Source of the DNA: an uncultured Bacteroidota bacterium
GTDB taxonomy: Bacteria; Bacteroidota; Bacteroidia; Chitinophagales; Chitinophagaceae
Length of the DNA stretch: 64,000 nt
Assembly: GCA_903887415.1 (NCBI GenBank)
Contig: CAISPO010000005.1
Coordinates: forward strand, 1 to 64,000
Direction of reading: 5' to 3'
Shown: positions 1 through 64,000 of the stretch, piece by piece
Numbering within the stretch: position 1 is the stretch's first letter
Layout of the letters: each line of letters starts with the position of its first letter
Notes under the pieces: generated by a model
The model's input: only the letters and a program-made list of their open reading frames with translations
Told to the model about the DNA's origin: nothing
Database searches by the model: none
Program-made: the position numbers and the translations under genes

Positions 1-579
1 AATGGCCATTGGTCAAGTACTTATGGCTCTTTAAAAACAAAAGACGATGAGATTTTTTCAACAGAATCCGAAGTTCTTGAACGAATTTCAAACGAAGTTG
101 GCCAAATCAACAAAGATGTTAAGGCTTCTCACTCTTCAGGTCATGGTTCTTCTAACGGACACTGGTCTAGTACCTATGGTTCTTTGAAGCAAATCGAGCA
201 AAATGAATTGTTCAATAATGAATCTGATGTTCTTAATAAACTTAGCGAGCAAGTTGCAAATGGAATAGGAGTTAAAGCAGCACACACATCGGGCCACAGT
301 TCATCTAATGGTCACTGGTCAAGTGTTTATGGTCAACTTGATGCCACTGCATCAAGTTTTGTTGAAGAATCAGATGTTTTGAATAAAATTATAGAAGATA
401 TGTATGAAAATGACATAGTTATCAAGGCAGCACATACTTCCGGACATAGTTCTTCAAATGGTCATTGGTCAAGTGTTTACGGAAAACTTGAACTTCTCGA
501 TAATAATCAACTTGAATTATCTGAATCTGAAGCTTTAGAGCGAATAAACAGCGAAATAAACACCTCAGATACATTTTAA
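1..579 (+). CDS. Multi-core RiPP precursor peptide (5' end outside window)
   Basis: The track starts this ORF at 184, but the same frame is open back to base 1, so at least 192 residues are encoded and the true start lies to the left. The protein is a chain of about 51-residue units. Each has an acidic, helix-prone segment with an ESxVLxxI motif, followed by a Ser/Gly/His core. Cores read SHSSGHGSSNGHWSSTYG and then twice AHTSGHSSSNGHWSSVYG; the window opens inside an earlier core at NGHWSSTYG. Two cores encode 19 identical residues with 10 codons differing synonymously, so the peptide rather than the DNA is conserved. The next genes are a radical SAM maturase and an HExxH hydroxylase, which makes this the likely substrate. 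Aromatic residues in each core (His, His, Trp, Tyr) are candidate cross-link sites. Product and bioactivity are unknown. Confidence 0.85.
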   Translation, partial: NGHWSSTYGSLKTKDDEIFSTESEVLERISNEVGQINKDVKASHSSGHGSSNGHWSSTYGSLKQIEQNELFNNESDVLNKLSEQVANGIGVKAAHTSGHSSSNGHWSSVYGQLDATASSFVEESDVLNKIIEDMYENDIVIKAAHTSGHSSSNGHWSSVYGKLELLDNNQLELSESEALERINSEINTSDTF

Positions 580-642
580 GCAGCACTTACTTCTGGACAT
601 AGTTCTTCAAATGGACATTGGTAAAGTGTATATAGTCAGATG
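1..642 (+). repeat. 153-bp tandem repeats encoding leader-core units
   Basis: The core Trp codon recurs at 10, 163, 316, 466 and 619, spacings of 153, 153, 150 and 153 bases. The unit is therefore 51 codons, with one 50-codon copy. Both the ESxVLxxI part and the HSSSNGHWSS part repeat, so each core carries its own recognition-like segment rather than sharing one N-terminal leader. The array continues past the left edge. The fifth visible copy is broken. Confidence 0.9.
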
Positions 643-648
643 AAGTAG
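580..648 (+). pseudogene. Fossil fifth core repeat after the precursor stop codon
   Basis: Reading on in frame after the TAA at 577-579 gives AALTSGHSSSNGHW, a stop where the core has Ser (TGG TAA AGT against TGG TCA AGT), then SVYSQMK and a final TAG. This is clearly a former core unit. It has lost the Lys before the Ala pair (now the stop), one His (now Leu), one Ser (now a stop) and one Gly (now Ser). The unit-5 leader segment (SESEALERI) is still intact and translated at the C-terminus of the precursor, so the protein ends in a leader without a core. Confidence 0.85.
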
Positions 649-663
649 AAAATTTATAAACAT

Positions 664-692
664 AAAAAAAGGGGGACATCACCCCTTTTTTT
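664..692 (+). terminator. Rho-independent terminator between precursor and maturase genes
   Basis: AAAAAAAGGGG, a 7-base loop, then CCCCTTTTTTT forms a stem with a T tract. Its position between precursor and modifying enzymes would let substrate mRNA be made in excess, with partial read-through into the enzyme operon. There is only a short AT-rich gap to the next ATG at 726, so a separate promoter there is possible but not obvious. Confidence 0.8.
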
Positions 693-725
693 AGTATAAA
701 ATCATATATATATAGGATTAGAGTC

Positions 726-1862
726 ATGCATGCAATAAATGAATTTGTTGTCAAAATAGCATCTAGATGTAATTTAAACTGCGATTACTGTTATGAATAT
801 AACATGGGTGATGATAGCTGGAAAAAGCAATCAAAATATATTTCTTTGGAAACAGTTACACAATTGAAATTTAGGATAGTCGAACACTTAAAAGACCATC
901 CTGAAATCGACCAAATTTTTATAAGTTTCCATGGTGGTGAACCTTTGTCAGTTGGGGTAGAACGTTTGCAAAATTATTGTGATGTTTTCAAACAAATATG
1001 CAACGAAGTACCCGTTAGGTTGTCCTTCTCCACTCAAACAAACGGTGTGTTTCTAGACGAAAAGATGATCAATACACTCAAAAAAAACAGGGTGTTTGTA
1101 GGTGTGAGTGTTGATGGTCCAAAAGAATATAATGATTTGCATCGTGTTGATCACAAAGGAAAATCCACATTTGATGAGACACAGAAAGGTATTGATAGAA
1201 TAAATGAACTTGCAAAAGACTATTTTAATTCGGTTTTTGCTGTTATTGATTTGAGAATTCCACCACTGGAAGTGTTTGACTATTTTGGTTCCATCGGAGT
1301 AGGTCATTGCGATTTTCTGTTGCCTCACCATAATTGGGACCTACTTCCCCCAAGATACGGCAAAAGTAAAACCGCATATGGAGAATGGCTCTACGAGATA
1401 TGGAGTGCTTGGATAGGAGGTCGAAATAAACACTTGAATATTAGATTTTTCGAAAGTATAGTTAGAAATTTTCTTGGGGCAGAATCACTTTATGAGGCAA
1501 TGACCGATGCTCCGGCATCTCTTATCACGATTAATTCTGATGGTGATTATGAAGGAGTTGACACGCTTAAAAGCACAGGAAACAGTTCACAAGTTTTGGG
1601 TTACAATGTCCAAAAGCATTCATTAAATGAAGTTCTTGAACACCAAGCAGTTCAGCAGAGACAAATTGGTATAAAAGCGTTATGTGATAAATGTCTAAAT
1701 TGTGAGCATCTTAAAAGATGCTACGGAGGGTATTATCCTCACCGATTTAAAAAATTGAATGGTTTCAAAAATGAAAGCGTTTATTGTGATGATTTATTCT
1801 ACCTGATATCTCGGATGAAAGAGGATTTAGTGAAATACAAAAAGCTACAGAATAATGCATAA
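726..1862 (+). CDS. Radical SAM/SPASM peptide maturase, cyclophane-forming type
   Basis: The 378-residue protein has the radical SAM cluster motif CNLNCDYC at residues 15-22, where three cysteines bind the 4Fe-4S cluster that cleaves S-adenosylmethionine. A FHGGEP glycine motif lies near residue 70. The C-terminal SPASM-like region has CDKCLNC, a further Cys, then CYGGYYPHR and a late GFKNESVYCDD; this Cys plus GGYxPHR pattern is typical of the FxsB/three-residue-cyclophane maturases. Those enzymes join an aromatic side chain to the beta carbon of a residue two positions on. Likely targets are motifs such as HSS, WSS or YGx in the precursor cores. The gene overlaps the following hydroxylase gene by 8 bases. 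Family assignment is firm; the exact bond formed is inference. Confidence 0.88.
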   Translation: MHAINEFVVKIASRCNLNCDYCYEYNMGDDSWKKQSKYISLETVTQLKFRIVEHLKDHPEIDQIFISFHGGEPLSVGVERLQNYCDVFKQICNEVPVRLSFSTQTNGVFLDEKMINTLKKNRVFVGVSVDGPKEYNDLHRVDHKGKSTFDETQKGIDRINELAKDYFNSVFAVIDLRIPPLEVFDYFGSIGVGHCDFLLPHHNWDLLPPRYGKSKTAYGEWLYEIWSAWIGGRNKHLNIRFFESIVRNFLGAESLYEAMTDAPASLITINSDGDYEGVDTLKSTGNSSQVLGYNVQKHSLNEVLEHQAVQQRQIGIKALCDKCLNCEHLKRCYGGYYPHRFKKLNGFKNESVYCDDLFYLISRMKEDLVKYKKLQNNA

Positions 1863-3192
1863 CTTTTCAATTATTGAAACCGTAAAACTTCAGTCAGAGA
1901 CAGCAAAGGTATTTAAAATCAAATTTCTTTACCTCTTAAGAGAATTTAAAAGAATTCCTGAATTAAAAGAGGGTGATATTATGAATATAGATCAGCTTTT
2001 GCAAGTGTTAGAAAGTACGGACGTAGTTTTAAATCATCGTTTTAGATATGTTTCGTTCCAAGGTAAACACATATTGAATAGGTATTTAGGAATCTCAGAA
2101 TATCTAAATGATAATTACCTATTAGATATTAATTTAGATGATAACAAACCAAACAGATTATGCCAACTTTGGATTTATAGAGTTATATCAATGTTGCCAT
2201 CAATAATAACAAGACCAAAATCTATCGAAGCCTCATTTATTATTGAAAATCTGCGAAGCAATTATTCTATAGAGCTTTCCACATTCCAAAAATTGGATTT
2301 TCAAATTGATATTAAAGACCACTATCAACTCACGTTTTCTTCAAACAAGATTCAACTGCAACAGATTTCAGGAAAGTACTCGGTCTCATTTGAATGGGAT
2401 TTTGAATTGGATTCTAAGTTTTTTAAAGTGTTTTCAAAACCTTACTTTCAATTTGAGCAACATTATTATTCATTACCATTCTCTGATTATTCTACGATTG
2501 TTGGGTCTTTTGTTGAAACCTCTGTTATTAGATCTGAAAAATTCGTTCAGGATTTTTCGATTCAACTTCACGATGCTTTCACATTGTTAAAAAAACTTGG
2601 ATTTAATGATTTATTTGATTACTTCAATGCCATTCTCCCATTTTATACCTATAAAAGTTATCATAATAGCTCAAGCCCCGAAGAACTGTCAGGATTGATT
2701 CTGGTGCCGTCTCCCAATGAAAATTTCCAGAATGGAGTTGAAATAATGGCAGAATGTATATTACACGAGGCGCTGCATAATAAACTATATAATTTCGAGG
2801 AATCTACCAGATTTTATGTTGATAAATCGCATTTAGACGAAATTTATTTGTCGCCATGGAGAAGAGAGCCAAGGCCCATAAGAATGATTGTTCATGGCTG
2901 TTTTGTATTTGCTCCAATTGCCTTATTCTGGTTGAAACTCTTTCAAGAAAACAGGGATGACAAAAACATGCTTTTCCATGTCATACTCAGATTGAATCAA
3001 GTAGAGTTTGGTTTAAATACCATAAAAAAGTATGCCCATTTAGATACAGTTGGTCAAATGGTTGTTGCGTCGATGGATGATATTATATTAAAAATAAGGG
3101 CGTCTCTTAATGAATTTGATATACTTGAAGTTGAAAAATCGGTAGTTGACGGCTTAAATAAACACAAAGAACAATTTAATTACAAACATTGA
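1855..3192 (+). CDS. HExxH-type alpha-ketoglutarate peptide beta-hydroxylase
   Basis: This 445-residue protein has no signal peptide, so it is unlikely to be a secreted protease despite its HEALH motif at residues 304-308. About 30 residues later comes PWRREPRPIRMIVHG with aromatic residues after it. That block plus HExxH matches the domain called aKG-HExxH-type peptide beta-hydroxylase, found fused to or beside FxsB-like radical SAM maturases. Members use iron and alpha-ketoglutarate to hydroxylate the beta carbon of residues in RiPP precursors. The N-terminal 250 residues have no motif I recognise and could bind the precursor. Its overlap with the maturase gene implies matched expression. 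It may hydroxylate core Ser/His/Asn residues before or after cyclisation; which one cannot be read from sequence. Confidence 0.8.
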   Translation: MHNFSIIETVKLQSETAKVFKIKFLYLLREFKRIPELKEGDIMNIDQLLQVLESTDVVLNHRFRYVSFQGKHILNRYLGISEYLNDNYLLDINLDDNKPNRLCQLWIYRVISMLPSIITRPKSIEASFIIENLRSNYSIELSTFQKLDFQIDIKDHYQLTFSSNKIQLQQISGKYSVSFEWDFELDSKFFKVFSKPYFQFEQHYYSLPFSDYSTIVGSFVETSVIRSEKFVQDFSIQLHDAFTLLKKLGFNDLFDYFNAILPFYTYKSYHNSSSPEELSGLILVPSPNENFQNGVEIMAECILHEALHNKLYNFEESTRFYVDKSHLDEIYLSPWRREPRPIRMIVHGCFVFAPIALFWLKLFQENRDDKNMLFHVILRLNQVEFGLNTIKKYAHLDTVGQMVVASMDDIILKIRASLNEFDILEVEKSVVDGLNKHKEQFNYKH

Positions 3193-3201
3193 CAATAAAA
3201 A

Positions 3202-4620
3202 ATGAATCATTCTTTCAATCATATTAGAAAGGAACTACTAACAAATCAGCTGAACAAAATCGACATCAATCAAGCTGAATATTCCTCTTTTACCGACCAT
3301 CTTAAGAACACCACTGTAAAAAGCGAGCAACTTACAGTTGAACTAATGCTTGACATCATATTAATCCAGCTTTGCCGCATGGAATTAAAAAAAGCTGATG
3401 TTGTTAATTTAATATCGAATAAAAAACATAATGATGAGTTTAAAAATTTACTGTATAATGTTCTTGTACTTGACAAGGATTCAGATGCAGAATTAAAAAC
3501 GCAAATAATAGAAAATGAAACAATTTATTATTTCACAATAAGCACTAAGCGAAATTATATTTATTGGGATGTTTTGCTGCCTGGTATATATATATTTTCC
3601 AACACAAACGAAAGTACTTTAAGCTTTAACGCAATCTTTTCGTATTACAAACACAAGAATTTATTCAAAAATTATGATGCCATATCAAACCAAGTCAAAA
3701 ACCTAAAGCAAGTATCGTTTTTCAGCCCAATTTCAAAAAAATACTTATCCGCAGAAGAATATTATTTAGATTATTTAACTTTGCAGGCGTTAAACGTGCA
3801 AGAAAATACTGAATTAGAATCTTTCAAATCGGGGGCAATGTTGCATCATTTGAATCAGCATTTAATTTGCTTTCAAGACCGAACACTGATAGTTCGAGAA
3901 TTTTATAAAACCATTAAAAATAATAAAGACATGACGGATTGCCTGAAAGCAGAGATTCTTCTTGGGCTGGCGGGTAAAAAAGTTTCGAGGTTAACGATGC
4001 CCAAAATTCTTGCCGATGACTTGCATGGACTCTGGAATAGAATTAGTGCTTTTAGCTGTGCATCTAGTTTTTTAGTCAAAACGAAAAATGAAGGACTAGG
4101 AAATTTTTCAAATATCCCTCAAGGTTTTGTTTTATATACCAACCATAAAAATATTCAGAGTAATGATCTTATTTTTATATACATAGCCGAAAGCCAAAAT
4201 AGGGCGGCAGAATGCGCTAGGTTAGATGAAGAAGATGAAGCCGGAGATTTACTTGGAATTCCTAAATGTTGTGTGAGCTTCTACAAAAAGTATAAACAAA
4301 TTGCGGGTCACCTGAATCCATTTTTAATTTCCGCTAAATCGATAGAAACAACTACTATTCCATGGCAGTTGAATTTTTATGCCATGTATCAGGGCTCGGG
4401 CCTCCTTTGGCACTTTCCGTGTTCTCAAAATTGCGATGAAACGATCCGAGTTATAAATGAACGTTATAATTTTATGAATAGTGTGGATCCAATATTTGCT
4501 GATAAATTAAAATTTGCCCAGATGAAACCTATATATTTTATTAATGGTGAATATCAGGGTGAAATAGAAAATGAAAAAAATGAAATAAATAAATATATTT
4601 CAAAACTAAATTGGAAATGA
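3202..4620 (+). CDS. Large GxPKCC/PCSxNC cysteine-domain protein
   Basis: This 472-residue protein was not identified by name. Its last 150 residues contain EDEAGDLLGIPKCC (Cys 356-357) and later FPCSQNC (Cys 407 and 411). The same layout, two adjacent Cys then Cys-x3-Cys about 50 residues on, occurs in the 252-residue protein three genes downstream, so the two are paralogous over this domain. The spacing suggests a metal or Fe-S site, and the GxPxCC motif recalls DUF483-type proteins, though I cannot confirm that. The first 200 residues are an uncharacterised, mostly helical region. There is no signal peptide or membrane segment. The stop overlaps the next gene's ATG. A role as modification enzyme or substrate-binding partner in the peptide pathway is inferred from position only. 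Confidence 0.6.
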   Translation: MNHSFNHIRKELLTNQLNKIDINQAEYSSFTDHLKNTTVKSEQLTVELMLDIILIQLCRMELKKADVVNLISNKKHNDEFKNLLYNVLVLDKDSDAELKTQIIENETIYYFTISTKRNYIYWDVLLPGIYIFSNTNESTLSFNAIFSYYKHKNLFKNYDAISNQVKNLKQVSFFSPISKKYLSAEEYYLDYLTLQALNVQENTELESFKSGAMLHHLNQHLICFQDRTLIVREFYKTIKNNKDMTDCLKAEILLGLAGKKVSRLTMPKILADDLHGLWNRISAFSCASSFLVKTKNEGLGNFSNIPQGFVLYTNHKNIQSNDLIFIYIAESQNRAAECARLDEEDEAGDLLGIPKCCVSFYKKYKQIAGHLNPFLISAKSIETTTIPWQLNFYAMYQGSGLLWHFPCSQNCDETIRVINERYNFMNSVDPIFADKLKFAQMKPIYFINGEYQGEIENEKNEINKYISKLNWK

Positions 4621-5555
4621 AGTCTGTATTATACCTATTTAATGGAACTGGCTGGGGTGATCACTTTTTAGCAATTCCATTCATTAAGCATCATACAGAG
4701 AAGTATGGCCAAGAAAGTTTGCTCATCATCACTTATCAAAAACATATTGAAGGATTATTTAAAAACATAAATGCCCTCTACATTGGTCTTGAAAAACCCG
4801 ACTTCTGTTTTTCCTTACTTGAAAATAAAATTATAAAATTTGATCCTGACAGAATTATCTGTTTTAATGCCTTTAACGGTTTTGATTTTGACTGTCATAT
4901 ACAACTTTTATATCCAAACCGCAAGTATTTTGGGACATATACAAAAGAAGGACATTCTATTCGTCATCCTTATAAAGAATACGCCCATACTAGAGATCAA
5001 TATTTTTTGCTTCCCGGTGAAGAACTCAATTATACAAATGAACATAAACTCTTAAACTTTGATCAAGAAGAAGAAAGTAGATTTAAAAATCACTTTCAAT
5101 CTATTCTAATTTCGTATGATATTGATAATACAATAATTGTACATTTGGATTCCGAACATAGAAAATTATGGAATCCAAAATCATGGTATTTAACTTTTCG
5201 TATGCTATTGGAGAAAAAAAAGAATATACTGTTAATTGGATCCAATAGAGAAATGATCAATTGTTACATAAATTATTTACCTGAATTAAATTTTGTGGAA
5301 GAGCCGGATATCCGAAAAGTATTTTGGTTGGTTAAAACCTACAATTATTTTATCGGCATAGATTCTGTTTTTGCCCATATTGCTGATGCGTATAATCGAA
5401 CAGGGATAATTCTATTTAGTGACTACCCACGTCATGAATGGGGGCCTGTTTCAAATAAATTATCGTTATTAACACCAGCACCGGGTAAATTAACAACAGA
5501 CATTTCCTTTCAGTCCATGTGCGAATTATTGGAACATAAATTTGAATTAGTATGA
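4617..5555 (+). CDS. GT9-like glycosyltransferase (island copy 1)
   Basis: About 312 residues in a two-domain GT-B layout. The N-terminal FNGTGWGDHFLAIPF resembles the heptosyltransferase-type (GT9) start loop, and the C-terminal GIDSVFAHIADAYNRTG matches the GT9 nucleotide-sugar signature region. A middle HLDSEHRKLWNPKSW aligns with HTDTxxxKQW in the two other intact copies here. The ORF track uses a TTG at 4611; the ATG at 4617 gives the usual ATGA overlap with the preceding stop and is preferred. GT9 enzymes normally add heptose or related sugars to lipopolysaccharide core. Inside a RiPP operon with no other LPS genes, glycosylation of the peptide is plausible but unproven. Confidence 0.72.
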   Translation: MKSVLYLFNGTGWGDHFLAIPFIKHHTEKYGQESLLIITYQKHIEGLFKNINALYIGLEKPDFCFSLLENKIIKFDPDRIICFNAFNGFDFDCHIQLLYPNRKYFGTYTKEGHSIRHPYKEYAHTRDQYFLLPGEELNYTNEHKLLNFDQEEESRFKNHFQSILISYDIDNTIIVHLDSEHRKLWNPKSWYLTFRMLLEKKKNILLIGSNREMINCYINYLPELNFVEEPDIRKVFWLVKTYNYFIGIDSVFAHIADAYNRTGIILFSDYPRHEWGPVSNKLSLLTPAPGKLTTDISFQSMCELLEHKFELV

Positions 5556-6220
5556 AAATAGGTTGGTACACCGATGCCGTTTTAAATCCTCCGTCTGATC
5601 TTTTTGTGATCGAACCAATTAGACTTTCTGAGCAAGAGCAAAACCTTGGCCATTACAAACATTGTCCTGCCTTCAGTAGTTACATTAGCCAAACTTTCGT
5701 CATCAAGTCTCCCTTTGATTTAGAATTAAGTTTTAATGAGAACAAAGTTAGAGTGCTTAATTCTTCCCTTGATAAATCAGAATACGAAAAAAATCTTACG
5801 GTAGATATCGGGCAATATCCTACTGTTCAAATGGAACTTCACATTGGTATTGTTTCAGATGCTCCATGTACAATTGAGATTTTTGGAGCATTTTTTAGTA
5901 CTAACGAACAGGATTTGACATACAGAGTAATCCCAGGAACCTATGATATCTATAGTTGGCAACGTTTCCTGAATTTTGCATTTGAATGGACGAATTTCCA
6001 AAAAAATATAATTATAAAAAGAGGTCAACCTATACTCTACATGCGATTCAGAAGTAGGAATCTAAATGAGAAATATCAAATGGTACGTATCGAAATGACA
6101 GATGATCTGCTGGCTGCTGTGAAACGCTGTCAGTCCTCTAAATTATTTCTCAAGGGGAAAAGCTGGTCCCTAATGTCTATTAACAAATTATTAAGACTTA
6201 GAAAAAAATTCATTACATGA
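5552..6220 (+). CDS. Uncharacterised DUF6065-like protein
   Basis: This 222-residue protein starts in an ATGA overlap with the GT9-like gene. It opens with a GWYTDAV motif and then CPAFSSYISQTFVIKSPFDLEL, followed by beta-rich sequence. The CPA...sPFD pattern recalls a family of unknown function (DUF6065) known from cyanobacteria, phages and glycan or peptide clusters; this is from memory and should be searched. There are no membrane segments and no recognisable catalytic motif. The C-terminus is basic (LLRLRKKFIT). Its embedded position indicates membership in the same pathway. Confidence 0.5.
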   Translation: MKIGWYTDAVLNPPSDLFVIEPIRLSEQEQNLGHYKHCPAFSSYISQTFVIKSPFDLELSFNENKVRVLNSSLDKSEYEKNLTVDIGQYPTVQMELHIGIVSDAPCTIEIFGAFFSTNEQDLTYRVIPGTYDIYSWQRFLNFAFEWTNFQKNIIIKRGQPILYMRFRSRNLNEKYQMVRIEMTDDLLAAVKRCQSSKLFLKGKSWSLMSINKLLRLRKKFIT

Positions 6221-6975
6221 TTAATAGAATTACATTAACCGAACTCTTTCTTCAATTATTAAAGAAGAATATAGTTCCACTCAGTATTTTACCAGAAATT
6301 GCCCTATTCATAACGAATAGGAAAGAATTTCTCAGACTTACTGTGCAAGATGAACAGTTTACAGAAATTCAAGCCTTGTTTAGGGACAATAATGTATCTT
6401 TTTCAGTTAAAAAAATCTATAGTGTTTATCGAGGGAACACATGGTACGATATTAAATTTGAAAATCAGATTTGTGATATCGACAAAGAACATATTCATTA
6501 TGTACGATATTTAGTCTGCTGTACGTTAGGTAACAATGACCCGAACACGGTACTTAAGGCCGAAGAGGAGGGTCGCATAGATGATGCTGGTAGTTTATTA
6601 GGGTACCCAAAATGTTGCATCAATGCCATTGATGAGTTAAACAACAGTGGGTTAAAATGGCCGTTACTTCTTATGCAAAAAACAAAAGATCAACCAAATA
6701 GCTATGTAAACCGATTAGCCTCTGTTTGGGGTGGCACAAGTTTCACAGGCGAGTTGTTTCCGTGTTCACTTAATTGCAAAAACGCAATTGAACTTGGGAA
6801 AAGTGCGGAAGCGGCACTTTGGGAGCTAGGTCTAAATCGTCTCGCACGAGAAATACAATATCTCTCGCAAAGACCGATTGTTGTAAATAAAGTGAATGGA
6901 AATGTACAACCGTTGAATGAAACTACAATTAACGACCTTAATCTAGAATTACAAGTTCCCGTTTTTTTCAAGTGA
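6217..6975 (+). CDS. Short GxPKCC/PCSxNC cysteine-domain protein
   Basis: A 252-residue protein with EEGRIDDAGSLLGYPKCC (Cys 133-134) and FPCSLNC (Cys 183 and 187). It has the same four-cysteine layout and neighbouring residues (acidic stretch, AG-LLG-PKCC, PCS-NC) as the C-terminal domain of the 472-residue protein upstream. It is thus a stand-alone version of that domain with a different, shorter N-terminus. Four conserved cysteines in two pairs suggest metal or Fe-S binding. It is coupled to its upstream neighbour by ATGA. Function is unknown; two copies in one operon suggest either two substrates or a heteromeric complex. Confidence 0.6.
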   Translation: MINRITLTELFLQLLKKNIVPLSILPEIALFITNRKEFLRLTVQDEQFTEIQALFRDNNVSFSVKKIYSVYRGNTWYDIKFENQICDIDKEHIHYVRYLVCCTLGNNDPNTVLKAEEEGRIDDAGSLLGYPKCCINAIDELNNSGLKWPLLLMQKTKDQPNSYVNRLASVWGGTSFTGELFPCSLNCKNAIELGKSAEAALWELGLNRLAREIQYLSQRPIVVNKVNGNVQPLNETTINDLNLELQVPVFFK

Positions 6976-6997
6976 TTGGTCAATAGAAAAGTTGATT

Positions 6998-8749
6998 ATG
7001 AATAAAAATGCATTAATGTGCAAGTATGAGCTGTTCAACACAGCTACAGAAAAAATGTATGAATTTGATCCTTACGCACTTGGTTTATTAAGGAACATAC
7101 CTCATAACAATAAAGTTAAAAAACAACTAGTTTTTTTTAAGGAGATTGAAAGTGCTTTTCATGATATTCAACTAATTCAAGAGTGGATTGAATTTACAAT
7201 CGTTGAGTTTCGATCCTATATGTCTTCAAATGGCAATAGTTTGAATAATACTGAACATGTTACATTTTCTCCTAAATTATTTTTAAAGTTTTTAGAATCT
7301 CAACTTTATGCAAATGGCATCACAAAGAGTAATAAAATAACTGTAATCAAACGGTTGCTTACTCTTGATCAATTAATGAAACAATTCTCAAAAGGAGAGC
7401 CATTTTTAGATGTTCCTGGCGTTGATGCAACTCGTGAAATTAATGGCGTTCAAACTAAAATAAAACATTCCGCATTTCCACATTTGTTGCAGTTTCATTA
7501 TCTCAATTACTGCTCAAAAAAATATTCGAGTCTAACTGTAGATAGGTTAAAAGATATGCTTCAATTATTTGGTTCTGATCAGCAAGTTTTAGAAGATGTG
7601 TATATACCGCTTTTTGACAACGTTGGTATACAAAATAACTTTACAAATCCTCATTTCGTAAGTAATTTAGCTAGAACATTCTTTAATCTACCTTCCAACT
7701 ACCACGAATTTTTGTATTCGGACATGGCAGAAACATATTTTGGAAAAAGTGTACTGAAATTAAAAGACATTGAAGAAAAAAAGAAAAAAACTTTTGTGTT
7801 GTATATATTTCCCAAAGACATGAAAGAAAACATGATTGCACCTGAATTTAAAGAAGATGCAAATACAGTAACATCTGTAAATTCTGAATACATAGTTTTT
7901 GATGTTGAGTTTTTCATTCGTAGTGCAGATAACAATTTACCGATTGAAGCTTGCTTCGTTCATTTTGACAAATATCATTTTCCAGTAACTTGCGTTTTCC
8001 GGTGTTATATAATTGGCACAAAATATTATCGGGTATTATACAACTACTTAAAAAAACATCACAATATAATTTTACTAAATACCCCCGCCGAAAGCGAAAA
8101 TGCTCATTTAATTCCTAATTGGAAAGACGAATTAGGCCCCTATTTTTCTGATACATATTGCATCAAATTCGATCCCAAAACAGAATCAGTCCAAGATTTA
8201 CTTTGGATTTTAAAGAATAATAAACAAATACCCAGACAAAAATACATTCTTAAAGATTTCAACAAGTCTGAAAAAGAGCATTGGGAAAGTTGTTCGTTAG
8301 TTGACCTAAGAGATTCCGAACAAAAATTAAAAAAACAACTAGAGCGATTTTTATATTGGCGTGGGAGGAATTTTGAAGGCGGGATTTGTTTAAGATCATA
8401 CGTTGAATATCCCATCATTAAGCCCAAAAGCGAAGATAATTTATTTCCTTCCCTTCCGGAATATCGTGTCTATATATTCAATGGGCAAATAATTCATTTC
8501 AATAAAAGGTATCCGAGATTGCCATATAAAATTAAATCATCGGTGATTACAAGATTCTTCAATAAATTAGATTTAGGATCCAAAATAATAACAACTTTTT
8601 TTGCTGTAGATGTTGTATTAACTGAAACTGGCGAGTTGTCAGTAATAGAATTGGATGATGCTCAGTTCTGCGGAATATTCGAGTCTAAATCTGAATTTTA
8701 CAAGAAATTGAATAAAACAATTTTAAAGCATGAAAGACAATATAGATGA
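6998..8749 (+). CDS. R2K-type ATP-grasp protein with long N-terminal extension
   Basis: About 583 residues; the ATG at 6998 is preferred over the TTG at 6992 used by the ORF track. The last 200 residues carry ATP-grasp hallmarks of the R2K clade (former DUF4343): KYILKDFNKSEKEHW near residue 418, GGICLRSYVEY, EYRVYIFNGQ, then FAVDVVLTETG and VIELDDAQ near residue 550, the acidic pair expected to bind Mg-ATP. ATP-grasp ligases activate a carboxylate as acyl phosphate and join it to an amine or hydroxyl; in RiPP pathways they make side-chain ester or amide links or add residues. The 350-residue N-terminus is unassigned and could recognise the precursor. Acidic residues in the leader-like parts or the C-terminus could be substrates. 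Confidence 0.72.
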   Translation: MNKNALMCKYELFNTATEKMYEFDPYALGLLRNIPHNNKVKKQLVFFKEIESAFHDIQLIQEWIEFTIVEFRSYMSSNGNSLNNTEHVTFSPKLFLKFLESQLYANGITKSNKITVIKRLLTLDQLMKQFSKGEPFLDVPGVDATREINGVQTKIKHSAFPHLLQFHYLNYCSKKYSSLTVDRLKDMLQLFGSDQQVLEDVYIPLFDNVGIQNNFTNPHFVSNLARTFFNLPSNYHEFLYSDMAETYFGKSVLKLKDIEEKKKKTFVLYIFPKDMKENMIAPEFKEDANTVTSVNSEYIVFDVEFFIRSADNNLPIEACFVHFDKYHFPVTCVFRCYIIGTKYYRVLYNYLKKHHNIILLNTPAESENAHLIPNWKDELGPYFSDTYCIKFDPKTESVQDLLWILKNNKQIPRQKYILKDFNKSEKEHWESCSLVDLRDSEQKLKKQLERFLYWRGRNFEGGICLRSYVEYPIIKPKSEDNLFPSLPEYRVYIFNGQIIHFNKRYPRLPYKIKSSVITRFFNKLDLGSKIITTFFAVDVVLTETGELSVIELDDAQFCGIFESKSEFYKKLNKTILKHERQYR

Positions 8750-10239
8750 ATAAAGCAGCTGTAGTTAGTTTTTTTAACGGATTAGGAGATACCGTTTTAC
8801 TTCTTCCAATTTTGCGGTATCTTACCGAAAATTATGACCGACTAGTGATATTTACATATATCAATTCAAAACCGTTTTTATCAGAATTTAATCACGTATT
8901 CTATCTTGAAAACGATAGTGAAATTCCAAGTTTTCCATTAAACTTCGATTACAAATCGTACCATTGGGCTTACTATGATTTCAATATTACATTCAATCCT
9001 GTAAAAGAATGGATAAGAAAAAAATTTAAGCCTGAAAACATATTTGATTACGAAAGGGTTCAGCAGTCAGAAATGAAAGTGGAATATGAATCAAAAAATA
9101 TGTTTCATAAACAATTTATTCAATCCAATCTTTGGCCAGTTCCAAACAAAATCAATCGCCTTCCATTTATTCCAGATTCTCATGTTGGGTTCTATTCCGA
9201 ACTTTTAAAGCACAAGAAAGGAATTATTACATTGCATACAGACACAGACCAACAGAAACAATGGAGTACTCTTTCCTGGTACACCTTAATATCCTGTTTG
9301 CAAGAAAATTTTCCCGAATATCAAATTGTTCTTTTGGGCTTTCCAGATCCAATACTCGAATTGAGTGAAGTGTTGGTGGCGCCAGATGTTTACGCCTGTA
9401 TCGAAGCCATAAAAGTATCAAGCGTTTTTATAGGTATTGATAGCGTTTTTTCACATGTAGCAGATGCATTCAATACAAAGGGGGTTGTTTTATTCAATGC
9501 GATTAATCACAAGGATTGGAAGCCATCCGGTAAAAGTGTGTCATATCTTAAAAGTTCTAAAAAAGATTCTGTTGATATTTCAATTATTGAAGTGCTAAAT
9601 CATTTATGCACTTACATTGAGAGCACAGATGAGCCAAATGATTTGTTGACAAAGATGTATTCTAAAGATTACAGGCTGATTGAAAGAGCGCCTATTGATA
9701 TATTACAAGGTCATAATCTTATTTTCTCAATAATTGAGGTTTGCCCCTACATTTATCCCTATCTTGATATACAAGTAAAGCGTAATGAAAAACTTATCAA
9801 ATGTGTAGTTAGCTCGTTTTGGTATATGCTTTCTTTTGTACCAGAAGATTGTAGAACAGATGAGTTATGTCTTATTGCCCTCAGGCAAAATGGATGGGCA
9901 TTAGATTTTGTTAATGATAATTTGAAACAAAAAAGGGAAATTGTTGAGATCGCATTGGCAAACCAGGGGGATGCGTTAGAGTTTACAACTGAAAAATTTA
10001 AGTCAGATCGAGCTTTGGTTAAATTAGCTGTTCAATCGAATGGCATGGCATTGAGGTATGCTGACATAAACCTACGACATGACCCTGAAATTTTAACGCT
10101 TGCTTTGAATAATAATCCATTTGCTATTGAATTTGCGCCCATTGATATAAGAAATTCAGCGAAATGGATTGACTATTGTGAAAAAAGATGTCCCGATGTT
10201 AAATATCTATTAAATAAAATACAAAAAGATGCCTTTTGA
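8746..10239 (+). CDS. GT9-like glycosyltransferase fused to DUF4116-like repeats (island copy 2)
   Basis: Residues 1-290 form a GT9-like glycosyltransferase: FFNGLGDTVLLLPIL at the start, HTDTDQQKQWSTLSW in the middle, GIDSVFSHVADAFNTKG in the donor-binding region. Residues from about 345 to 480 contain repeats of the form LIxIALxxNGxALxFxxxxLKxxREIVxxA, the pattern of DUF4116, a helical repeat often used for protein contacts. The fusion may anchor the transferase to the long repetitive precursor or to partner enzymes; this is inference. The start overlaps the ATP-grasp stop (ATGA) and the end overlaps the oxygenase start by 11 bases. Confidence 0.72.
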   Translation: MNKAAVVSFFNGLGDTVLLLPILRYLTENYDRLVIFTYINSKPFLSEFNHVFYLENDSEIPSFPLNFDYKSYHWAYYDFNITFNPVKEWIRKKFKPENIFDYERVQQSEMKVEYESKNMFHKQFIQSNLWPVPNKINRLPFIPDSHVGFYSELLKHKKGIITLHTDTDQQKQWSTLSWYTLISCLQENFPEYQIVLLGFPDPILELSEVLVAPDVYACIEAIKVSSVFIGIDSVFSHVADAFNTKGVVLFNAINHKDWKPSGKSVSYLKSSKKDSVDISIIEVLNHLCTYIESTDEPNDLLTKMYSKDYRLIERAPIDILQGHNLIFSIIEVCPYIYPYLDIQVKRNEKLIKCVVSSFWYMLSFVPEDCRTDELCLIALRQNGWALDFVNDNLKQKREIVEIALANQGDALEFTTEKFKSDRALVKLAVQSNGMALRYADINLRHDPEILTLALNNNPFAIEFAPIDIRNSAKWIDYCEKRCPDVKYLLNKIQKDAF

Positions 10240-10816
10240 TTTTTCAATCACAATCAGACCTTCGTCTTACCTCCTGGATAGCATTTACCAAGAGGTAAAG
10301 AACAGTAATGGATGGCGGGTAGGCGGCATAAGTGGAGTTGAAAACACGAATAACTATTACGTTGTAGATATTTTAGAGAATGTCGTTTCAGAACAGTTCA
10401 ACCAATTTATTAGAGCTAAAGTATATCAACTGAAAGAGCGATTTGAGATGAGTATTTCAAATTTTTCAGTTCAAGCTAATGCCTATAGCAAAGGATTTAA
10501 AGGAAACATCCATAACGACTTTGATTATGAAAACAAGGGCTATCCTACACATAGGATTGTTTTTCAATTTAAAAACCAAAATGTACAAGGGGGCGAGTTA
10601 ATTTTTTATAAAAAGACTCCTCAGTTTCCTCATGAACACACCGAAATTATTCGTTTGAGTAATGTAAATCATTCAGAAGTTTTCTTTCAAATTTCAACTG
10701 AATCTTATCATGGAATCTCACTTATTGATTCAGGAAATAGAATCTCACTTGTAATCAATATTTGGGAAGCAGAAAGCATTATCCCAGACTACTTCTTAAA
10801 AACAACATGGTTGTAA
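10229..10816 (+). CDS. 2OG-Fe(II) dioxygenase, prolyl-hydroxylase-like
   Basis: This 195-residue protein has the double-stranded beta-helix iron triad: HND at residues 95-97, a distal His in SYHGIS (161), and an Arg ten residues later in NRISLVINIW (171) that would hold 2-oxoglutarate. The GGELIFY segment between them is typical of P4H-like oxygenases. It is a different fold from the HExxH protein upstream, so this operon encodes two unrelated alpha-ketoglutarate oxygenase families. Likely it hydroxylates an amino-acid side chain or a sugar. It overlaps the preceding gene by 11 bases. The substrate is inferred from context. Confidence 0.78.
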   Translation: MPFDFSITIRPSSYLLDSIYQEVKNSNGWRVGGISGVENTNNYYVVDILENVVSEQFNQFIRAKVYQLKERFEMSISNFSVQANAYSKGFKGNIHNDFDYENKGYPTHRIVFQFKNQNVQGGELIFYKKTPQFPHEHTEIIRLSNVNHSEVFFQISTESYHGISLIDSGNRISLVINIWEAESIIPDYFLKTTWL

Positions 10817-10847
10817 ATAATGATTTTTCACATAAATTTGTTGCATT

Positions 10848-10964
10848 ATGGAAGTAAAAATCGAATCGCTAAACAGCACAATTGAGGTGATGGAAAATGA
10901 TCTCCCCGCAGGAACATTTGATGAAGTTAAGAAAGCAATAATGCACAAAAGGGGGGAAGTGTGA
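10848..10964 (+). CDS. Small acidic 38-residue ORF, unknown
   Basis: Too short for the ORF track. ATG at 10848 reads MEVKIESLNSTIEVMENDLP and ends KKAIMHKRGEV with a TGA that overlaps a following GTG (GTGTGA). The helical, charged composition and the coupling to the next, decayed gene suggest a real but small operon member, perhaps a second precursor, a small partner protein or the stub of a larger lost gene. There is no similarity to the 51-residue precursor units. Low certainty. Confidence 0.35.
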   Translation: MEVKIESLNSTIEVMENDLPAGTFDEVKKAIMHKRGEV

Positions 10965-11416
10965 AAAGAATTGTATTGAATGCACAATCTAACTACTGGA
11001 TCCAAAGTAAAGATTTGTTTTCATATTGATACTGATAAATCAAAAGAGTGGTATTATGATAATTGGTTAAAAGTTATTGACAAATTAATAGGATATTCCA
11101 AATTTGAAATAGTGCTGCTAGGGCAACCGAAACTGGCAAAAAAAAATTCAATACATCGATATTATATCCCGATAGTTTTTTATCAAATCTATATCAAGTG
11201 ATTCATTGTGATTTCTTTTTTGGTATTGATTCTTGTTTTGCAAATATTGCGGATGCACATTTAAAAAAAGGTCTTGTTCTTTTTGGCCCGGTCAATTTTC
11301 ATGAATGGAAACCCTATTCAAAGAATTTAAAAGCAATAAGAGCGAAAGCAGGAAATTTAGACAATATAGCCTATGGTGATGTTTGGCTTAAAATTAAAAA
11401 AATGGTAGCTATATGA
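10961..11416 (+). pseudogene. Decayed GT9-like glycosyltransferase (island copy 3)
   Basis: Three short frames together match the intact neighbours. A GTG start gives VKRIVLNAQSNYW and soon stops. A second frame (track ORF at 10980) gives CFHIDTDKSKEWYYDNWLKV and IVLLGQPK, matching HTDTxxxKQW of the intact copies. A third frame (11198-11416) gives FFGIDSCFANIADAHLKKG, the GT9 donor-site region, and its normal end. In the intact copies about 150 residues precede the HTDT motif; here almost all of that is missing. The gene has therefore a large internal deletion and at least one frameshift. The final ATGA overlap with the next gene is still intact. Confidence 0.78.
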
Positions 11417-12381
11417 CAATTATTATTCAGATATTAAATGCTATTGGTGATGGTTTTTTAGCACAATCTGCGATTATGTCTTTGATAAACGAACATAAGA
11501 AGCATCGTGTTGTATTGATTATCCCTTCTGATTTAGCTGATACGGTTTTTAAATATTTACCAGTAGAGAAAATAATCTTAGAAATCGACAGAAATTACTT
11601 TTACCCATACTATAATTTCCATAATAATCTCCAAACCCTATCTTCGTCCTTTAATTCGGTAGATGTTTTGTATTGCCTGACCAAATTCTATCCACTACCT
11701 GATTACGATCTAAAAATTATTGATACACTTCGACCTAAAAAAATCTATCAATTCAATAAGAAAGAAATAATTGAGTTAAAACATTCGTCTCAGAAGTACC
11801 ACAATTTTATAAAAGGCAAAATTGCATTAGATCAATTCAACACATTGAGAATCCCAATTATTCCTTCTGATTTTGAAATGGAAATAACCAAACAATTAGC
11901 TATAAGTATGAACGATAAACCATTTGTCGTTTTTCATACAGATACTGCAGAACCAAAACAGTGGAATTTGGAAGGCTGGAACCATATTCTACACAATTTA
12001 AAAGATAGAAATGACATTATTTTGATTGGAAGACCTAAAAAAGAGGTGATTAAGTTGTTTCATAGTTTTGGAGCAAAGATTGTAAAGTCCGATTGGCACC
12101 TATCCTGTTTGTTTATAAAATATGCCGCTTATTTTGTGGGAATTGACTCCTGCTTTGCACATATAGCAGATTCTTATGGAAAAAAGGGGTTAATTATTTG
12201 GGGTAATTCTACAGAGAAGAGTGAATATGATAAGTTACTCAGACAGAATGAATTTGGTTATTTATCTAATAATATTCAGGTGATTTTTAATGACATTTCG
12301 ACAAATGAAATTCCATGTAATTTATATGATGCATTACTAATTTCTTGTAACTGCATGCAAATAAAGGGTAGTGTGAGTTAA
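11413..12381 (+). CDS. GT9-like glycosyltransferase (island copy 4)
   Basis: This 322-residue protein has the same plan as the other island transferases: ILNAIGDGFLAQSAI at the N-terminus, HTDTAEPKQWNLEGW near the middle and FVGIDSCFAHIADSYGKKG at the donor site. It starts by ATGA overlap with the decayed copy, so it still depends on translation through that pseudogene. The C-terminal SCNCMQIKG tail is not seen in the others. It is the last island gene before the tRNA remnant. A sugar-transfer role is well supported; the acceptor is unknown. Confidence 0.72.
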   Translation: MTIIIQILNAIGDGFLAQSAIMSLINEHKKHRVVLIIPSDLADTVFKYLPVEKIILEIDRNYFYPYYNFHNNLQTLSSSFNSVDVLYCLTKFYPLPDYDLKIIDTLRPKKIYQFNKKEIIELKHSSQKYHNFIKGKIALDQFNTLRIPIIPSDFEMEITKQLAISMNDKPFVVFHTDTAEPKQWNLEGWNHILHNLKDRNDIILIGRPKKEVIKLFHSFGAKIVKSDWHLSCLFIKYAAYFVGIDSCFAHIADSYGKKGLIIWGNSTEKSEYDKLLRQNEFGYLSNNIQVIFNDISTNEIPCNLYDALLISCNCMQIKGSVS

Positions 12382-12584
12382 TCTATGTAAGTTTTTAATT
12401 TTATATAAATGCATAAAATAATTGGTTGTGTAGTAGCATGGAAAATGTCTAGTTCTCCCCCTTGATAAGAACCAAATGTGCTCACAAAATTCTACCTCTC
12501 AATTTCCTTAATCACCTCAATAAAAGCAATCATATCCTGCACTACTAAGTTAGATATTTCTCCCTCTCTGACTACAGTTTTGGA
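12382..12584. other. AT-rich gap at right end of island
   Basis: There is no credible gene here. A short open stretch on the minus strand (about 12,606 to 12,494) looks faintly protein-like but has no start and runs into the tRNA remnant, so I treat it as chance. No integrase, insertion sequence or inverted terminal repeat is visible. Confidence 0.5.
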
Positions 12585-12613
12585 AAATCCAGTCAAATAT
12601 GGCTGGATTTTTT
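12585..12613 (+). terminator. Terminator closing the RiPP operon
   Basis: AAATCCAG and CTGGATTT form a perfect 8-bp stem around a 10-base loop, followed by TTTGTTTTT. It is the first strong hairpin after the last GT9-like gene, though 200 bases downstream of it. Confidence 0.7.
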
Positions 12614-12631
12614 GTTTTTAACCAATCGCAG

Positions 12632-12686
12632 CGTAGCCCCGGGCTCATAACCCGAAGGCTCGGGATCGATCCCTATTCTAGCTACC
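12632..12686 (+). pseudogene. 3' fragment of initiator tRNA-Met (CAT), probable attachment-site remnant
   Basis: CCGGG-CTCATAA-CCCGA folds as an anticodon arm with anticodon CAT and three consecutive G:C pairs, the signature of initiator tRNA. It is followed by a 4-base variable region, a T arm with loop ATCGATC and two mismatched stem pairs, then a 7-base acceptor strand TCTAGCT, A and CC. Segment lengths fit a tRNA 3' half exactly, but no matching D arm or 5' acceptor strand precedes it. A displaced, decaying tRNA 3' half at a base-composition boundary is what integration of a mobile element into a tRNA gene leaves behind. Confidence 0.6.
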
Positions 12687-12694
12687 CGGAAAAG

Positions 12695-12719
12695 GCAATC
12701 AAAAACGGTTGCTTTTTTT
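12695..12719 (+). terminator. Terminator behind the tRNA remnant
   Basis: GCAATC, a 6-base loop, GGTTGC, then seven T. It sits 9 bases after the tRNA fragment, as expected for the terminator of the original tRNA gene. Confidence 0.7.
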
Positions 12720-12781
12720 CATCGCTTTCGATTCCCGTAAATCACGCAAATTGAACTATTAGTTCATCGTAATTTCTTTTT

Positions 12782-12789
12782 TACTTTTG
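12782..12789 (+). promoter_or_regulatory. Possible Bacteroidota -7 element
   Basis: TACTTTTG fits TAnnTTTG, 47 bases before the reductase start. No clear -33 TTTG is seen at the usual 19-20 base spacing, so this is tentative. Confidence 0.3.
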
Positions 12790-12836
12790 TTTTAAAAGCG
12801 GGTAACCAACCACAGGCTACAATAAAACAGCACTAC

Positions 12837-13418
12837 ATGAGAAAGATAATTTCGTTTATGCACATATCGCTCGATGGCTTTGTAGCAGGGCCAAACGGAG
12901 AAATGAATTGGATCACCGTTAACGAAGAAATTTTTGATCACGTCGGTACGCGGATAGGCGAAACCGATGCTGCATTATACGGACGGGTAACTTACGAGAT
13001 GATGGAAAACTACTGGCCTGCCGCCGGAGACAAGCCGGGTGCCAGCAAACACGACATCAACCATTCAACGTGGTATAAGAAAGCGCACAAATTGGTCCTC
13101 TCAAAAACAATGAAAGGCGCGGACTTGCCGAACACAACAATTATCAGCGACAACCTTGCCGAAAGAATAAAAGAACTACAGCAACAGCCGGGTTCAGAGA
13201 TCCTGCTGTTTGGCAGCCCTACCGCAACACACGCACTTATTCAGCAGAACCTGATCGACGGCTACTGGCTGTTTGTCAATCCGATTATCCTTGGACAGGG
13301 CATTCCATTGTTTACCGGCATCAAAGAAAAAATAAAACTGAAACTATTGACCACCCGGCAATTCACTTCAGGGGTAACTGAACTGAATTATACCGTAGAG
13401 ACAACAGCAGCGCAGTAA
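12837..13418 (+). CDS. RibD C-terminal/dihydrofolate reductase-like protein
   Basis: This 193-residue protein starts KIISFMHISLDGFVAGPNGEMNW, the typical opening of the RibD_C/DHFR-like superfamily. It continues with YGRVTYEMMENYW and GSPTATHALIQQNLIDGYWLFVNPIILGQG, which form the NADPH-binding reductase core. The single-domain length fits stand-alone members of unknown substrate common in Bacteroidota, rather than the riboflavin enzyme or true FolA. It is the first chromosomal-type gene after the island and has higher GC than the genes to its left. Confidence 0.82.
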   Translation: MRKIISFMHISLDGFVAGPNGEMNWITVNEEIFDHVGTRIGETDAALYGRVTYEMMENYWPAAGDKPGASKHDINHSTWYKKAHKLVLSKTMKGADLPNTTIISDNLAERIKELQQQPGSEILLFGSPTATHALIQQNLIDGYWLFVNPIILGQGIPLFTGIKEKIKLKLLTTRQFTSGVTELNYTVETTAAQ

Positions 13419-13432
13419 GGCTAAACGCAAAC

Positions 13433-13885
13433 CTACGCTCCGAACTGCCTCAGATGATGATCGAGATGTTTATAGTTGAGTATCCCCCACTCTTTTTGTG
13501 TCATCTTACCAAAAAAAGGATGGGCCTCCTGTTTTATACCACCTTCACCCATTGCGTAGAGTTCATTCACGGCGGCTATTAACCTCATTTTTTCTTTCTC
13601 AAAGTCTTTGGTGTCGCTGATCTTTAATTCCGGTGCAGTGGGTGAATTTTTCCGGAAATCTCCCGCTCCCAATACTTTGTTTTTTAAGAGCCTGCCTATT
13701 ATGTTTATAGGAAACGGAACCCTCCTGGGCTTTATCTCGCCGGTCGGCATTTTAAGTCCTTGTACGCAGTGTGTGAGCATCTGGTTCACATTCATCTTCC
13801 CCCAAAGAGCAGGGTTGCCGGGAGATAGCTGTTTTATTCGCGTCAACAGCTCATTTTTGTCCTGATCATTAAATATGCTCTTCAT
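13433..13885 (-). CDS. DUF1569/DinB-like protein
   Basis: About 150 residues from the ATG at 13885; the track start adds nine hydrophobic residues and seems less likely. The sequence has WGKMNVNQMLTHC, HPFFGKMTQKEWG and YKHLDHHLRQFG, whose histidines match the metal-binding four-helix DinB/DUF1569 fold. These small proteins are often thiol-dependent or of unknown enzymatic activity. It is convergent with the reductase gene, only 14 bases apart. Confidence 0.75.
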   Translation of the reverse strand: MKSIFNDQDKNELLTRIKQLSPGNPALWGKMNVNQMLTHCVQGLKMPTGEIKPRRVPFPINIIGRLLKNKVLGAGDFRKNSPTAPELKISDTKDFEKEKMRLIAAVNELYAMGEGGIKQEAHPFFGKMTQKEWGILNYKHLDHHLRQFGA

Positions 13886-13970
13886 GAAAAACCTTTGAAT
13901 AAAAGTAATCAATTCGTGAAAATATTGATCGCAGGATTCGAAACAACTGGCAACAAACTGGGAATCACAA

Positions 13971-14010
13971 AAAAAACCGGCAAATACACAGTATTTGTCC
14001 GGTTTTTGGC
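13971..14010 (-). terminator. Terminator for the 331-residue secreted protein gene
   Basis: AAAACCGG-CAAATAC-ACA-GTATTTG-T-CCGGTTTT gives a long stem. On the minus strand it ends in a T8 run, and there are also T residues on the plus side, so it may work in both directions. Confidence 0.75.
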
Positions 14011-14048
14011 TTTTTTATTCTAGCCAGGAACGGATATTATTTTTAATT

Positions 14049-15044
14049 CTACGCAGCCTTACCAGCGGTGCTTACATCCACAGGCACCCCTGTTTTACGT
14101 GCTATTTTATTTTCTTTACGTTCAACCCTACGCATGCGCTTTGCTACCATATTAAAAGTGTGCTTAGACACTTTTTTATAGTTTTTATTGTCCTGATCTG
14201 GATAGCTACCGGTATATGATGATACCTTTTCTACATTAACGCTGGCTGTAAGGTTTAAGGTTGAGTCGGCACATGCAGTAACCATATTGTTCTGTTGTGG
14301 GTTCAGCGATACAGTATATGTTTGTGGCATCACATTCATATTCTTTTCGGCATCTATTTTTACAAGACGCGATGGGTATTTGTCGGGCATGCCAGTTAAG
14401 GTGCTGGCTGTTTCGTGCCTCTTTGGGTGCTTGCGGCTGTAATAGACAAAGGTTTCGTTTTTATCAGCCACTAATACGCCACTGTTAGGCAGGCTCACCT
14501 GCTTCATATCGGGTGTTATACTTACGGGGATATTTACACACGCTGTGCGCTTGGCAGTTTTAGGGTAAAATGCGTTACCACATTTTGCCATCAGGTAGAG
14601 GGGCGCATTAGTGCTGGCGGTACCGCCGTTGCTGGGAGCTATCCTCCATGCTTTAAACCCTGCACCACCCTCAAGACGGGCGTAGTTGTACGTGTAACCC
14701 CTGCTACCCATGTTGCCTTCAGTGCCTGACTTTACCTGGTCTTCAGTAATATCTGCTGCGCTTAAGTCTTTAATGCCATTCGCATAGCCCAGCTGCATCA
14801 GCAGGTCGTCAAGTTTCCGGCTGGCAGGTGTTTGCTGGCGCTCCTGTTTCTTCATGGCAGCAAGTACCTGCTGCGGTGTCGACAGGTTGCGCAGAAAGGG
14901 GAACTCCGGCGCATCCCCTAATTTCCGGATTACCCTGGCTTGCCCTGCATTATCAAATGAATACAGGGATTTGTCCGTAGCATCCTGGGCAAAAGTCGTC
15001 GCTGCCATCATTAAGGATGCTGTTATTAAAATGAGTCGTTTCAT
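14049..15044 (-). CDS. Secreted protein of unknown function, larger paralogue
   Basis: 331 residues with a signal peptide (MKRLILITASLMMAATTFA). The C-terminal half repeats the smaller neighbour: VYYSRKHPKRHE, a DKYPSR segment, TVSLNPQ, ACADSTLNLTASVNVEKVSSYTGSYP, KKVSKHTFNMVAKRMRRVERKENKIARKTG. The N-terminal part (residues 20-170) is unique and contains YANGIKDL and GGAGFKAWR. The very basic C-terminal helix could bind anionic polymer or membrane. No T9SS tail is evident. Function unknown. Confidence 0.7.
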   Translation of the reverse strand: MKRLILITASLMMAATTFAQDATDKSLYSFDNAGQARVIRKLGDAPEFPFLRNLSTPQQVLAAMKKQERQQTPASRKLDDLLMQLGYANGIKDLSAADITEDQVKSGTEGNMGSRGYTYNYARLEGGAGFKAWRIAPSNGGTASTNAPLYLMAKCGNAFYPKTAKRTACVNIPVSITPDMKQVSLPNSGVLVADKNETFVYYSRKHPKRHETASTLTGMPDKYPSRLVKIDAEKNMNVMPQTYTVSLNPQQNNMVTACADSTLNLTASVNVEKVSSYTGSYPDQDNKNYKKVSKHTFNMVAKRMRRVERKENKIARKTGVPVDVSTAGKAA

Positions 15045-15087
15045 AGCTTTATGTTTTTACTGTTGTTAGATATCTTTAATTATTCGT

Positions 15088-15633
15088 TTATGCCTGTTTT
15101 GAGTGGGCTTCAACCGCATGGCCTGTTTTACGGGCCACCCTTTCCTCGTTACGTTTTATCTTACGCATCTTACGTACAGCCACTTTGTAATGGTGTTTTG
15201 AAACCTTCTTATAACTGGAATTATCTGTTGCACCTGCAGGGTAATTGCCTGTGAATGATGATACCTTTTCTACGGCGATGGTTGCTGCTACATTCGCAGT
15301 AGAATCAGGGCATACAGTAACACTGCCAGGTGCACTCAAATTAACGCTGTAAGTCTCCGGCAGCGCCACCACCTTGGTACTTGCATTCAGCAACAACGGG
15401 CGGGAAGGCCACTTATCGCTTATTCCTGCCACCGCATATTCGTGTTCATGTTTCTTATGGTGCCGGCGGCTGTAGTAGATATACTGCTTTTCATTGTTAA
15501 CGCTCTTATCGCCGCTGCTGGTAATGGTTACCTGGTTAGCGGTTAGATTTACCTGACCCGATACACACGGCGCTTGTGCGAAAGCAGACGACACAAGCAG
15601 TGCAGAGGCGGAGATCAAAAATATTCGTTTCAT
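15088..15633 (-). CDS. Secreted protein of unknown function, smaller paralogue
   Basis: 181 residues with a signal peptide ending at SSAFA. It shares IYYSRRHHKKHE, DKWPSR, CPDSTANVAATIAVEKVSSFTGNYP and the basic end YKKVSKHHYKVAVRKMRKIKRNEERVARKTG with the gene 43 bases downstream. The two arose by duplication, with the larger copy gaining or keeping an N-terminal domain. They are probably co-transcribed. A conserved CPDST/CADST cysteine may form a disulphide with an earlier Cys (CVSG/CVNIP). Confidence 0.7.
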   Translation of the reverse strand: MKRIFLISASALLVSSAFAQAPCVSGQVNLTANQVTITSSGDKSVNNEKQYIYYSRRHHKKHEHEYAVAGISDKWPSRPLLLNASTKVVALPETYSVNLSAPGSVTVCPDSTANVAATIAVEKVSSFTGNYPAGATDNSSYKKVSKHHYKVAVRKMRKIKRNEERVARKTGHAVEAHSKQA

Positions 15634-15957
15634 AACATTTGGTTTTTTTGTTCGTTTTTACGTTCTTGTTCCATTCTCACCAAACCAATAAAATCTTTAT
15701 GCCAAGACATGCCAGAAGGTGCGGGCACGGCCGCTAGTCAAAGAAATTGCATACCGGTGACAATTAATTTACTACTTTGTTTCCGCCTTCTTTTCAATGT
15801 TTTATACGTAGAATATTGGGGTTTCAACAATCAAATTTTTGACGTTTTTAAAGAAAATGTTAAAGCTGTCATTTGCTGGTTTCTGAAAAAGTGTATCGCA
15901 TTCCGGTTTTTCGTATTTTTAATTATTGTTTCTATCTGACATCAAAAAACGGGCATA
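15634..15957. other. Divergent intergenic region
   Basis: These 324 bases separate the minus-strand secreted pair from the plus-strand DUF922-like gene and should hold both promoters. I see AT-rich sequence but no clear paired TTTG/TAnnTTTG elements and no RNA gene. The ORFs listed over it look spurious. Confidence 0.4.
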
Positions 15958-16539
15958 ATGGGTAATGTGGGTAAGAGTAGTGCGGCAGCGCTTTTAGTTT
16001 TTTTTGCATGTTATTTCAGCTTCTCGGCAGCAGGTAAAGACGACTCCTCGCCGGTAAACACCAACAGCGCCAAAGACAATTTTCAGTGGATGGAGCATGC
16101 CCGGCTCTCCTGGGACGACTTTAAGGGCGCGGTAAATGCCGCACACGATGAATCGGCAGCTGCTACTTACTGCGCCATAGGTTTTAAAACAAATGCTGCA
16201 GCGCCCGATGGCAAGCAGGAGATCATAGTGTACAACACATTTTATGTCAACAAGTCGTGGGTGCGCACAGATGCCCATATCGCATCTATATTGGATCATG
16301 AGCAGGGCCATTTCGACCTTTGCGAAATTTATACCCGCCAGCTCCGCAACCGCGTGCATGATATTGACCCCGGCGCTCCGGGTGTGAAGGAGACGCTTAT
16401 GCATATTTATGCCGAAGTAAGCAGTGAATATGAAGCCCGCCAGCAAGCTTACGAGCAGGAAACCATTCACGGCACAGACATTGCCAACCAAAAAAAATGG
16501 CAGCAAATGATTGCGGACGAACTTGGCCTTTCGCTGTGA
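15958..16539 (+). CDS. Exported DUF922-like putative Zn-protease
   Basis: 193 residues with an N-terminal hydrophobic segment (ALLVFFACYFSFSAA). The motif ILDHEQGHFDLCEIYTRQLR matches the HExxHF zinc-binding helix of the DUF922 family, predicted secreted metalloproteases. An upstream RLSWDDFKGAV is the usual family N-terminal motif. Length is normal for the family. The substrate is unknown. Confidence 0.72.
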   Translation: MGNVGKSSAAALLVFFACYFSFSAAGKDDSSPVNTNSAKDNFQWMEHARLSWDDFKGAVNAAHDESAAATYCAIGFKTNAAAPDGKQEIIVYNTFYVNKSWVRTDAHIASILDHEQGHFDLCEIYTRQLRNRVHDIDPGAPGVKETLMHIYAEVSSEYEARQQAYEQETIHGTDIANQKKWQQMIADELGLSL

Positions 16540-17173
16540 CCTTCGGGACCATTACATTTTTATTTATGGGCCATTTGGGCAACTGTAGAACACGGATTTT
16601 CAATCAACCTTCACCACATGCGCCATGATTACCGCCGGGTGCAGCGAAGCGCAGAGACCCGGCCAGGATCCCTGGTCCCGTTTTCAACGGCGATGCTCCG
16701 GTACCGCATCTGCGACGCTAGTTTCCATCACCCTTGCTCTGTCACAAATTGCCGAAGACAAAAAAATGTGGATTTCTTTCTTCACAACTCATCATTTTCA
16801 ATCCTACCTTTGTTCCGCAATTACCGCTTTTTACTCCCCATATTTTTGCGGTCTTCGCGCGGCTCCTTTACGAACTTTGTTTTTCCATCGGTCGAAATGC
16901 AGAAATAAACCGGAAGAAAACCAGAAGAAAATCAGAAGAAAAACCAGTCTACAGGTAAACAGTAAATCGGTAAATCATGATTAATCTGAGGTTCGGACTG
17001 CGATACGTTTGTGATACGTTTGCGATATTTTCAAAAACCCAAACCGCTCATAAACAACGAAATAGCAATAGGTATCCACAAAACTTTTTTTTCTTGAAAA
17101 ATGTGATATTTCTAAAACACAAGTCTATCAAAATCACCACGAGACAGAATTCCATTTACCTTTACCCCCATCT
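16540..17173. other. 634-base gap without a recognisable gene
   Basis: Several overlapping ORFs are listed but none has protein-like composition or a family motif. The stretch holds purine-rich runs (AGAAGAAAA repeats near 16,910-16,950) and a near-repeat (GATACGTTTGTGATACGTTTGCGATA near 17,000). It probably contains the promoter of the serA-like gene. No tRNA, riboswitch or terminator is evident. Confidence 0.4.
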
Positions 17174-18400
17174 ATGCCCACAAGTTATCCCAAAAGTAAA
17201 TTGAAGGTCCTGCTGCTGGAAAATGTAAGCGAGGAAGCCGTGCAGGAGTTCCGGCAAAATGGTTATGAAAATATCACCCATCTGAAAACAGCCCTAACAG
17301 AAGAGGAACTGGTGAGCCGCATAGGCAATGTGCATATACTGGGCATCAGGTCTAAAACAAGTGTAACGGCCAAAGTGCTTGAGGCGGCAGAAAAACTGCT
17401 GGCAGTGGGCTGCTTCTGCATCGGCACCGACCAGGTGGATATGGCTGCAGCAATGCGGAAAGGTGTGGTGGTATTCAACGCACCCTATTCAAATACCCGG
17501 TCGGTGGCGGAACTGGTGATCGGCACGGCGATAATGCTGATACGCCGCATACCCGAAAAGAATAAACTGATGCACGAGGGCACCTGGATGAAGGATGCCC
17601 GCAACAGCCACGAACTGCGAGGCAAGACACTTGGCGTTGTGGGTTATGGCAATATCGGCAGCCAGGTGAGTATTATGGCGGAGTCACTGGGCATGAAAGT
17701 GATCTTTTATGATACGGTGAAAAAATTGCCCCTTGGCAATGCCGCCCAGGCAGGCAGCTTAAGCGACTTGCTAAAGGTGGCGGATATTATTTCCATACAT
17801 ACACCCGCGGGTGCCAGCACCAGCAATATGATCAATAAAAAGACGCTTGCACAGTGCAAAAAGGGCGCTATCCTGATCAATTTCGCACGGGGTGAAGTGG
17901 TGGACCTGAATGCTATGAGAAACGCACTGGAAACAGGCGCTTTATCAGGAGCGGCAGTTGATGTTTATCCTGATGAGCCCGGAGAGAATGGCGCGGCATT
18001 TAGCTGTCCGCTGCAGCAAATGCCAAATGTATTACTGACCCCACACATAGGCGGCAGCACAGAAGAGGCACAGGTAAACATAGGCCAGGACGTGAGCAGC
18101 AAATTAGTTGCTTTCCTGGATACGGGCGTTACTACCGGCTCACTGTCTGTACCCCAGCTAACCCTTCCAGTTCAGGAAAATACGCACCGGATACTGCACA
18201 TCCATAAAAATGTGCCGGGGGTACTTTCGGCCATCAACTCTGAGCTGTCGCTGCATAATATCAATATCCTCGGCCAATATCTCAAAACGAAAGATGAGAT
18301 AGGGTATGTGGTTCTGGATATCGACAAAAAAGCCTCCCGCGAGGTCGCCGACCTCCTTGGCAAGGTGAAGGGGACCATTAAAGTACGTTCGCTCTACTGA
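17174..18400 (+). CDS. serA: D-3-phosphoglycerate dehydrogenase
   Basis: 408 residues, the length of the E. coli-type enzyme. It oxidises 3-phosphoglycerate to 3-phosphohydroxypyruvate with NAD, the first step of serine synthesis. The NAD-binding loop is VGYGNIGSQVSIMAES; FARGEVVD and the catalytic His in LTPHIGGSTEEAQ follow. The C-terminal ACT domain has HIHKNVPGVLSAINSELSLHNINILGQYL, matching the serine-binding segment of feedback-inhibited enzymes, so allosteric control by serine is likely. Confidence 0.93.
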   Translation: MPTSYPKSKLKVLLLENVSEEAVQEFRQNGYENITHLKTALTEEELVSRIGNVHILGIRSKTSVTAKVLEAAEKLLAVGCFCIGTDQVDMAAAMRKGVVVFNAPYSNTRSVAELVIGTAIMLIRRIPEKNKLMHEGTWMKDARNSHELRGKTLGVVGYGNIGSQVSIMAESLGMKVIFYDTVKKLPLGNAAQAGSLSDLLKVADIISIHTPAGASTSNMINKKTLAQCKKGAILINFARGEVVDLNAMRNALETGALSGAAVDVYPDEPGENGAAFSCPLQQMPNVLLTPHIGGSTEEAQVNIGQDVSSKLVAFLDTGVTTGSLSVPQLTLPVQENTHRILHIHKNVPGVLSAINSELSLHNINILGQYLKTKDEIGYVVLDIDKKASREVADLLGKVKGTIKVRSLY

Positions 18401-18451
18401 TCACCGGAGCATCCGATTATGCTCATCCCGAAAAACGTGTATTTTAACAGC

Positions 18452-18889
18452 ATGAAATACTTATACCTTTTACTTTGTCTCTTTACGGTGAGTGCTAAAG
18501 CACAGATGCTGTTCAGCGAAAAATACAAAGACTGCTATAACGATAAGCCGTGTTACTATTGCGGCGACACTGTGGCTCAATATAAAAAAAGGATTGATAA
18601 ACGATTACAATATGCCCTGGACCACGGGCTGCAAAAATGGGTGGGCACCAGCGGCCACATGTATTTTGAAATGGAAGTAGACTCCGCCGGTCATTCATGC
18701 GTGAGGAGCATCAAAGATGAGGTACATATGTCTGATGTAAAAAATACGTTGAGAATGTGTATCAATGGGCTGTATGACTGGCAACCAGCGATCTTAAATG
18801 GCCACGCTATCAATTCAACATTGATCATTGATATTCATTTTTTAGGCAACAGAGCCAACATCAATTTCGTAAAATCCACGGACTTTTGA
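18452..18889 (+). CDS. Small exported TonB-C-like protein
   Basis: The ATG at 18452 gives a clean signal peptide (MKYLYLLLCLFTVSAKA), so it is preferred over the track start at 18419. The mature part has several Cys (CYNDKPCYYCGD) and then YFEMEVDSAGHSCVRSIKDE and LIIDIHFLG, resembling the C-terminal domain of TonB-like proteins that average a measured response around a strand. It is probably periplasmic. Function unknown. Confidence 0.6.
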   Translation: MKYLYLLLCLFTVSAKAQMLFSEKYKDCYNDKPCYYCGDTVAQYKKRIDKRLQYALDHGLQKWVGTSGHMYFEMEVDSAGHSCVRSIKDEVHMSDVKNTLRMCINGLYDWQPAILNGHAINSTLIIDIHFLGNRANINFVKSTDF

Positions 18890-19055
18890 TCGTTATATTG
18901 CGGCCCAAATCTCTGCCTAATGTTTTGTGGAGGAAAAGCCCAATAGCATCTGGCAGTTGACGCTCGCAGTCTTAAGAAAAGCAGCCTTTTGACAGCTTTT
19001 TTTGTATTTTTACTCCGAATTAAGCACCGCAGCTCATAGTTAAAAAAGTAAAGTG

Positions 19056-19721
19056 ATGGCAAAAGAGCAGATAATAATATTTGGTACGGGGGATATAGCA
19101 CAGATAGCAAACTACTATTTTGAAACTGACAGCAATTATGATGTGGTGGCATTTACTGTTGACAGTGCGTTTCTTACACAAAATGAATATGAAGGTAAGC
19201 CACTGGTAGCGTTTGAAAGTATTACGGATAGCTATCCGCCTGGGCAATATAAAATGTTCATTGCCCTTAGCTATGCCAAAATGAACAAATTGCGGGAAGG
19301 GAAATACCATGAGGCCAAAGCAAAAGGTTATACGCTGGTAAGTTATGTGAGCAGCAGGTGCAGTTACCTGTCCCAGTTTCCATGCGGGGATAACTGCTTT
19401 ATTTTTGAAGACAACACCATACAGCCATTTGTTAAGATCGGCAATAACGTTACGCTATGGAGCGGTAACCATATCGGGCACCACTCTGTGATAAAAGATC
19501 ACAATTTTGTAAGCTCGCATGTGGTCATATCCGGGCATTGCACCATAGAAAGCAACTGCTTCCTGGGGGTGAACAGTACGCTTGCACACAAAGTCACTAT
19601 CGCAAAAGAAACATTGCTTGGCAGCGGCGCGGTGATAGCCAAAGACACCCAGGAGAAGGGCGTTTACGTTCCGCCACGCACGGTATTGCTCGAAAAGAAA
19701 AGTGATGAAATAACACTGTAA
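19056..19721 (+). CDS. PglD-like sugar acetyltransferase
   Basis: The ATG at 19056 follows a track GTG at 19053. Residues 1-90 form a Rossmann-like PglD N-domain (IIIFGTGDIAQIANYYFE). The rest is a left-handed beta-helix of hexapeptide repeats (CFIFEDNTIQPFVKIGNNV and on to LGVNSTLAHKV), with His-rich GNHIGHHS where the catalytic histidine lies. Such enzymes O- or N-acetylate nucleotide sugars. It is the first gene of a five-gene surface-glycan operon. Confidence 0.82.
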   Translation: MAKEQIIIFGTGDIAQIANYYFETDSNYDVVAFTVDSAFLTQNEYEGKPLVAFESITDSYPPGQYKMFIALSYAKMNKLREGKYHEAKAKGYTLVSYVSSRCSYLSQFPCGDNCFIFEDNTIQPFVKIGNNVTLWSGNHIGHHSVIKDHNFVSSHVVISGHCTIESNCFLGVNSTLAHKVTIAKETLLGSGAVIAKDTQEKGVYVPPRTVLLEKKSDEITL

Positions 19722-19735
19722 AGCAATTGAAAACA

Positions 19736-20668
19736 ATGACTGGCCAACCGCTCATATCCATTGTAAGCCCGGTATATAAAGCAGAGCTTATTGTACATGA
19801 GCTTGTAAAAAGGATAGTAGAAGAAACATCGAAAATTACACCTGACTTCGAGATAGTGCTGGTGGAAGATGGCGGCCCTGATAATTCGTGGGACAGGATC
19901 GCTGAAGAGGCTGCGGCTGATGTAAGAGTAAAGGGTATAAAGCTGAGCCGCAACTTCGGCCAGCAATATGCCATCACAGCCGGCCTTAACTGCGCCAAGG
20001 GCGACTATGTGGTAGTGATGGACTGTGATCTGCAGGATAACCCGAAATACATAGTTGATCTGTATGCCAAAGCGCTGGAAGGCAATGATATAGTATATAC
20101 TAAGAAAAATGAACGGAAACACGGTGCCATCAAGAACTTACTTGCCGGATTTTTCTTCTGGGTTTTCAATTTTCTGACAAATAACCAACGCGCCGATTCT
20201 AAAACAGGTGCCTATTCCATGTTGAGCAGAAAAGCTGTTAATGCGTTTTGCTCGGTAAAGGAATACCACCGGCATTACCTGATGATATTGAGATTGATCG
20301 GTTTCAAATCTGATCATATCGTTGTGGTTCACGAGGAGCGGTTTGAAGGCAAAACCTCTTATAACCTGGCTAAGCTGATCAGCCTGGCGATAAATGGTAT
20401 TGCATCACAGTCTGATAAGTTATTGCGGCTCTCGATCTCGTTAGGATTTGCCCTTTTCTTTATTTCTATAATCTGGTCTTCCTACCTTATATACATATAC
20501 TTTTCACTTAACATTCCGGCCGGCTATACTTCGATCATGGTAATGTTGCTGTTGTCCACCGGCCTTATATTGATGAGCATAGGGATCACAGGACTTTATA
20601 TCAGTAAGATATTTGACCAGGTAAAAAATAAACCTTTATACATCATCGACAAATCAATCAATGTATAA
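19736..20668 (+). CDS. Membrane-anchored family 2 glycosyltransferase
   Basis: The ATG at 19736 is chosen over the TTG at 19727. The GT2 domain has SIVSPVYKAE, VLVEDGGPDNSW and VVMDCDLQDNP (the DxD-like metal site). Two C-terminal membrane helices (about residues 225-250 and 260-290) follow, as in the DPM1/GtrB-type polyprenyl-phosphate sugar transferases. It probably loads a sugar onto a lipid carrier or extends a lipid-linked glycan at the inner membrane. Confidence 0.85.
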   Translation: MTGQPLISIVSPVYKAELIVHELVKRIVEETSKITPDFEIVLVEDGGPDNSWDRIAEEAAADVRVKGIKLSRNFGQQYAITAGLNCAKGDYVVVMDCDLQDNPKYIVDLYAKALEGNDIVYTKKNERKHGAIKNLLAGFFFWVFNFLTNNQRADSKTGAYSMLSRKAVNAFCSVKEYHRHYLMILRLIGFKSDHIVVVHEERFEGKTSYNLAKLISLAINGIASQSDKLLRLSISLGFALFFISIIWSSYLIYIYFSLNIPAGYTSIMVMLLLSTGLILMSIGITGLYISKIFDQVKNKPLYIIDKSINV

Positions 20669-20684
20669 AATAAACAAGTAGCAT

Positions 20685-21584
20685 ATGAACATTAAAAATA
20701 CTGCACATTTAGTTTGCCCGCATACGTTAAGCCCGCTGTCACTTACGGTTGATAAGCAGGAAGGCGATGAAGTAATTAAAGGCGTTTTTAAAAGTAAGGA
20801 TGGTACATCTTATAAAATAACTGACGGCATAGCAGATTTCACTTATCCTAAAGAACTGACAGGTTCAGACAAGGACTTTAATGAAATATATGAGCATAAT
20901 GCCAAACAATATGAAGAAGGAATGGACTGGCTGTTCGCTTCGTTCTACGAAACGGAAGATGATGTAAGAAACAAACTGGTAGGCTTGCTTAACCTGAAAC
21001 CAGGCAGCTTTGTGCTCAACATGGGATGCGGGGCAGGCGGAGATTCAAAATATATCATCAGCCACCTGGGCAAGAAAGGCGAGCTGTTTCACCTGGATCT
21101 TACCGCGGGATTGCTGAAGATAGCCCGGAAAAACCTGAAGGACTCAGCGATACCAACCGAGTTTTTTGTAGGCAATGGTTCCTACCTACCTTTCCCGGCT
21201 CATACATTCGACTGCGTTTTTCATTTTGGGGGCATCAATATGTTTTCAGAAAAGAAAAGGGCTATAGATGAGATGGTAAGGGTTGCAAAGCCCAATGGCC
21301 GGATTGTTTTTGGTGATGAGAGCGCCCCACCATGGCTGAGCAATAAATTGTTCGGGAAGGTAATAAAGAATGCAAACCCGCTGTATAAGCATACACCGCC
21401 CATGCACATGCTGCCCGCAAACGCCCGCAATGTTTCACTGAATTACGTTTTAGGCAATTCATTTTATGCCATAGCGTTCAATGCGGGTGAAGAAGTGCGG
21501 CTGAACCTGGACTTGCCTATACCTGGTAAAAGAGGCGGTACACTTAGAAGCAGATATGAACAAACTGGTAAAAAAATAAAGTAG
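20685..21584 (+). CDS. SAM-dependent methyltransferase with Trm112-like N-terminus
   Basis: 299 residues. The N-terminal 55 residues (LVCPHTLSPLSL...YKITDGIADF) resemble the Trm112/YcaR-type small domain found ahead of some methyltransferases. The class I methyltransferase core follows: VLNMGCGAGGDSKYI (SAM loop), LFHLDLTAGLLKIAR, LPFPAHTFDCVF. It probably methylates a sugar or lipid intermediate of the glycan pathway. Confidence 0.8.
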   Translation: MNIKNTAHLVCPHTLSPLSLTVDKQEGDEVIKGVFKSKDGTSYKITDGIADFTYPKELTGSDKDFNEIYEHNAKQYEEGMDWLFASFYETEDDVRNKLVGLLNLKPGSFVLNMGCGAGGDSKYIISHLGKKGELFHLDLTAGLLKIARKNLKDSAIPTEFFVGNGSYLPFPAHTFDCVFHFGGINMFSEKKRAIDEMVRVAKPNGRIVFGDESAPPWLSNKLFGKVIKNANPLYKHTPPMHMLPANARNVSLNYVLGNSFYAIAFNAGEEVRLNLDLPIPGKRGGTLRSRYEQTGKKIK

Positions 21585-21604
21585 AAACGTTAAAACAGCA
21601 CTAT

Positions 21605-22417
21605 ATGGAAGAGAAGTTTTATGGCGTTGATGCCAGCACGATAACTAATGTGGGCAGATTCGAGGAAATTACAGAAGAAATAACATTACAAGGTTATTCC
21701 GTGATAAGCGATCTGCTAACTGAATCAGAACTGCAGGAAGCATCTGCTAAGATCGATGCGATCTACCAGCAACAGGCTGATGATTTTGGAATGGACAACC
21801 TGAAAAAAATAAATGAAGCCAACCTGGTGAGGTGTCCGCTTTCTTACGATGACTTTTTCCTTAACCTCTGTACAAAACCTGCCATAACAAATGTTGTAGG
21901 CCATTTTCTTGGTGGATATTATATTATTAACCAGCAAAACGGCATCATTAACAGGGCCAAGGAGGAACATCACCAAAGCTCATGGCACCGCGACCTCCCT
22001 TACCAGGATTATATAATTTCCAAACCTATCGCCATTGCATGCCTTATGTGCATTGACGATTTTACCGAAGAGACCGGAGCTACCCTTATGCTACCCTTCT
22101 CACACCAGATGGCCAATATGCCTTCGGTCAATTATCTTAACAACCACAAAGTAAGCCTGCAGGCAAAAAAAGGCAGCGCTATATTGTTTAATGCCATGCT
22201 GTATCACAAAGCAGGTTATAACCGTTCAGACAATACCCGCAGGGGGCTCAATACTTTATTCAGCATCCCGCTGCTGAAACAGCAGATCAATTTGTTTGAG
22301 CAGATGGATGGAAGACATGGCGATGACCCAGCAATGCGGAAGCTGCTAGGTTATGATTCGCAGGTTCCGGGAACAGTGAAGGACTGGAGGCAAACCCATT
22401 TGAACAGGAAAAAATGA
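21605..22417 (+). CDS. Phytanoyl-CoA dioxygenase (PhyH)-like oxygenase
   Basis: 270 residues. The iron triad is visible as WHRDLPYQDY (His-x-Asp) and LFNAMLYHKAG (distal His), with Arg in DNTRRGLNTLF for 2-oxoglutarate. PhyH-like enzymes in polysaccharide loci probably hydroxylate lipid or sugar substrates. It overlaps the next gene by four bases (ATGA). Confidence 0.82.
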   Translation: MEEKFYGVDASTITNVGRFEEITEEITLQGYSVISDLLTESELQEASAKIDAIYQQQADDFGMDNLKKINEANLVRCPLSYDDFFLNLCTKPAITNVVGHFLGGYYIINQQNGIINRAKEEHHQSSWHRDLPYQDYIISKPIAIACLMCIDDFTEETGATLMLPFSHQMANMPSVNYLNNHKVSLQAKKGSAILFNAMLYHKAGYNRSDNTRRGLNTLFSIPLLKQQINLFEQMDGRHGDDPAMRKLLGYDSQVPGTVKDWRQTHLNRKK

Positions 22418-23328
22418 TGAAATGGAAAAAGCTGGGCCAGGTATTTTGCCCGGATAACAACTTTGAGTGGATGAAAACCCATGCCACCTACCCTGTGGCA
22501 GAACCGCTTGAAAACGGGATATACCGGGTTTACTTCAGTTGCCGGGACGCAGGCAACAAGTCATACATTGGCTATGCCGATATTGACATGGAAAATAATT
22601 TTGAGGTGGTAAATATTTCCAGGGAGCCGGTATTATCGCCCGGAGAGCCCGGTATATTTGATGACAGCGGCGTAGGGGTAAATTATATCGTCAATGTCGC
22701 CGGACGGAAATACCTCTACTACCTGGGCTGGAATTTAAAAGTAACAGTGCCATGGCTGAATACAATAGGGCTGGCTATATGGAATGACAGCACTCAACGG
22801 TTTGAAAAATACAGCAGGGCCCCGGTAATGGACAGGAGCGATGAAGACCCCTTTACCGTTGCTTACCCATGCATATTATTTGAAAACGGTATTTATAGGA
22901 TGTGGTACGGCTCTAACCTGAAATGGGGCCACGCCATGAATGAGATGGAGCATGTAATAAAATATGCAGAAAGTGACGATGCCATACACTGGAAGAGAAA
23001 CAAACAAGTACAGGTGGGGCTCATACACCCTAACGAATATGCCGTGTCCAAGCCCTGTGTGGTAAAAACAGCAGGTTTGTACCAGATGTGGTATTCATAC
23101 CGGGGAAACGGGGATATTACCACTTACAGGATAGGCTATGCCGAGTCTCCCGATGGCTTTACCTGGACAAGAAAAGACGGCGAAGCCGGGATAGATGTAC
23201 AAAGCGAAGGTTGGGACAGCGAGATGATCTGCTATCCGTTTATTTTTGACTACAAATCCGAAAGGTATATGCTGTATAACGGCAATGGCTATGGCAAAAC
23301 AGGCTTTGGTATTGCTAAAGCCATTTAA
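22414..23328 (+). CDS. GH43/GH32-like beta-propeller protein
   Basis: 304 residues with repeated blades: GIYRVYFSCRDAGNKSYIGYADI, GVGVNYIV, GIYRMWYGSNLKW, GLYQMWYSYRGNG, GFGIAKA. This is the five-bladed propeller of GH43/GH32/GH68-like proteins, including the variants seen in O-antigen and capsule loci. There is no signal peptide, so it acts in the cytoplasm and may be a transferase or phosphorylase rather than a secreted hydrolase. Last gene of the glycan operon. Confidence 0.72.
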   Translation: MMKWKKLGQVFCPDNNFEWMKTHATYPVAEPLENGIYRVYFSCRDAGNKSYIGYADIDMENNFEVVNISREPVLSPGEPGIFDDSGVGVNYIVNVAGRKYLYYLGWNLKVTVPWLNTIGLAIWNDSTQRFEKYSRAPVMDRSDEDPFTVAYPCILFENGIYRMWYGSNLKWGHAMNEMEHVIKYAESDDAIHWKRNKQVQVGLIHPNEYAVSKPCVVKTAGLYQMWYSYRGNGDITTYRIGYAESPDGFTWTRKDGEAGIDVQSEGWDSEMICYPFIFDYKSERYMLYNGNGYGKTGFGIAKAI

Positions 23329-23355
23329 AACAGGTAAAGCCGGTTAGCGGCATTT

Positions 23356-23883
23356 TTACTTCGTAGTCTCGGCACCCATCTGCACCCCCATTTTCTCATA
23401 TTCTATATCGTTGGGTTCCCACAGCTCTATTTTGTTGCCTTCGGCATCCATGACATGCACAAACTTGCCGTAATTATTGGTTTCTATAGTGTCTGCAATA
23501 GTCACGCCTTCCTTCCGTAATTGCTCTACAAGTGAAGTAAGGTCATTCACCCTGTAGTTGATCATAAAGTCTTTGGTGGAAGGCTCAAAGTATTTGGTGG
23601 TCTCTTTAAAAGGGCTCCATTGGGTATATCCCTTTTGGGTCGAATCCGTAGCATGGCGCCATTCAAATACGCAACCGTATTGGTTAGTGGTAAGCCCCAG
23701 GTGGGCTTTATACCATTCTCTCATTTTGCCGGGGTCTTTGCACTTGAAAAATATACCTCCTATGCCGGTTACTCTTTTCCTGTTACTATCGCTGTTTGAT
23801 TTGTTTGCGATTAAATGATCGAGCGCAAATCCAAGCCCGAAAGAAATGGTAAGAGCGAATGTTGTGAGCATTATTTTTTTCAT
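23356..23883 (-). CDS. VOC (glyoxalase-like) protein with N-terminal membrane anchor
   Basis: 175 residues. A hydrophobic N-terminus ([20 protein letters not shown]) precedes a VOC domain: [61 protein letters not shown]. The C-terminal [10 protein letters not shown] carries the usual metal-binding Glu. The anchor is unusual for this family. It is divergent from msrA. Substrate unknown. Confidence 0.8.
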
Positions 23884-23976
23884 CTTCGGATAATTTTAAG
23901 TATTGCCTGGGAAAACAAAATAAGATATTTTTTTGTATCGGCATCAGTTACTTCATTTATCTTTAGTAGTAAATTT

Positions 23977-24471
23977 ATGAGTATGAGTAGTGAGAAAGCC
24001 ATTCTTGCCGGCGGTTGTTTTTGGGGAGTAGAAGAACTGATCCGGCACCAGCCGGGTGTTATTTCAACGGTAGTGGGATATACAGGTGGAGATGTGCCTA
24101 ACGCTACTTACAGAAATCACGGAACACATGCGGAGGGCATAGAGGTGACGTTTGACCCGGCAAAGCTATCATACCGCAAGCTGCTGGAGTATTTCTTCCA
24201 GATACATAATCCTACCACTCGGAACAGGCAGGGCAACGACATAGGGGCTTCTTACCGCTCAGCGATCTTTTACCAGAACGAAAGCCAGCGTGATACCGCG
24301 AACGCACTGATAGCAGAAATGGAGGCCTCTGGTAAATGGCCAGGGAAAATTGTTACCGAGGTTGTGCCCGCCACTGATTTCTGGAATGCAGAAGAAGAAC
24401 ACCAGGACTATTTACAAAAACATCCATATGGCTACACCTGCCATTTTGAGCGGCCTGATTGGAAACTATAG
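23977..24471 (+). CDS. msrA: Peptide methionine-S-sulfoxide reductase
   Basis: The track ORF begins at 23815, but the ATG at 23977 gives the usual MsrA N-terminus and 164 residues. [10 protein letters not shown] has the catalytic cysteine, and [18 protein letters not shown] and EEEHQDYLQ complete the family pattern. It repairs oxidised methionine using thioredoxin. No fused MsrB domain. Confidence 0.93.
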
Positions 24472-24525
24472 GGTTAGAAATGATACAAATATTCAGGCAC
24501 TCTAAATATTCTATTTTTGCTCAAA

Positions 24526-25335
24526 ATGCACCATCAGGAATTTGAACCTCCCGAAGAGCTAAAGGACACAATAAAGTGTTTTTGGTATAACCGGAGAGAC
24601 TTCGGTGCACAACAATCGGAGTTTGAGGTGGTGCCCGATGGCTACGCTGAAATTATTTTTCACTTCGGAAGTGGCTGCAGCATTTCTTACAATGGCTGCT
24701 TGCAGCCATTGCCTTCACCGTGTATCATGGGCTTGCTCAATCAGCCGGCGCTTTTACACTCGACAAACATTTTTGAAGTCATCGGTATCAGGTGTTTTCC
24801 CTGGACTGTATTCGACCTGTTAGGGCTACAACCCGGCAGAGGGTTGCGGATATTTGAACATCCTGTTGCTGCCCTTCAAGCCTCGCTGAGTAACTGCATT
24901 GAAGGTGGCAGGATAGATGAGGCGATAGCAGAAGTAAAGCAGTATTTCCTCGATGCACGGGCCGTTGCTATTGATCATACGCTATATAAAGCCGGCGCGG
25001 CTATGACCATGGCAAAAGGCACTCTGCCTGTAAGCGAGGTGGCGGTGGCGGCCCATGTCACGGTTCGTACACTGGAAAGAAAGTTCAAGCAGTCTTCTGG
25101 CCATACTGTTAAAGATGTATCTGGCCTGATGCGCTTTGAGCAGGTACGGAACCGGTTATGGCATCATCCAAAATCCAACCTTGCCGGCTTAGCCGAGGAG
25201 CTTGGCTATACGGATCAAGCCCACCTGAGCAAGGAATTCAAGCGCTACAGTGGCACTACCCCAGCAGCATTTGCGCGAAAGGCTAAGAAACAGATCATAC
25301 ACGATTTTGTCGCGTTTACTTCCGGTAAGGAATAA
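24526..25335 (+). CDS. AraC-family transcriptional regulator
   Basis: About 269 residues from the ATG at 24526 (the track uses an upstream TTG). The N-terminal region VVPDGYAEIIFHFG is the DUF6597-like sensor start common in this subfamily. The C-terminal AraC domain has two helix-turn-helix motifs: VSEVAVAAHVTVRTLERKFKQ and LAGLAEELGYTDQAHLSKEFKRYSGTTPAAF. Targets unknown. Confidence 0.87.
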   Translation: MHHQEFEPPEELKDTIKCFWYNRRDFGAQQSEFEVVPDGYAEIIFHFGSGCSISYNGCLQPLPSPCIMGLLNQPALLHSTNIFEVIGIRCFPWTVFDLLGLQPGRGLRIFEHPVAALQASLSNCIEGGRIDEAIAEVKQYFLDARAVAIDHTLYKAGAAMTMAKGTLPVSEVAVAAHVTVRTLERKFKQSSGHTVKDVSGLMRFEQVRNRLWHHPKSNLAGLAEELGYTDQAHLSKEFKRYSGTTPAAFARKAKKQIIHDFVAFTSGKE

Positions 25336-25368
25336 TTTTTCCGCAAGTGGTGTACCGAAAATAACAAA

Positions 25369-25701
25369 TCAATCCTGACGATCTTTTGGGATATAACGAC
25401 TATAAAAAGCACCGGTTCCCTTAGCATCCAGCCGACCTACAATTACTGCATCGGAACTGTGTGATAATTCTATGTTTCGCCGCAAATGATAATGCCCTTT
25501 TGCGCCAGCAGGAAGGTCTGCAATACTTTCCTGGTCAAGGTCAGCCAACTTTAATAGAAGGTTCGCAAGGGATCTTAACCCTTCCGGATCTCCGTGAATT
25601 GAAATCTCGCTCCAATGTTCTTTCTTACCCTCAAATTCATCTTCATTTTGGGTTGCAAATATATCTAAATGCCCGGTAATTGCCGATTCAAAGAGCTTCA
25701 T
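25369..25701 (-). CDS. Imm32-like putative immunity protein
   Basis: The ATG at 25701 gives 110 residues. WSEISIHGDPEGLRSLANLLLKLAD and the following HYHLRRNIELSHSSDAVIVGRL resemble the Imm32 family, immunity proteins against polymorphic or contact-dependent toxins. No toxin gene is adjacent, so it may be an orphan immunity gene or a housekeeping homologue. Family assignment is from pattern memory. Confidence 0.6.
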   Translation of the reverse strand: MKLFESAITGHLDIFATQNEDEFEGKKEHWSEISIHGDPEGLRSLANLLLKLADLDQESIADLPAGAKGHYHLRRNIELSHSSDAVIVGRLDAKGTGAFYSRYIPKDRQD

Positions 25702-25856
25702 AGTCTTGTTGAGTAATGAGAGTGGTTTTAAAAGTATAAAGTTATACAATTCCGCAGTTGTTGGTAAAGATCACTAACAGGTCGGAAAAAGAAAAACAAT
25801 TTTGTCGCGTTTGTACAAGCCTAGAACCTGAGCATTCCGGAATTTTGCTCTTCATC

Positions 25857-27398
25857 ATGTATATGAAAGTAACTCTTGATAACGCACAGGACCATTCTAC
25901 ATACGATGTCATCATTTCCGGCGCAGGGCCTGTAGGCCTGTTCCTTGCCTGCGAACTGGCCCTTGCCAAATGTTCCGTGCTGGTACTGGAAAAGGCGGAG
26001 CATCAACATTCACCATTGAAGCAGCTTCCCTTTGGGATACGGGGGCTCTCGGCGCCTACCATTGAAGCGCTTTACCGCCGTGGGTTACTACAAGAATTAG
26101 CGGTACATAAACGCCTTAAAGACCCGCACCAAAATGCTAAACAAGGAGCCCAACGCCAGGGAGGACACTTTGCCGGCATTCCGTTTAATGACGGCGATAT
26201 TGATACTTCACAATGGAAGTACCGCTTATCCAGCGCTACCGACACCAGTCTAATTTCTGAAATGGATGAGCTGGGAACCGTGCTTGCCCGTCGTGCAGCA
26301 GCCCTGGGCGTAGCCATCAGGCACGGGCTTGCTGTGACCGGATTTCACCAAACCGGATATGGGGTATCTGTTCAGGTTGGTGGCCAATCTTTTCAAGGTA
26401 AATGGCTGGTAGGCTGCGACGGCAGCCGCAGCGTGGTTCGCAAGATGGGTGGGTTTGAATTCGTCGGCACAGAACCGGAATTTACCGGCTACTCTGCCCA
26501 AGTTGAAATTGCCGACCCAGAACAACTAAAACCGGGCCGAAATGTGACTTCAAGGGGTATGTACGTGCAATCTCAGCCGGGGTATGTGCTTATGCAGGAT
26601 TTTGATGGGGGTGCTTTTCATAGTTCAAAAAAGCCAATTACGCTGGAACATGTGCAGGAGGTATTGCGCCGCGTCTCGGAAACCGATGTGACCATCAGCG
26701 CCCTGCAGATCGCAACCACTTGGACCGACAGAGCACGGCAAGCCACAACTTACCGCAACGGCAGCGTCTTATTGGCCGGCGATGCCGCACACATTCATTC
26801 GCCGTTGGGCGGCCAAGGGCTTAATCTTGGTCTGGGCGATGCAATGAACCTAGGCTGGAAACTCGCCGCAACCATCCATAAGAAAGCGCCGGAAGGCCTG
26901 CTGGACAGTTATTATACCGAACGGCATCCCATTGGCGCACGGGTGCTGGACTGGTCGCGCGCGCAGGTTGCTATCATGAAGCCCGACCCTGCTGCACGCG
27001 CACTGCATGCAATTTTCCGCGACCTAATGAATACACGCGACGGCGCTACCTATTTCGCAGGAAAGGTGTGGGGCGTTCTCACACGCTACGATCTCGGTGG
27101 CGGCCACCAACTCAATGGCCACAGCGTTCCCAACTTTGAATTCGAAGACGGTACAAAAATTGGTGAGCTAATGCGCGATGGCCAGGGGATACTGCTTGAC
27201 TTTGACAGCAATGTTTCACTTAAAACTTTGGCGGGTGAATATGTCGGCCAGATCAAGTATGTTTCTGGCCGGGCGAGAGAACAAATGGGTTTGAGTGCGG
27301 TACTGATACGCCCTGATGGGATCATTGTATGGGCTTCTGATAGCGAGCCAGATTGCAGCGAACTGCGAAAGGCTGCCGACCGTTGGTTTGTCCGATAG
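25857..27398 (+). CDS. FAD-dependent aromatic monooxygenase, Rox-like
   Basis: The ATG at 25857 (513 residues) removes 33 unlikely residues from the track ORF. It is a PF01494-type flavoprotein: VIISGAGPVGLFLACELA binds FAD, GCDGSRSVVRK is the DG motif, and LLAGDAAHIHSPLGGQGLNLGLGDAMNLGWKLA binds the FAD ribitol. A thioredoxin-like C-terminal domain follows, as in phenol hydroxylase relatives and rifamycin monooxygenase Rox. The Arr-type gene ends 13 bases away on the opposite strand, which favours antibiotic inactivation, but other aromatic substrates are possible. Confidence 0.78.
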   Translation: MYMKVTLDNAQDHSTYDVIISGAGPVGLFLACELALAKCSVLVLEKAEHQHSPLKQLPFGIRGLSAPTIEALYRRGLLQELAVHKRLKDPHQNAKQGAQRQGGHFAGIPFNDGDIDTSQWKYRLSSATDTSLISEMDELGTVLARRAAALGVAIRHGLAVTGFHQTGYGVSVQVGGQSFQGKWLVGCDGSRSVVRKMGGFEFVGTEPEFTGYSAQVEIADPEQLKPGRNVTSRGMYVQSQPGYVLMQDFDGGAFHSSKKPITLEHVQEVLRRVSETDVTISALQIATTWTDRARQATTYRNGSVLLAGDAAHIHSPLGGQGLNLGLGDAMNLGWKLAATIHKKAPEGLLDSYYTERHPIGARVLDWSRAQVAIMKPDPAARALHAIFRDLMNTRDGATYFAGKVWGVLTRYDLGGGHQLNGHSVPNFEFEDGTKIGELMRDGQGILLDFDSNVSLKTLAGEYVGQIKYVSGRAREQMGLSAVLIRPDGIIVWASDSEPDCSELRKAADRWFVR

Positions 27399-27410
27399 TC
27401 ATGATCGTGC

Positions 27411-27827
27411 TCAATCCTCGATTGCCTCGATACCGAGTTGCCTTGCCCGCTCCACATTCGCCTTCATTGTATTAAGCTGCTCAATAGGGTGTCCCTGCCA
27501 ATCAGTAACCTCACCAATAATTGTAAGCGGATGTTTGGAACGGTAAGACATGGTTGGGTTCCCGGGAAACTTCTTGTCTGTCAAATTGGGATCATCTTCT
27601 ATCGGGCCGGTTGGCGCTACGATATAAATTCTGCCAGGCCCATCGCCCAGGGCAAGTTCAGCCCCCCAGGTAGCCGCATCCAGGGTGGCTGTTAAATAAA
27701 TGTAAGCTGCTTTCTTCCCCTTGCCAAAGTTTGAATTAAAGCCCGGTTCGATCAGGTCCCCCAGCTTCAGGTCGGCCTTTGTGCCATGATAGAATTGCGG
27801 TGAGCTCACTTCATTGATGGACGCCAT
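27411..27827 (-). CDS. arr: Rifamycin NAD+ ADP-ribosyltransferase (Arr)
   Basis: The ATG at 27827 gives 138 residues, the compact size of Arr. The sequence shows FYHGTKADLKLGDLIEPG, YIYLTATLDAATWGAELALG, GRIYIVAPTGPIEDDPNLTDKKFPGNPT, then GEVTDWQGHPIEQL. This is the near-full Arr signature, including the His, Tyr and Asp of the NAD site. Arr ADP-ribosylates the 23-hydroxyl of rifamycins and so inactivates them. Whether this chromosomal copy confers resistance is not shown. Confidence 0.9.
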   Translation of the reverse strand: MASINEVSSPQFYHGTKADLKLGDLIEPGFNSNFGKGKKAAYIYLTATLDAATWGAELALGDGPGRIYIVAPTGPIEDDPNLTDKKFPGNPTMSYRSKHPLTIIGEVTDWQGHPIEQLNTMKANVERARQLGIEAIED

Positions 27828-27942
27828 AGATTGCCCTCTTTTTTGATTTAGGACAAAACTAAGATTTATCCGGGTGGAGGAAAAAAAATCTGCCTGCCCC
27901 ACGGCACGATTGTTACGCCTTTAAACCAAAACCTACAAAAAT

Positions 27943-28269
27943 ATGACCATTCAACTCAATACGGATCACAGTATCACAGGCAGTGAAAAGTTCAAATCAG
28001 TCGTAGCAGAACAATTGACACGTGAATTAGGCCACTTTACTGAACACATCACGCGACTCGAAGTACATCTTGCAGATGAAAATGGCAACAAAGAAGGGCA
28101 TAGTGACAAGCGGTGTACTATAGAAGCCCGCATTGAAGGCCGGCCATCAGTGGCTGTTACCAATCATGCAAATACCTATGAGCAGGCAGTAAGCGGCGCG
28201 GTGCATAAATTAAAGTCGTCCCTGGATACAGTATTTGGGCGGTTGAGGAATCACCAGCACCAATCCTAA
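27943..28269 (+). CDS. HPF/RaiA-family ribosome-associated protein
   Basis: 108 residues with the S30AE/HPF pattern: ITRLEVHLADENGNKEGHSDKRCTIEARIEGR, then TYEQAVSGAVHKLKSSLDTVFGRL. Family members bind the 30S decoding region and stabilise hibernating ribosomes or prevent initiation under stress. The short form lacks the long-HPF dimerisation domain. Confidence 0.8.
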   Translation: MTIQLNTDHSITGSEKFKSVVAEQLTRELGHFTEHITRLEVHLADENGNKEGHSDKRCTIEARIEGRPSVAVTNHANTYEQAVSGAVHKLKSSLDTVFGRLRNHQHQS

Positions 28270-28336
28270 CCCAGATATTGGGTGAACATTTCCACGGATA
28301 GTGGATTACTATGGCCGGTAAGTATTCAATTTCTTC

Positions 28337-28366
28337 AACGTACCTGCTGGCAGGTACGTTTTTTAT
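28337..28366 (+). terminator. Terminator after the HPF-like gene
   Basis: AACGTACCTG-CTGG-CAGGTACGTT is a perfect 10-bp stem with a 4-base loop, followed by TTTTA. Confidence 0.85.
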
Positions 28367-28497
28367 TCAAAAAAAAATCAAGGTTCAGATTTATGGAAAA
28401 AATAATTTCCGGCATCTTACATTGAAGCTGCATAAGTCTTAACTTAGTATGGACGCTGCAAGCCAATAAGTTTATATCATGTAAATGATTTAATGAT

Positions 28498-29367
28498 ATG
28501 GATCCCGGTTCATACAGTTTCCCTACAATCAGGCTCACACTTTTCCTGTGTTTGTTACTGATATTATCCACAAAAACGAACCACGCCCGCTGCTACAAAT
28601 ACCTGCCAGGAAATGCTCCCATAGGCTCCATTTCAGGTACCATACGCACAAAAAACGGCATTGCGCTGCCACTCGCAAAGCTGGACCTTGTGCTGAATGA
28701 CTATGTGATCCGCACGGTGGAAACGGACTCCGAAGGATACTACGCATTTAAAGGCCTGGAGGCAGGTATGTACCGTATACAGGTTTCGGCTGCGGCTTAC
28801 AAAACCACTGTTTCCAGCCCGATACTTGTGGACAAAGATCACGACCTGGAGATATGTGATCTATCGGTGGGCAGCCTGCACCCGGTGCGCTACCGGCTAT
28901 CTTATAAAAATGACCTCAATTGCGCAGATACGCCGCTGGTTAAACAAGTGGACAGCATACTGGTGTTGAAATCAAAAAGGGAAATGATAGTGTTCAACTC
29001 GAGAAAAGTCCTGAAAGTATATCATGTGTCGCTGGGCAGGGTTCCGGTTGGGGCCAAGCACTTTAAGATGGACTATAAAACTCCTGAGGGGATATATCAT
29101 ATCAATGATAAAAACCCAAACAGCGAGTGCCATAAAAACCTGGGTATCTCCTATCCTTCTGACGCCGACCGGCAATATGCCCGCAGCAAGGGGTTTTCTA
29201 CCGGAGGAGATGTGAAGATACACGGCATCATCAATGGCTACGAAGGCCCCAAAGAAGAATACCAAACGTGGGACTGGACCTATGGCTGCATAGCTGTGCT
29301 CGATGAAGAAATGGATGAACTTTATACCCATGTTCCGGTTGGCACGGTAATCAATATTTTACCGTAA
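28498..29367 (+). CDS. L,D-transpeptidase with carboxypeptidase-regulatory domain
   Basis: 289 residues. A hydrophobic N-terminus (LFLCLLLILSTKTNHA) directs export. Residues about 40-110 form a carboxypeptidase-regulatory-like beta domain (ISGTIRTKNGIALPLAKLDL, SEGYYAFKGLEAGMYRIQV). The C-terminal YkuD domain has DVKIHGIINGY and DWTYGCIAVLDEEMDEL with the catalytic Cys in TYGC. L,D-transpeptidases make 3-3 peptidoglycan cross-links or attach proteins to the wall. The added regulatory domain is unusual. Confidence 0.83.
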   Translation: MDPGSYSFPTIRLTLFLCLLLILSTKTNHARCYKYLPGNAPIGSISGTIRTKNGIALPLAKLDLVLNDYVIRTVETDSEGYYAFKGLEAGMYRIQVSAAAYKTTVSSPILVDKDHDLEICDLSVGSLHPVRYRLSYKNDLNCADTPLVKQVDSILVLKSKREMIVFNSRKVLKVYHVSLGRVPVGAKHFKMDYKTPEGIYHINDKNPNSECHKNLGISYPSDADRQYARSKGFSTGGDVKIHGIINGYEGPKEEYQTWDWTYGCIAVLDEEMDELYTHVPVGTVINILP

Positions 29368-29471
29368 CTGCGAAACCCATTTGAGCAATCCTGAAAGTTC
29401 TTAAATCCTCGAATCCTGATCGAACTTTTATTTATCTTTAAACCCGAATGCCACATTCCATCAGAAACACT

Positions 29472-29900
29472 ATGCATACCATAGCGCTCAGCTTTATGTT
29501 ATTGCTGTGCACAAGCCCGGCGCTTCGCGCCCAAAACCTAATCGGTAAGCGTTTTGATGACGCTGTATTGCAACTGGGCCCGGAAAATACGAAAGTTGTT
29601 GATGGCCCGGTAACCAAACTCAGGTACAGCGACCAGGTGATCGATCATCCAGGTTTCGGTGTGTTCAGAGAGTATAACCAATACGATTTTCTGAATGGTA
29701 TCTGCGAGGCCCGACACACCTATATGCCTAAATCGCATGAGCAGGATTTCGTCAACTATTTCAATAAAAAGTTCGGCAAGGGCGATCACTTGTGGCGCGG
29801 GGATAACAATAGTTATATCGCTATCAAAGAACATGATGACCTCTTTGAGCTTATGGTTTGGACCCCTGCTTATGAAGAAATGCTGGATAACCGATATTAG
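29472..29900 (+). CDS. Exported protein of unknown function
   Basis: The ATG at 29472 or the one at 29448 both give a signal peptide ending at LRA. The mature 120 residues (IGKRFDDAVLQLGPENTKVV, FREYNQYDFLNGICEARHTYMP, WRGDNNSYIAIKEHDD) have no motif I know. The gene is single, transcribed toward the dinB gene. Confidence 0.55.
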   Translation: MHTIALSFMLLLCTSPALRAQNLIGKRFDDAVLQLGPENTKVVDGPVTKLRYSDQVIDHPGFGVFREYNQYDFLNGICEARHTYMPKSHEQDFVNYFNKKFGKGDHLWRGDNNSYIAIKEHDDLFELMVWTPAYEEMLDNRY

Positions 29901-29978
29901 TGTGTGTGTTACGTAAAATCCGCAGCAGAGTTACCTTAAAAATTGGCGATCACGAGCATCCGCTAATTTTTATGATCA

Positions 29979-31088
29979 TCAATGTTCAGACCACAAACTT
30001 AGCTGCCATGAGTCGCCCTGTTTGTTGCTGGCCGGCGCTTCATTAAAGTTGGACAGCGATATGCCCAACAGCCTTGTTTTCTTCTCTTCAGGCTCAGTCG
30101 CCAGCAGTAATTCCTTAGCAACAGCCGCAATAGTATCCCAGTCATAAACGGGGTTTGCCAGCGATCTGCTCCGGGTTATCTGCCTGAAATCGTGATACTT
30201 TATTTTCAGGGTAATGGTTCGGCCTTTCAGGTTGTAGCGCTGTAGCCGGCCGCTCACCAGAGCCGCTATCTTATCCAGCTCATCATTCATCTCGCTAGCC
30301 AGTACCAGGTCGTAGGCAAATGTATCTTCCGCAGCCACCGACTTGGTTTCACGATCAGGTTCTACCGGCCGATCATCTATGCCTCTTACTATTTTGTAAT
30401 AAAATTTCCCTGCCTTACCGAAATGCCGCACCAGCTCATCTTCTTCCAGTTTTTTAAGGTCTGCGCCGGTGTGGAGACCCATATTCTTCATTTTATCTGC
30501 CGTCACTTTACCCACCCCGTAAAACTTCTCCACCGGCAGTTTTTCCATGAACTCTTCTATACGCGATGGCCCTATGAATGCAAGGCCATCCGGCTTATTA
30601 AGGTCTGAAGCGATCTTGGCCACGAACTTGTTTACAGATACGCCCGCTGATGCGGTAAGATGCAGTTCTTCTTTAATGGCTTGTTTTATTTGTTTTGCGA
30701 TCTCTATTGCGGAGCCTATATTTTGTTTGTCCTCTGTCACATCAAGGTATGCCTCATCAAGCGAGAGCGGCTCTATGATATCTGTATGCCGGTGAAATAT
30801 CTCCCGTATTTTTTGAGAGACCTCCTTGTATGCCGGGAACCGTGGATAAACAAAGATCAGCTCCGGGCAAAGTGCCGCGGCCCTTTTGGAAGGCATCGCA
30901 GAGCGTATCCCGAACTTGCGGGCCTCATAGCTTGCAGCAGCCACTACCCCGCCCCTTCCTTGCGGCAAGCCGCCTACCACCAACGGTTTGCCCCGGTATT
31001 CCGGGTTGTCCCGCTGCTCCACAGATGCGTAAAACGCATCCATGTCAATATGAATAATTTTGCGTTGTTTGTGCAGTTCATTATCCAT
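29979..31088 (-). CDS. dinB: DNA polymerase IV
   Basis: 369 residues of Y-family polymerase. HIDMDAFYASVEQRDNPEYRGKPLVV and SLDEAYLDVTEDKQN contain the three catalytic acids. The thumb (FYGVGKVTADKMKNMG) and little-finger region follow. The C-terminal QLSLWSEH resembles a sliding-clamp binding tail. It carries out translesion synthesis under DNA damage. Confidence 0.93.
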   Translation of the reverse strand: MDNELHKQRKIIHIDMDAFYASVEQRDNPEYRGKPLVVGGLPQGRGGVVAAASYEARKFGIRSAMPSKRAAALCPELIFVYPRFPAYKEVSQKIREIFHRHTDIIEPLSLDEAYLDVTEDKQNIGSAIEIAKQIKQAIKEELHLTASAGVSVNKFVAKIASDLNKPDGLAFIGPSRIEEFMEKLPVEKFYGVGKVTADKMKNMGLHTGADLKKLEEDELVRHFGKAGKFYYKIVRGIDDRPVEPDRETKSVAAEDTFAYDLVLASEMNDELDKIAALVSGRLQRYNLKGRTITLKIKYHDFRQITRSRSLANPVYDWDTIAAVAKELLLATEPEEKKTRLLGISLSNFNEAPASNKQGDSWQLSLWSEH

Positions 31089-31230
31089 CCGGCAAAGTTA
31101 TAGCGATTATGACATGAAAAGGGCTATCGGAGAGGTACAAAAAAGGTTTCTCGCAAAGACGCAAAGCTCGCTATTCCTTCATTTTGTTTTTAAGACCGCA
31201 AAGCGCGAATGATAATTCTATTGTTGAACA

Positions 31231-31902
31231 TTATACCGTGTTCTCCTTCAGTATTTCAATAAAATCTTCTCGGCTGATCATTCGTGCGCCAAGGCTTTCG
31301 AGATGGGATGTATGTACCTGGCAATCTATCATCGCTATACCCTGCTGCTGCAATGCCTCTACCCAACTGATAAATGCAAACTTGCTGGCATTGCTCACGA
31401 GGCTGAACATGCTTTCCCCAAAAAAAACTTTACCTAACAATACGCCATACAGCCCGCCCACCAGCCTGCCTTGCTGCCATGCCTCCGCGCTGTAGGCATA
31501 GCCCTCCTGATGCAGCCCTGTATAGGCTTCAATGATCTCGTTGCTGATCCACGTGCCGTGTATGCCATTTCTTTTTACCAGGCTGCAATTGCGGATCACG
31601 TCTTCAAAAGCGGTATTCACTCTGAACTCAAATTCGTTTTTCCCGATTACCTGCTTCATGCTTTTGCTTACGCGCAGCTCTTCCGGAAACAATACAAATC
31701 TAGGATCAGGCGACCACCACATAGGCGGCTCATCTTCATTATACCACGGGAAAATACCATTTTGATAGGCCAGCAGCAGCCGCTCATTGCTCAGGTCGCC
31801 GCCAATAGCCAGCAGCCCATCAGGCCGCGCATCTTCAAGAGGCGGGAACCACAAAGTATCATCAAGAAAAAATAATGGCACATTTGAAGGTAAGAAATTC
31901 AA
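31231..31902 (-). CDS. aat: Leucyl/phenylalanyl-tRNA-protein transferase
   Basis: 223 residues including WFPPLEDARPDGLLAIGGDLS, GIFPWYNEDEPPMWWSPDPR, and GGLYGVLLGKVFFGESMFS. The enzyme adds Leu or Phe to N-terminal Arg/Lys of proteins for N-end-rule degradation. The track start is a TTG at 31902; an in-frame GTG at 31881 begins VPLFFLDD and is equally possible, with no ATG nearby. An AAATTTC/AACTTCC simple repeat lies directly upstream. Confidence 0.92.
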   Translation of the reverse strand: MNFLPSNVPLFFLDDTLWFPPLEDARPDGLLAIGGDLSNERLLLAYQNGIFPWYNEDEPPMWWSPDPRFVLFPEELRVSKSMKQVIGKNEFEFRVNTAFEDVIRNCSLVKRNGIHGTWISNEIIEAYTGLHQEGYAYSAEAWQQGRLVGGLYGVLLGKVFFGESMFSLVSNASKFAFISWVEALQQQGIAMIDCQVHTSHLESLGARMISREDFIEILKENTV

Positions 31903-31975
31903 ATTTCAAATTTCAAATTCCAACTTCCAACTTCCAAAAAAAACAAACCTGCAGGCAGGCAGGTTCCACAAGAAC

Positions 31976-33364
31976 TTAACTACATGGAAGAGCGACTGTA
32001 AATTTCGTGCCCTTTGCAAGCTCACTTTCCACTTCAATCGTGCCATTCAGTTTTTCTACATTTTCCTTAAGAATATATAGCCCTAGGCCCGTACCCTTTT
32101 TATTTCCCGGGATGACATAATACATATCGAATATCTTTTCAAGATAGCGCTTGTCCATGCCTATACCATTATCTTCTACCTCGAGATAAAACCACTCGCC
32201 AATCTTACTTGTCTTAATAGAAATGGTTTTTGCAGCTTTGCCATCGTCACTATATTTGATAGCGTTAGACAGCAGGTTATTAAGTATCATTTTCAGGCGT
32301 AGCTCATCGCAATACACTATTTCTGCGTTGATCTCATGGCTGAATATTATGCGTTGTGCAGCGGGCGAAAACCTGTTGTTCATGATGATGGCCTCCACCA
32401 TATCTGTCATGTTGATCTCAGAATGCGCGGCGGCCTGGTGCTTGTTCTTAAAAAAATCGATGGTCTCTGTAATAAAAATATTCTGTCTGTCCACTACAGT
32501 ATCCATCAACCTAAGGTAGTTTTTCATCTCCTCCGGATCCTGTTCATCGCTCATTAACTCTATAAGGCCCTTCATAGAAGTTATTGGAGAGCGCATATCA
32601 TGCGAGATGTTGTGAAGTAATGTATCCAGCTCTTTGTTTGATGCAGTTAACTGGTCGTTTTTTCCCTGGAGCACGTCTTCTGACAGACTTATCTTTTGTA
32701 ACATCTTTAAAGTGAACATCATAATGTTGCCCAATATAAAGACGATGCAAAAAACGTTTACCACCAGCAGGTAGCCTTTTATTTTGCGTGCAGCACTGCC
32801 CAGCACTTCTGAAAAAGCACTTTCCTTTGTAGATAGCTGAGATGAAATATCACTTATCTGCTTCATTGTTTCTTCCTGCTCACCCGGTTGCAACTGCTGA
32901 CTAATCACCTGCCCATGAATGCGATTGCCAATTGAATCAAGTTCATTGATCATTGGCTCGGCCTCGCCCCATATCTTTATTGCCGAACTCATAAACGATA
33001 CATTATGAAATGCCCGGAAGAGCCAGATAAGGTCGGGAATATCTTTGGGATGATTTTTGCCCATTATAAAACTGGCGGTAATTTCTCTGTCGCTGCCGTT
33101 TTTCGTAAGCGCCCTCCGGGCTTTGTTGTCGCCAACAGGGATGCTGATGGCCGTGTTAAAAGACTGCCAGTAAACAGCATCTTTGGTTTGGAGATATGCC
33201 GACAGGTATAATAATGCATCTTTCTGCCCCTTGGAGTACTGTGACTCGCCAATTATATAGGCCCGTGTTGCAGAGAGTATCTTAATTGTATAAAAGTTTA
33301 CCGCGATCAACGACATTGACGCAATGAACACAACTATCAATAATGAAAGGATTTTTCTGCTCAT
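31976..33364 (-). CDS. Sensor histidine kinase
   Basis: 462 residues. Two membrane helices (about residues 5-27 and 203-225) flank a periplasmic helical sensor domain. HisKA has HNISHDMRSPITSMKGL with the phospho-acceptor His. The ATPase domain shows NNLLSNAIKYSDDG, DNGIGM and KKGTGLGLYI. There is no response-regulator gene beside it, so the partner is encoded elsewhere. Signal unknown. Confidence 0.9.
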   Translation of the reverse strand: MSRKILSLLIVVFIASMSLIAVNFYTIKILSATRAYIIGESQYSKGQKDALLYLSAYLQTKDAVYWQSFNTAISIPVGDNKARRALTKNGSDREITASFIMGKNHPKDIPDLIWLFRAFHNVSFMSSAIKIWGEAEPMINELDSIGNRIHGQVISQQLQPGEQEETMKQISDISSQLSTKESAFSEVLGSAARKIKGYLLVVNVFCIVFILGNIMMFTLKMLQKISLSEDVLQGKNDQLTASNKELDTLLHNISHDMRSPITSMKGLIELMSDEQDPEEMKNYLRLMDTVVDRQNIFITETIDFFKNKHQAAAHSEINMTDMVEAIIMNNRFSPAAQRIIFSHEINAEIVYCDELRLKMILNNLLSNAIKYSDDGKAAKTISIKTSKIGEWFYLEVEDNGIGMDKRYLEKIFDMYYVIPGNKKGTGLGLYILKENVEKLNGTIEVESELAKGTKFTVALPCS

Positions 33365-33733
33365 ATCCTAATGCAATGTTAGCGTTTATTAACAATTAAG
33401 CAAAAAAATAATTTTTAAAGACGGGCTTAAATTAAAATGCTCAACTAAAACGGACCGAATACATCTACGATTAACATCTTATTGTAAAAAAATCATACCA
33501 AAATGTTATTCGCCATTTTGCTTGACAGCTTCAATTGCCAACAACTTTAAACTTCCGTGGCGATTCAACATAGCATTGTACCAACCCGCAAAACCTACCA
33601 AATTCATCACTTCAGCATCAGGAAAGATACTGCTCAAAAAATCACCCGCTATTTAACGTTAGCATGATTTTTGATTATAACTTTATTAACAGCAATTGAC
33701 CTACTTTTGTTCGTAAATTTTCAAGTAAATACT
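33365..33733. promoter_or_regulatory. Divergent control region between histidine kinase and protease genes
   Basis: 369 AT-rich bases without a gene. TACTTTTG at 33702-33709 fits the Bacteroidota -7 consensus TAnnTTTG and lies 24 bases before the protease ATG, but a good -33 TTTG is lacking. No RNA or riboswitch fold was recognised. Confidence 0.35.
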
Positions 33734-36019
33734 ATGTTGAAATTCATGAAGAATAAAATCCTGATACCGCTGTTAGTAGTTGGGGCACTTGCCGCTTTCT
33801 TTTCATTTAAGTATAGCCGCACTACAGGGCAGACATCAGAGGAGAAAAGGAAGCTAGTGGTGCAGATGGTTATGAAGGTGATAAACGGCGGCCATTACTC
33901 ACCAAAAGAACTGGACGATACGTTCTCAGCCCGGGTGTTTAATAAGCTGGTAAAGGAGTTTGACTATGATAAGCTCTATTTTACACAGCAAGACCGCGCC
34001 AAGATGGGCGCCTACGAGTTCAAGATCGATGATGAAATAAAAGGGAACTCGATAGAATTTTTTGATACCCTCGATGCTATCTATATGAGGCGCTCAGCAG
34101 GGGTTGAAAAATATTATCCCGAGATACTCAGCAAGCCCTTTAGTTTTGACGGCCACGAGGTTTTTCAACTGAACCCGGATAAGAAAGATTATGCCGCAGA
34201 CGAGCCACAGCTTAAGGAAAGATGGGCACAATACCTGAAATACCGGACACTGGAGAAATATGTGGATCTGAAAACTGAGCAAGGAAAACTAAAAGAAAAG
34301 CTGGATACAGGAGGCTACACAAAGTACACCATAAAAGGCAAGGGTGATACAGGTGTTCAAACAGTTTACGTAGGAAGAGATAAAACTGATACCATAAAAG
34401 GAGCGACCATAAAGACGGATGCGGAACTGGAAGCGGATGCGAGAGAGAGCATAAAGAAAAGCTACGACCGCTATTTTGCACGGATGCATAAGTGGAAGGA
34501 TGATGACCGGTTCACTGCTTATGTAGATGCGATAACTGAAACCGAAGACCCGCATACGCAATACTTTCCACCGGATGACAAGAAGGATTTTGATGTATCT
34601 ATGAGCGGCAGCTTTGTGGGCATAGGCGCCAAGCTGAGCCCTGAAAATGACAAAGTAACCGTCTCTTCCATCATAGTGGGCAGCCCCGCTGCACACCAGG
34701 GTGAACTGAAGGCCGGCGATGAAATAACGAAGGTAGGCCAGGGCTCAGAGACGCCGGTGGACATACAGGGTTATGAGCTGAATGACGTGATAAAGCTGAT
34801 ACGTGGGCCTAAGGGCACGGAAGTGCGCCTGACGGTGAAAAGAGTGGACGGCTCGACAAAAGTTATCCCTATAAAAAGAGGTGTCATAGAAATAGAAGAA
34901 ACCTTTGCGAAATCAGCAATAATAAAAAGCAAGGATGGCCCGGTTGGATATATACGCCTTCCGGAATTTTATGCCGATTTTAACCATACGAGCGGACGTA
35001 CCTGCTCTGCAGATGTGGCTGCGGAAGTAAAAAAACTTAAAGAAGCAGGTGTTACCGGCATCATCCTCGACCTCCGGAATAATGGTGGCGGCTCATTGGG
35101 CGATGTGGTGGATATGGCTGGCATATTTGTTGGAAAAGGGCCTGTGGTGCAGGTGAAAAACAATAGCGCCGAGGCCAACAAACTAAGCGCCCAGTCGAAT
35201 GACAGCGCACTATATACAGGGCCGCTGGCAATAATGGTAAATGAAAACAGCGCATCGGCATCTGAAATACTTGCTGCTGCTATGCAGGACTACAAGCGCG
35301 CTGTGATAGTAGGCGCAACCACTTACGGCAAAGGCACTGTGCAAAAAATGGTGGAACTGGACCAGATGGTGGACCCGATGACCCGCCTGCAGATGCTCAA
35401 TGACAGCACCGGCGCACAGGGCTCTTCTATAGGCGCAGTGAAACTTACTATGGAGAAGTTTTACAGGATCAATGGCGGCTCTACCCAGCTTAAAGGCGTA
35501 ACACCTGATGTTGAAATACCGGATGCTTACGACGGATATGATGATGAAGAACTGGGCGAGCGCCACAACCGTTCTGCCCTGCCATGGGACGAAATAAAGG
35601 CCGCAAACTATAAGACGACCAACAGCCTGGGCAACCTGAAGCAACTGGCTACCCTGAGCGAGAGCCGCATAGTAACGAACCCTACTTTTAAACTGATAGA
35701 AGAGAATGCGGAGATCGTGAAAAAGAAGATGGACGATAACAAAGTTTCGCTGAATGAAGCAGAATACAAGCGGGAACAGGAAAACCTGAACGCAACCTCA
35801 AAAAAACTGGAAGAACTGCAGAAAAAGACCATAGCGATGGATATGACCAACCCTCCTGCCGACCTTGCCAAAATAAACGAAGACAGCACCCTGATCAACA
35901 AAAACAAAGACTGGCTGAAGAGCCTGAGCAAGGATATTTATATCTCCGAGACCGTGAATATAGTTAATGACCTGCCTAAAGGCACCTCAAAAGTGAACCT
36001 GGGCACGGGGATGAAATAA
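33734..36019 (+). CDS. Tail-specific (S41/Prc-type) carboxy-terminal protease
   Basis: The ATG at 33734 removes 21 residues from the track ORF and gives a single membrane anchor (ILIPLLVVGALAAFFSF), about 761 residues. A PDZ domain (VGIGAKLSPENDKVTVSSIIVGSPAAHQG) is followed by the S41 core: GVTGIILDLRNNGGG, VNENSASASEILAAAMQDY (catalytic Ser), TYGKGTVQ (catalytic Lys). The long form with N- and C-terminal helical domains matches Prc. It degrades or trims envelope proteins in the periplasm. Confidence 0.92.
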   Translation: MLKFMKNKILIPLLVVGALAAFFSFKYSRTTGQTSEEKRKLVVQMVMKVINGGHYSPKELDDTFSARVFNKLVKEFDYDKLYFTQQDRAKMGAYEFKIDDEIKGNSIEFFDTLDAIYMRRSAGVEKYYPEILSKPFSFDGHEVFQLNPDKKDYAADEPQLKERWAQYLKYRTLEKYVDLKTEQGKLKEKLDTGGYTKYTIKGKGDTGVQTVYVGRDKTDTIKGATIKTDAELEADARESIKKSYDRYFARMHKWKDDDRFTAYVDAITETEDPHTQYFPPDDKKDFDVSMSGSFVGIGAKLSPENDKVTVSSIIVGSPAAHQGELKAGDEITKVGQGSETPVDIQGYELNDVIKLIRGPKGTEVRLTVKRVDGSTKVIPIKRGVIEIEETFAKSAIIKSKDGPVGYIRLPEFYADFNHTSGRTCSADVAAEVKKLKEAGVTGIILDLRNNGGGSLGDVVDMAGIFVGKGPVVQVKNNSAEANKLSAQSNDSALYTGPLAIMVNENSASASEILAAAMQDYKRAVIVGATTYGKGTVQKMVELDQMVDPMTRLQMLNDSTGAQGSSIGAVKLTMEKFYRINGGSTQLKGVTPDVEIPDAYDGYDDEELGERHNRSALPWDEIKAANYKTTNSLGNLKQLATLSESRIVTNPTFKLIEENAEIVKKKMDDNKVSLNEAEYKREQENLNATSKKLEELQKKTIAMDMTNPPADLAKINEDSTLINKNKDWLKSLSKDIYISETVNIVNDLPKGTSKVNLGTGMK

Positions 36020-36040
36020 GTTCGATTTCTGATTTTGTTA

Positions 36041-36071
36041 AAAGGCTGTTCCGTATGGGGCAGCCTTTTTT
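36041..36071 (+). terminator. Terminator after the S41 protease gene
   Basis: AAAGGCTG, a 12-base loop, CAGCCTTT, then TTT. Confidence 0.82.
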
Positions 36072-36182
36072 GTTGGTGTTTCTTTAACATTAAGGGGTGT
36101 TAATAAGGTCTTTATCGACGGGCGCTGGCGCGCTTTTTTGAAATATACCAGCGATAATTATTGATCACTTAAATTATGAATT

Positions 36183-36891
36183 ATGAAACGGTCATTATTG
36201 ATGGTGTTGATAGCCGGGATAGGATTTGCATCGTGCAAAAAGAGTGGCAGCAGCTATAACACCAACCCGATGTCGGGGCAACCGCAAATGGACTACCAGT
36301 TGGCGGTGGCTAACCCGACCCTATTCAGTAACACCTGCAGCACCCGGTATTGCCTCCAGCCTGCAATGGACATCTGGCTTTGCGAATCCCGATGTGGTCA
36401 TCTTCCAGGCGACACAGAACAATGTGCAAGTGCAGTTAAAAGCAACAAATACGCAGCAGATAGACCTTATGTCATCGTTGGCCGTTGATTTTGGCAGCTT
36501 TGTACTGCCTGCAGGTTTTTATGACAAGACGAGCCTGAAAATGGACCTGGACAGAAACGGCAACAGCCCATCCCTGGAATTGAACGGACAGTTTACAGAT
36601 GGTGCTACGTCTGTGCCTGTGATGCTGGAGATAAACGACCCCATGGTGATAGAAACAGACCAGGACAGCGTAACGATTTCCAACGACAGCTCGTATGATG
36701 CAATAACCACCCTGGATCTTTCTACGATGACAGCGGGCATCACGGCCAGTATGCTGCTGGATGCACAACTTACCAATGGCACTATAGTGATCTCAGAGAT
36801 GAGCAACCGTAAACTATATGACATGGTACTTAATGACCTGGTGCAGCACCCATGGCATTGCTGGTTTCACCATCACGGACATGGCGGGTAA
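36183..36891 (+). pseudogene. Frameshifted lipoprotein gene, DUF4382-like scale, unknown
   Basis: The first frame (from 36183) starts MKRSLLMVLIAGIGFASCKK, a lipoprotein signal with a Cys lipobox, and is coherent to about 36,325 (VANPTLFS). The second frame (track ORF 36226) continues coherently from VTPAAPGIASSLQWTSGF to a His-rich end (HPWHCWFHHHGHGG). A one-base change near 36,322-36,330 separates them. Joined, they make an exported beta-rich protein of about 235 residues. The downstream part is well preserved, so the lesion is recent or a sequencing error. Confidence 0.7.
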
Positions 36892-36911
36892 CCGAAATAT
36901 GGTTTTTTTTG

Positions 36912-36941
36912 AAAACGCTGGCCCTAGGGCTGGCGTTTTTG
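36912..36941 (+). terminator. Terminator after the frameshifted lipoprotein
   Basis: AAAACGC, a loop containing GGCCCTAGGGC, GCGTTTTT. The inner palindrome extends the fold. Confidence 0.78.
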
Positions 36942-37011
36942 TTAATTAGAACCTGTTCAGTATAATCATATATTTAGTCCTTACCGGTGCTTACTCTTTT
37001 TCACTATTAAC

Positions 37012-37019
37012 CTTAGCTT
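37012..37019 (+). promoter_or_regulatory. Possible -7 element before fmt
   Basis: TAGCTTTG fits TAnnTTTG and lies 10 bases before the fmt start. No clear -33 TTTG was found. Confidence 0.3.
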
Positions 37020-37029
37020 TGCAGCCTGA

Positions 37030-37974
37030 ATGAAATCTTTTGAACAGTTAAGGATCGTATTTTTTGGTACGCCTGATTTTGCGGTGGGTTGCCTGGCGGG
37101 GCTGGTGGATGCGGGTGCAAATATTGTGGGTGTAGTGACGATGCCTGATAAACCTGCGGGGCGCGGCAGGCAGGTGCAGATATCGGCTGTGAAGCAATAT
37201 GCGGAGGCAAAGGGGCTGCACCTGCTACAGCCGGAGAAAATGAAGTCGCCGGACTTCCTGGATGCACTGCGGGCGCTGAATGCAGACCTGCAAGTCGTGG
37301 TAGCCTTCCGGATGATGCCGGAGGTGGTGTGGAAAATGCCGCCGATGGGCACTATAAATGTGCATGGGTCGCTGCTGCCGCAATACCGGGGCGCTGCGCC
37401 GATAAACTGGGCCATCATAAATGGTGAAACGGAAACGGGGGTAACGACCTTTAAGCTGAAACATGAGATAGATACGGGAGATATACTGCTGCAGCAAAAA
37501 GTAGCTATACTGCCGGATGATAATGCAGGCACCATGCACGATAAACTGATGGCTGCCGGCGCGGAACTGCTCGTGATAACCGTAAAGGGCCTGGCAGATG
37601 GTTCGCTACAGGAAATACCGCAAACAAATATAGCTGCGGGTGAGCTAAAACACGCCCCTAAAATATTTAAGGAACACCTGGCCATAGACTGGAACAACCC
37701 CGTAATTGAGATCAACAATTTCATACGGGGTGTATCGCCCTACCCTGCCGCATACACCTCCCTTAGTGATAAGCAGTTAAAAATATTCAAAGTGCATGTG
37801 GTGCTGGAAGTGCATGGCAAACCTGCGGGTATCCATGAGACTGATGGATCGGGCTATCTGCGCTTTGCTGCGGCTGATGGATGGGTATACACAGACGAGC
37901 TGCAACTGGAAGGGAAGAAGCGGATGGGTATTAGCGAGTTTCTGAGGGGGTATAGGAAGCCCCTGTCCCCTTAA
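37030..37974 (+). CDS. fmt: Methionyl-tRNA formyltransferase
   Basis: 314 residues, typical length. VFFGTPDFAVGCL opens the Rossmann domain; NVHGSLLPQYRGAAPINWAIINGETETGVT holds the catalytic loop and formyl-donor site; the C-terminal OB-like domain binds tRNA. It formylates Met-tRNA for initiation using 10-formyltetrahydrofolate. Confidence 0.94.
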   Translation: MKSFEQLRIVFFGTPDFAVGCLAGLVDAGANIVGVVTMPDKPAGRGRQVQISAVKQYAEAKGLHLLQPEKMKSPDFLDALRALNADLQVVVAFRMMPEVVWKMPPMGTINVHGSLLPQYRGAAPINWAIINGETETGVTTFKLKHEIDTGDILLQQKVAILPDDNAGTMHDKLMAAGAELLVITVKGLADGSLQEIPQTNIAAGELKHAPKIFKEHLAIDWNNPVIEINNFIRGVSPYPAAYTSLSDKQLKIFKVHVVLEVHGKPAGIHETDGSGYLRFAAADGWVYTDELQLEGKKRMGISEFLRGYRKPLSP

Positions 37975-38124
37975 GGGCAACCCTCTATTTAGCTGACTCT
38001 ATGACGTCGGGCAGAAGTTAATCAATGGGGCGAAACTATTTTTTCCCACACAACGTTTTGCTGAAGATGTGAATGAAGTTGAATCTATGCACTCAAGCGA
38101 AGCCCCCTTCAGGGGGTTTGGGGG

Positions 38125-38820
38125 TTATACCCCAGCCGCGCTTATCTCTTTTACCTGCCCCTGCTCTATGCGTACCACACGTGCGGGATATTTCTGGATG
38201 ATTGTATAATCGTGGGTGGCCATAATGAATGCGGTCTGGAAATCACGGCAGATATTGAAGAGCAACTGCATGATCTCGTCTGTTGTATCCGGATCGAGGT
38301 TGCCTGTGGGCTCATCGGCAAGTATCAGCTTGGGGTTGTTTAGCAATGCGCGCGCTATATCCACACGCTGCTGCTCGCCGCCACTCATCTCATAGGTCAT
38401 CTTGGTGCCTTTGTTTTTCAGGCCTACTTTGGATAATACGTTTTCAATTTTCTCCTTCATCAGTGCCTTTTCTTTCCAGCCAGTGGCTTTGAGCACAAAC
38501 TCGAGATTGTCGTACACGTCCCTGTCGGTTAGCAGCCTGAAATCCTGAAATACTATGCCCAGGTTGCGCCTTAATAATGGTATTTTTTGCCAAGTCAGAT
38601 CTTTCAGGTCAAACCCGGCTACGTTGCCCTGCCCTTCTTTCAGATAGATGTCGCCATACAGTGTTTTAAGCAAGCTCGATTTACCGCTTCCCGTCTTCCC
38701 GATGAGGTAGATGAACTCACCCTTGTCCACCTGGAGATTGACGTTATTGAGCACAAGGCTGTTGCCCTGGTATATGTTTGCCTGCGTTAACGATACTATA
38801 TTCTGATCCATCCCATTCAT
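38125..38820 (-). CDS. ftsE: Cell-division ABC ATPase FtsE
   Basis: About 231 residues from the ATG at 38820; the track start adds 22 unlikely residues. GKTGSGKSSLLKTLYG is Walker A, MSGGEQQRVDIARALL the ABC signature, KLILADEPTGNLDP Walker B, and MATHD the H-loop. NLGIVFQDFRLLTDRDVYDN matches the FtsE Q-loop. FtsE with FtsX controls peptidoglycan hydrolases at division; no ftsX lies beside it here, so related ABC roles remain possible. Confidence 0.85.
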   Translation of the reverse strand: MNGMDQNIVSLTQANIYQGNSLVLNNVNLQVDKGEFIYLIGKTGSGKSSLLKTLYGDIYLKEGQGNVAGFDLKDLTWQKIPLLRRNLGIVFQDFRLLTDRDVYDNLEFVLKATGWKEKALMKEKIENVLSKVGLKNKGTKMTYEMSGGEQQRVDIARALLNNPKLILADEPTGNLDPDTTDEIMQLLFNICRDFQTAFIMATHDYTIIQKYPARVVRIEQGQVKEISAAGV

Positions 38821-38864
38821 TTGTAACAAAGATAAAGGCAATTCATTGAAGAACGATTGCCGGC

Positions 38865-38902
38865 AAAAAAAAAGTGGCTGCACCAAAAGAGAGCAGCCAC
38901 TT
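38865..38902 (-). terminator. Terminator of protease copy A
   Basis: AAGTGGCTGC and GCAGCCACTT pair over an 11-base loop, with a T run at the 3' side on the minus strand. A related hairpin (TGGCTGC/GCAGCCA) follows the second copy, so the terminator was duplicated with the gene. Confidence 0.85.
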
Positions 38903-38923
38903 AATAAATAATCATTGTAACTA

Positions 38924-41242
38924 TTAGTACACTATGAGTTTATTAGTCTCGTTCTTGTTACCCGTAGTAGTTGTTACGAGGTACATGCCTGGAACTGCGA
39001 TAGCAGCATGCGGTATCAGTATATGCGCTTCACCTGCTTTTATTACGTCGCTGGCAGTAAAGACGATCTTGCCAGTAACATCAGTTACTGCTACATTTGC
39101 TTTAGTGTTGTTTACATCTTTTATGAGTACATAAGCATCGCCGTTTGTAGGGTTTGGCGCCACTGTGATACCCGTATTTGTGAGGTTAACATCATTTACA
39201 CCGGCAGGCAGGCGGCCAAAGGTAAAATGATCCATGTAGTAGTTATTACCGCTGCTCATAGCATAAAAGTCGCTAAAGCCGTAATAGCCTACGCTTGGGC
39301 CGTTACCGGGCTGGTACCTGAAACGGAAAGTAACATAGTCTTTCCTGGCTGCAGCAGGCAGGCCAATAGTCATTGGAGCCCAATCGGCGGAAGACGAAGG
39401 AACAAAGGGAAATGCAGATGCCCCCCTGTTGTCCAGTGTAGATTTTGTGAGCACTGCTAATTTCGTCCAGGTATTCGATTTGTCAACCGAGTAGCTGATG
39501 AACAATGAGTCAGTAATATCTGTTGATGTGCTGGAACGCGAAGCTCCTGAAAAGAAGAAATCGAGATTGCAGGTATCGGTAAATTGTGACAGGTTTACCG
39601 GAATGCTGAACATGTCATCAACATCACCCTGCGGGGTGCCTGTAGCAGGGTAAAGGCCAACAATCGGATCAAGGGTGCTGTCAAAGCCAACATACTGCAT
39701 ACAATGACTATCATCATACCCAACGTTGTCATTTAGCTGCCACCTGAAGCGATTATTGTAATAGTTGAAAGTAGGCCATTTATCCCTGTCACCGGAAGGA
39801 GTGAAATTTTGGATATAGCTTGTGGCTACAGGGTCAGTTGCAGTTGCGTCAGCAACAAATACAGAGTGGTCAAAAGTAACCGTTGTATCACCAGAATGAT
39901 TACCCGTAGCTTGCATGGAGAACGTTACCCAACCCGGTTCAGAGAAATTGGTTGTTACACTGGTTGTGACGGTAGAAGTACCAACTGATGCACCATTGCC
40001 AAACGTCCACAATAAGTTTGTAACTGTATCGTTCCATGTCTCATTCTTGAAAGTAACGTTTGTGCCGGGGAAAGTAAAGTAGTCAAGAACGTCCTTATAG
40101 TTTGATCCGGCTTTAGTGGCACTGAAATCAGGTATTGGTTTAAGATCTATCCTGGGTACAGTAGCGCCAGTTGAAGTGAAGACGCCCGTACTAATAAGAT
40201 TAAGTGGATTCCAGAGGTTATTCCTGTTACCAATACTGCTGTTAAGGGCTGCATACATACGTTGTACCTGGCCTTTTGTAAACATAACATCGCAAGAGGA
40301 ATAATCCATTATATTCTGCACGTTAGATGTATCCGGATAATTTACGAGGGAATCGTTACCATTTATATCATAATATATTTTGTAGTAGTTGATAGCACAA
40401 GCCGTGTCATAAAGCGGGCAAGTGCTGAAATGGCCCGGAGTTGGTGGAGTATCATCAACGTCATCATCTCCACATCCCATATCAATCGTTCCGCCGCCAG
40501 CGCCATTATTGTTCCATGGGTGAAGAAGGGTGAAGTAATGGCCTGTTTCATGCTGGATGGTATAATTTGAAATCTGGTCAACATTGTAGCGGGCAATTAC
40601 ACCATCGTTGAACGGATAAGCGGCCGCTGCAGACGGAAAGTTTGAGTAAGCCAATATAATGCCTCCCGATATCTGTGCACCAATGGTATTCTCAAACCAA
40701 ATGTTGTAATAGTTTGCAGGGGACCAAAGATCCATTTTGGCCATATCATCACCGCCATAAGTAAGGTAAGTTCTCCGGCGGGTAATCCCATGGGTGGGGT
40801 TGCCGTTCGGATCAATTGTTGCCAGGTGAAAGCGGATAGTTGATTTGCCAATGTACGGCCGGAATGGAGTAATTACCTCCGACAGATCTGTGTTGAGGCC
40901 GGCATATACTGTATTCATAGCGGCGATCAGGTCGTATATGTAATTATCAGTATTGTAGGCGTATTCGGGGCCGAAATCATGCATTACATGTATCACTACT
41001 GGAATATCATAGTATTGCGTATCGCCGGTCGTTCTTGCAAAACCAGACAGATACGCAGGATGGTTTTTATAATAAGCAACAATATCATCCGCTAGCTGTT
41101 TTTCATACCCAGCAATTTCAGGATGTATTACCTTGTATTTTTTGTACATATCCATTGTTGCGCATGGCTCGGTCTGAGCGTAGCTTTTCCCAGCAAAGCA
41201 TGCAATTGTCAGCAGCAACAGAATTAAATTATTTTTTTTCAT
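38924..41242 (-). CDS. Secreted M43-like metalloprotease with PKD-like domain and T9SS tail (copy A)
   Basis: 772 residues with a signal peptide (LILLLLTIACFAGKSYA). The zinc motif is TIQHETGHYFTLLHPW (HExxHxxxxxH), typical of pappalysin/cytophagalysin M43 proteases, followed by CGDDDVDDTPP and an NIMDYSSCDVMFTKGQ Met-turn. A PKD-like Ig domain (LLWTFGNGASVGTS) and a beta-sandwich with DNVGYDDSHCMQYVG come next. The C-terminal VAPNPTNGDAYVLI...LIVY is a type A T9SS sorting signal. It probably digests extracellular protein. Confidence 0.88.
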   Translation of the reverse strand: MKKNNLILLLLTIACFAGKSYAQTEPCATMDMYKKYKVIHPEIAGYEKQLADDIVAYYKNHPAYLSGFARTTGDTQYYDIPVVIHVMHDFGPEYAYNTDNYIYDLIAAMNTVYAGLNTDLSEVITPFRPYIGKSTIRFHLATIDPNGNPTHGITRRRTYLTYGGDDMAKMDLWSPANYYNIWFENTIGAQISGGIILAYSNFPSAAAAYPFNDGVIARYNVDQISNYTIQHETGHYFTLLHPWNNNGAGGGTIDMGCGDDDVDDTPPTPGHFSTCPLYDTACAINYYKIYYDINGNDSLVNYPDTSNVQNIMDYSSCDVMFTKGQVQRMYAALNSSIGNRNNLWNPLNLISTGVFTSTGATVPRIDLKPIPDFSATKAGSNYKDVLDYFTFPGTNVTFKNETWNDTVTNLLWTFGNGASVGTSTVTTSVTTNFSEPGWVTFSMQATGNHSGDTTVTFDHSVFVADATATDPVATSYIQNFTPSGDRDKWPTFNYYNNRFRWQLNDNVGYDDSHCMQYVGFDSTLDPIVGLYPATGTPQGDVDDMFSIPVNLSQFTDTCNLDFFFSGASRSSTSTDITDSLFISYSVDKSNTWTKLAVLTKSTLDNRGASAFPFVPSSSADWAPMTIGLPAAARKDYVTFRFRYQPGNGPSVGYYGFSDFYAMSSGNNYYMDHFTFGRLPAGVNDVNLTNTGITVAPNPTNGDAYVLIKDVNNTKANVAVTDVTGKIVFTASDVIKAGEAHILIPHAAIAVPGMYLVTTTTGNKNETNKLIVY

Positions 41243-41568
41243 TTTCCGAATTTTTTATAAAGTTCCAAAGTTAAAAAATTATCAAGAATAACTGTAACGA
41301 TTGCAAAAAAAATTCCCCACATAAAAATTCAAGTTAAAAGCACCTATCATTCTAATTGACCTTATAATATGCCGAGGTAAAATCCTGGGTATAATTAAAA
41401 TAAAGTTCAAAGCGATCCATAGCAGGTTAATGCATGTTTTTACTATAAATGATCTGGCGTTGGCTGGTGCAAAAAACATAAACGCAATTCATTAAATAAA
41501 AACCACACGTTAGTATCTCAGTTCATTTTTAATAAAACTGACAGCAGTTTGTCATAAGGCCCCATACA
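41243..41568. other. Intergenic spacer between protease copies
   Basis: About 325 AT-rich bases with no gene. It should contain the promoter of copy A on the minus strand. No operator or RNA motif was recognised. Confidence 0.4.
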
Positions 41569-41602
41569 TAAAAAAATGGCTGCACCGAACCGGGGCAGCC
41601 AC
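41568..41602 (-). terminator. Terminator of protease copy B
   Basis: TGGCTGC and GCAGCCA pair around an 11-base loop, with a T run on the minus strand. Confidence 0.82.
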
Positions 41603-41625
41603 GTTATAAATAAGCAATAAAATTA

Positions 41626-43962
41626 TCAGTACACTATGAGTTTCTTAGTTTCGTTCTTGTTCCCCGTAGTAGTTGTTACAAGATACATACCCGGTACGGC
41701 GATAGCAGCGTGTGGTATCAGTATTTGCGCTTCACCTGCTTTTATCACGTCGCTGGCAGTAAAGACGATCTTGCCGGTAACATCAGTTACCGCTACATTT
41801 GCCTTAGTGCTGTTTACGTCTTTTATGAGTACATAAGCATCACCGTTTGTAGGGTTTGGCGCTACAGTGATATCTGTGTTGGAAAGATTAACATCATTTA
41901 CACCGGCGGGAAGGCGGCCAAAGGTAATATGATCCATATAGTAGTTGTTACCACCGCTCATACCATAAAATCCGGTATAGCCATAGATCCCAACGCTTAC
42001 GGCATTACCGGGCTGATACCTGAAACGGAAAGTAACATAATCTTTCCTGGCTGCAGCAGGCAGGCCAATCGTCATCGGAGCCCAATCGGAAGATGAGGAA
42101 GGAGTGAACGGGAATGCAGCGGCACCTCTGTTATCCAGCGTAGATTTTGTGAGTACGGCTAATTTCGTCCAGGTATTCGATTTATCAACCGAGTAGCTGA
42201 TGAACAAAGAGTCCGTAATATCTGTTGAGGTGCTGGAACGTGAAGTTCCTGAATAGAAGAAGTCAAGGTTACAGGTATCAGTAAATTGTGTCAGGTTTAC
42301 CGGTATGCTGAACATGTCATCAACGTCCCCACCGGGAGATCCTGTGGCGGGGTAAAGGCCGACAAGCGGTTGAAGAGAAGTGTCATAACCAACGTACTGC
42401 ATACAATGACTATCATCGTACCCAACATTGTCATTTAGCTGCCACCTGAAGCCATTACCATAATAATTGAAAGTAGGCCATTTATCGCGGTCACCCGAAG
42501 GGGTGAAATTCTGGATATAGCTTGTAGCTACGGGGTCGGTCGCGTTTGCGTCAGCGACAAATACAGAATGGTCAAAAGTAACCGTTGTATCACCAGAATG
42601 ATTGCCGGTTGCTGTCATAGAGAATGTTACCCAGCCTGGTTCAGAAAAGTTAGTTGTTACGCTGGACGTCACGGTAGAAGTACCAACTGACGCGCCATTG
42701 CCAAATGTCCACAACAGGTGCGTAATTGTATCGCCCCACGTCTCATTCTTAAAGGTGACATTGGTGCCCGGGAAAGTAAAGTAGTCAAGAATATCTTTGT
42801 AATTCGTTCCTGATTTAGTAGCGCTGAACTCAGGTATAGGCTTAAGATCCGGCCTTGGTACCAAGGTATATGACGGTGTCCAAAGGCCAACGCTGATCAG
42901 ATTTGCTGTATCATAAAGATTGTTCCGGCTGCCAATATTACTGTTAAGGGCGGCGTACATGCGTTGTACCTGGCCTTTTGTGAACATGTGCGTACAAGAA
43001 GAATAATCCATGATATTCTGCACATTGGTAGTATCGGGATAGTTCACCAATGAATCGTTACCATTTATATCATAATATATCTGGTAATAGTTGACTGCGC
43101 AGCCGGTATCGTATAATGGACAGGTGCTTGGGTGGCCATATGTAGGTGGGGTATCATCCACATCATCATCGCCGCAGAAAGGGGCGCCGCAAACGCCGTC
43201 GCCAGCGCCATCATTATTCCATGGGTGCAATAAATTAAAGTAATGGCCTGTTTCGTGCTCAATGGTATATGTTCCTGAAAATCCCCCGCCGGTCAAAACA
43301 TCATAACGCGATATTACACCATCGTTGAACGGATAAGATGCTGCCGCAGAAGGAAAATTGGAATATGCCAGGATAGTGCCGCCAGCTACCACGCCGCCGA
43401 TGTGGTTCTCGAACCAGATGTTATAATAATTCTGCGGAGACCAAAGATCCATTTTCGCCATATCGTCGCCGCCATAAGTCAGGTAAGTCCTGCGGCGGGT
43501 AATGCCAATAGTTGGTTTGCCGTTAGGGTCAACAGTGGCAAGATGAAAGCGGATAACCGACTTACCTATGTATGGTACAAACGGAGGTATTATTTGCGAC
43601 AAATCGCTATTTATACCGGCATATACCGTATTCATTTCAGTAATAAGGTTAAATATCTGGTCATCTGTCAAAAAACTATTTTCAGTACCATAGTCATGCA
43701 TAATATGCACCACAACAGGTATATTATAAAAAATTGTATCAGATGTTCCCGTTGTCCTTGCAAAATTGTTGAGCAGAGCTGGGTGAGCTTTGTAATACTG
43801 AACCGTTTGCTCGGCTAATTGCCTTTCATACGCGGCAATTTCGGGATGTATTAGTTTGTATTTATTATACATCTCCGTAGTAGCACAAGGAATAGTTTGG
43901 GCAAAAACTTTACATGTAAGGCATAAAAGCGCAAGCAATAAGACTATTTTATTTTTTTTCAT
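41626..43962 (-). CDS. Secreted M43-like metalloprotease with PKD-like domain and T9SS tail (copy B)
   Basis: 778 residues, same plan as copy A: signal peptide, YTIEHETGHYFNLLHPW zinc site, CGDDDVDDTPP, NIMDYSSCTHMFTKGQ, PKD-like domain, T9SS tail ending KKLIVY. Differences cluster in the catalytic half, for example SGTYTIEHE against SNYTIQHE and an extra GVCGAPFCGDDD segment, so the pair may differ in substrate or calcium/disulphide stabilisation. Confidence 0.88.
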   Translation of the reverse strand: MKKNKIVLLLALLCLTCKVFAQTIPCATTEMYNKYKLIHPEIAAYERQLAEQTVQYYKAHPALLNNFARTTGTSDTIFYNIPVVVHIMHDYGTENSFLTDDQIFNLITEMNTVYAGINSDLSQIIPPFVPYIGKSVIRFHLATVDPNGKPTIGITRRRTYLTYGGDDMAKMDLWSPQNYYNIWFENHIGGVVAGGTILAYSNFPSAAASYPFNDGVISRYDVLTGGGFSGTYTIEHETGHYFNLLHPWNNDGAGDGVCGAPFCGDDDVDDTPPTYGHPSTCPLYDTGCAVNYYQIYYDINGNDSLVNYPDTTNVQNIMDYSSCTHMFTKGQVQRMYAALNSNIGSRNNLYDTANLISVGLWTPSYTLVPRPDLKPIPEFSATKSGTNYKDILDYFTFPGTNVTFKNETWGDTITHLLWTFGNGASVGTSTVTSSVTTNFSEPGWVTFSMTATGNHSGDTTVTFDHSVFVADANATDPVATSYIQNFTPSGDRDKWPTFNYYGNGFRWQLNDNVGYDDSHCMQYVGYDTSLQPLVGLYPATGSPGGDVDDMFSIPVNLTQFTDTCNLDFFYSGTSRSSTSTDITDSLFISYSVDKSNTWTKLAVLTKSTLDNRGAAAFPFTPSSSSDWAPMTIGLPAAARKDYVTFRFRYQPGNAVSVGIYGYTGFYGMSGGNNYYMDHITFGRLPAGVNDVNLSNTDITVAPNPTNGDAYVLIKDVNSTKANVAVTDVTGKIVFTASDVIKAGEAQILIPHAAIAVPGMYLVTTTTGNKNETKKLIVY

Positions 43963-44155
43963 CTCGTTTATTTATAAGTTCCAAAGTTAAAAGATTATCA
44001 AGAGAAAACTAGCAATTCCGGTTTCAATATCTGTAAAATCACATGTAAATGACAAATCACCCAAATTCCAGGACCCTGAATACTATATAAGACGTGTATT
44101 GGCATTAAAATCTTGGGTATTTCTAAAAAAATATTTTCCGCGCTTCACAGTACCA

Positions 44156-45055
44156 TTATTCCACCAGCAGTTTTTTTGTTACCGTACCTGTCTTACTTCC
44201 ATTAAATTGTACATAATAAAACCCTTTGGCCCACGCAGCAACAGGTATTTCCGCCACTCCATTTATGTACCCTTCCCAAACCTGCTGCCCCAGGCTGTTA
44301 AATACGGCTATGCATAAAGTTTCGCTGCCAGATGATATTATGTGCAGCATGTCGTATGCCGGCACAGGGAATACAGTGATTAAAGGGTTTTCATTGCCTG
44401 CGTTGTTGACCCCCAACTCGTAGCCAATAGGATAAACTTCGGTGCACGGTATGGCGGTATCGGGTGCGTATAACACAGGCGCATCTGTAAAACAAAGGAA
44501 CTGTTCATTCGGGCTGCCGTCAATGAAAGGCGGTATCAGGCCCCTTGTGCTGCCCACACCCTCTATCACTGAATAAGTAGAATCATTTGTGAGGAACCGC
44601 CTATGATAAGTACCTGCAAGTAAAATGGAATCTATAGCAACAACCACGTCATTGCCGGCTGATGAAGGGATAGAGTCGCCTACGGCTGCGTTAAAGTCGA
44701 ATATTAATTCTTCTGCCGCAATTGTCAGCATGAATACTTTTCTGCCGCTTTCCCTCACTGCGCCAAAATAAGTATCCGGGTAGCTCGCATATACATTAGT
44801 AACCGGGGGAAGGGCGGAATCTATGGAAATGAAGGAATTGTGCACCCGGGAAAATACCTTGTGATAAATATTTCCATGTGCCTCGGTATCCGTGCCGTTC
44901 ACATACAGGATGCCGTCTATTACCTGTATCTGATAGTCGGCGTCATACAGCCTGTATCTCCATACAGCGCTATCAGCCGGCATCGGGATATACGCCTGGC
45001 TGTACCCGCACCGTGAAGAAAAAAACAGCAATATAAGTATCAGTAATTTTTTCAT
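44156..45055 (-). CDS. T9SS-exported protein of unknown function
   Basis: 299 residues with a signal peptide (LLILILLFFSSRCGYS). The body is beta-rich and contains GDSIPSSAGNDVVVAIDSILLAGTYHRRF, followed by GVGSTRGLIPP. The last 80 residues (ITVFPVPAYDMLHI ... VTKKLLVE) are a type A T9SS sorting domain. No catalytic motif is recognised. Confidence 0.78.
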   Translation of the reverse strand: MKKLLILILLFFSSRCGYSQAYIPMPADSAVWRYRLYDADYQIQVIDGILYVNGTDTEAHGNIYHKVFSRVHNSFISIDSALPPVTNVYASYPDTYFGAVRESGRKVFMLTIAAEELIFDFNAAVGDSIPSSAGNDVVVAIDSILLAGTYHRRFLTNDSTYSVIEGVGSTRGLIPPFIDGSPNEQFLCFTDAPVLYAPDTAIPCTEVYPIGYELGVNNAGNENPLITVFPVPAYDMLHIISSGSETLCIAVFNSLGQQVWEGYINGVAEIPVAAWAKGFYYVQFNGSKTGTVTKKLLVE

Positions 45056-45139
45056 GCTACGCCTGTATGCAATTTAGGGAATTTACCATTAATATTTTGA
45101 TCGTCCCGGAAACCAGGACGATCAAAATATAATTGCGTC

Positions 45140-47590
45140 TTACTTCACGCTAAAGGGCACTGATATCTTTATGCCTATGTTCCTTCCCATGTTATAGATG
45201 CCGGAATGCCCGCGCGGGTCGTTGGGATACTCTTCAAAATATTTTAGCCTGCTCAAAGGGTCCTGGTATGCAACATTGAACAGGTTGTTTCCGAATATGG
45301 ATAAATTGAACATCTTCTTTCCGGCACGGTTTGTAATATCGCTGCCAAATCCTGCATTTATTAAGGTATAGCCTTGCGTAGGTGTTTCCGTATTATCGGT
45401 AAGATATACGCGGTATTGCTTGCCGTAAATAAGCGCCTGCACTTTGATGAAGCTGTTCCTCAGATATTTTGCAGGCTGTTTAAAACTTGCCCTTAACTCT
45501 GATGTGCCGTGCACGGGTGGTATTTGCGGCAGATACCTGTTGCTGTCATTGATGATAACTCCCGGACCGCCTTCATTCACGGCATAGACAACAGACAACG
45601 TATTCTCAAAATGCAGCCAGTCGAGCGGATGAGGATGTATATCAAGGCTCGCTTCTCCGCCATACAGCCGGGCATGTGAGGATGTAAATTTGAATGCGTC
45701 AACCCCTTGCAACATAGAATCACTCCCCTTGTAGGAGATCAGTTTCTGGTTAAAAATATAATTCGAAATATCGTTGTTAAATACCGACAGATTTGCCGTA
45801 ACATGCTTTGAAGTAAACTCAACACCCAGATCTTCCTGCAGGCTGAATTCGGGCTTAAGGCCTGGATTACCTATCTGGTACATATCGGTGCCCGGGTGTA
45901 CCCCGTTAGCCGATATTTCGGCAATATTAGGCGCACGGAAGCCACGCGCAAAATTTGCCTTCAGGGCAAATTGTTTTGAGAAAATATAAGCCATACCAAG
46001 GCTATAGGTCATACCAGTGAAAGTATGGCTGTAGTCTGAAAACACCTGATCAGCGTCGGGAAAATTACGGCTCACTACACTGTTAGGAATGATAGCGGTG
46101 TCGGAGTATAAAGCATCATTGTGAAAAGTACGGCTGTCGAACCTCACACCTCCTGCAATATCCAGCTTCCCGATCGTTTTCTTAAAAACCGCAAACGGGC
46201 CAAAATCAAATTGCTGGTAAGAAGGGATCACATATTCCGTACCATTCGTTACGACGTTGGACTGATACATGCCGTTTATACCGGCAGATACTTCCCAGCC
46301 TAGGAAGCTGTGAAAAAGATATTTCACATCGTAGGTGTAAGTGTTTAGCTGCAGGTCAAGGCCAGGTACATCCACATATTCCGGGTGGCTGAACTCCTCG
46401 CGGATACTCCGCTCAAAACCAACATTGACCACCAGTAAACCGTTAAAAAGGTTGAAATTATTTGCCGACTGTGCCCTGTAATGCTGCACATGCTGGTGCA
46501 GCGCTGGCATTGCATACGTGTTCAGCTCCTGGTTACTGACAACAGGCCTGAAATTATCCAGCTCTGTGATCTGCTTTGTAAACTGCCTTGTGGCAGAATC
46601 ACGGCTACCATCCGGTATAGCCTGGAGGTCATTGAAAGCTGTGAGGTCCAGATGTGAAGAGCCCCATTTCCTGTCGATCCCAAAAGATGCACTTGCGTCC
46701 GTTTCGTTATAGTTAGTGGCATATACCCTCCCGTCGATAGGATCACTGTAATCCATAGCCTGTTTATGAGATACCCTTACCATCCACGACAAGCCCTTAT
46801 TATTGCCGGCCATCATCCCGCTGCCGCCAAGCAGGTTATTGTTGTTCTGGTATTCGCCCGTGAAGTTGCCGATGATTTTACCATCGGGCGGCGGCGGCGT
46901 GGGTATCAGGTTTACCACGCCCGCAAGTGCGTCAGACCCATAGATAAGGCTTGCAGGGCCTTTCACCAGCTCTACCCTGTCTATACCATATTCATCTACT
47001 TCTATGCCATGCTCATCGCCCCACTGCTGGCCTTCCTGCCTCATGCCGTCGTATAAGGTAAGTACCCTGTTGTAGCCAAGCCCGCGGATAAACGGTTTTG
47101 AAATATTAGGGCCAGTAGTTACCGCGGCAACCCCGGGTACTTCAGCAAGGGCATCTATGATATTAGTGCTGATGTTTTCCCGCAAGTATTGGTTATTAAT
47201 AGCCACCACCGGCACAGGGCTGCGGTTGATCTCGGTTGCCTTCGACTGGCCGGTAATAACGACCTCTTTACTTTCCAACGCGCTTTCACTAAGTACAAAA
47301 TTCTGGTGTACCACACCGCTGATATTAAGGCTAAAAGTAGTTTTTGAATAACTGATAAGACTGGCAACGATAACAAACCTGCCGTTCGGCAAGTTTTCAA
47401 GCATGTAATAACCATTGCTGTCTGCTACAGTACCTACCTTGAGATCTGGTATCTCTATTATTGCGCCTTGCAGTGGTAAGCCTTTTGTGTCTTTCACGGT
47501 TCCGGAGAGCGTGTTGCCTGCAGGTGTTTTTGCAGGGCATACCGCAGTATAATAAATAGATAAAAAAACAAGAATAATATATCTATGCAT
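45140..47590 (-). CDS. TonB-dependent outer-membrane receptor
   Basis: 816 residues. The order is: signal peptide, carboxypeptidase-regulatory domain (LSGTVKDTKGLPLQGAIIEI), plug domain (NISTNIIDALAEVPGVAAV, FIRGLGYNRVLTLYDGMRQ, GIDRVELVKGPASLIYGSDALAGVVNLI), then a 22-strand barrel ending in SVPFSVK. The single-receptor form without a SusD partner points to metal, siderophore or vitamin rather than glycan uptake. The His-rich small gene upstream supports a metal role. No riboswitch is seen ahead of it. Confidence 0.88.
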   Translation of the reverse strand: MHRYIILVFLSIYYTAVCPAKTPAGNTLSGTVKDTKGLPLQGAIIEIPDLKVGTVADSNGYYMLENLPNGRFVIVASLISYSKTTFSLNISGVVHQNFVLSESALESKEVVITGQSKATEINRSPVPVVAINNQYLRENISTNIIDALAEVPGVAAVTTGPNISKPFIRGLGYNRVLTLYDGMRQEGQQWGDEHGIEVDEYGIDRVELVKGPASLIYGSDALAGVVNLIPTPPPPDGKIIGNFTGEYQNNNNLLGGSGMMAGNNKGLSWMVRVSHKQAMDYSDPIDGRVYATNYNETDASASFGIDRKWGSSHLDLTAFNDLQAIPDGSRDSATRQFTKQITELDNFRPVVSNQELNTYAMPALHQHVQHYRAQSANNFNLFNGLLVVNVGFERSIREEFSHPEYVDVPGLDLQLNTYTYDVKYLFHSFLGWEVSAGINGMYQSNVVTNGTEYVIPSYQQFDFGPFAVFKKTIGKLDIAGGVRFDSRTFHNDALYSDTAIIPNSVVSRNFPDADQVFSDYSHTFTGMTYSLGMAYIFSKQFALKANFARGFRAPNIAEISANGVHPGTDMYQIGNPGLKPEFSLQEDLGVEFTSKHVTANLSVFNNDISNYIFNQKLISYKGSDSMLQGVDAFKFTSSHARLYGGEASLDIHPHPLDWLHFENTLSVVYAVNEGGPGVIINDSNRYLPQIPPVHGTSELRASFKQPAKYLRNSFIKVQALIYGKQYRVYLTDNTETPTQGYTLINAGFGSDITNRAGKKMFNLSIFGNNLFNVAYQDPLSRLKYFEEYPNDPRGHSGIYNMGRNIGIKISVPFSVK

Positions 47591-47807
47591 GATTTTAGTT
47601 TTTGAATAAATGATCTGATTTGTATGGAATGTTTCGCAAAAGGGTGTCTAGCAGAAGCGCAAAGGCGCAGTTGAACGCATTTTGTTTTAGAGCGGCAAAG
47701 CGCGATGGACCTCTCCCCGGCCCTCTCCGAGGGAGCGGGAGCTATTACGTAACAGGTATCGGAAAAGACAACCCGTTCCATTTTACTGGGGAGGAAGACA
47801 AAAACGG

Positions 47808-48170
47808 TCAGGAAACAACAGGAGGCCCCCTTAAAGAGGTAACAGTATGTTGGGATGAATAACGGAAATGATAAGACGGCAGCACATAATTTGCTGTATG
47901 TACCCTGACGTCTTCAAACAAAAGGAACTGCTTGTCTGCAGCTACATAGGGAGCAAAGACAAAACCCAAAAATGCACAGTGAATATGCTTTTGCGTTATT
48001 ACGATCTCTCCTTTTTTATAAACAGGGTGGACCGTATCATGGTGATGGTACAGCGCATTGTGCAAATACTCTGTAGGCGCTACTCCGATAAGGAATACCG
48101 CGAGCATCACCCAACTAACTATTTTTACAGCCTGCTGCCTCAATGAAACGCTTGTTTGTAACAGCGGCAA
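47808..48170 (-). CDS. Small His-rich membrane or exported protein
   Basis: Up to 120 residues; the track start is a TTG at 48170 and the true start is uncertain. A membrane segment (IVSWVMLAVFLIGVAPTEYL) is followed by HNALYHHHDTVHP and ITQKHIHCAFLGFVFAPYV, a His/Cys pattern that could bind metal. Proteins like this sit beside TonB receptors in Bacteroidota, and here the receptor gene is the next one downstream. A role in metal handling is inference. Confidence 0.6.
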   Translation of the reverse strand: MPLLQTSVSLRQQAVKIVSWVMLAVFLIGVAPTEYLHNALYHHHDTVHPVYKKGEIVITQKHIHCAFLGFVFAPYVAADKQFLLFEDVRVHTANYVLPSYHFRYSSQHTVTSLRGPPVVS

Positions 48171-48276
48171 AGTTAGGGCTATTTTTCAGCAATATTATCC
48201 CCCTGTTTAAGGGGTGCATTAGTCTTTTTACTAAAGGTTTACTGCTTTCCCCCACTCGCAAACTCACAACTTACGA

Positions 48277-50439
48277 CTACGAAGACGACCTCTTATAATA
48301 CTCCAACCCCATCCTGATCTCCGTATAACTATACTTATCCCCCAGCAAGTCTTTCAGCGGTTTTAGCGCAAAAGTCTGGCCTGTGCTTTTTATAGTGGAG
48401 ACTATGGTTTCCAGCTTTGCCTTAGATACCAGCTTGTGGATGTTCAACTCACCAGATGTTACGAAATAAGCGAGGTGATTGTCGATGGTAGCTGGTGATA
48501 AGCCTCTCAGCACTGCAATTTCGGGCACACCTATGCCTTCGCGGAACATTTCCAGGCTGGCCTTTTGGGTAGCGCTGGCGGTGGGTTTGGCTGGCTGTTT
48601 CTTTTCTTTCTTTGGTTTCTTAAACTGGATCTTTGAGGCCAGGTTGTGCTCCTGGGCAAACTGCTTTATCACCCGCAGAAAATTGGCACCGTACTTGCTG
48701 ATCTTGTAATCACCAAAGCCGGATATGTGCTTCAGCTCATCGTAGTTTTCGGGCAGGTAGGTGGCTAGCTCTATGAGGGCATTGTCGGGCACTATGTTGT
48801 AGGCGGGCACATGCTCGCGCTCGGCCATATCGGCCCGCACACTGCGCAGATCGTTGAATAGCTGCTTGTCATAGGCCAGTTCTTCCTGCTCGGCCGCTTC
48901 TTCTTTTTCTTTCTTCATTACCAGCTTCAACTCTGATTCCCCTTTCAGTATCTTCCATCCTTTCTCGTTCAGTTTCAGGGTCACAAACTGGTCATCAGTC
49001 TTGTCTATGAGCTTATGGTACAGCAACTGCTGCACCATCCACTGCCACTTTTTTTTTTTCAGGTGCTTGCCTATGCCGTAGGTTTTTAGCTCTTTGTGGA
49101 CAGGCTGTATCTTCTCGCTTGCTGATCCGCGCAGAAAATCTATCACATAGCCGGCGCCATAACGCTCGCCGGTGCGCACTATGGCCGATAGCAGCTTCTG
49201 GGCATCAATGGTGGCGTCCTTCTCCTCCAGCGAGCTCATGCAGTAGTCGCAACTTCCGCAGTAGGCGGGGAAGTCCTCGCCAAAGTATTGCATGAGGTAT
49301 TGCCTCCGGCAGCCTTCATGCTCACAAAACTCCTGCATGAGCTGCAGCTTCTTCTGCGATATAGCCGCCTGCTTCGGGTCATCATTCTGGATAAACCGTT
49401 TGAGCTTGATAATATCGCCTACAGAATAGTACAGGATGGCATCGCTCCTTAATCCATCACGGCCTGCGCGGCCTGTTTCCTGGTAGTAGCCTTCTATGTT
49501 CTTGGATACATCGTGGTGTATCACATACCGTACATTCGACTTGTCTATGCCCATACCAAAGGCTATAGTGGCTACGATCACTTTATAATCGTCGCGCTGA
49601 AAGGCTTCCTGGACTCGGCTGCGGTCACCACCATCCATGCCAGCATGGTAGTAGGCGGCTTTCACCCCTGCCTGGTGCAGGCGGCCCGCAATATCCTCTG
49701 TCGAAGCTCGCGAGAGTGCATAAATAATACCACAGTCGTCCTTGTGCTTTTTTATGTACTCCAGTATATGCCCGAAGGCATCGCGCTTAGGCTGAATAAA
49801 ATAGTAGATATTGGGCCGGTTGAAGCTGGATATGAATATCTGGGGCTTGTGCAATGCGAGGCGAAGCACAATATCATTTTGTGTTACCTTGTCCGCACTG
49901 GCAGTAAGGGCAATGACCGGTATGCCGGGGAACTGCTTTTTCAGCACAGCCAGCTTCAGGTATTCCGGCCTGAAATCGTGCCCCCAGGAGGAGATACAGT
50001 GCGCCTCATCAATAGCAAAAAGCGAAGGGTTCAACGACCGGATAAAAATAAAGAACGACTCACTATTGGCGGGTATGCGCTCCGGGGCTATATACAGCAG
50101 CTTTATGTTTCCCGCCTGCGCATCTTTTATAACCCGGCTTTGCTCTTCGTTAGACTGGGAGGAATTTAGGAACGCAGCATAGATACCATTGGCCACAAGC
50201 GCATCCACCTGGTCTTTCATCAGGGCTATGAGCGGCGAAACCACTATGGTAATACCCGGCAGAAGCATGGCAGGAAGCTGGTAACATATAGACTTGCCAG
50301 CGCCTGTGGGCATAATAGCCAGCGTGTCTTCTGCGTTCAGTACGCTTTCTATTATAGGTAACTGCGTGAGCCGGAATTCATCGTACCCAAAAAAATGCTT
50401 TAGGGCATGGTGTAACTTTTCTCTCGAATAAGTAATCAT
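48277..50439 (-). CDS. recQ: ATP-dependent DNA helicase RecQ
   Basis: 720 residues. The helicase core has IMPTGAGKSICYQLPA (motif I), IDEAHCISSWGHDFRPEY (motif II and the RecQ aromatic loop), and QETGRAGRDG (motif VI). The RecQ-Ct zinc site is CEHEGCRRQYLMQYFGEDF...CGSCDYC. An HRDC domain (LFNDLRSVRADMAEREHVPAYNIV) and a further helical tail follow. It unwinds DNA in recombination repair. Confidence 0.94.
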   Translation of the reverse strand: MITYSREKLHHALKHFFGYDEFRLTQLPIIESVLNAEDTLAIMPTGAGKSICYQLPAMLLPGITIVVSPLIALMKDQVDALVANGIYAAFLNSSQSNEEQSRVIKDAQAGNIKLLYIAPERIPANSESFFIFIRSLNPSLFAIDEAHCISSWGHDFRPEYLKLAVLKKQFPGIPVIALTASADKVTQNDIVLRLALHKPQIFISSFNRPNIYYFIQPKRDAFGHILEYIKKHKDDCGIIYALSRASTEDIAGRLHQAGVKAAYYHAGMDGGDRSRVQEAFQRDDYKVIVATIAFGMGIDKSNVRYVIHHDVSKNIEGYYQETGRAGRDGLRSDAILYYSVGDIIKLKRFIQNDDPKQAAISQKKLQLMQEFCEHEGCRRQYLMQYFGEDFPAYCGSCDYCMSSLEEKDATIDAQKLLSAIVRTGERYGAGYVIDFLRGSASEKIQPVHKELKTYGIGKHLKKKKWQWMVQQLLYHKLIDKTDDQFVTLKLNEKGWKILKGESELKLVMKKEKEEAAEQEELAYDKQLFNDLRSVRADMAEREHVPAYNIVPDNALIELATYLPENYDELKHISGFGDYKISKYGANFLRVIKQFAQEHNLASKIQFKKPKKEKKQPAKPTASATQKASLEMFREGIGVPEIAVLRGLSPATIDNHLAYFVTSGELNIHKLVSKAKLETIVSTIKSTGQTFALKPLKDLLGDKYSYTEIRMGLEYYKRSSS

Positions 50440-50610
50440 CTTTTGTATTTATCAGCTGCAAGATAAATACTAAAATCCCCAACGGCAATGCACAGTAAAA
50501 TCAATTGTTTTTGTTAACGATTTCCATCCTGCCAGCCATCGGGATAATTCCCGTAAAAAAATAATAAACTATCAATGCAATTTTATACTTTAGCGTCAAA
50601 CAAAACCAAT

Positions 50611-50928
50611 ATGAAAAAAATAGTTTGCATTTTATTGTCCATCCTGATCATGGGCACTGCATCATTTGCACAAGACAAAACAGCAAAAAAGCCGGCGAAA
50701 AAGGATGCTGCCAAGTCAGCACCAGCAAAAAAAGAAACGCCTGCAAAAGAATCGGCAGACAAGAAGCCTGGTAAAATGAAAAAAGACGGTACGCCAGATA
50801 TGCGTGCGAAAGAAAACAAAGCCGCAAAACCAGCAGCAGGGCCAATGAAAAAAGACGGCACCCCTGATATGCGCTACAAGGCAAACAAAGACGCAGCAGC
50901 TAAGAAAGATGCTCCCTCAAAGAAATAA
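50611..50928 (+). CDS. Exported Lys/Ala-rich protein with MKKDGTPDMR repeats
   Basis: The ATG at 50611 gives a signal peptide (MKKIVCILLSILIMGTASFA) and an 85-residue, highly basic mature part. KMKKDGTPDMRAKENK and PMKKDGTPDMRYKANK are two copies of one element. The rest is Lys-Ala-Pro low complexity. It resembles small basic exported proteins of Bacteroidota with unknown role, perhaps nucleic-acid or polymer binding. Confidence 0.7.
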   Translation: MKKIVCILLSILIMGTASFAQDKTAKKPAKKDAAKSAPAKKETPAKESADKKPGKMKKDGTPDMRAKENKAAKPAAGPMKKDGTPDMRYKANKDAAAKKDAPSKK

Positions 50929-50947
50929 CCAATCCGAAATTTGTAAG

Positions 50948-50983
50948 CAACTGATTTGCAATTACATTATTGCAAATCAGTTG
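50948..50983 (+). terminator. 15-bp perfect hairpin after the Lys-rich gene
   Basis: CAACTGATTTGCAAT-TACATT-ATTGCAAATCAGTTG is a perfect inverted repeat. The T tract after it is poor (TTATATACC), so it may be an mRNA-stabilising or two-way structure rather than a strong terminator. Confidence 0.55.
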
Positions 50984-51064
50984 TTATATACCGGATAGTA
51001 AAGTATTTCCTGTAATTTAGCCCATTAATACCATAGTAAATAAATACCCTTTATGCGCATAATC

Positions 51065-51601
51065 ATGAAACTTACTTTTATTTGCCTGGGCATCTTCATC
51101 TTGTCATCATGCAACCCGAAGAATATACCCTGGCAAAAGTACACGTCCAATGAAGGTGCATACACTGTATATATGCCGGCGCCGATCAAGAAAAAAGACC
51201 AGAAAGGGTTTTCTATATTCGGGAGGCAGGTTATTTCCCATATTGTGTATTGGGATCCGCCAACATTCACTATCGATAAATTTAAACTTTTCGAAGTTGC
51301 TTATACCGATTGCCCGGCAAACATATGCAGGGATACAGCGCTGCTCAATACCATGCTGGACAGCGCTATCATTACACGAAGGAGAGACTATACAGATGCC
51401 GAAATACCAATACAAAACATAGAATTGAATGGATATGCCGGCCGTGCGTTTTTCTATGATGGGGAAGGGAATATGCTGGTAAGCGTGAAGACGTGTATTG
51501 TTAACGACCGTATTTATGACTTCATAGTAGTGTCGAAGAAGAATTATGCTACTAACAATGAAGTGAGCGCGTTCTTCGATTCGTTCCAGTCGCTGAAGTA
51601 A
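51065..51601 (+). CDS. Lipoprotein of unknown function
   Basis: The ATG at 51065 gives MKLTFICLGIFILSSCNPKN, a clear lipobox. The mature part has FTIDKFKLFEVAYTDCP, ELNGYAGRAFFYDGEG and DRIYDFIVVSKKN, a beta-rich fold like other small Bacteroidota lipoproteins. No catalytic motif. Confidence 0.7.
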   Translation: MKLTFICLGIFILSSCNPKNIPWQKYTSNEGAYTVYMPAPIKKKDQKGFSIFGRQVISHIVYWDPPTFTIDKFKLFEVAYTDCPANICRDTALLNTMLDSAIITRRRDYTDAEIPIQNIELNGYAGRAFFYDGEGNMLVSVKTCIVNDRIYDFIVVSKKNYATNNEVSAFFDSFQSLK

Positions 51602-51749
51602 AGACGTTGCGCGCGAAGGACAAAAAAATCCCGAAAACCTGCGTGCAGGTAAGCCGGGAGGCAAATCCAAGGTTTTTTTTCCATTTTGTTTTTAAGGGCG
51701 CCAAGCAATGAGTTAGAACTATTACAAGCATAGGAAACTTCCTGCACCC

Positions 51750-53168
51750 ATGCTGTTTAATACAACAGATTTCGCCATATTCTTTTGCATTGTACTGGCA
51801 GTGTACTGGCTGGTATGGAAGTGGCGAAATGCCCAAAACTTAGTCTTACTGGCTGCAAGCGGATATTTTTATTTTTGCTTTCGCCACAGCCTTCCTATTT
51901 ATTTGTACTGTGTTATAGGTGCAGGTTACCTATCCGGTATCCTAATAAATATGCTGAACGAGAAATCGAAGCGAAAGGCAGTGCTTGTGTGTAGCATTAT
52001 TATTATTGGAGCAGGGCTCACCTACATAAAATATAGCGGGCTGATATTTGGCAACATACCCGGACTGGACAAGTGGCAGGCATCGGTACTCAAGATTGTT
52101 ACACCCATAGGTATCAGTTACTTTACGTTTTCATCAATAGGGTATATTACAGAGGTCTATCGGAAGACCATAATTCCGGAGCGGAATTTCATTACTTATG
52201 CGGCATACATCAGTTATTTTCCGCACATTCTTTCGGGGCCTATACCGTCAGCGGCTAAGATACTGCCTCAGTTCAGGAAAAATTTTATCCCCAACCCGGT
52301 GCAGATAGAGCAATCTTTTGGTGAGATCATATGGGGGCTATTCAAAAAAATGGTGGTGGCCGATAATGTGGTGCTGACGGTTAACTATGTTTTCGACCGG
52401 TATGAGGACTTGAACGGCAGTACGCTGTTCTTAGGGACTACCCTGTTCAGCCTATATCTGTATGCCGACTTTTCGGGCTACTCAGAGATAGCAATGGGCA
52501 CATCGAGGTTGCTTGGTATTGAACTGGCCAAGAACTTCCGGATGCCATTTTTTAGCCGTAACCCCGGAGAGTTCTGGCGGCGGTGGCACACATCGCTCAG
52601 GAAGTGGTTCCTGGATTATATATACCTGCCTATGGGCGGCAAACAAGGTTCTATAGTACATTATATACTGCTCATACTTTTTATCTTCAGCTTCAGCGGG
52701 CTATGGCATGGAGCCAATTATACCTTTATCTGCTGGGGTTTTCTCAATGGGCTTTACTTTGTTCCCTACATACTCACAGGCACACTTACAAGATATAAAG
52801 AACCTGTTGCCGCCAGAAGGAAGCTGCCTACTGCAAAAGAATTTCTACAGGTACTGCTTACGTTCAACCTGGTGACTATTTCGCGGGTGTTTTTCCGGTC
52901 GCCGGATATCCATGTGGCAGGTGATTTTTTCTCTAAAATATTTTCCGCAAGTTTTTTTCAGGCGCCACTGCACCTGGCCACGACCAATGTGCTTTGGTGC
53001 ATGCCTATGCTGGCAGTGGAGTGGATACAGCAGGGAAAAGACTATGTACTCGATGCTTGGAAATTGAATATTTTTATCCGATTACTTATCTTCGGAGCAG
53101 TTATAGCATCTATCTGGTATTTTCATAAACAGATGAATACGACCGAGTATTATTATTTTAAATTTTAG
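51750..53168 (+). CDS. MBOAT O-acyltransferase (AlgI/DltB type)
   Basis: 472 residues with about ten membrane helices. YADFSGYSEIAMGTSRLLG, NPGEFWRRWHTSLRKWFLDYIYLPMGG and FSGLWHGANYTFICWG are the AlgI-family motifs, the last holding the catalytic His. MBOAT proteins of this type pass acyl groups across the membrane to modify polysaccharide. The next gene encodes an SGNH-type lipoprotein, the usual partner. Confidence 0.92.
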   Translation: MLFNTTDFAIFFCIVLAVYWLVWKWRNAQNLVLLAASGYFYFCFRHSLPIYLYCVIGAGYLSGILINMLNEKSKRKAVLVCSIIIIGAGLTYIKYSGLIFGNIPGLDKWQASVLKIVTPIGISYFTFSSIGYITEVYRKTIIPERNFITYAAYISYFPHILSGPIPSAAKILPQFRKNFIPNPVQIEQSFGEIIWGLFKKMVVADNVVLTVNYVFDRYEDLNGSTLFLGTTLFSLYLYADFSGYSEIAMGTSRLLGIELAKNFRMPFFSRNPGEFWRRWHTSLRKWFLDYIYLPMGGKQGSIVHYILLILFIFSFSGLWHGANYTFICWGFLNGLYFVPYILTGTLTRYKEPVAARRKLPTAKEFLQVLLTFNLVTISRVFFRSPDIHVAGDFFSKIFSASFFQAPLHLATTNVLWCMPMLAVEWIQQGKDYVLDAWKLNIFIRLLIFGAVIASIWYFHKQMNTTEYYYFKF

Positions 53169-53190
53169 AATCAGCCTAAAAATCAAATGT

Positions 53191-54207
53191 ATGAAGTCGA
53201 AGTTCCTCGTTGCCACTGGCATTTTGGCCATTTCTGTTTTAAATAGCTGTGGCCCGGACAATTCGCATAAGAGTACCACTACTGCTGCAGATGTGGCAAC
53301 AGAAAATAACAAAAAGAAGATAGACGAGCTTAACAAGCAATATCCGCGCATACCTGACGACCGGATACTGGAAAATAACGGCAGCAGCTCAGCGCTGTAT
53401 GCCGAGCTGAAAGGGCGTTATAAAGACAATCTCACAAAGCTAAAAGAAGATGTAGCTGCAACGGGGGCACAATTCGTTGTTGTTATCATTACCCCTGAAG
53501 CGGGCAGGCAGCCAACATTGCCTAATGTTTACGGCATACCATTCATTAAGTCCACCTGCAGCCAGTTGGGGATAGAGTGCATAGACATGAGCCCTGCCCT
53601 GGCAACGCAAGACCTGAAGGTGATAACACAAACCCCTAAGGACGGACATTGGTCTAAAAAAGGAGCCATATTCCTTGCCAGCCAGCTTGCACCCATCATT
53701 AAAAAACACAGCGATGCAAAAAGCACTTTAAGTTATAAAGACGCTGAGCGGCCGGAAACATTTGGTGACCTTCCCCCAAATGATGATGAGGTGCTGGACG
53801 GAGGAAAGAACCTGCCCTATCACCTTACGGCCAATGGGCAGGGCTGCCGTATGAGCCATAATCTGAAATTCCCAAAGGCAAAACAGCATATTTTATTTCT
53901 AGGCGGCTCACAGATCTATTCGCCCTTCCTGGATAATGAGTTTATCGCTACCACCCTGTTGGAAAAACAATTCCCCAATGCAGAGATGATCAATACAGGC
54001 ATGATCGCATCGAGCCTGGATGATTATGTTTCACTCTTCGAAGAGAAGGCAAAGTATTGTGAGCCAGACCTGGTGATCGTACAAACGAACGGAGGCGATA
54101 TAACCGACTTTTTCTTCTCCAACCGCAACCACCTTTCGAGGATACAAAAGCCCCGTCTGCCATCACCAAATGAGGCAAAATTTTATGCACAGGCTTATAG
54201 TAAGTAG
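53191..54207 (+). CDS. SGNH/AlgJ-like lipoprotein, partner of MBOAT
   Basis: 338 residues with a lipobox (ILAISVLNSCGPD). An AlgJ/AlgX-like part carries VVIITPEAGRQPTLP and DGHWSKKGAIFLASQL, the Asp-His-Trp block of SGNH acyltransferases. A second SGNH-like segment starts at ILFLGGSQIYSPFLDNEF but no second Asp-His block follows before the stop, so the second domain looks incomplete. It probably transfers acyl groups supplied by the MBOAT protein to a surface glycan. Confidence 0.72.
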   Translation: MKSKFLVATGILAISVLNSCGPDNSHKSTTTAADVATENNKKKIDELNKQYPRIPDDRILENNGSSSALYAELKGRYKDNLTKLKEDVAATGAQFVVVIITPEAGRQPTLPNVYGIPFIKSTCSQLGIECIDMSPALATQDLKVITQTPKDGHWSKKGAIFLASQLAPIIKKHSDAKSTLSYKDAERPETFGDLPPNDDEVLDGGKNLPYHLTANGQGCRMSHNLKFPKAKQHILFLGGSQIYSPFLDNEFIATTLLEKQFPNAEMINTGMIASSLDDYVSLFEEKAKYCEPDLVIVQTNGGDITDFFFSNRNHLSRIQKPRLPSPNEAKFYAQAYSK

Positions 54208-54281
54208 CCTGTTGGGCATGATTTTAGATAACCTCAACAGGAATTCGTAATTTTCGTAAAATTGCAAATTCACATTCCCCT

Positions 54282-55208
54282 ATGGAATACAAAGACTATT
54301 ACAAAGTATTAGGCGTAGAAAAAAAGGCTACGCAGGACGATATAAAGAAGGCATACCGCAAACTGGCGGTAAAGTACCATCCCGACAAGAACCCCGGAGA
54401 TAAGAAGGCCGAAGAGAAATTTAAAGAAATAAATGAAGCCAACGATGTATTAAGCGATCCCGAGAAGAGAAAGAAATATGACGACCTGGGCGAAAACTGG
54501 CAGGCATACCAACAAGGCGGCTTCCCCGGTGGTTTCGGGCAGCAGACAGGCAGGAGCAGGCAGCAGGGCCGATCTCAGCAATATTCTTCGGGCGATGAGA
54601 GCCAGTTCTCAGATTTCTTTGAGTCGATCTTCGGGAGCGGAGGTGGCGGTTTTAGCAGCGGGGGCAAAAGCAGCCGGAGCCGGCCTATGAAAGGCGAAGA
54701 CTACCAGGCGGAAACCACAATAACACTGGAGGAAGCATTTCACGGCACATCGCGCCAGATAAACCTGCCGGAACAGAAGCTGAATATGAAGCTGAAGCCG
54801 GGTATAGAAGACGGGCAGGTCCTGCGCATGAAAGACAAAGGCGGGCCCGGCAGAAATGGCGGGCCGAACGGCGACCTGTTCATTACCATACATATTATGC
54901 CCAACCAGCAGTTTGAAAGAAAGGGCAATGATCTTTATTTCGACCAACCACTGAATGCTTTTACCGCGATACTCGGAGGAAAGCTATCTGCACAAGGCCT
55001 TGATAAAGCAGTTAGCATCAAGATACCGGCAGGCACCGACAGCAACAAAGTCTTCAGGCTGAAGGGAATGGGCATGCCCATATATGCAGACCCGGAGCAG
55101 CGGGGCGATGGCTATGTGCGGGTGATACTTACTGTGCCAAAGAACCTGTCTGAGCAAGACAAGGAGCTATTGTCAAAGATCGCAGGCAGATCAGAAACGG
55201 GAAACTAA
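54282..55208 (+). CDS. DnaJ-family co-chaperone (CbpA-like)
   Basis: 308 residues: J domain with [36 protein letters not shown] (HPD motif), a Gly/Gln-rich linker, then the C-terminal client-binding domains ([22 protein letters not shown] ... [21 protein letters not shown]). There is no zinc-finger domain, which matches CbpA rather than DnaJ. It stimulates DnaK ATPase. Confidence 0.9.
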
Positions 55209-55216
55209 GCGGCTTT

Positions 55217-55990
55217 CTATGGAGCAATAGCTGAGTCAACCATCTGGTTGTTAACCGCATTATAAACGCCCTTGCCCGTGGTATAGTCCTCATACAGAGA
55301 AACATCATTGGTCACATAAGCATATACCGCATAATAAGCCATCTGGCCTGAAGAAATACCTGCATCGAGAAGGTCTTGTTTGTAGATAACATAACTTGCC
55401 TTTGTTGCATTTGCAGGAATAGCCTTTGCATAAACCAGTAAGTAATTGGATACAGCATTGCTGACAGATGCGTTGTTACTGACAAAAACAATGAACTCCC
55501 GCGCACGGGTGTCCGCATTAAACGTTATTACCAGTGAGTCGTTAGGGGCAGGAGAGGCTGGGTTACTATAGGTAGTAAAAGTGGTAAAGGCAAAGTTGGG
55601 GATAGCTGCCATTTTTATATCCTTGTTGAGCGTATCAGCGAGAAACTGGAATTTGTCCAGCACCGTGGATGCATAACCGGAAGCGGACGCACTGATTATA
55701 TAATCGCCTGTGGATATACTGCCGAATTGATAAAAACCCGTTGCATCTGGGTTTATGGGAGCACCTCCATTCAGTGATATTTGCGCACTATTCAGCCCGG
55801 TAAGCACTTTACCGCCATATTGATCTACTAGGTCCACGTGCCCGCTTATGGCGCCGGTATAAGACGGCCCGGCAGGGCCTGTGGCGCCAGCAGCAACGGC
55901 GGGGCCAGTATCGCCTTTCTTGGTGCAAGATGCTCCAGCTAAAATGATAAGACCTAATAAGGCAATAAAGAAGTTGTTTTTGGTGTACAT
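55217..55990 (-). CDS. Lipoprotein with collagen-like motif and regulatory-like domain (A)
   Basis: 257 residues. A lipobox (LIILAGASCTKKGDTGP) is followed directly by GPAVAAGATGPAGPS, a short Gly-X-Y stretch. Residues 45-130 form a carboxypeptidase-regulatory-like domain (ISGHVDLVDQYGGKVLTGL, FYQFGSISTGDYIISASASGYA). The C-terminal part is a unique beta domain. It is paralogous to the next gene. Function unknown, probably cell-surface. Confidence 0.75.
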   Translation of the reverse strand: MYTKNNFFIALLGLIILAGASCTKKGDTGPAVAAGATGPAGPSYTGAISGHVDLVDQYGGKVLTGLNSAQISLNGGAPINPDATGFYQFGSISTGDYIISASASGYASTVLDKFQFLADTLNKDIKMAAIPNFAFTTFTTYSNPASPAPNDSLVITFNADTRAREFIVFVSNNASVSNAVSNYLLVYAKAIPANATKASYVIYKQDLLDAGISSGQMAYYAVYAYVTNDVSLYEDYTTGKGVYNAVNNQMVDSAIAP

Positions 55991-56193
55991 GAAAGTAAAT
56001 TTTAGTATGCGGTTGCCGTTTGGACGATAATAATAACAAAAGGTTTAAAGTGCATGTTTTTTAATTGCGGGCCAGGGCGAGTTGTGTATAACTGTATTAC
56101 GCCCCTGGCTTACTCCTCGCCTTGTTGTATTATCTCAGGCCTGCGCCCATATCTGATATATTTCGCAACTTCACGGCTAATCTTGTATATCAT

Positions 56194-56931
56194 TTATGGT
56201 ACCATAGCTGAGTCTATCTGCGGATAGTTTACCGCATTGTAAACCATCTTGCCTGTAGCCTGGTCTTCGTAAGCAGAGGCATCATTTAGTGAGTGGCTAT
56301 AAACAGCATAATAGACTTCATTGCCGCTTTCAAAACCAGCATTATAAAGCTCCTGGGCGCTTATATAGACAGGCACTTTAGTGGCATTTGCAGGAATGTT
56401 TTTCGCAAAACTAAGCAGGAAAGCTGCGGGAAAATTGCTCACTGACGGCGTGTTGCCAACAAAAACCACAAGGCTGCGGATGTTGGGGTCGGCGGTGCAA
56501 TTAATGTTTAGCGTATCATACCCGCCACCGGCACCAGTTGTTAACGTCAGTGAGAAAGAAGGTATTGCAGACAGTCCGATATCTTTGTTGAACGTACCAC
56601 TCAAAAACTGGAAATTGTTCGTATTGGTAGCGCCATAGCCCGAATCGGAAGCGGTGATATTATATTCACCTGTAGCAATGTAATTGTATGCGTAGTATCC
56701 CGAATTATCAGGATTGATGTAAGCCGTAGTGCCGGAGATAGTGAGCCTTACGGAATCAACGCCTGTCAACACTTTGACGCCATACTGATCGAACAGGCTC
56801 ACGTGGCCGCTGATGCTCCCTACATAGGATGGGCCGGCAGGGCCAGTGGGGCCGGTGGGGCCTTCTTTAGCGCAGGAAGCAAACAATGAGATAATAGATA
56901 ATGCGGCGACAGCTAATTTATGATTTCGCAT
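56194..56931 (-). CDS. Lipoprotein with collagen-like motif and regulatory-like domain (B)
   Basis: 245 residues with the same plan: SLFASCAKEG lipobox, GPTGPTGPAGPS collagen-like run, ISGHVSLFDQYGVKVLTGVDSVRLTISG and YYAYNYIATGEYNITASDSGYG, ending NYPQIDSAMVP. The C-terminal ends of A and B also match (VYNAVNNQMVDSAIAP against VYNAVNYPQIDSAMVP). The pair arose by tandem duplication; overall divergence is high, so the event is old. Confidence 0.75.
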   Translation of the reverse strand: MRNHKLAVAALSIISLFASCAKEGPTGPTGPAGPSYVGSISGHVSLFDQYGVKVLTGVDSVRLTISGTTAYINPDNSGYYAYNYIATGEYNITASDSGYGATNTNNFQFLSGTFNKDIGLSAIPSFSLTLTTGAGGGYDTLNINCTADPNIRSLVVFVGNTPSVSNFPAAFLLSFAKNIPANATKVPVYISAQELYNAGFESGNEVYYAVYSHSLNDASAYEDQATGKMVYNAVNYPQIDSAMVP

Positions 56932-56966
56932 GAAAAAATTCTTTTAGAAATGTAAATATCCGAAGT

Positions 56967-57626
56967 TTAAAACAAATAAATAAACCGTAAGCTAAACAGG
57001 TTATTGAATTGCCCTTGGTTGCCATACCCATAGCCCAGTGGTATCCTGTCTGCCGGACGGATAGAAGTAATAGAATATTCAAAACGGGCGTTGGCATACA
57101 GTTTTTTATAAAGCCGCCTGCTGAGGCCAAAAATATATTCAAGATCGGTTTTGTTAAAAGCGTTGGCAACGGGGTCTATCAGTACAGGCTGGTCGGCCTG
57201 TACCCATTCGCTTGAAGAAACGAGGTATGCATAAGAAATGCCGGCTTCCACGTCGAACTTATAGTATATATAATGTAAGGTTAGCGGCACTTCCACATAA
57301 TTCACGTTCATGAAATATTTTGTAACATAAGTACCAATCGCAGGCGACTCCGTTACATCCTCTCCCCTGCTCCCTTTCCGCGAATACAGCAGTTCCATGC
57401 TGGCCCCGAATGCGGGCGTAAAATGAACATACACTACTCCGCCCGCATTCAACGCGACTTTATGGTAACCGTAGTAAGTATCTCCATCTATCTGCGAAAA
57501 ATTGAGCCCGAGTATCAGCCCCCCGTTAAATACCTTCGGGTCTTCAATAAAGTAATTGCTTTGGGCATATGTTTTCACGCCCAAAGAAAATAATAAACTA
57601 AATAAGGAGATACAACGTAACTTCAT
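56967..57626 (-). CDS. Outer-membrane beta-barrel protein (PorT-like)
   Basis: The ATG at 57626 gives a signal peptide (LRCISLFSLLFSLGVKTYA). The mature sequence alternates hydrophobic and polar residues (GGLILGLNFSQIDGDTYYGYHKVALNAGGVVYVHF, GASMELLYSRKGS) and ends in FNNLFSLRFIYLF with a terminal Phe, as outer-membrane barrels do. It resembles the PF13568 barrel family. Confidence 0.78.
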   Translation of the reverse strand: MKLRCISLFSLLFSLGVKTYAQSNYFIEDPKVFNGGLILGLNFSQIDGDTYYGYHKVALNAGGVVYVHFTPAFGASMELLYSRKGSRGEDVTESPAIGTYVTKYFMNVNYVEVPLTLHYIYYKFDVEAGISYAYLVSSSEWVQADQPVLIDPVANAFNKTDLEYIFGLSRRLYKKLYANARFEYSITSIRPADRIPLGYGYGNQGQFNNLFSLRFIYLF

Positions 57627-57724
57627 CAATCCGGGGTTCCCTGCAAAAATAAGATTAAATAAGGCTGAAAGGCCTGTTAAATCTTGTGGCACTGGATTTA
57701 TACTTTCATTAAAAACAAAACTTT

Positions 57725-57913
57725 ATGGACGACAAAGAACTGCAAAAGAAATGGCCTGCGATAAAGGATAAGATAAAAGAGCTGCACCCTGATTTGGATG
57801 ATAAAGACCTGCATTATGAATTCGGGAAAGAATCAGAGCTATTGCTGCGCCTGCAGGAAAAGCTGGGAAAGACAAATAAAGAAATTAAAGACTGGTTGAG
57901 CTTTATGGGGTAG
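57725..57913 (+). CDS. Small CsbD-like stress protein
   Basis: 62 residues: KWPAIKDKIKELHPDLDDKDLHYEFGKESELLLRLQEKLGKTNKEIKDWL. The GKxxxLLxxLQEKLGKT...IKDW pattern is that of CsbD-like small helical proteins, often induced by general stress. Function unknown. Confidence 0.7.
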   Translation: MDDKELQKKWPAIKDKIKELHPDLDDKDLHYEFGKESELLLRLQEKLGKTNKEIKDWLSFMG

Positions 57914-57921
57914 ATCACAAA

Positions 57922-58596
57922 CTACAGGTCTTCCTTTTTCTCCAGTTCACCGCTTTCGTTATAGTATTCCCACCGGCCTATTTTTTCCGGGACATAGATG
58001 TTATGTGTCTGTAATTTGTAGATCTTCTTTTCTTCTACCGGATCTTCTATTGTCAAGGTATCGGTAGTGATTTGGGAAACCGCGCTGTAAAAGCCACTGA
58101 CTTTGAGCTTGCCGCCCGGATAAAATTCCTGGTATGTGCCTGAGATGCAGGAGCTATTTACCCCTTTGTCTCCAATGATGGCATAGTTACATACTGTTTT
58201 TAATTTCCCGGTATTGTAAAATTCCTGCCATGTACCAACCGGGTTGCTCTTTTCATAGTATCCTGTGATCTTTGTTTTGCCATTTGAGAAATGTTCAACC
58301 CATTTTCCAACCTGCAGATACTTCTCACCAGCAAGTGTAAACGACCCTTCCGCAATTAATTTATGGTCCTTGCCAAGCAGCTTGTAATAGGAAGCATCTT
58401 CATCAATGCAAACAATATGGCTGCTATCCCCGGTAGCTTCGTAATATTTTAGCGAGTCATTCTCTTTTACCAGGCGGTTATCTTCTTCAGAAGTAAACTC
58501 AAATGGAATATCTGCTGAAAAAGCGGGCTGCGCAAATGTCTTAGCAGTGATACAAAAGATGAGTATAAAGGATAAAAGCAGTGGTCTGGAGGTCAT
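57922..58596 (-). CDS. Exported MORN/YwqK-like repeat protein
   Basis: 224 residues with a signal peptide (LLLSFILIFCITAKTFA). WVEHFSNGKTKITGYYEKSNPVGTWQEFYNTGKLKTVCNYA and GTYQEFYPGGKLKVSGFY are YwqK-type antitoxin-like/MORN repeats. Such proteins are common in Bacteroidota; role unknown. It overlaps the preceding gene by four bases. Confidence 0.78.
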   Translation of the reverse strand: MTSRPLLLSFILIFCITAKTFAQPAFSADIPFEFTSEEDNRLVKENDSLKYYEATGDSSHIVCIDEDASYYKLLGKDHKLIAEGSFTLAGEKYLQVGKWVEHFSNGKTKITGYYEKSNPVGTWQEFYNTGKLKTVCNYAIIGDKGVNSSCISGTYQEFYPGGKLKVSGFYSAVSQITTDTLTIEDPVEEKKIYKLQTHNIYVPEKIGRWEYYNESGELEKKEDL

Positions 58597-58922
58597 TTCT
58601 TTTTGGGTTTAAAGACCAGGTCGTAAGAGTGGTCTATCAATTCTTTCAGTTGTTTTTTGGTTAGCGTGTTATCGATGATCACTGTATTCCAATGCTTTTT
58701 GTTCATGTGGTAGCCTGGCAGAATACAGCCATACTGTTCACGCAACTCTATAGCCCTTTCGGGATCGCACTTCACATTGAATTGCAGCGGCTGGTCTGTT
58801 AATCCTACTAATAAAAATATTTTACCGTTGACTTTAAACACGAGCGTTTCCTCCCCAAAGGGGAAGCCTTCCTCCACTTCTGGCTTCGATAATGAGTAGC
58901 TTCTTATCTCTTCAACATTCAC
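58593..58922 (-). CDS. MmcQ/YjbR-family protein
   Basis: 109 residues from a GTG at 58922 with no ATG nearby. EEGFPFGEETLVFKVNGKIFLLVGL, YHMNKKHWNTVIIDN and LIDHSYDLVFKPKKK match the double-wing DNA-binding-like fold of MmcQ/YjbR. Function in Bacteroidota unknown. It starts the two-gene unit with the MORN-like protein. Confidence 0.82.
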   Translation of the reverse strand: MNVEEIRSYSLSKPEVEEGFPFGEETLVFKVNGKIFLLVGLTDQPLQFNVKCDPERAIELREQYGCILPGYHMNKKHWNTVIIDNTLTKKQLKELIDHSYDLVFKPKKK

Positions 58923-59095
58923 CGGCTATACCTATTTAAACAGGGCAAAGTTATAATAAACGGGCCTTAATAATTACTTAATGCAAGCCGCAGCGTGTTG
59001 GCATAATATTACTATGCTATTATGTAATTGTAAAGCGCAATAATGGGTAAATGTTTATCCTAAATTGTAGTCAGTATTTAAAACCTTTAAAAACA

Positions 59096-59281
59096 ATGGT
59101 CATGGAAAACACATTCAACGAAGAAGAATTGCCACGCAACACGCCACAGGACAGCAATGAGAACCCTGAAACAGAAGACACCTCATTTGAAGAAGAAGAT
59201 GAGGAAAGCTTTGAAGACGAAGACGACCTTGATCTTGACGAAGAAGCCGATGACGAAACAGAAGAGGCCGATGAAGCCTAG
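59096..59281 (+). CDS. Small very acidic protein
   Basis: 61 residues from ATG at 59096 (or 59102). Nearly all of the C-terminal 35 residues are Glu or Asp (EEEDEESFEDEDDLDLDEEADDE). No known domain; acidic low-complexity proteins of this size occur in many Bacteroidota. Confidence 0.55.
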   Translation: MVMENTFNEEELPRNTPQDSNENPETEDTSFEEEDEESFEDEDDLDLDEEADDETEEADEA

Positions 59282-59398
59282 TGTTTCGTGGAAAGAACTG
59301 ATACTGGCCCTGTATTTATGGGGCCAGTATTATTTTATATAAGCGCTATATAATGCAGTAATGAGTGAGTAACTTTATTGTTCCAAAAACAATTCATC

Positions 59399-59821
59399 AT
59401 GGCAAAAACGATCGTACAAAAAGTGGTGTTTAAAAACACAACACCAAAGGACCTTTATGATCTTTACATGAATGCTAAAAAGCATTCTAAAGCAACAGCC
59501 GCCCCTGCAGAAATCAGCAACAAGGAAGGAGCGAAATTCTCGGCGCATGGCGGCTATATTACCGGCGAGAATATAAAGCTTGTAAAAGACCAGCTTATTG
59601 TGCAAAGCTGGCGCGGTGCAGACTGGGATAAGAAAGACGCCGACTCTACATTCATCATCCACCTGGAGCCTAAGGGCAGCAATGTGACGCTCCACGCGGT
59701 TCATTCCAATGTACCAGATAAACAGGCTGAAGGGATAGAGAAGGGATGGCATAGCCACTATTGGGAGCCGTGGAAACAATACCTGGCTGGGACGCCTATA
59801 GCGAAGCCCGTGGGGATGTAG
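59399..59821 (+). CDS. SRPBCC/AHSA1-like protein
   Basis: The ATG at 59399 (140 residues) is chosen over the track TTG. FKNTTPKDLYDLYMNAKKHSKATAAPAEISNKEGAKFSAHGGYITGENIKL and VQSWRGADWDKKDADSTFIIHLEPKGSNVTLHAVHSNVPD show the START-like fold of the AHSA1/SRPBCC family, which binds hydrophobic ligands. Ligand unknown. Confidence 0.83.
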   Translation: MAKTIVQKVVFKNTTPKDLYDLYMNAKKHSKATAAPAEISNKEGAKFSAHGGYITGENIKLVKDQLIVQSWRGADWDKKDADSTFIIHLEPKGSNVTLHAVHSNVPDKQAEGIEKGWHSHYWEPWKQYLAGTPIAKPVGM

Positions 59822-59952
59822 CCCCTGTTTCACCCCCGCATCACCCTTTCCCCTCCCGATAAAAAATCGGGGACCTTGTTCCGGAGAACCATCTATTTAG
59901 CTGAACTCATAAAATATTTAGCTATGGATATACTTTAGCTAAATTGTCATTA

Positions 59953-59988
59953 AAAACTGCTCCTGATTTCTAAACGGAGCAGTTTTTT
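59953..59988 (+). terminator. Terminator upstream of dnaG
   Basis: AAAACTGCTCC, a 12-base loop, GGAGCAGTTTT, then TTAA. Confidence 0.85.
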
Positions 59989-60054
59989 AATTTGCAAAAC
60001 CTGTTATTTCCTGGCTAAAAGGCAATTCGCTTTTCAATACTTATCTTCGCAGTA

Positions 60055-61995
60055 ATGATCTCCCCCGCCTCTATACAGGAAGTGATGAACCGTGCCGATA
60101 TTGTGGATGTGGTGGGGCAATTTGTGCGGCTGAGAAAGCGCGGCACCAACTATATTGCCAACTGCCCTTTCCATAACGAGAAGACACCTTCTTTTAATGT
60201 ATCGCCTGCCAAGGGTATCTATAAGTGCTTTGGCTGCGGCAAGGCAGGCAACGTGGTGACTTTTGTGCAGGAGCACGAGAAACTTACCTACCCTGAAGCT
60301 ATAAGGTGGCTGGCAGACCACTACAAGATAACCCTTGAGGAAACAGAGCGGACACCTGAGCAGCAGCAGAAACAACTTGCTGAGGAGGGGCTGCGCATAC
60401 TGAATGAGTTTACCGCAGGTTACTTCCATGATACCTTGCTGAATACGGAAGAAGGGCAACTCATCGGGATGTCCTACTTCAAGCAACGGGGGTTCCGGAA
60501 AGATATTATAGAGCGCTTCCGACTAGGGTATAACCCCGAAAGCGGGGATACCTATTATCGTGCAGCTACCGCCAAGGGCTACAAGGCAGAGATGCTGGAG
60601 CGTGCAGGGCTGGCCAAGAACCGCAACGGCATGTTTTATGACGTATATCGCGGGCGGGTGATCTTCCCGATACAGAGCATGACGGGGCGCATACTGGGTT
60701 TCGGCGCTCGAATACTCAAGAGCAATGAGAAAGCGCCCAAGTACATCAACTCGCCGGAGAACGAGATATACAGCAAGAGTAAGGTGCTCTATGGCATGTA
60801 CCAGAGCCGCCAGGCCATAGGCAAACAGGATGAATGCTTGCTGGTGGAGGGCTACACGGACGTCATATCTCTGCACCAGGGCGGTGTAGAAAATGTAGTT
60901 TCGAGCAGCGGCACATCACTAACGGAAGACCAGCTAAGGCTGATAGGCCAGCTTACCAAAAACCTGACCATACTCTATGATGGCGACCCTGCAGGCATTA
61001 AGGCCGCTCTGCGCGGGCTGGATATGGCGCTATCGCAGAGCTTCAATGTGCAGCTTGTATTGCTACCGGAGGGTGAAGACCCGGATAGCTTTGTGCAGAA
61101 ATCGGGAGCGGCGAAGTTTCATGAATACATAAAAGGCCATAAGCAGGACGTAATAAGTTTCCGGCTACAGGTGGGACTGAATGAAGCTGGCACTGACCCG
61201 GTGAAGCGCTCGAAACTGGTAAACGAGGTTGCGGAGAGCATATCGCGCATCAACAAGGCAGAGGACTTTTCACTGCAAACGCACTATACCCGCGAAGCAG
61301 CCCGCAAGCTGGATGTGGATGAGGCCGGGCTGATAAACCTGGTCAACAAATACATCCGCGACCGGATAGAGAGCGAGCAAAAGCACCAGAGAAAAGAAGA
61401 AGCGCTGCCAAGGCCCGAGAGCCTGAACCTGCCGAACGAGCCCGAAGTTGCCGCGCCGGCCGGCGAAGACCAGCACGAATGGCAACTGCTGCGTGTGCTG
61501 ATAGAATATGGTCATGAGAAATATGAGGGCTTCGATAGTGTGGCTAGCCTTATAGAAAGCCGGGTAGAGGCCAACCTGCTGCAGGATCCACTGGTACACA
61601 AGCTGTTTGTTGAATACCTGGACCACTATCAGCGTTTCGGGAAGATACCGGAGCTGCACTACTTCATTAATTATCCCGACCAGGCTATACGTGATAAAAT
61701 GGCATCTCTGCTACACCCCCGGCCCGACATAAGCCATAAATGGAAGGAAAAATACGGCATCGAATCCCATACGGACACTATGCTCTACATGAATGATGTG
61801 GACAGCACCCTCTCCTACTTTGAGCTAAAGAAAATACTTGTCATACAAGATCAGCTCACTGCCAAACTGAGCAAGGAAACAGACCCACTAACGCAAGGGG
61901 TATATATGGAGCGTTTCCTGGAACTGAGGAAGATGGAGCGGGAAATATTGAAGAAGCATAATACAGTTGTGTTCAAGTCGCTTAGGAGCAAGTAG
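60055..61995 (+). CDS. dnaG: DNA primase
   Basis: 646 residues. CPFHNEKTPSFNVSPAKGIYKCFGCGKAG is the N-terminal zinc ribbon. The Toprim part has LLVEGYTDVISLHQGGVENVVSSSGTSL and LYDGDPAGIKAALRGLDMAL with the catalytic acids. The C-terminal region is a helical helicase-binding domain. It makes RNA primers for replication. Confidence 0.95.
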   Translation: MISPASIQEVMNRADIVDVVGQFVRLRKRGTNYIANCPFHNEKTPSFNVSPAKGIYKCFGCGKAGNVVTFVQEHEKLTYPEAIRWLADHYKITLEETERTPEQQQKQLAEEGLRILNEFTAGYFHDTLLNTEEGQLIGMSYFKQRGFRKDIIERFRLGYNPESGDTYYRAATAKGYKAEMLERAGLAKNRNGMFYDVYRGRVIFPIQSMTGRILGFGARILKSNEKAPKYINSPENEIYSKSKVLYGMYQSRQAIGKQDECLLVEGYTDVISLHQGGVENVVSSSGTSLTEDQLRLIGQLTKNLTILYDGDPAGIKAALRGLDMALSQSFNVQLVLLPEGEDPDSFVQKSGAAKFHEYIKGHKQDVISFRLQVGLNEAGTDPVKRSKLVNEVAESISRINKAEDFSLQTHYTREAARKLDVDEAGLINLVNKYIRDRIESEQKHQRKEEALPRPESLNLPNEPEVAAPAGEDQHEWQLLRVLIEYGHEKYEGFDSVASLIESRVEANLLQDPLVHKLFVEYLDHYQRFGKIPELHYFINYPDQAIRDKMASLLHPRPDISHKWKEKYGIESHTDTMLYMNDVDSTLSYFELKKILVIQDQLTAKLSKETDPLTQGVYMERFLELRKMEREILKKHNTVVFKSLRSK

Positions 61996-62120
61996 GGGTT
62001 CAAATTCAAAAAAAAAGAAAATTTCAATTCCAAGACACATATCCTTGAATCTTTTAATCAGGTGAATCTCGGTTCCGACAATTTATTATCTTTAAAACCT
62101 AAAGAACTATCAATTAAGGC

Positions 62121-64000
62121 ATGGCAAGTAAAAAGAACAACCCGGCGAAAAATACCCCTGTTGCGCCTGCAAAATCTGCTGCTACTACCCAACTCCGGAA
62201 ACCGGCGGTGCGCGATACAACTCCGGTTGCACAAAAGGATGGTTTCATAACCCGCTATTATGAGTGGCTCGTGGTAGCCGGTATATCGGTACTAACTTAT
62301 TTATTCTTCAAAGAGATACTCAATAACCAACTCACCAACTGGGACGACCTAGGCTATATCATTACCAACCCGCTGATCAAAGACCCATCAATGGATGGGC
62401 TGCGCAAAATATTCTCCATTGATAACCCTGTGATGGGCAACTATCACCCGCTCACCATAATGCTTTACTGGATAGAGTACAGCCACTATGGCCTGGAACC
62501 ATGGATATACCACTTCGACAGCCTCATTTGCCATATACTCGTTACCATTGCTGTTTACCTATTCGTACGGATACTTACCCGCCGCCCGGTGGCTGCTGCG
62601 GTCGCAGCCTTGTTGTTTGGGCTGCACCCCATGCATGTAGAAACAGTAGCATGGGCTGCAGGCCGTAAGGACATGATCTATGGGCTGTTCTATATACTGT
62701 CGCTGATGTGTTACGTGTATTATTTAAGGTCGGCAGCAAAGAACAAAAAGATACTCTGGTACAGCGCCACCATCATTCTTTTCGCACTCTCATTGCTGGC
62801 AAAATCTGTGGGGGTTACCCTGCCCATTACTTTCTTCCTAATAGATCTGCTGGAGGGCCGGACCTTGTTTACCGGTGGAGACAACCGCGGAGGCATAATA
62901 GGCGATAAAAACGGCAAATTCAATTACCTCCTTTTCCTGGAAAAAATACCACACCTTGCATTGGCATTTCTTTTTGGTATGCTGTCTATCTATGCCCAGA
63001 AAAAAATAGGTGCGCTGGGGACTCTGGATGTACATTTCACCACAATGGAGCGCATTGCCCTTGCGGGGTATAACGTTTGTACTTACCTGTGGAAAGCAGT
63101 GGTACCCGTTGGTATGTGCAACTTCTACCCCTACCCCATGAAGGACGCAAGCGATGCACTCCCCGGTTATTTCTATATATACCCACTATTGGTGCTGGGC
63201 TTACTCGTTGCTGTTTTTTGGTTCTGGCGTAAGAACAAAATACTCATCTTCGGACTTGGCTTTTTCTTTGTGAATATTGTGCTGCTGCTGCAACTGGTGC
63301 CAGTGGGCGGCGCTGTTATGTCTGACCGCTATACTTACCTTCCGTATCTCGGATTATTTGTCATCGCCGGCTGGTTTGTGTCCGGGTATTTTGAGCCGGG
63401 TAAAAACAGGCAGACCGGCATTGCACTGCTGGTGGTCACCTTCGTGTACTCGATGATATTTGGCTACCTCACCAACCAGCAATGCAAAGTATGGTATGAC
63501 TCCATAAGCCTTTGGAATAATGACATTGAGAAATATCCGTCCAATCCGGTCTCCTATTTCTACCTGGGGCAGGAGTACTACTCAAAGTTTGAAACAGAGA
63601 TAAATCCCAAAGACCAGAAACGCTACCAGGACTCTGCCCAGATCTGCTTTATGGCATCCATTGAAAAGAAGCCAGACTATATTAATCCCATAGTGTGCCT
63701 GGCGGAGCTGCAACGCGCCACTAACCAGACTGACGCTGCTAAAGCCACTTACTTCCAGGCCCTGAAGATTAACGAGACGCATACCGAAAACAAAGTGCAG
63801 AACAAGGATGAGAGCGTCTATCTTGGCCTAGGTGTCATCTACAGTATAAAGCGGCAATATGATTCGGCGGAGTATTATTTTAAAGAGGCACTGAAGTTGA
63901 AGGCTTATTTCCCTGAGGCATATAGTAACTACGCCAACTTCCTGGACATAACCGGCAAGCAGGATTCGTCGCTAAAATACTATGCGATTGCCATTTCGCA
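62121..64000 (+). CDS. TMTC-like GT-C membrane protein with TPRs (3' end outside window)
   Basis: The ATG at 62121 opens a frame that runs off the window and is absent from the track. After a basic Pro/Ala-rich tail (about 60 residues) come many membrane helices. NWDDLGYIITNPLI has the acidic pair of GT-C transferases, LHPMHVETVAWAAGRKD and SDRYTYLPYLGLF are the motifs of TMTC-type O-mannosyl or related proteins. TPR repeats begin near residue 470 (YFYLGQEYYSKF, VYLGLGVIYSIKRQYDSAEYYFKEALKL). It may glycosylate exported proteins; no activity is proven. Confidence 0.8.
   Translation, partial: MASKKNNPAKNTPVAPAKSAATTQLRKPAVRDTTPVAQKDGFITRYYEWLVVAGISVLTYLFFKEILNNQLTNWDDLGYIITNPLIKDPSMDGLRKIFSIDNPVMGNYHPLTIMLYWIEYSHYGLEPWIYHFDSLICHILVTIAVYLFVRILTRRPVAAAVAALLFGLHPMHVETVAWAAGRKDMIYGLFYILSLMCYVYYLRSAAKNKKILWYSATIILFALSLLAKSVGVTLPITFFLIDLLEGRTLFTGGDNRGGIIGDKNGKFNYLLFLEKIPHLALAFLFGMLSIYAQKKIGALGTLDVHFTTMERIALAGYNVCTYLWKAVVPVGMCNFYPYPMKDASDALPGYFYIYPLLVLGLLVAVFWFWRKNKILIFGLGFFFVNIVLLLQLVPVGGAVMSDRYTYLPYLGLFVIAGWFVSGYFEPGKNRQTGIALLVVTFVYSMIFGYLTNQQCKVWYDSISLWNNDIEKYPSNPVSYFYLGQEYYSKFETEINPKDQKRYQDSAQICFMASIEKKPDYINPIVCLAELQRATNQTDAAKATYFQALKINETHTENKVQNKDESVYLGLGVIYSIKRQYDSAEYYFKEALKLKAYFPEAYSNYANFLDITGKQDSSLKYYAIAIS

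Follow-up and report, generated by a model that had tools for sequence, protein, structure and literature searches.

A stand-alone alphaKG-HExxH enzyme overlapping a radical SAM maturase in a putative triceptide-type RiPP cluster of an uncultured Bacteroidota bacterium

Gene content of the locus

The stretch of DNA analysed here (the window) comprises the first 64 kb (64,000 nucleotides) of contig C5 of an uncultured Bacteroidota bacterium. Two genes on the forward strand lie near its start. The first (726..1862, +) encodes a 378-residue radical SAM (rSAM)/SPASM protein, which profile and structure-sequence matches assign to the cyclophane-type maturases of the FxsB/YhhB/ChlB superfamily. The second (1855..3192, +) encodes a predicted stand-alone alphaKG-HExxH peptide beta-hydroxylase of 445 residues with H304, E305, H308, and the segment SPWRREPRP (333-341). 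The open reading frames share 8 bases (ATGCATAA) that are read in different frames, presuming that the first ATG is the true start of the HExxH gene (a less likely start is the in-frame ATG at 1981). The initial annotation of a separate maturase and a 445-residue HEALH-containing protein with an 8-base overlap is confirmed, with length and motif exact.

Upstream of the pair lies the 3' part of a multi-unit precursor (1..579, +), followed by a decayed fifth core (580..645, +). A strong hairpin flanked by A/T runs (663..693, either strand; -16.2 kcal/mol, z -4.8) separates precursor and enzyme genes and is a probable terminator or attenuator. Downstream, on the same strand, family matches identify a protein with a DUF483-like Cys4 C-terminal half (3202..4620), whose family recurs beside rSAM and HExxH genes, and a GT9 (heptosyltransferase-like) glycosyltransferase (4611..5555). 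An uncharacterised protein without family match (5552..6220) is followed by a second DUF483-like Cys4 protein (6217..6975), recognised by family and by conserved cysteines (GYPKCC ... FPCSLNC), with C133, C134, C183, and C187 invariant. Further family matches are an R2K-clade ATP-grasp protein (6992..8749), a GT9 glycosyltransferase with C-terminal DUF4116 repeats (8746..10239), and another GT9 glycosyltransferase (11413..12381). Between the latter two lie a canonical 2OG-Fe(II) oxygenase-like protein (10229..10816; HND ... H ... R, below the Pfam cut-off) and what remains, on inspection by eye, of a frameshifted fourth GT9 gene (10990..11410).

DUF483-like homologues adjoin rSAM and HExxH pairs in eight loci from other genomes, namely L046 and L069 (Bacteroidota), L034 (Myxococcota), L038 (Planctomycetota), L028, L035, L040, and L042, and DUF483 has also been reported with rSAM proteins in Thermus phages (PMC11437467). 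The predicted structure of the DUF483-like protein (pLDDT 76.7, pTM 0.78) gave no match to solved structures. In two unrelated loci, aldo/keto reductase genes lie downstream of the DUF483 pair (L046, 4466-5470; L034, 13373-14488). Homologues of the 2OG-like gene are found between the rSAM and HExxH genes of YhhA-type loci (L016, L029, L043, and L045). The GT9 genes, of which this RiPP cluster holds three and a remnant, were not found in the other 80 loci, and a literature search returned nothing linking GT9 or R2K ATP-grasp proteins to such clusters.

A stretch of 30-36% GC ends at ~12.6 kb, at a diverged partial copy of a tRNA-Met 3' half (12640..12687, +) that forms the downstream island boundary. 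An intact tRNA-Met lies on contig C70 (14842-14914), ~470 bp before the precursor. A low-GC cluster bounded in this way by a tRNA-Met and its partial copy is the signature of a genomic island targeted to a tRNA gene. Genes for an integrase, a protease, or a transporter were not seen within it. The cluster was not found in any other sampled member of the genus.

The tandem precursor

The window holds the tail of precursor unit 1, units 2-4 (cores at ~124-180, 277-333, and 427-483), and the leader of unit 5. Each unit consists of a leader (xSxVLxRISxxV) and a core (K[AS][AS]HxSGHxSSNGHWSSxYG). The precursor is broken by the contig end, and its 5' end was located at C70:15382-15517; C70 ends with the precursor ATG and unit 1 (start MEKFFSTESEVLERISNEV...). 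A 25-nt end overlap links C70 to the window start, and a 103-nt repeat is common to C70 and the array. Since the contig break falls inside repeats, the count of at least four intact units and one decayed unit is a minimum.

The fifth core reads AALTSGHSSSNGHW-stop-SVYSQMK, with one in-frame TAA at 577-579 and another within the core. One His has become Leu, and its DNA is close to that of unit 4 (two synonymous and two nonsynonymous differences). As this last unit and one GT9 gene have decayed, the cluster may be degenerating. A stronger reading is that the whole island is non-functional and the enzyme pair no longer acts, for which the two stops, the frameshifted GT9 gene, and the absence of the cluster from all other sampled genus members might speak. 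Against it, the rSAM gene, the HExxH gene, and eight downstream genes are open, and the hairpin between precursor and enzymes has been retained. Furthermore, the 16 codons compared between cores 3 and 4 (11 synonymous and 37 nonsynonymous sites) carry eight synonymous and no nonsynonymous differences, which argues for strong purifying selection on the cores. We therefore hold a defunct island to be very unlikely.

The VLxR leader is common to precursors of three phyla and to YhhA-type precursors. Next to related enzyme pairs it precedes the core LSHGSHSSSSGRGHSSFVSG in L069 (Bacteroidota) and KASHSSHSSSSGRGHTSYVSG in L034 (Myxococcota), and a VLxR-type leader precedes two tandem units with the core DSSTTAHNSYTSG in L038 (Planctomycetota). 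YhhA-type precursors, which share this leader motif and have Omega-x-Arg cores, lie beside other stand-alone HExxH loci. The window precursor did not match the YhhA model NF041705, for which the L016 precursor scored 52.6 bits (cut-off 36). As separate observations, L038 (Phycisphaerales) encodes at 4794-5048 a two-unit tandem precursor, VLARVLAEVR followed by SSTTAHNSYTSG, together with two rSAM and at least two HExxH genes, and the precursors beside the stand-alone HExxH genes of L025, L027, and L028 contain repeated Tyr/His-x-x motifs, e.g., SHYTKHSSYTQKHSSTW.

Across five cores, taken from the window precursor and the precursors of L069, L034, and L038, Ser occupies the +2 position after 19 of the 20 aromatic residues, whereas the other offsets give 26-38%. 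When each precursor contributed one unit, none of 100,000 composition-preserving shuffles reached the observed count, and the three precursors from outside the window alone gave p = 0.0002; these values describe a post hoc pattern, since the rule was noticed on the same cores before testing, with a spacing that was fixed by prior chemistry. Triceptides are cyclised with the same i to i+2 spacing (PMC11002830). HSS and WSS had been proposed as likely ring sites; both motifs are present in the cores within 1-579 and obey the Omega-x-Ser rule, which supports this proposal. GHWSS offers two overlapping possible rings (HWS and WSS), and the Tyr residues of units 3 and 4 have no Ser at +2.

The radical SAM maturase

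The product of 726-1862 contains the rSAM motif CNLNCDYC and SPASM cysteines, and both cluster-binding sets (C15/C19/C22 and C323/C326/C332/C354) are invariant in the rSAM alignment. The CxxxCxxC motif, the SPASM cysteines, and the RiPP context place it in the broad class of radical SAM/SPASM peptide maturases. Its top NCBIfam models are FxsB (TIGR04269; 350.3 bits, E 1.2e-104, below the curated cut-off of 370) and YhhB (NF041707; 348.9 bits, below the curated cut-off of 445), and its best sequence match in the PDB is the rSAM domain of ChlB (9gm3, E 1.9e-69). In the rSAM tree, the window protein groups with those of L046 and L069 (support 80/94) on a long branch.

No close rSAM relatives were found in its own genus or in 396 genomes of the phylum, and neither the rSAM nor the HExxH enzyme had close homologues. 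A search of viral contigs with the rSAM alignment returned one full-length relative (L106, 33% identity), beside which no HExxH partner was detected. The HExxH protein gave no match to plasmids.

Separate and fused HExxH genes

The initial annotation described the HExxH domain as fused to the maturase in many FxsB-type systems and treated the stand-alone gene here as a departure from this, a premise that relatives of the window protein do not support. The HExxH alignment was scanned over 85,462 species genomes and yielded 267 relatives, of which the best 80 were analysed. In this sample, which is biased toward the window HExxH query, an FxsB-like rSAM was a separate open reading frame in 28 loci and fused in three, while 49 loci had no FxsB-like rSAM within the examined stretch. 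Among the 28 separate rSAM genes of these best 80 loci, 24 lie within 700 bp of the HExxH gene on the same strand. A separate HExxH gene is thus clearly common. It was also considered whether a frameshift might have made a fused gene look like two genes. This was rejected because the relatives likewise have two separate genes, in some cases in the opposite order (L034, L046, and L069).

Stand-alone alphaKG-HExxH enzymes have moreover been reported in the literature, including PflC/PosC, BipH/BpmH, and PesO (PMC12636437, PMC12707348, PMC12257519, PMC13060819), of which PflC and PesO are characterised (PMC12636437, PMC13060819). What was observed at the locus was correct, as were the enzyme classes; its unusualness was overstated.

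Fold and putative active site of the HExxH protein

With 73.6 bits, the HExxH protein scores above the curated threshold (40 bits) of the alphaKG-HExxH peptide beta-hydroxylase model TIGR04267 (IPR026337), which, together with the ChlB match of its partner, supports the proposed classes of a cyclophane-type rSAM enzyme and an alphaKG-HExxH hydroxylase. No Pfam family matched. A profile built from 27 family members had only two matches in the PDB, SjiH (1.1e-51) and ChlH (1.6e-40); a literature search found no SjiH paper. The AlphaFold model (mean pLDDT 67.9) is mostly confident for residues 231-445 and poor before ~200. With its predicted catalytic domain, Foldseek retrieved SjiH (22ob, E 6.8e-11) and ChlH (8s5f, E 9.1e-10) with an rmsd of 2.6 A over 214 columns, and the next-best match was a putative zinc metallopeptidase (4l7a, E 0.023).

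Were the HExxH protein instead a zincin, an ordinary zinc protease, its role would be leader removal. The HExxH motif itself and the weak match to 4l7a fit this reading. A zinc-protease fold had been named from the outset as the result that would speak against a hydroxylase, and it did not emerge. The crystal structures of alphaKG-HExxH enzymes match far better in both sequence and fold, by many orders of magnitude, and the SPWRxxxRP motif is conserved, so that we regard a zincin as extremely improbable. The protein most likely adopts the alphaKG-HExxH-type fold, as judged from the predicted model.

HEALH spans residues 304-308, and the conserved (S/T)PWRxDxRP segment corresponds to SPWRREPRP (333-341). 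H304, E305, H308, P334, and R340 are invariant in all 27 relatives, W335 and R336 each occur in 26, and D/E338, the most conserved additional carboxylate, is found in 25. We infer that 2OG is probably held by R336/R340, and D/E338 is the candidate carboxylate ligand of the iron. H347 had emerged as a candidate for a universal third iron ligand from a first alignment of five sequences and was dropped because only 21 of the 27 relatives have His at this position (Gln in SjiH). E315 was likewise rejected as a ligand (16 of 27 relatives; Gln in ChlH).

Proposed pathway

It is probable, judging from sequence, predicted structure, and characterised relatives, that the gene pair belongs to a triceptide-type RiPP cluster in which a repeated His/Ser-rich peptide receives Omega-x-Ser rings and is hydroxylated. 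The rSAM/SPASM enzyme (726-1862) would recognise the repeated VLxR leader segments and join core His, Trp, and Tyr to the Cbeta of the Ser two residues on. Each unit would thereby acquire several cyclophanes of three residues, at -2 Da per ring. The alphaKG-HExxH enzyme (1855-3192) would bind iron through H304, H308, and a carboxylate, for which conservation favours D/E338, with 2OG probably held by R336/R340. By analogy with ChlH, it would then act on the ringed core and hydroxylate one of its Cbeta-H positions, His being the likeliest residue (+16 Da). Later tailoring may be carried out by the DUF483, GT9, and R2K proteins.

The HExxH enzyme might instead mainly cleave the backbone, oxidatively as in PflC or hydrolytically, and thereby separate the units, with the 2OG enzyme (10229-10816) performing the hydroxylation. 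A tandem precursor needs cutting, the island contains no protease gene, and a canonical 2OG-like gene is present; PflC/PosC cleave the backbone oxidatively, in a 2OG-dependent manner for PflC, which also hydrolyses (PMC12636437). On the other hand, the single-unit precursors of L069 and L034 are likewise paired with HExxH enzymes of the same type, most characterised relatives hydroxylate side chains, and no conserved ARMD-like cleavage motif was seen between the units. Backbone cleavage as the main activity is therefore considered unlikely. Also within the pathway preferred here, in which the HExxH protein hydroxylates the ringed core, the 2OG enzyme could take over the hydroxylation, and a +16 Da shift alone is ambiguous because of this second oxygenase-like gene. 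With the HExxH enzyme as a separate protein, ring formation and hydroxylation should be easy to dissect.

A more elaborate product can be imagined, namely a glycosylated polycyclophane with His/Trp/Tyr-to-Ser rings in each unit, hydroxyls introduced by one or both 2OG enzymes, and GT9 sugars thereon, with the DUF483 Cys4 proteins as a new rSAM-linked maturation component. We give this extended scheme only a slight chance.

Comparison with known systems

Rings between positions i and i+2 are established for His or Phe as donors and Ser, Ala, or Arg as acceptors, and MscB joins C4 of Phe to Cbeta of Ser (PMC11002830). His-based rings had been expected to be uncommon, and few are indeed known, although they have already been described as C2(His)-Cbeta(Arg) by YhhB and C2(His)-Cbeta(Ala) by HaaB, and also for ScaB (PMC11002830). 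The literature consulted describes no His-to-Ser rings; should they form, they would extend the known His acceptors (Ala and Arg).

ChlB/ChlH of Chlorogloeopsis (9gm3 and 8s5f) resembles the window pair in its rSAM sequence, HExxH fold, and SPWRxDxRP-type motif. ChlH is reported to hydroxylate His/Asp after ring formation and to require a pre-formed cyclophane (Morishita 2024, as cited in PMC12636437), so that the order of rSAM followed by hydroxylase would be shared as well. ChlB and ChlH are fused, whereas the window has two overlapping genes, a tandem Omega-x-Ser precursor, and additional DUF483, GT9, and R2K genes. The YhhA/YhhB loci (L016, L029, L045, L083, and L098) share a stand-alone HExxH gene near the rSAM gene, the VLxR leader, and cores with His; they differ in their Omega-x-Arg cores (YNRTHNRHNRGR) and in that the window rSAM scores below the YhhB cut-off. 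The FxsA/FxsB and MscB triceptides have the same aromatic-x-Ser acceptor geometry, with FxsB as the top model of the window rSAM. In contrast to these, the window has His and Trp for Phe and tandem units, and its rSAM lies 20 bits below the FxsB cut-off. BpmH/BipH, PflC/PosC, and PesO also represent HExxH enzymes encoded by their own gene in a RiPP cluster, but their partners are MNIO or B12-rSAM enzymes instead of FxsB-like rSAM proteins, and their substrates are unrelated.

A resemblance in gene setting is offered by the eight DUF483-linked loci, where rSAM, HExxH, and DUF483-like genes are adjacent. No GT9 or R2K homologue was detected in them, and the HExxH gene precedes the rSAM gene in L034, L046, and L069. 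L069, L034, and L038 share the Omega-x-Ser cores and the VLxR-type leader with the window, and L038 shares the tandem arrangement too. Stand-alone HExxH enzymes are already known, while the precursor and its gene setting seem to represent a hitherto undescribed form within a known family of peptides. This would be a precursor type that occurs across phyla, with Omega-x-Ser cores containing His and Trp, VLxR leaders, and tandem units. The DUF483-like Cys4 proteins, in turn, would be partners with which cyclophane maturases repeatedly associate.
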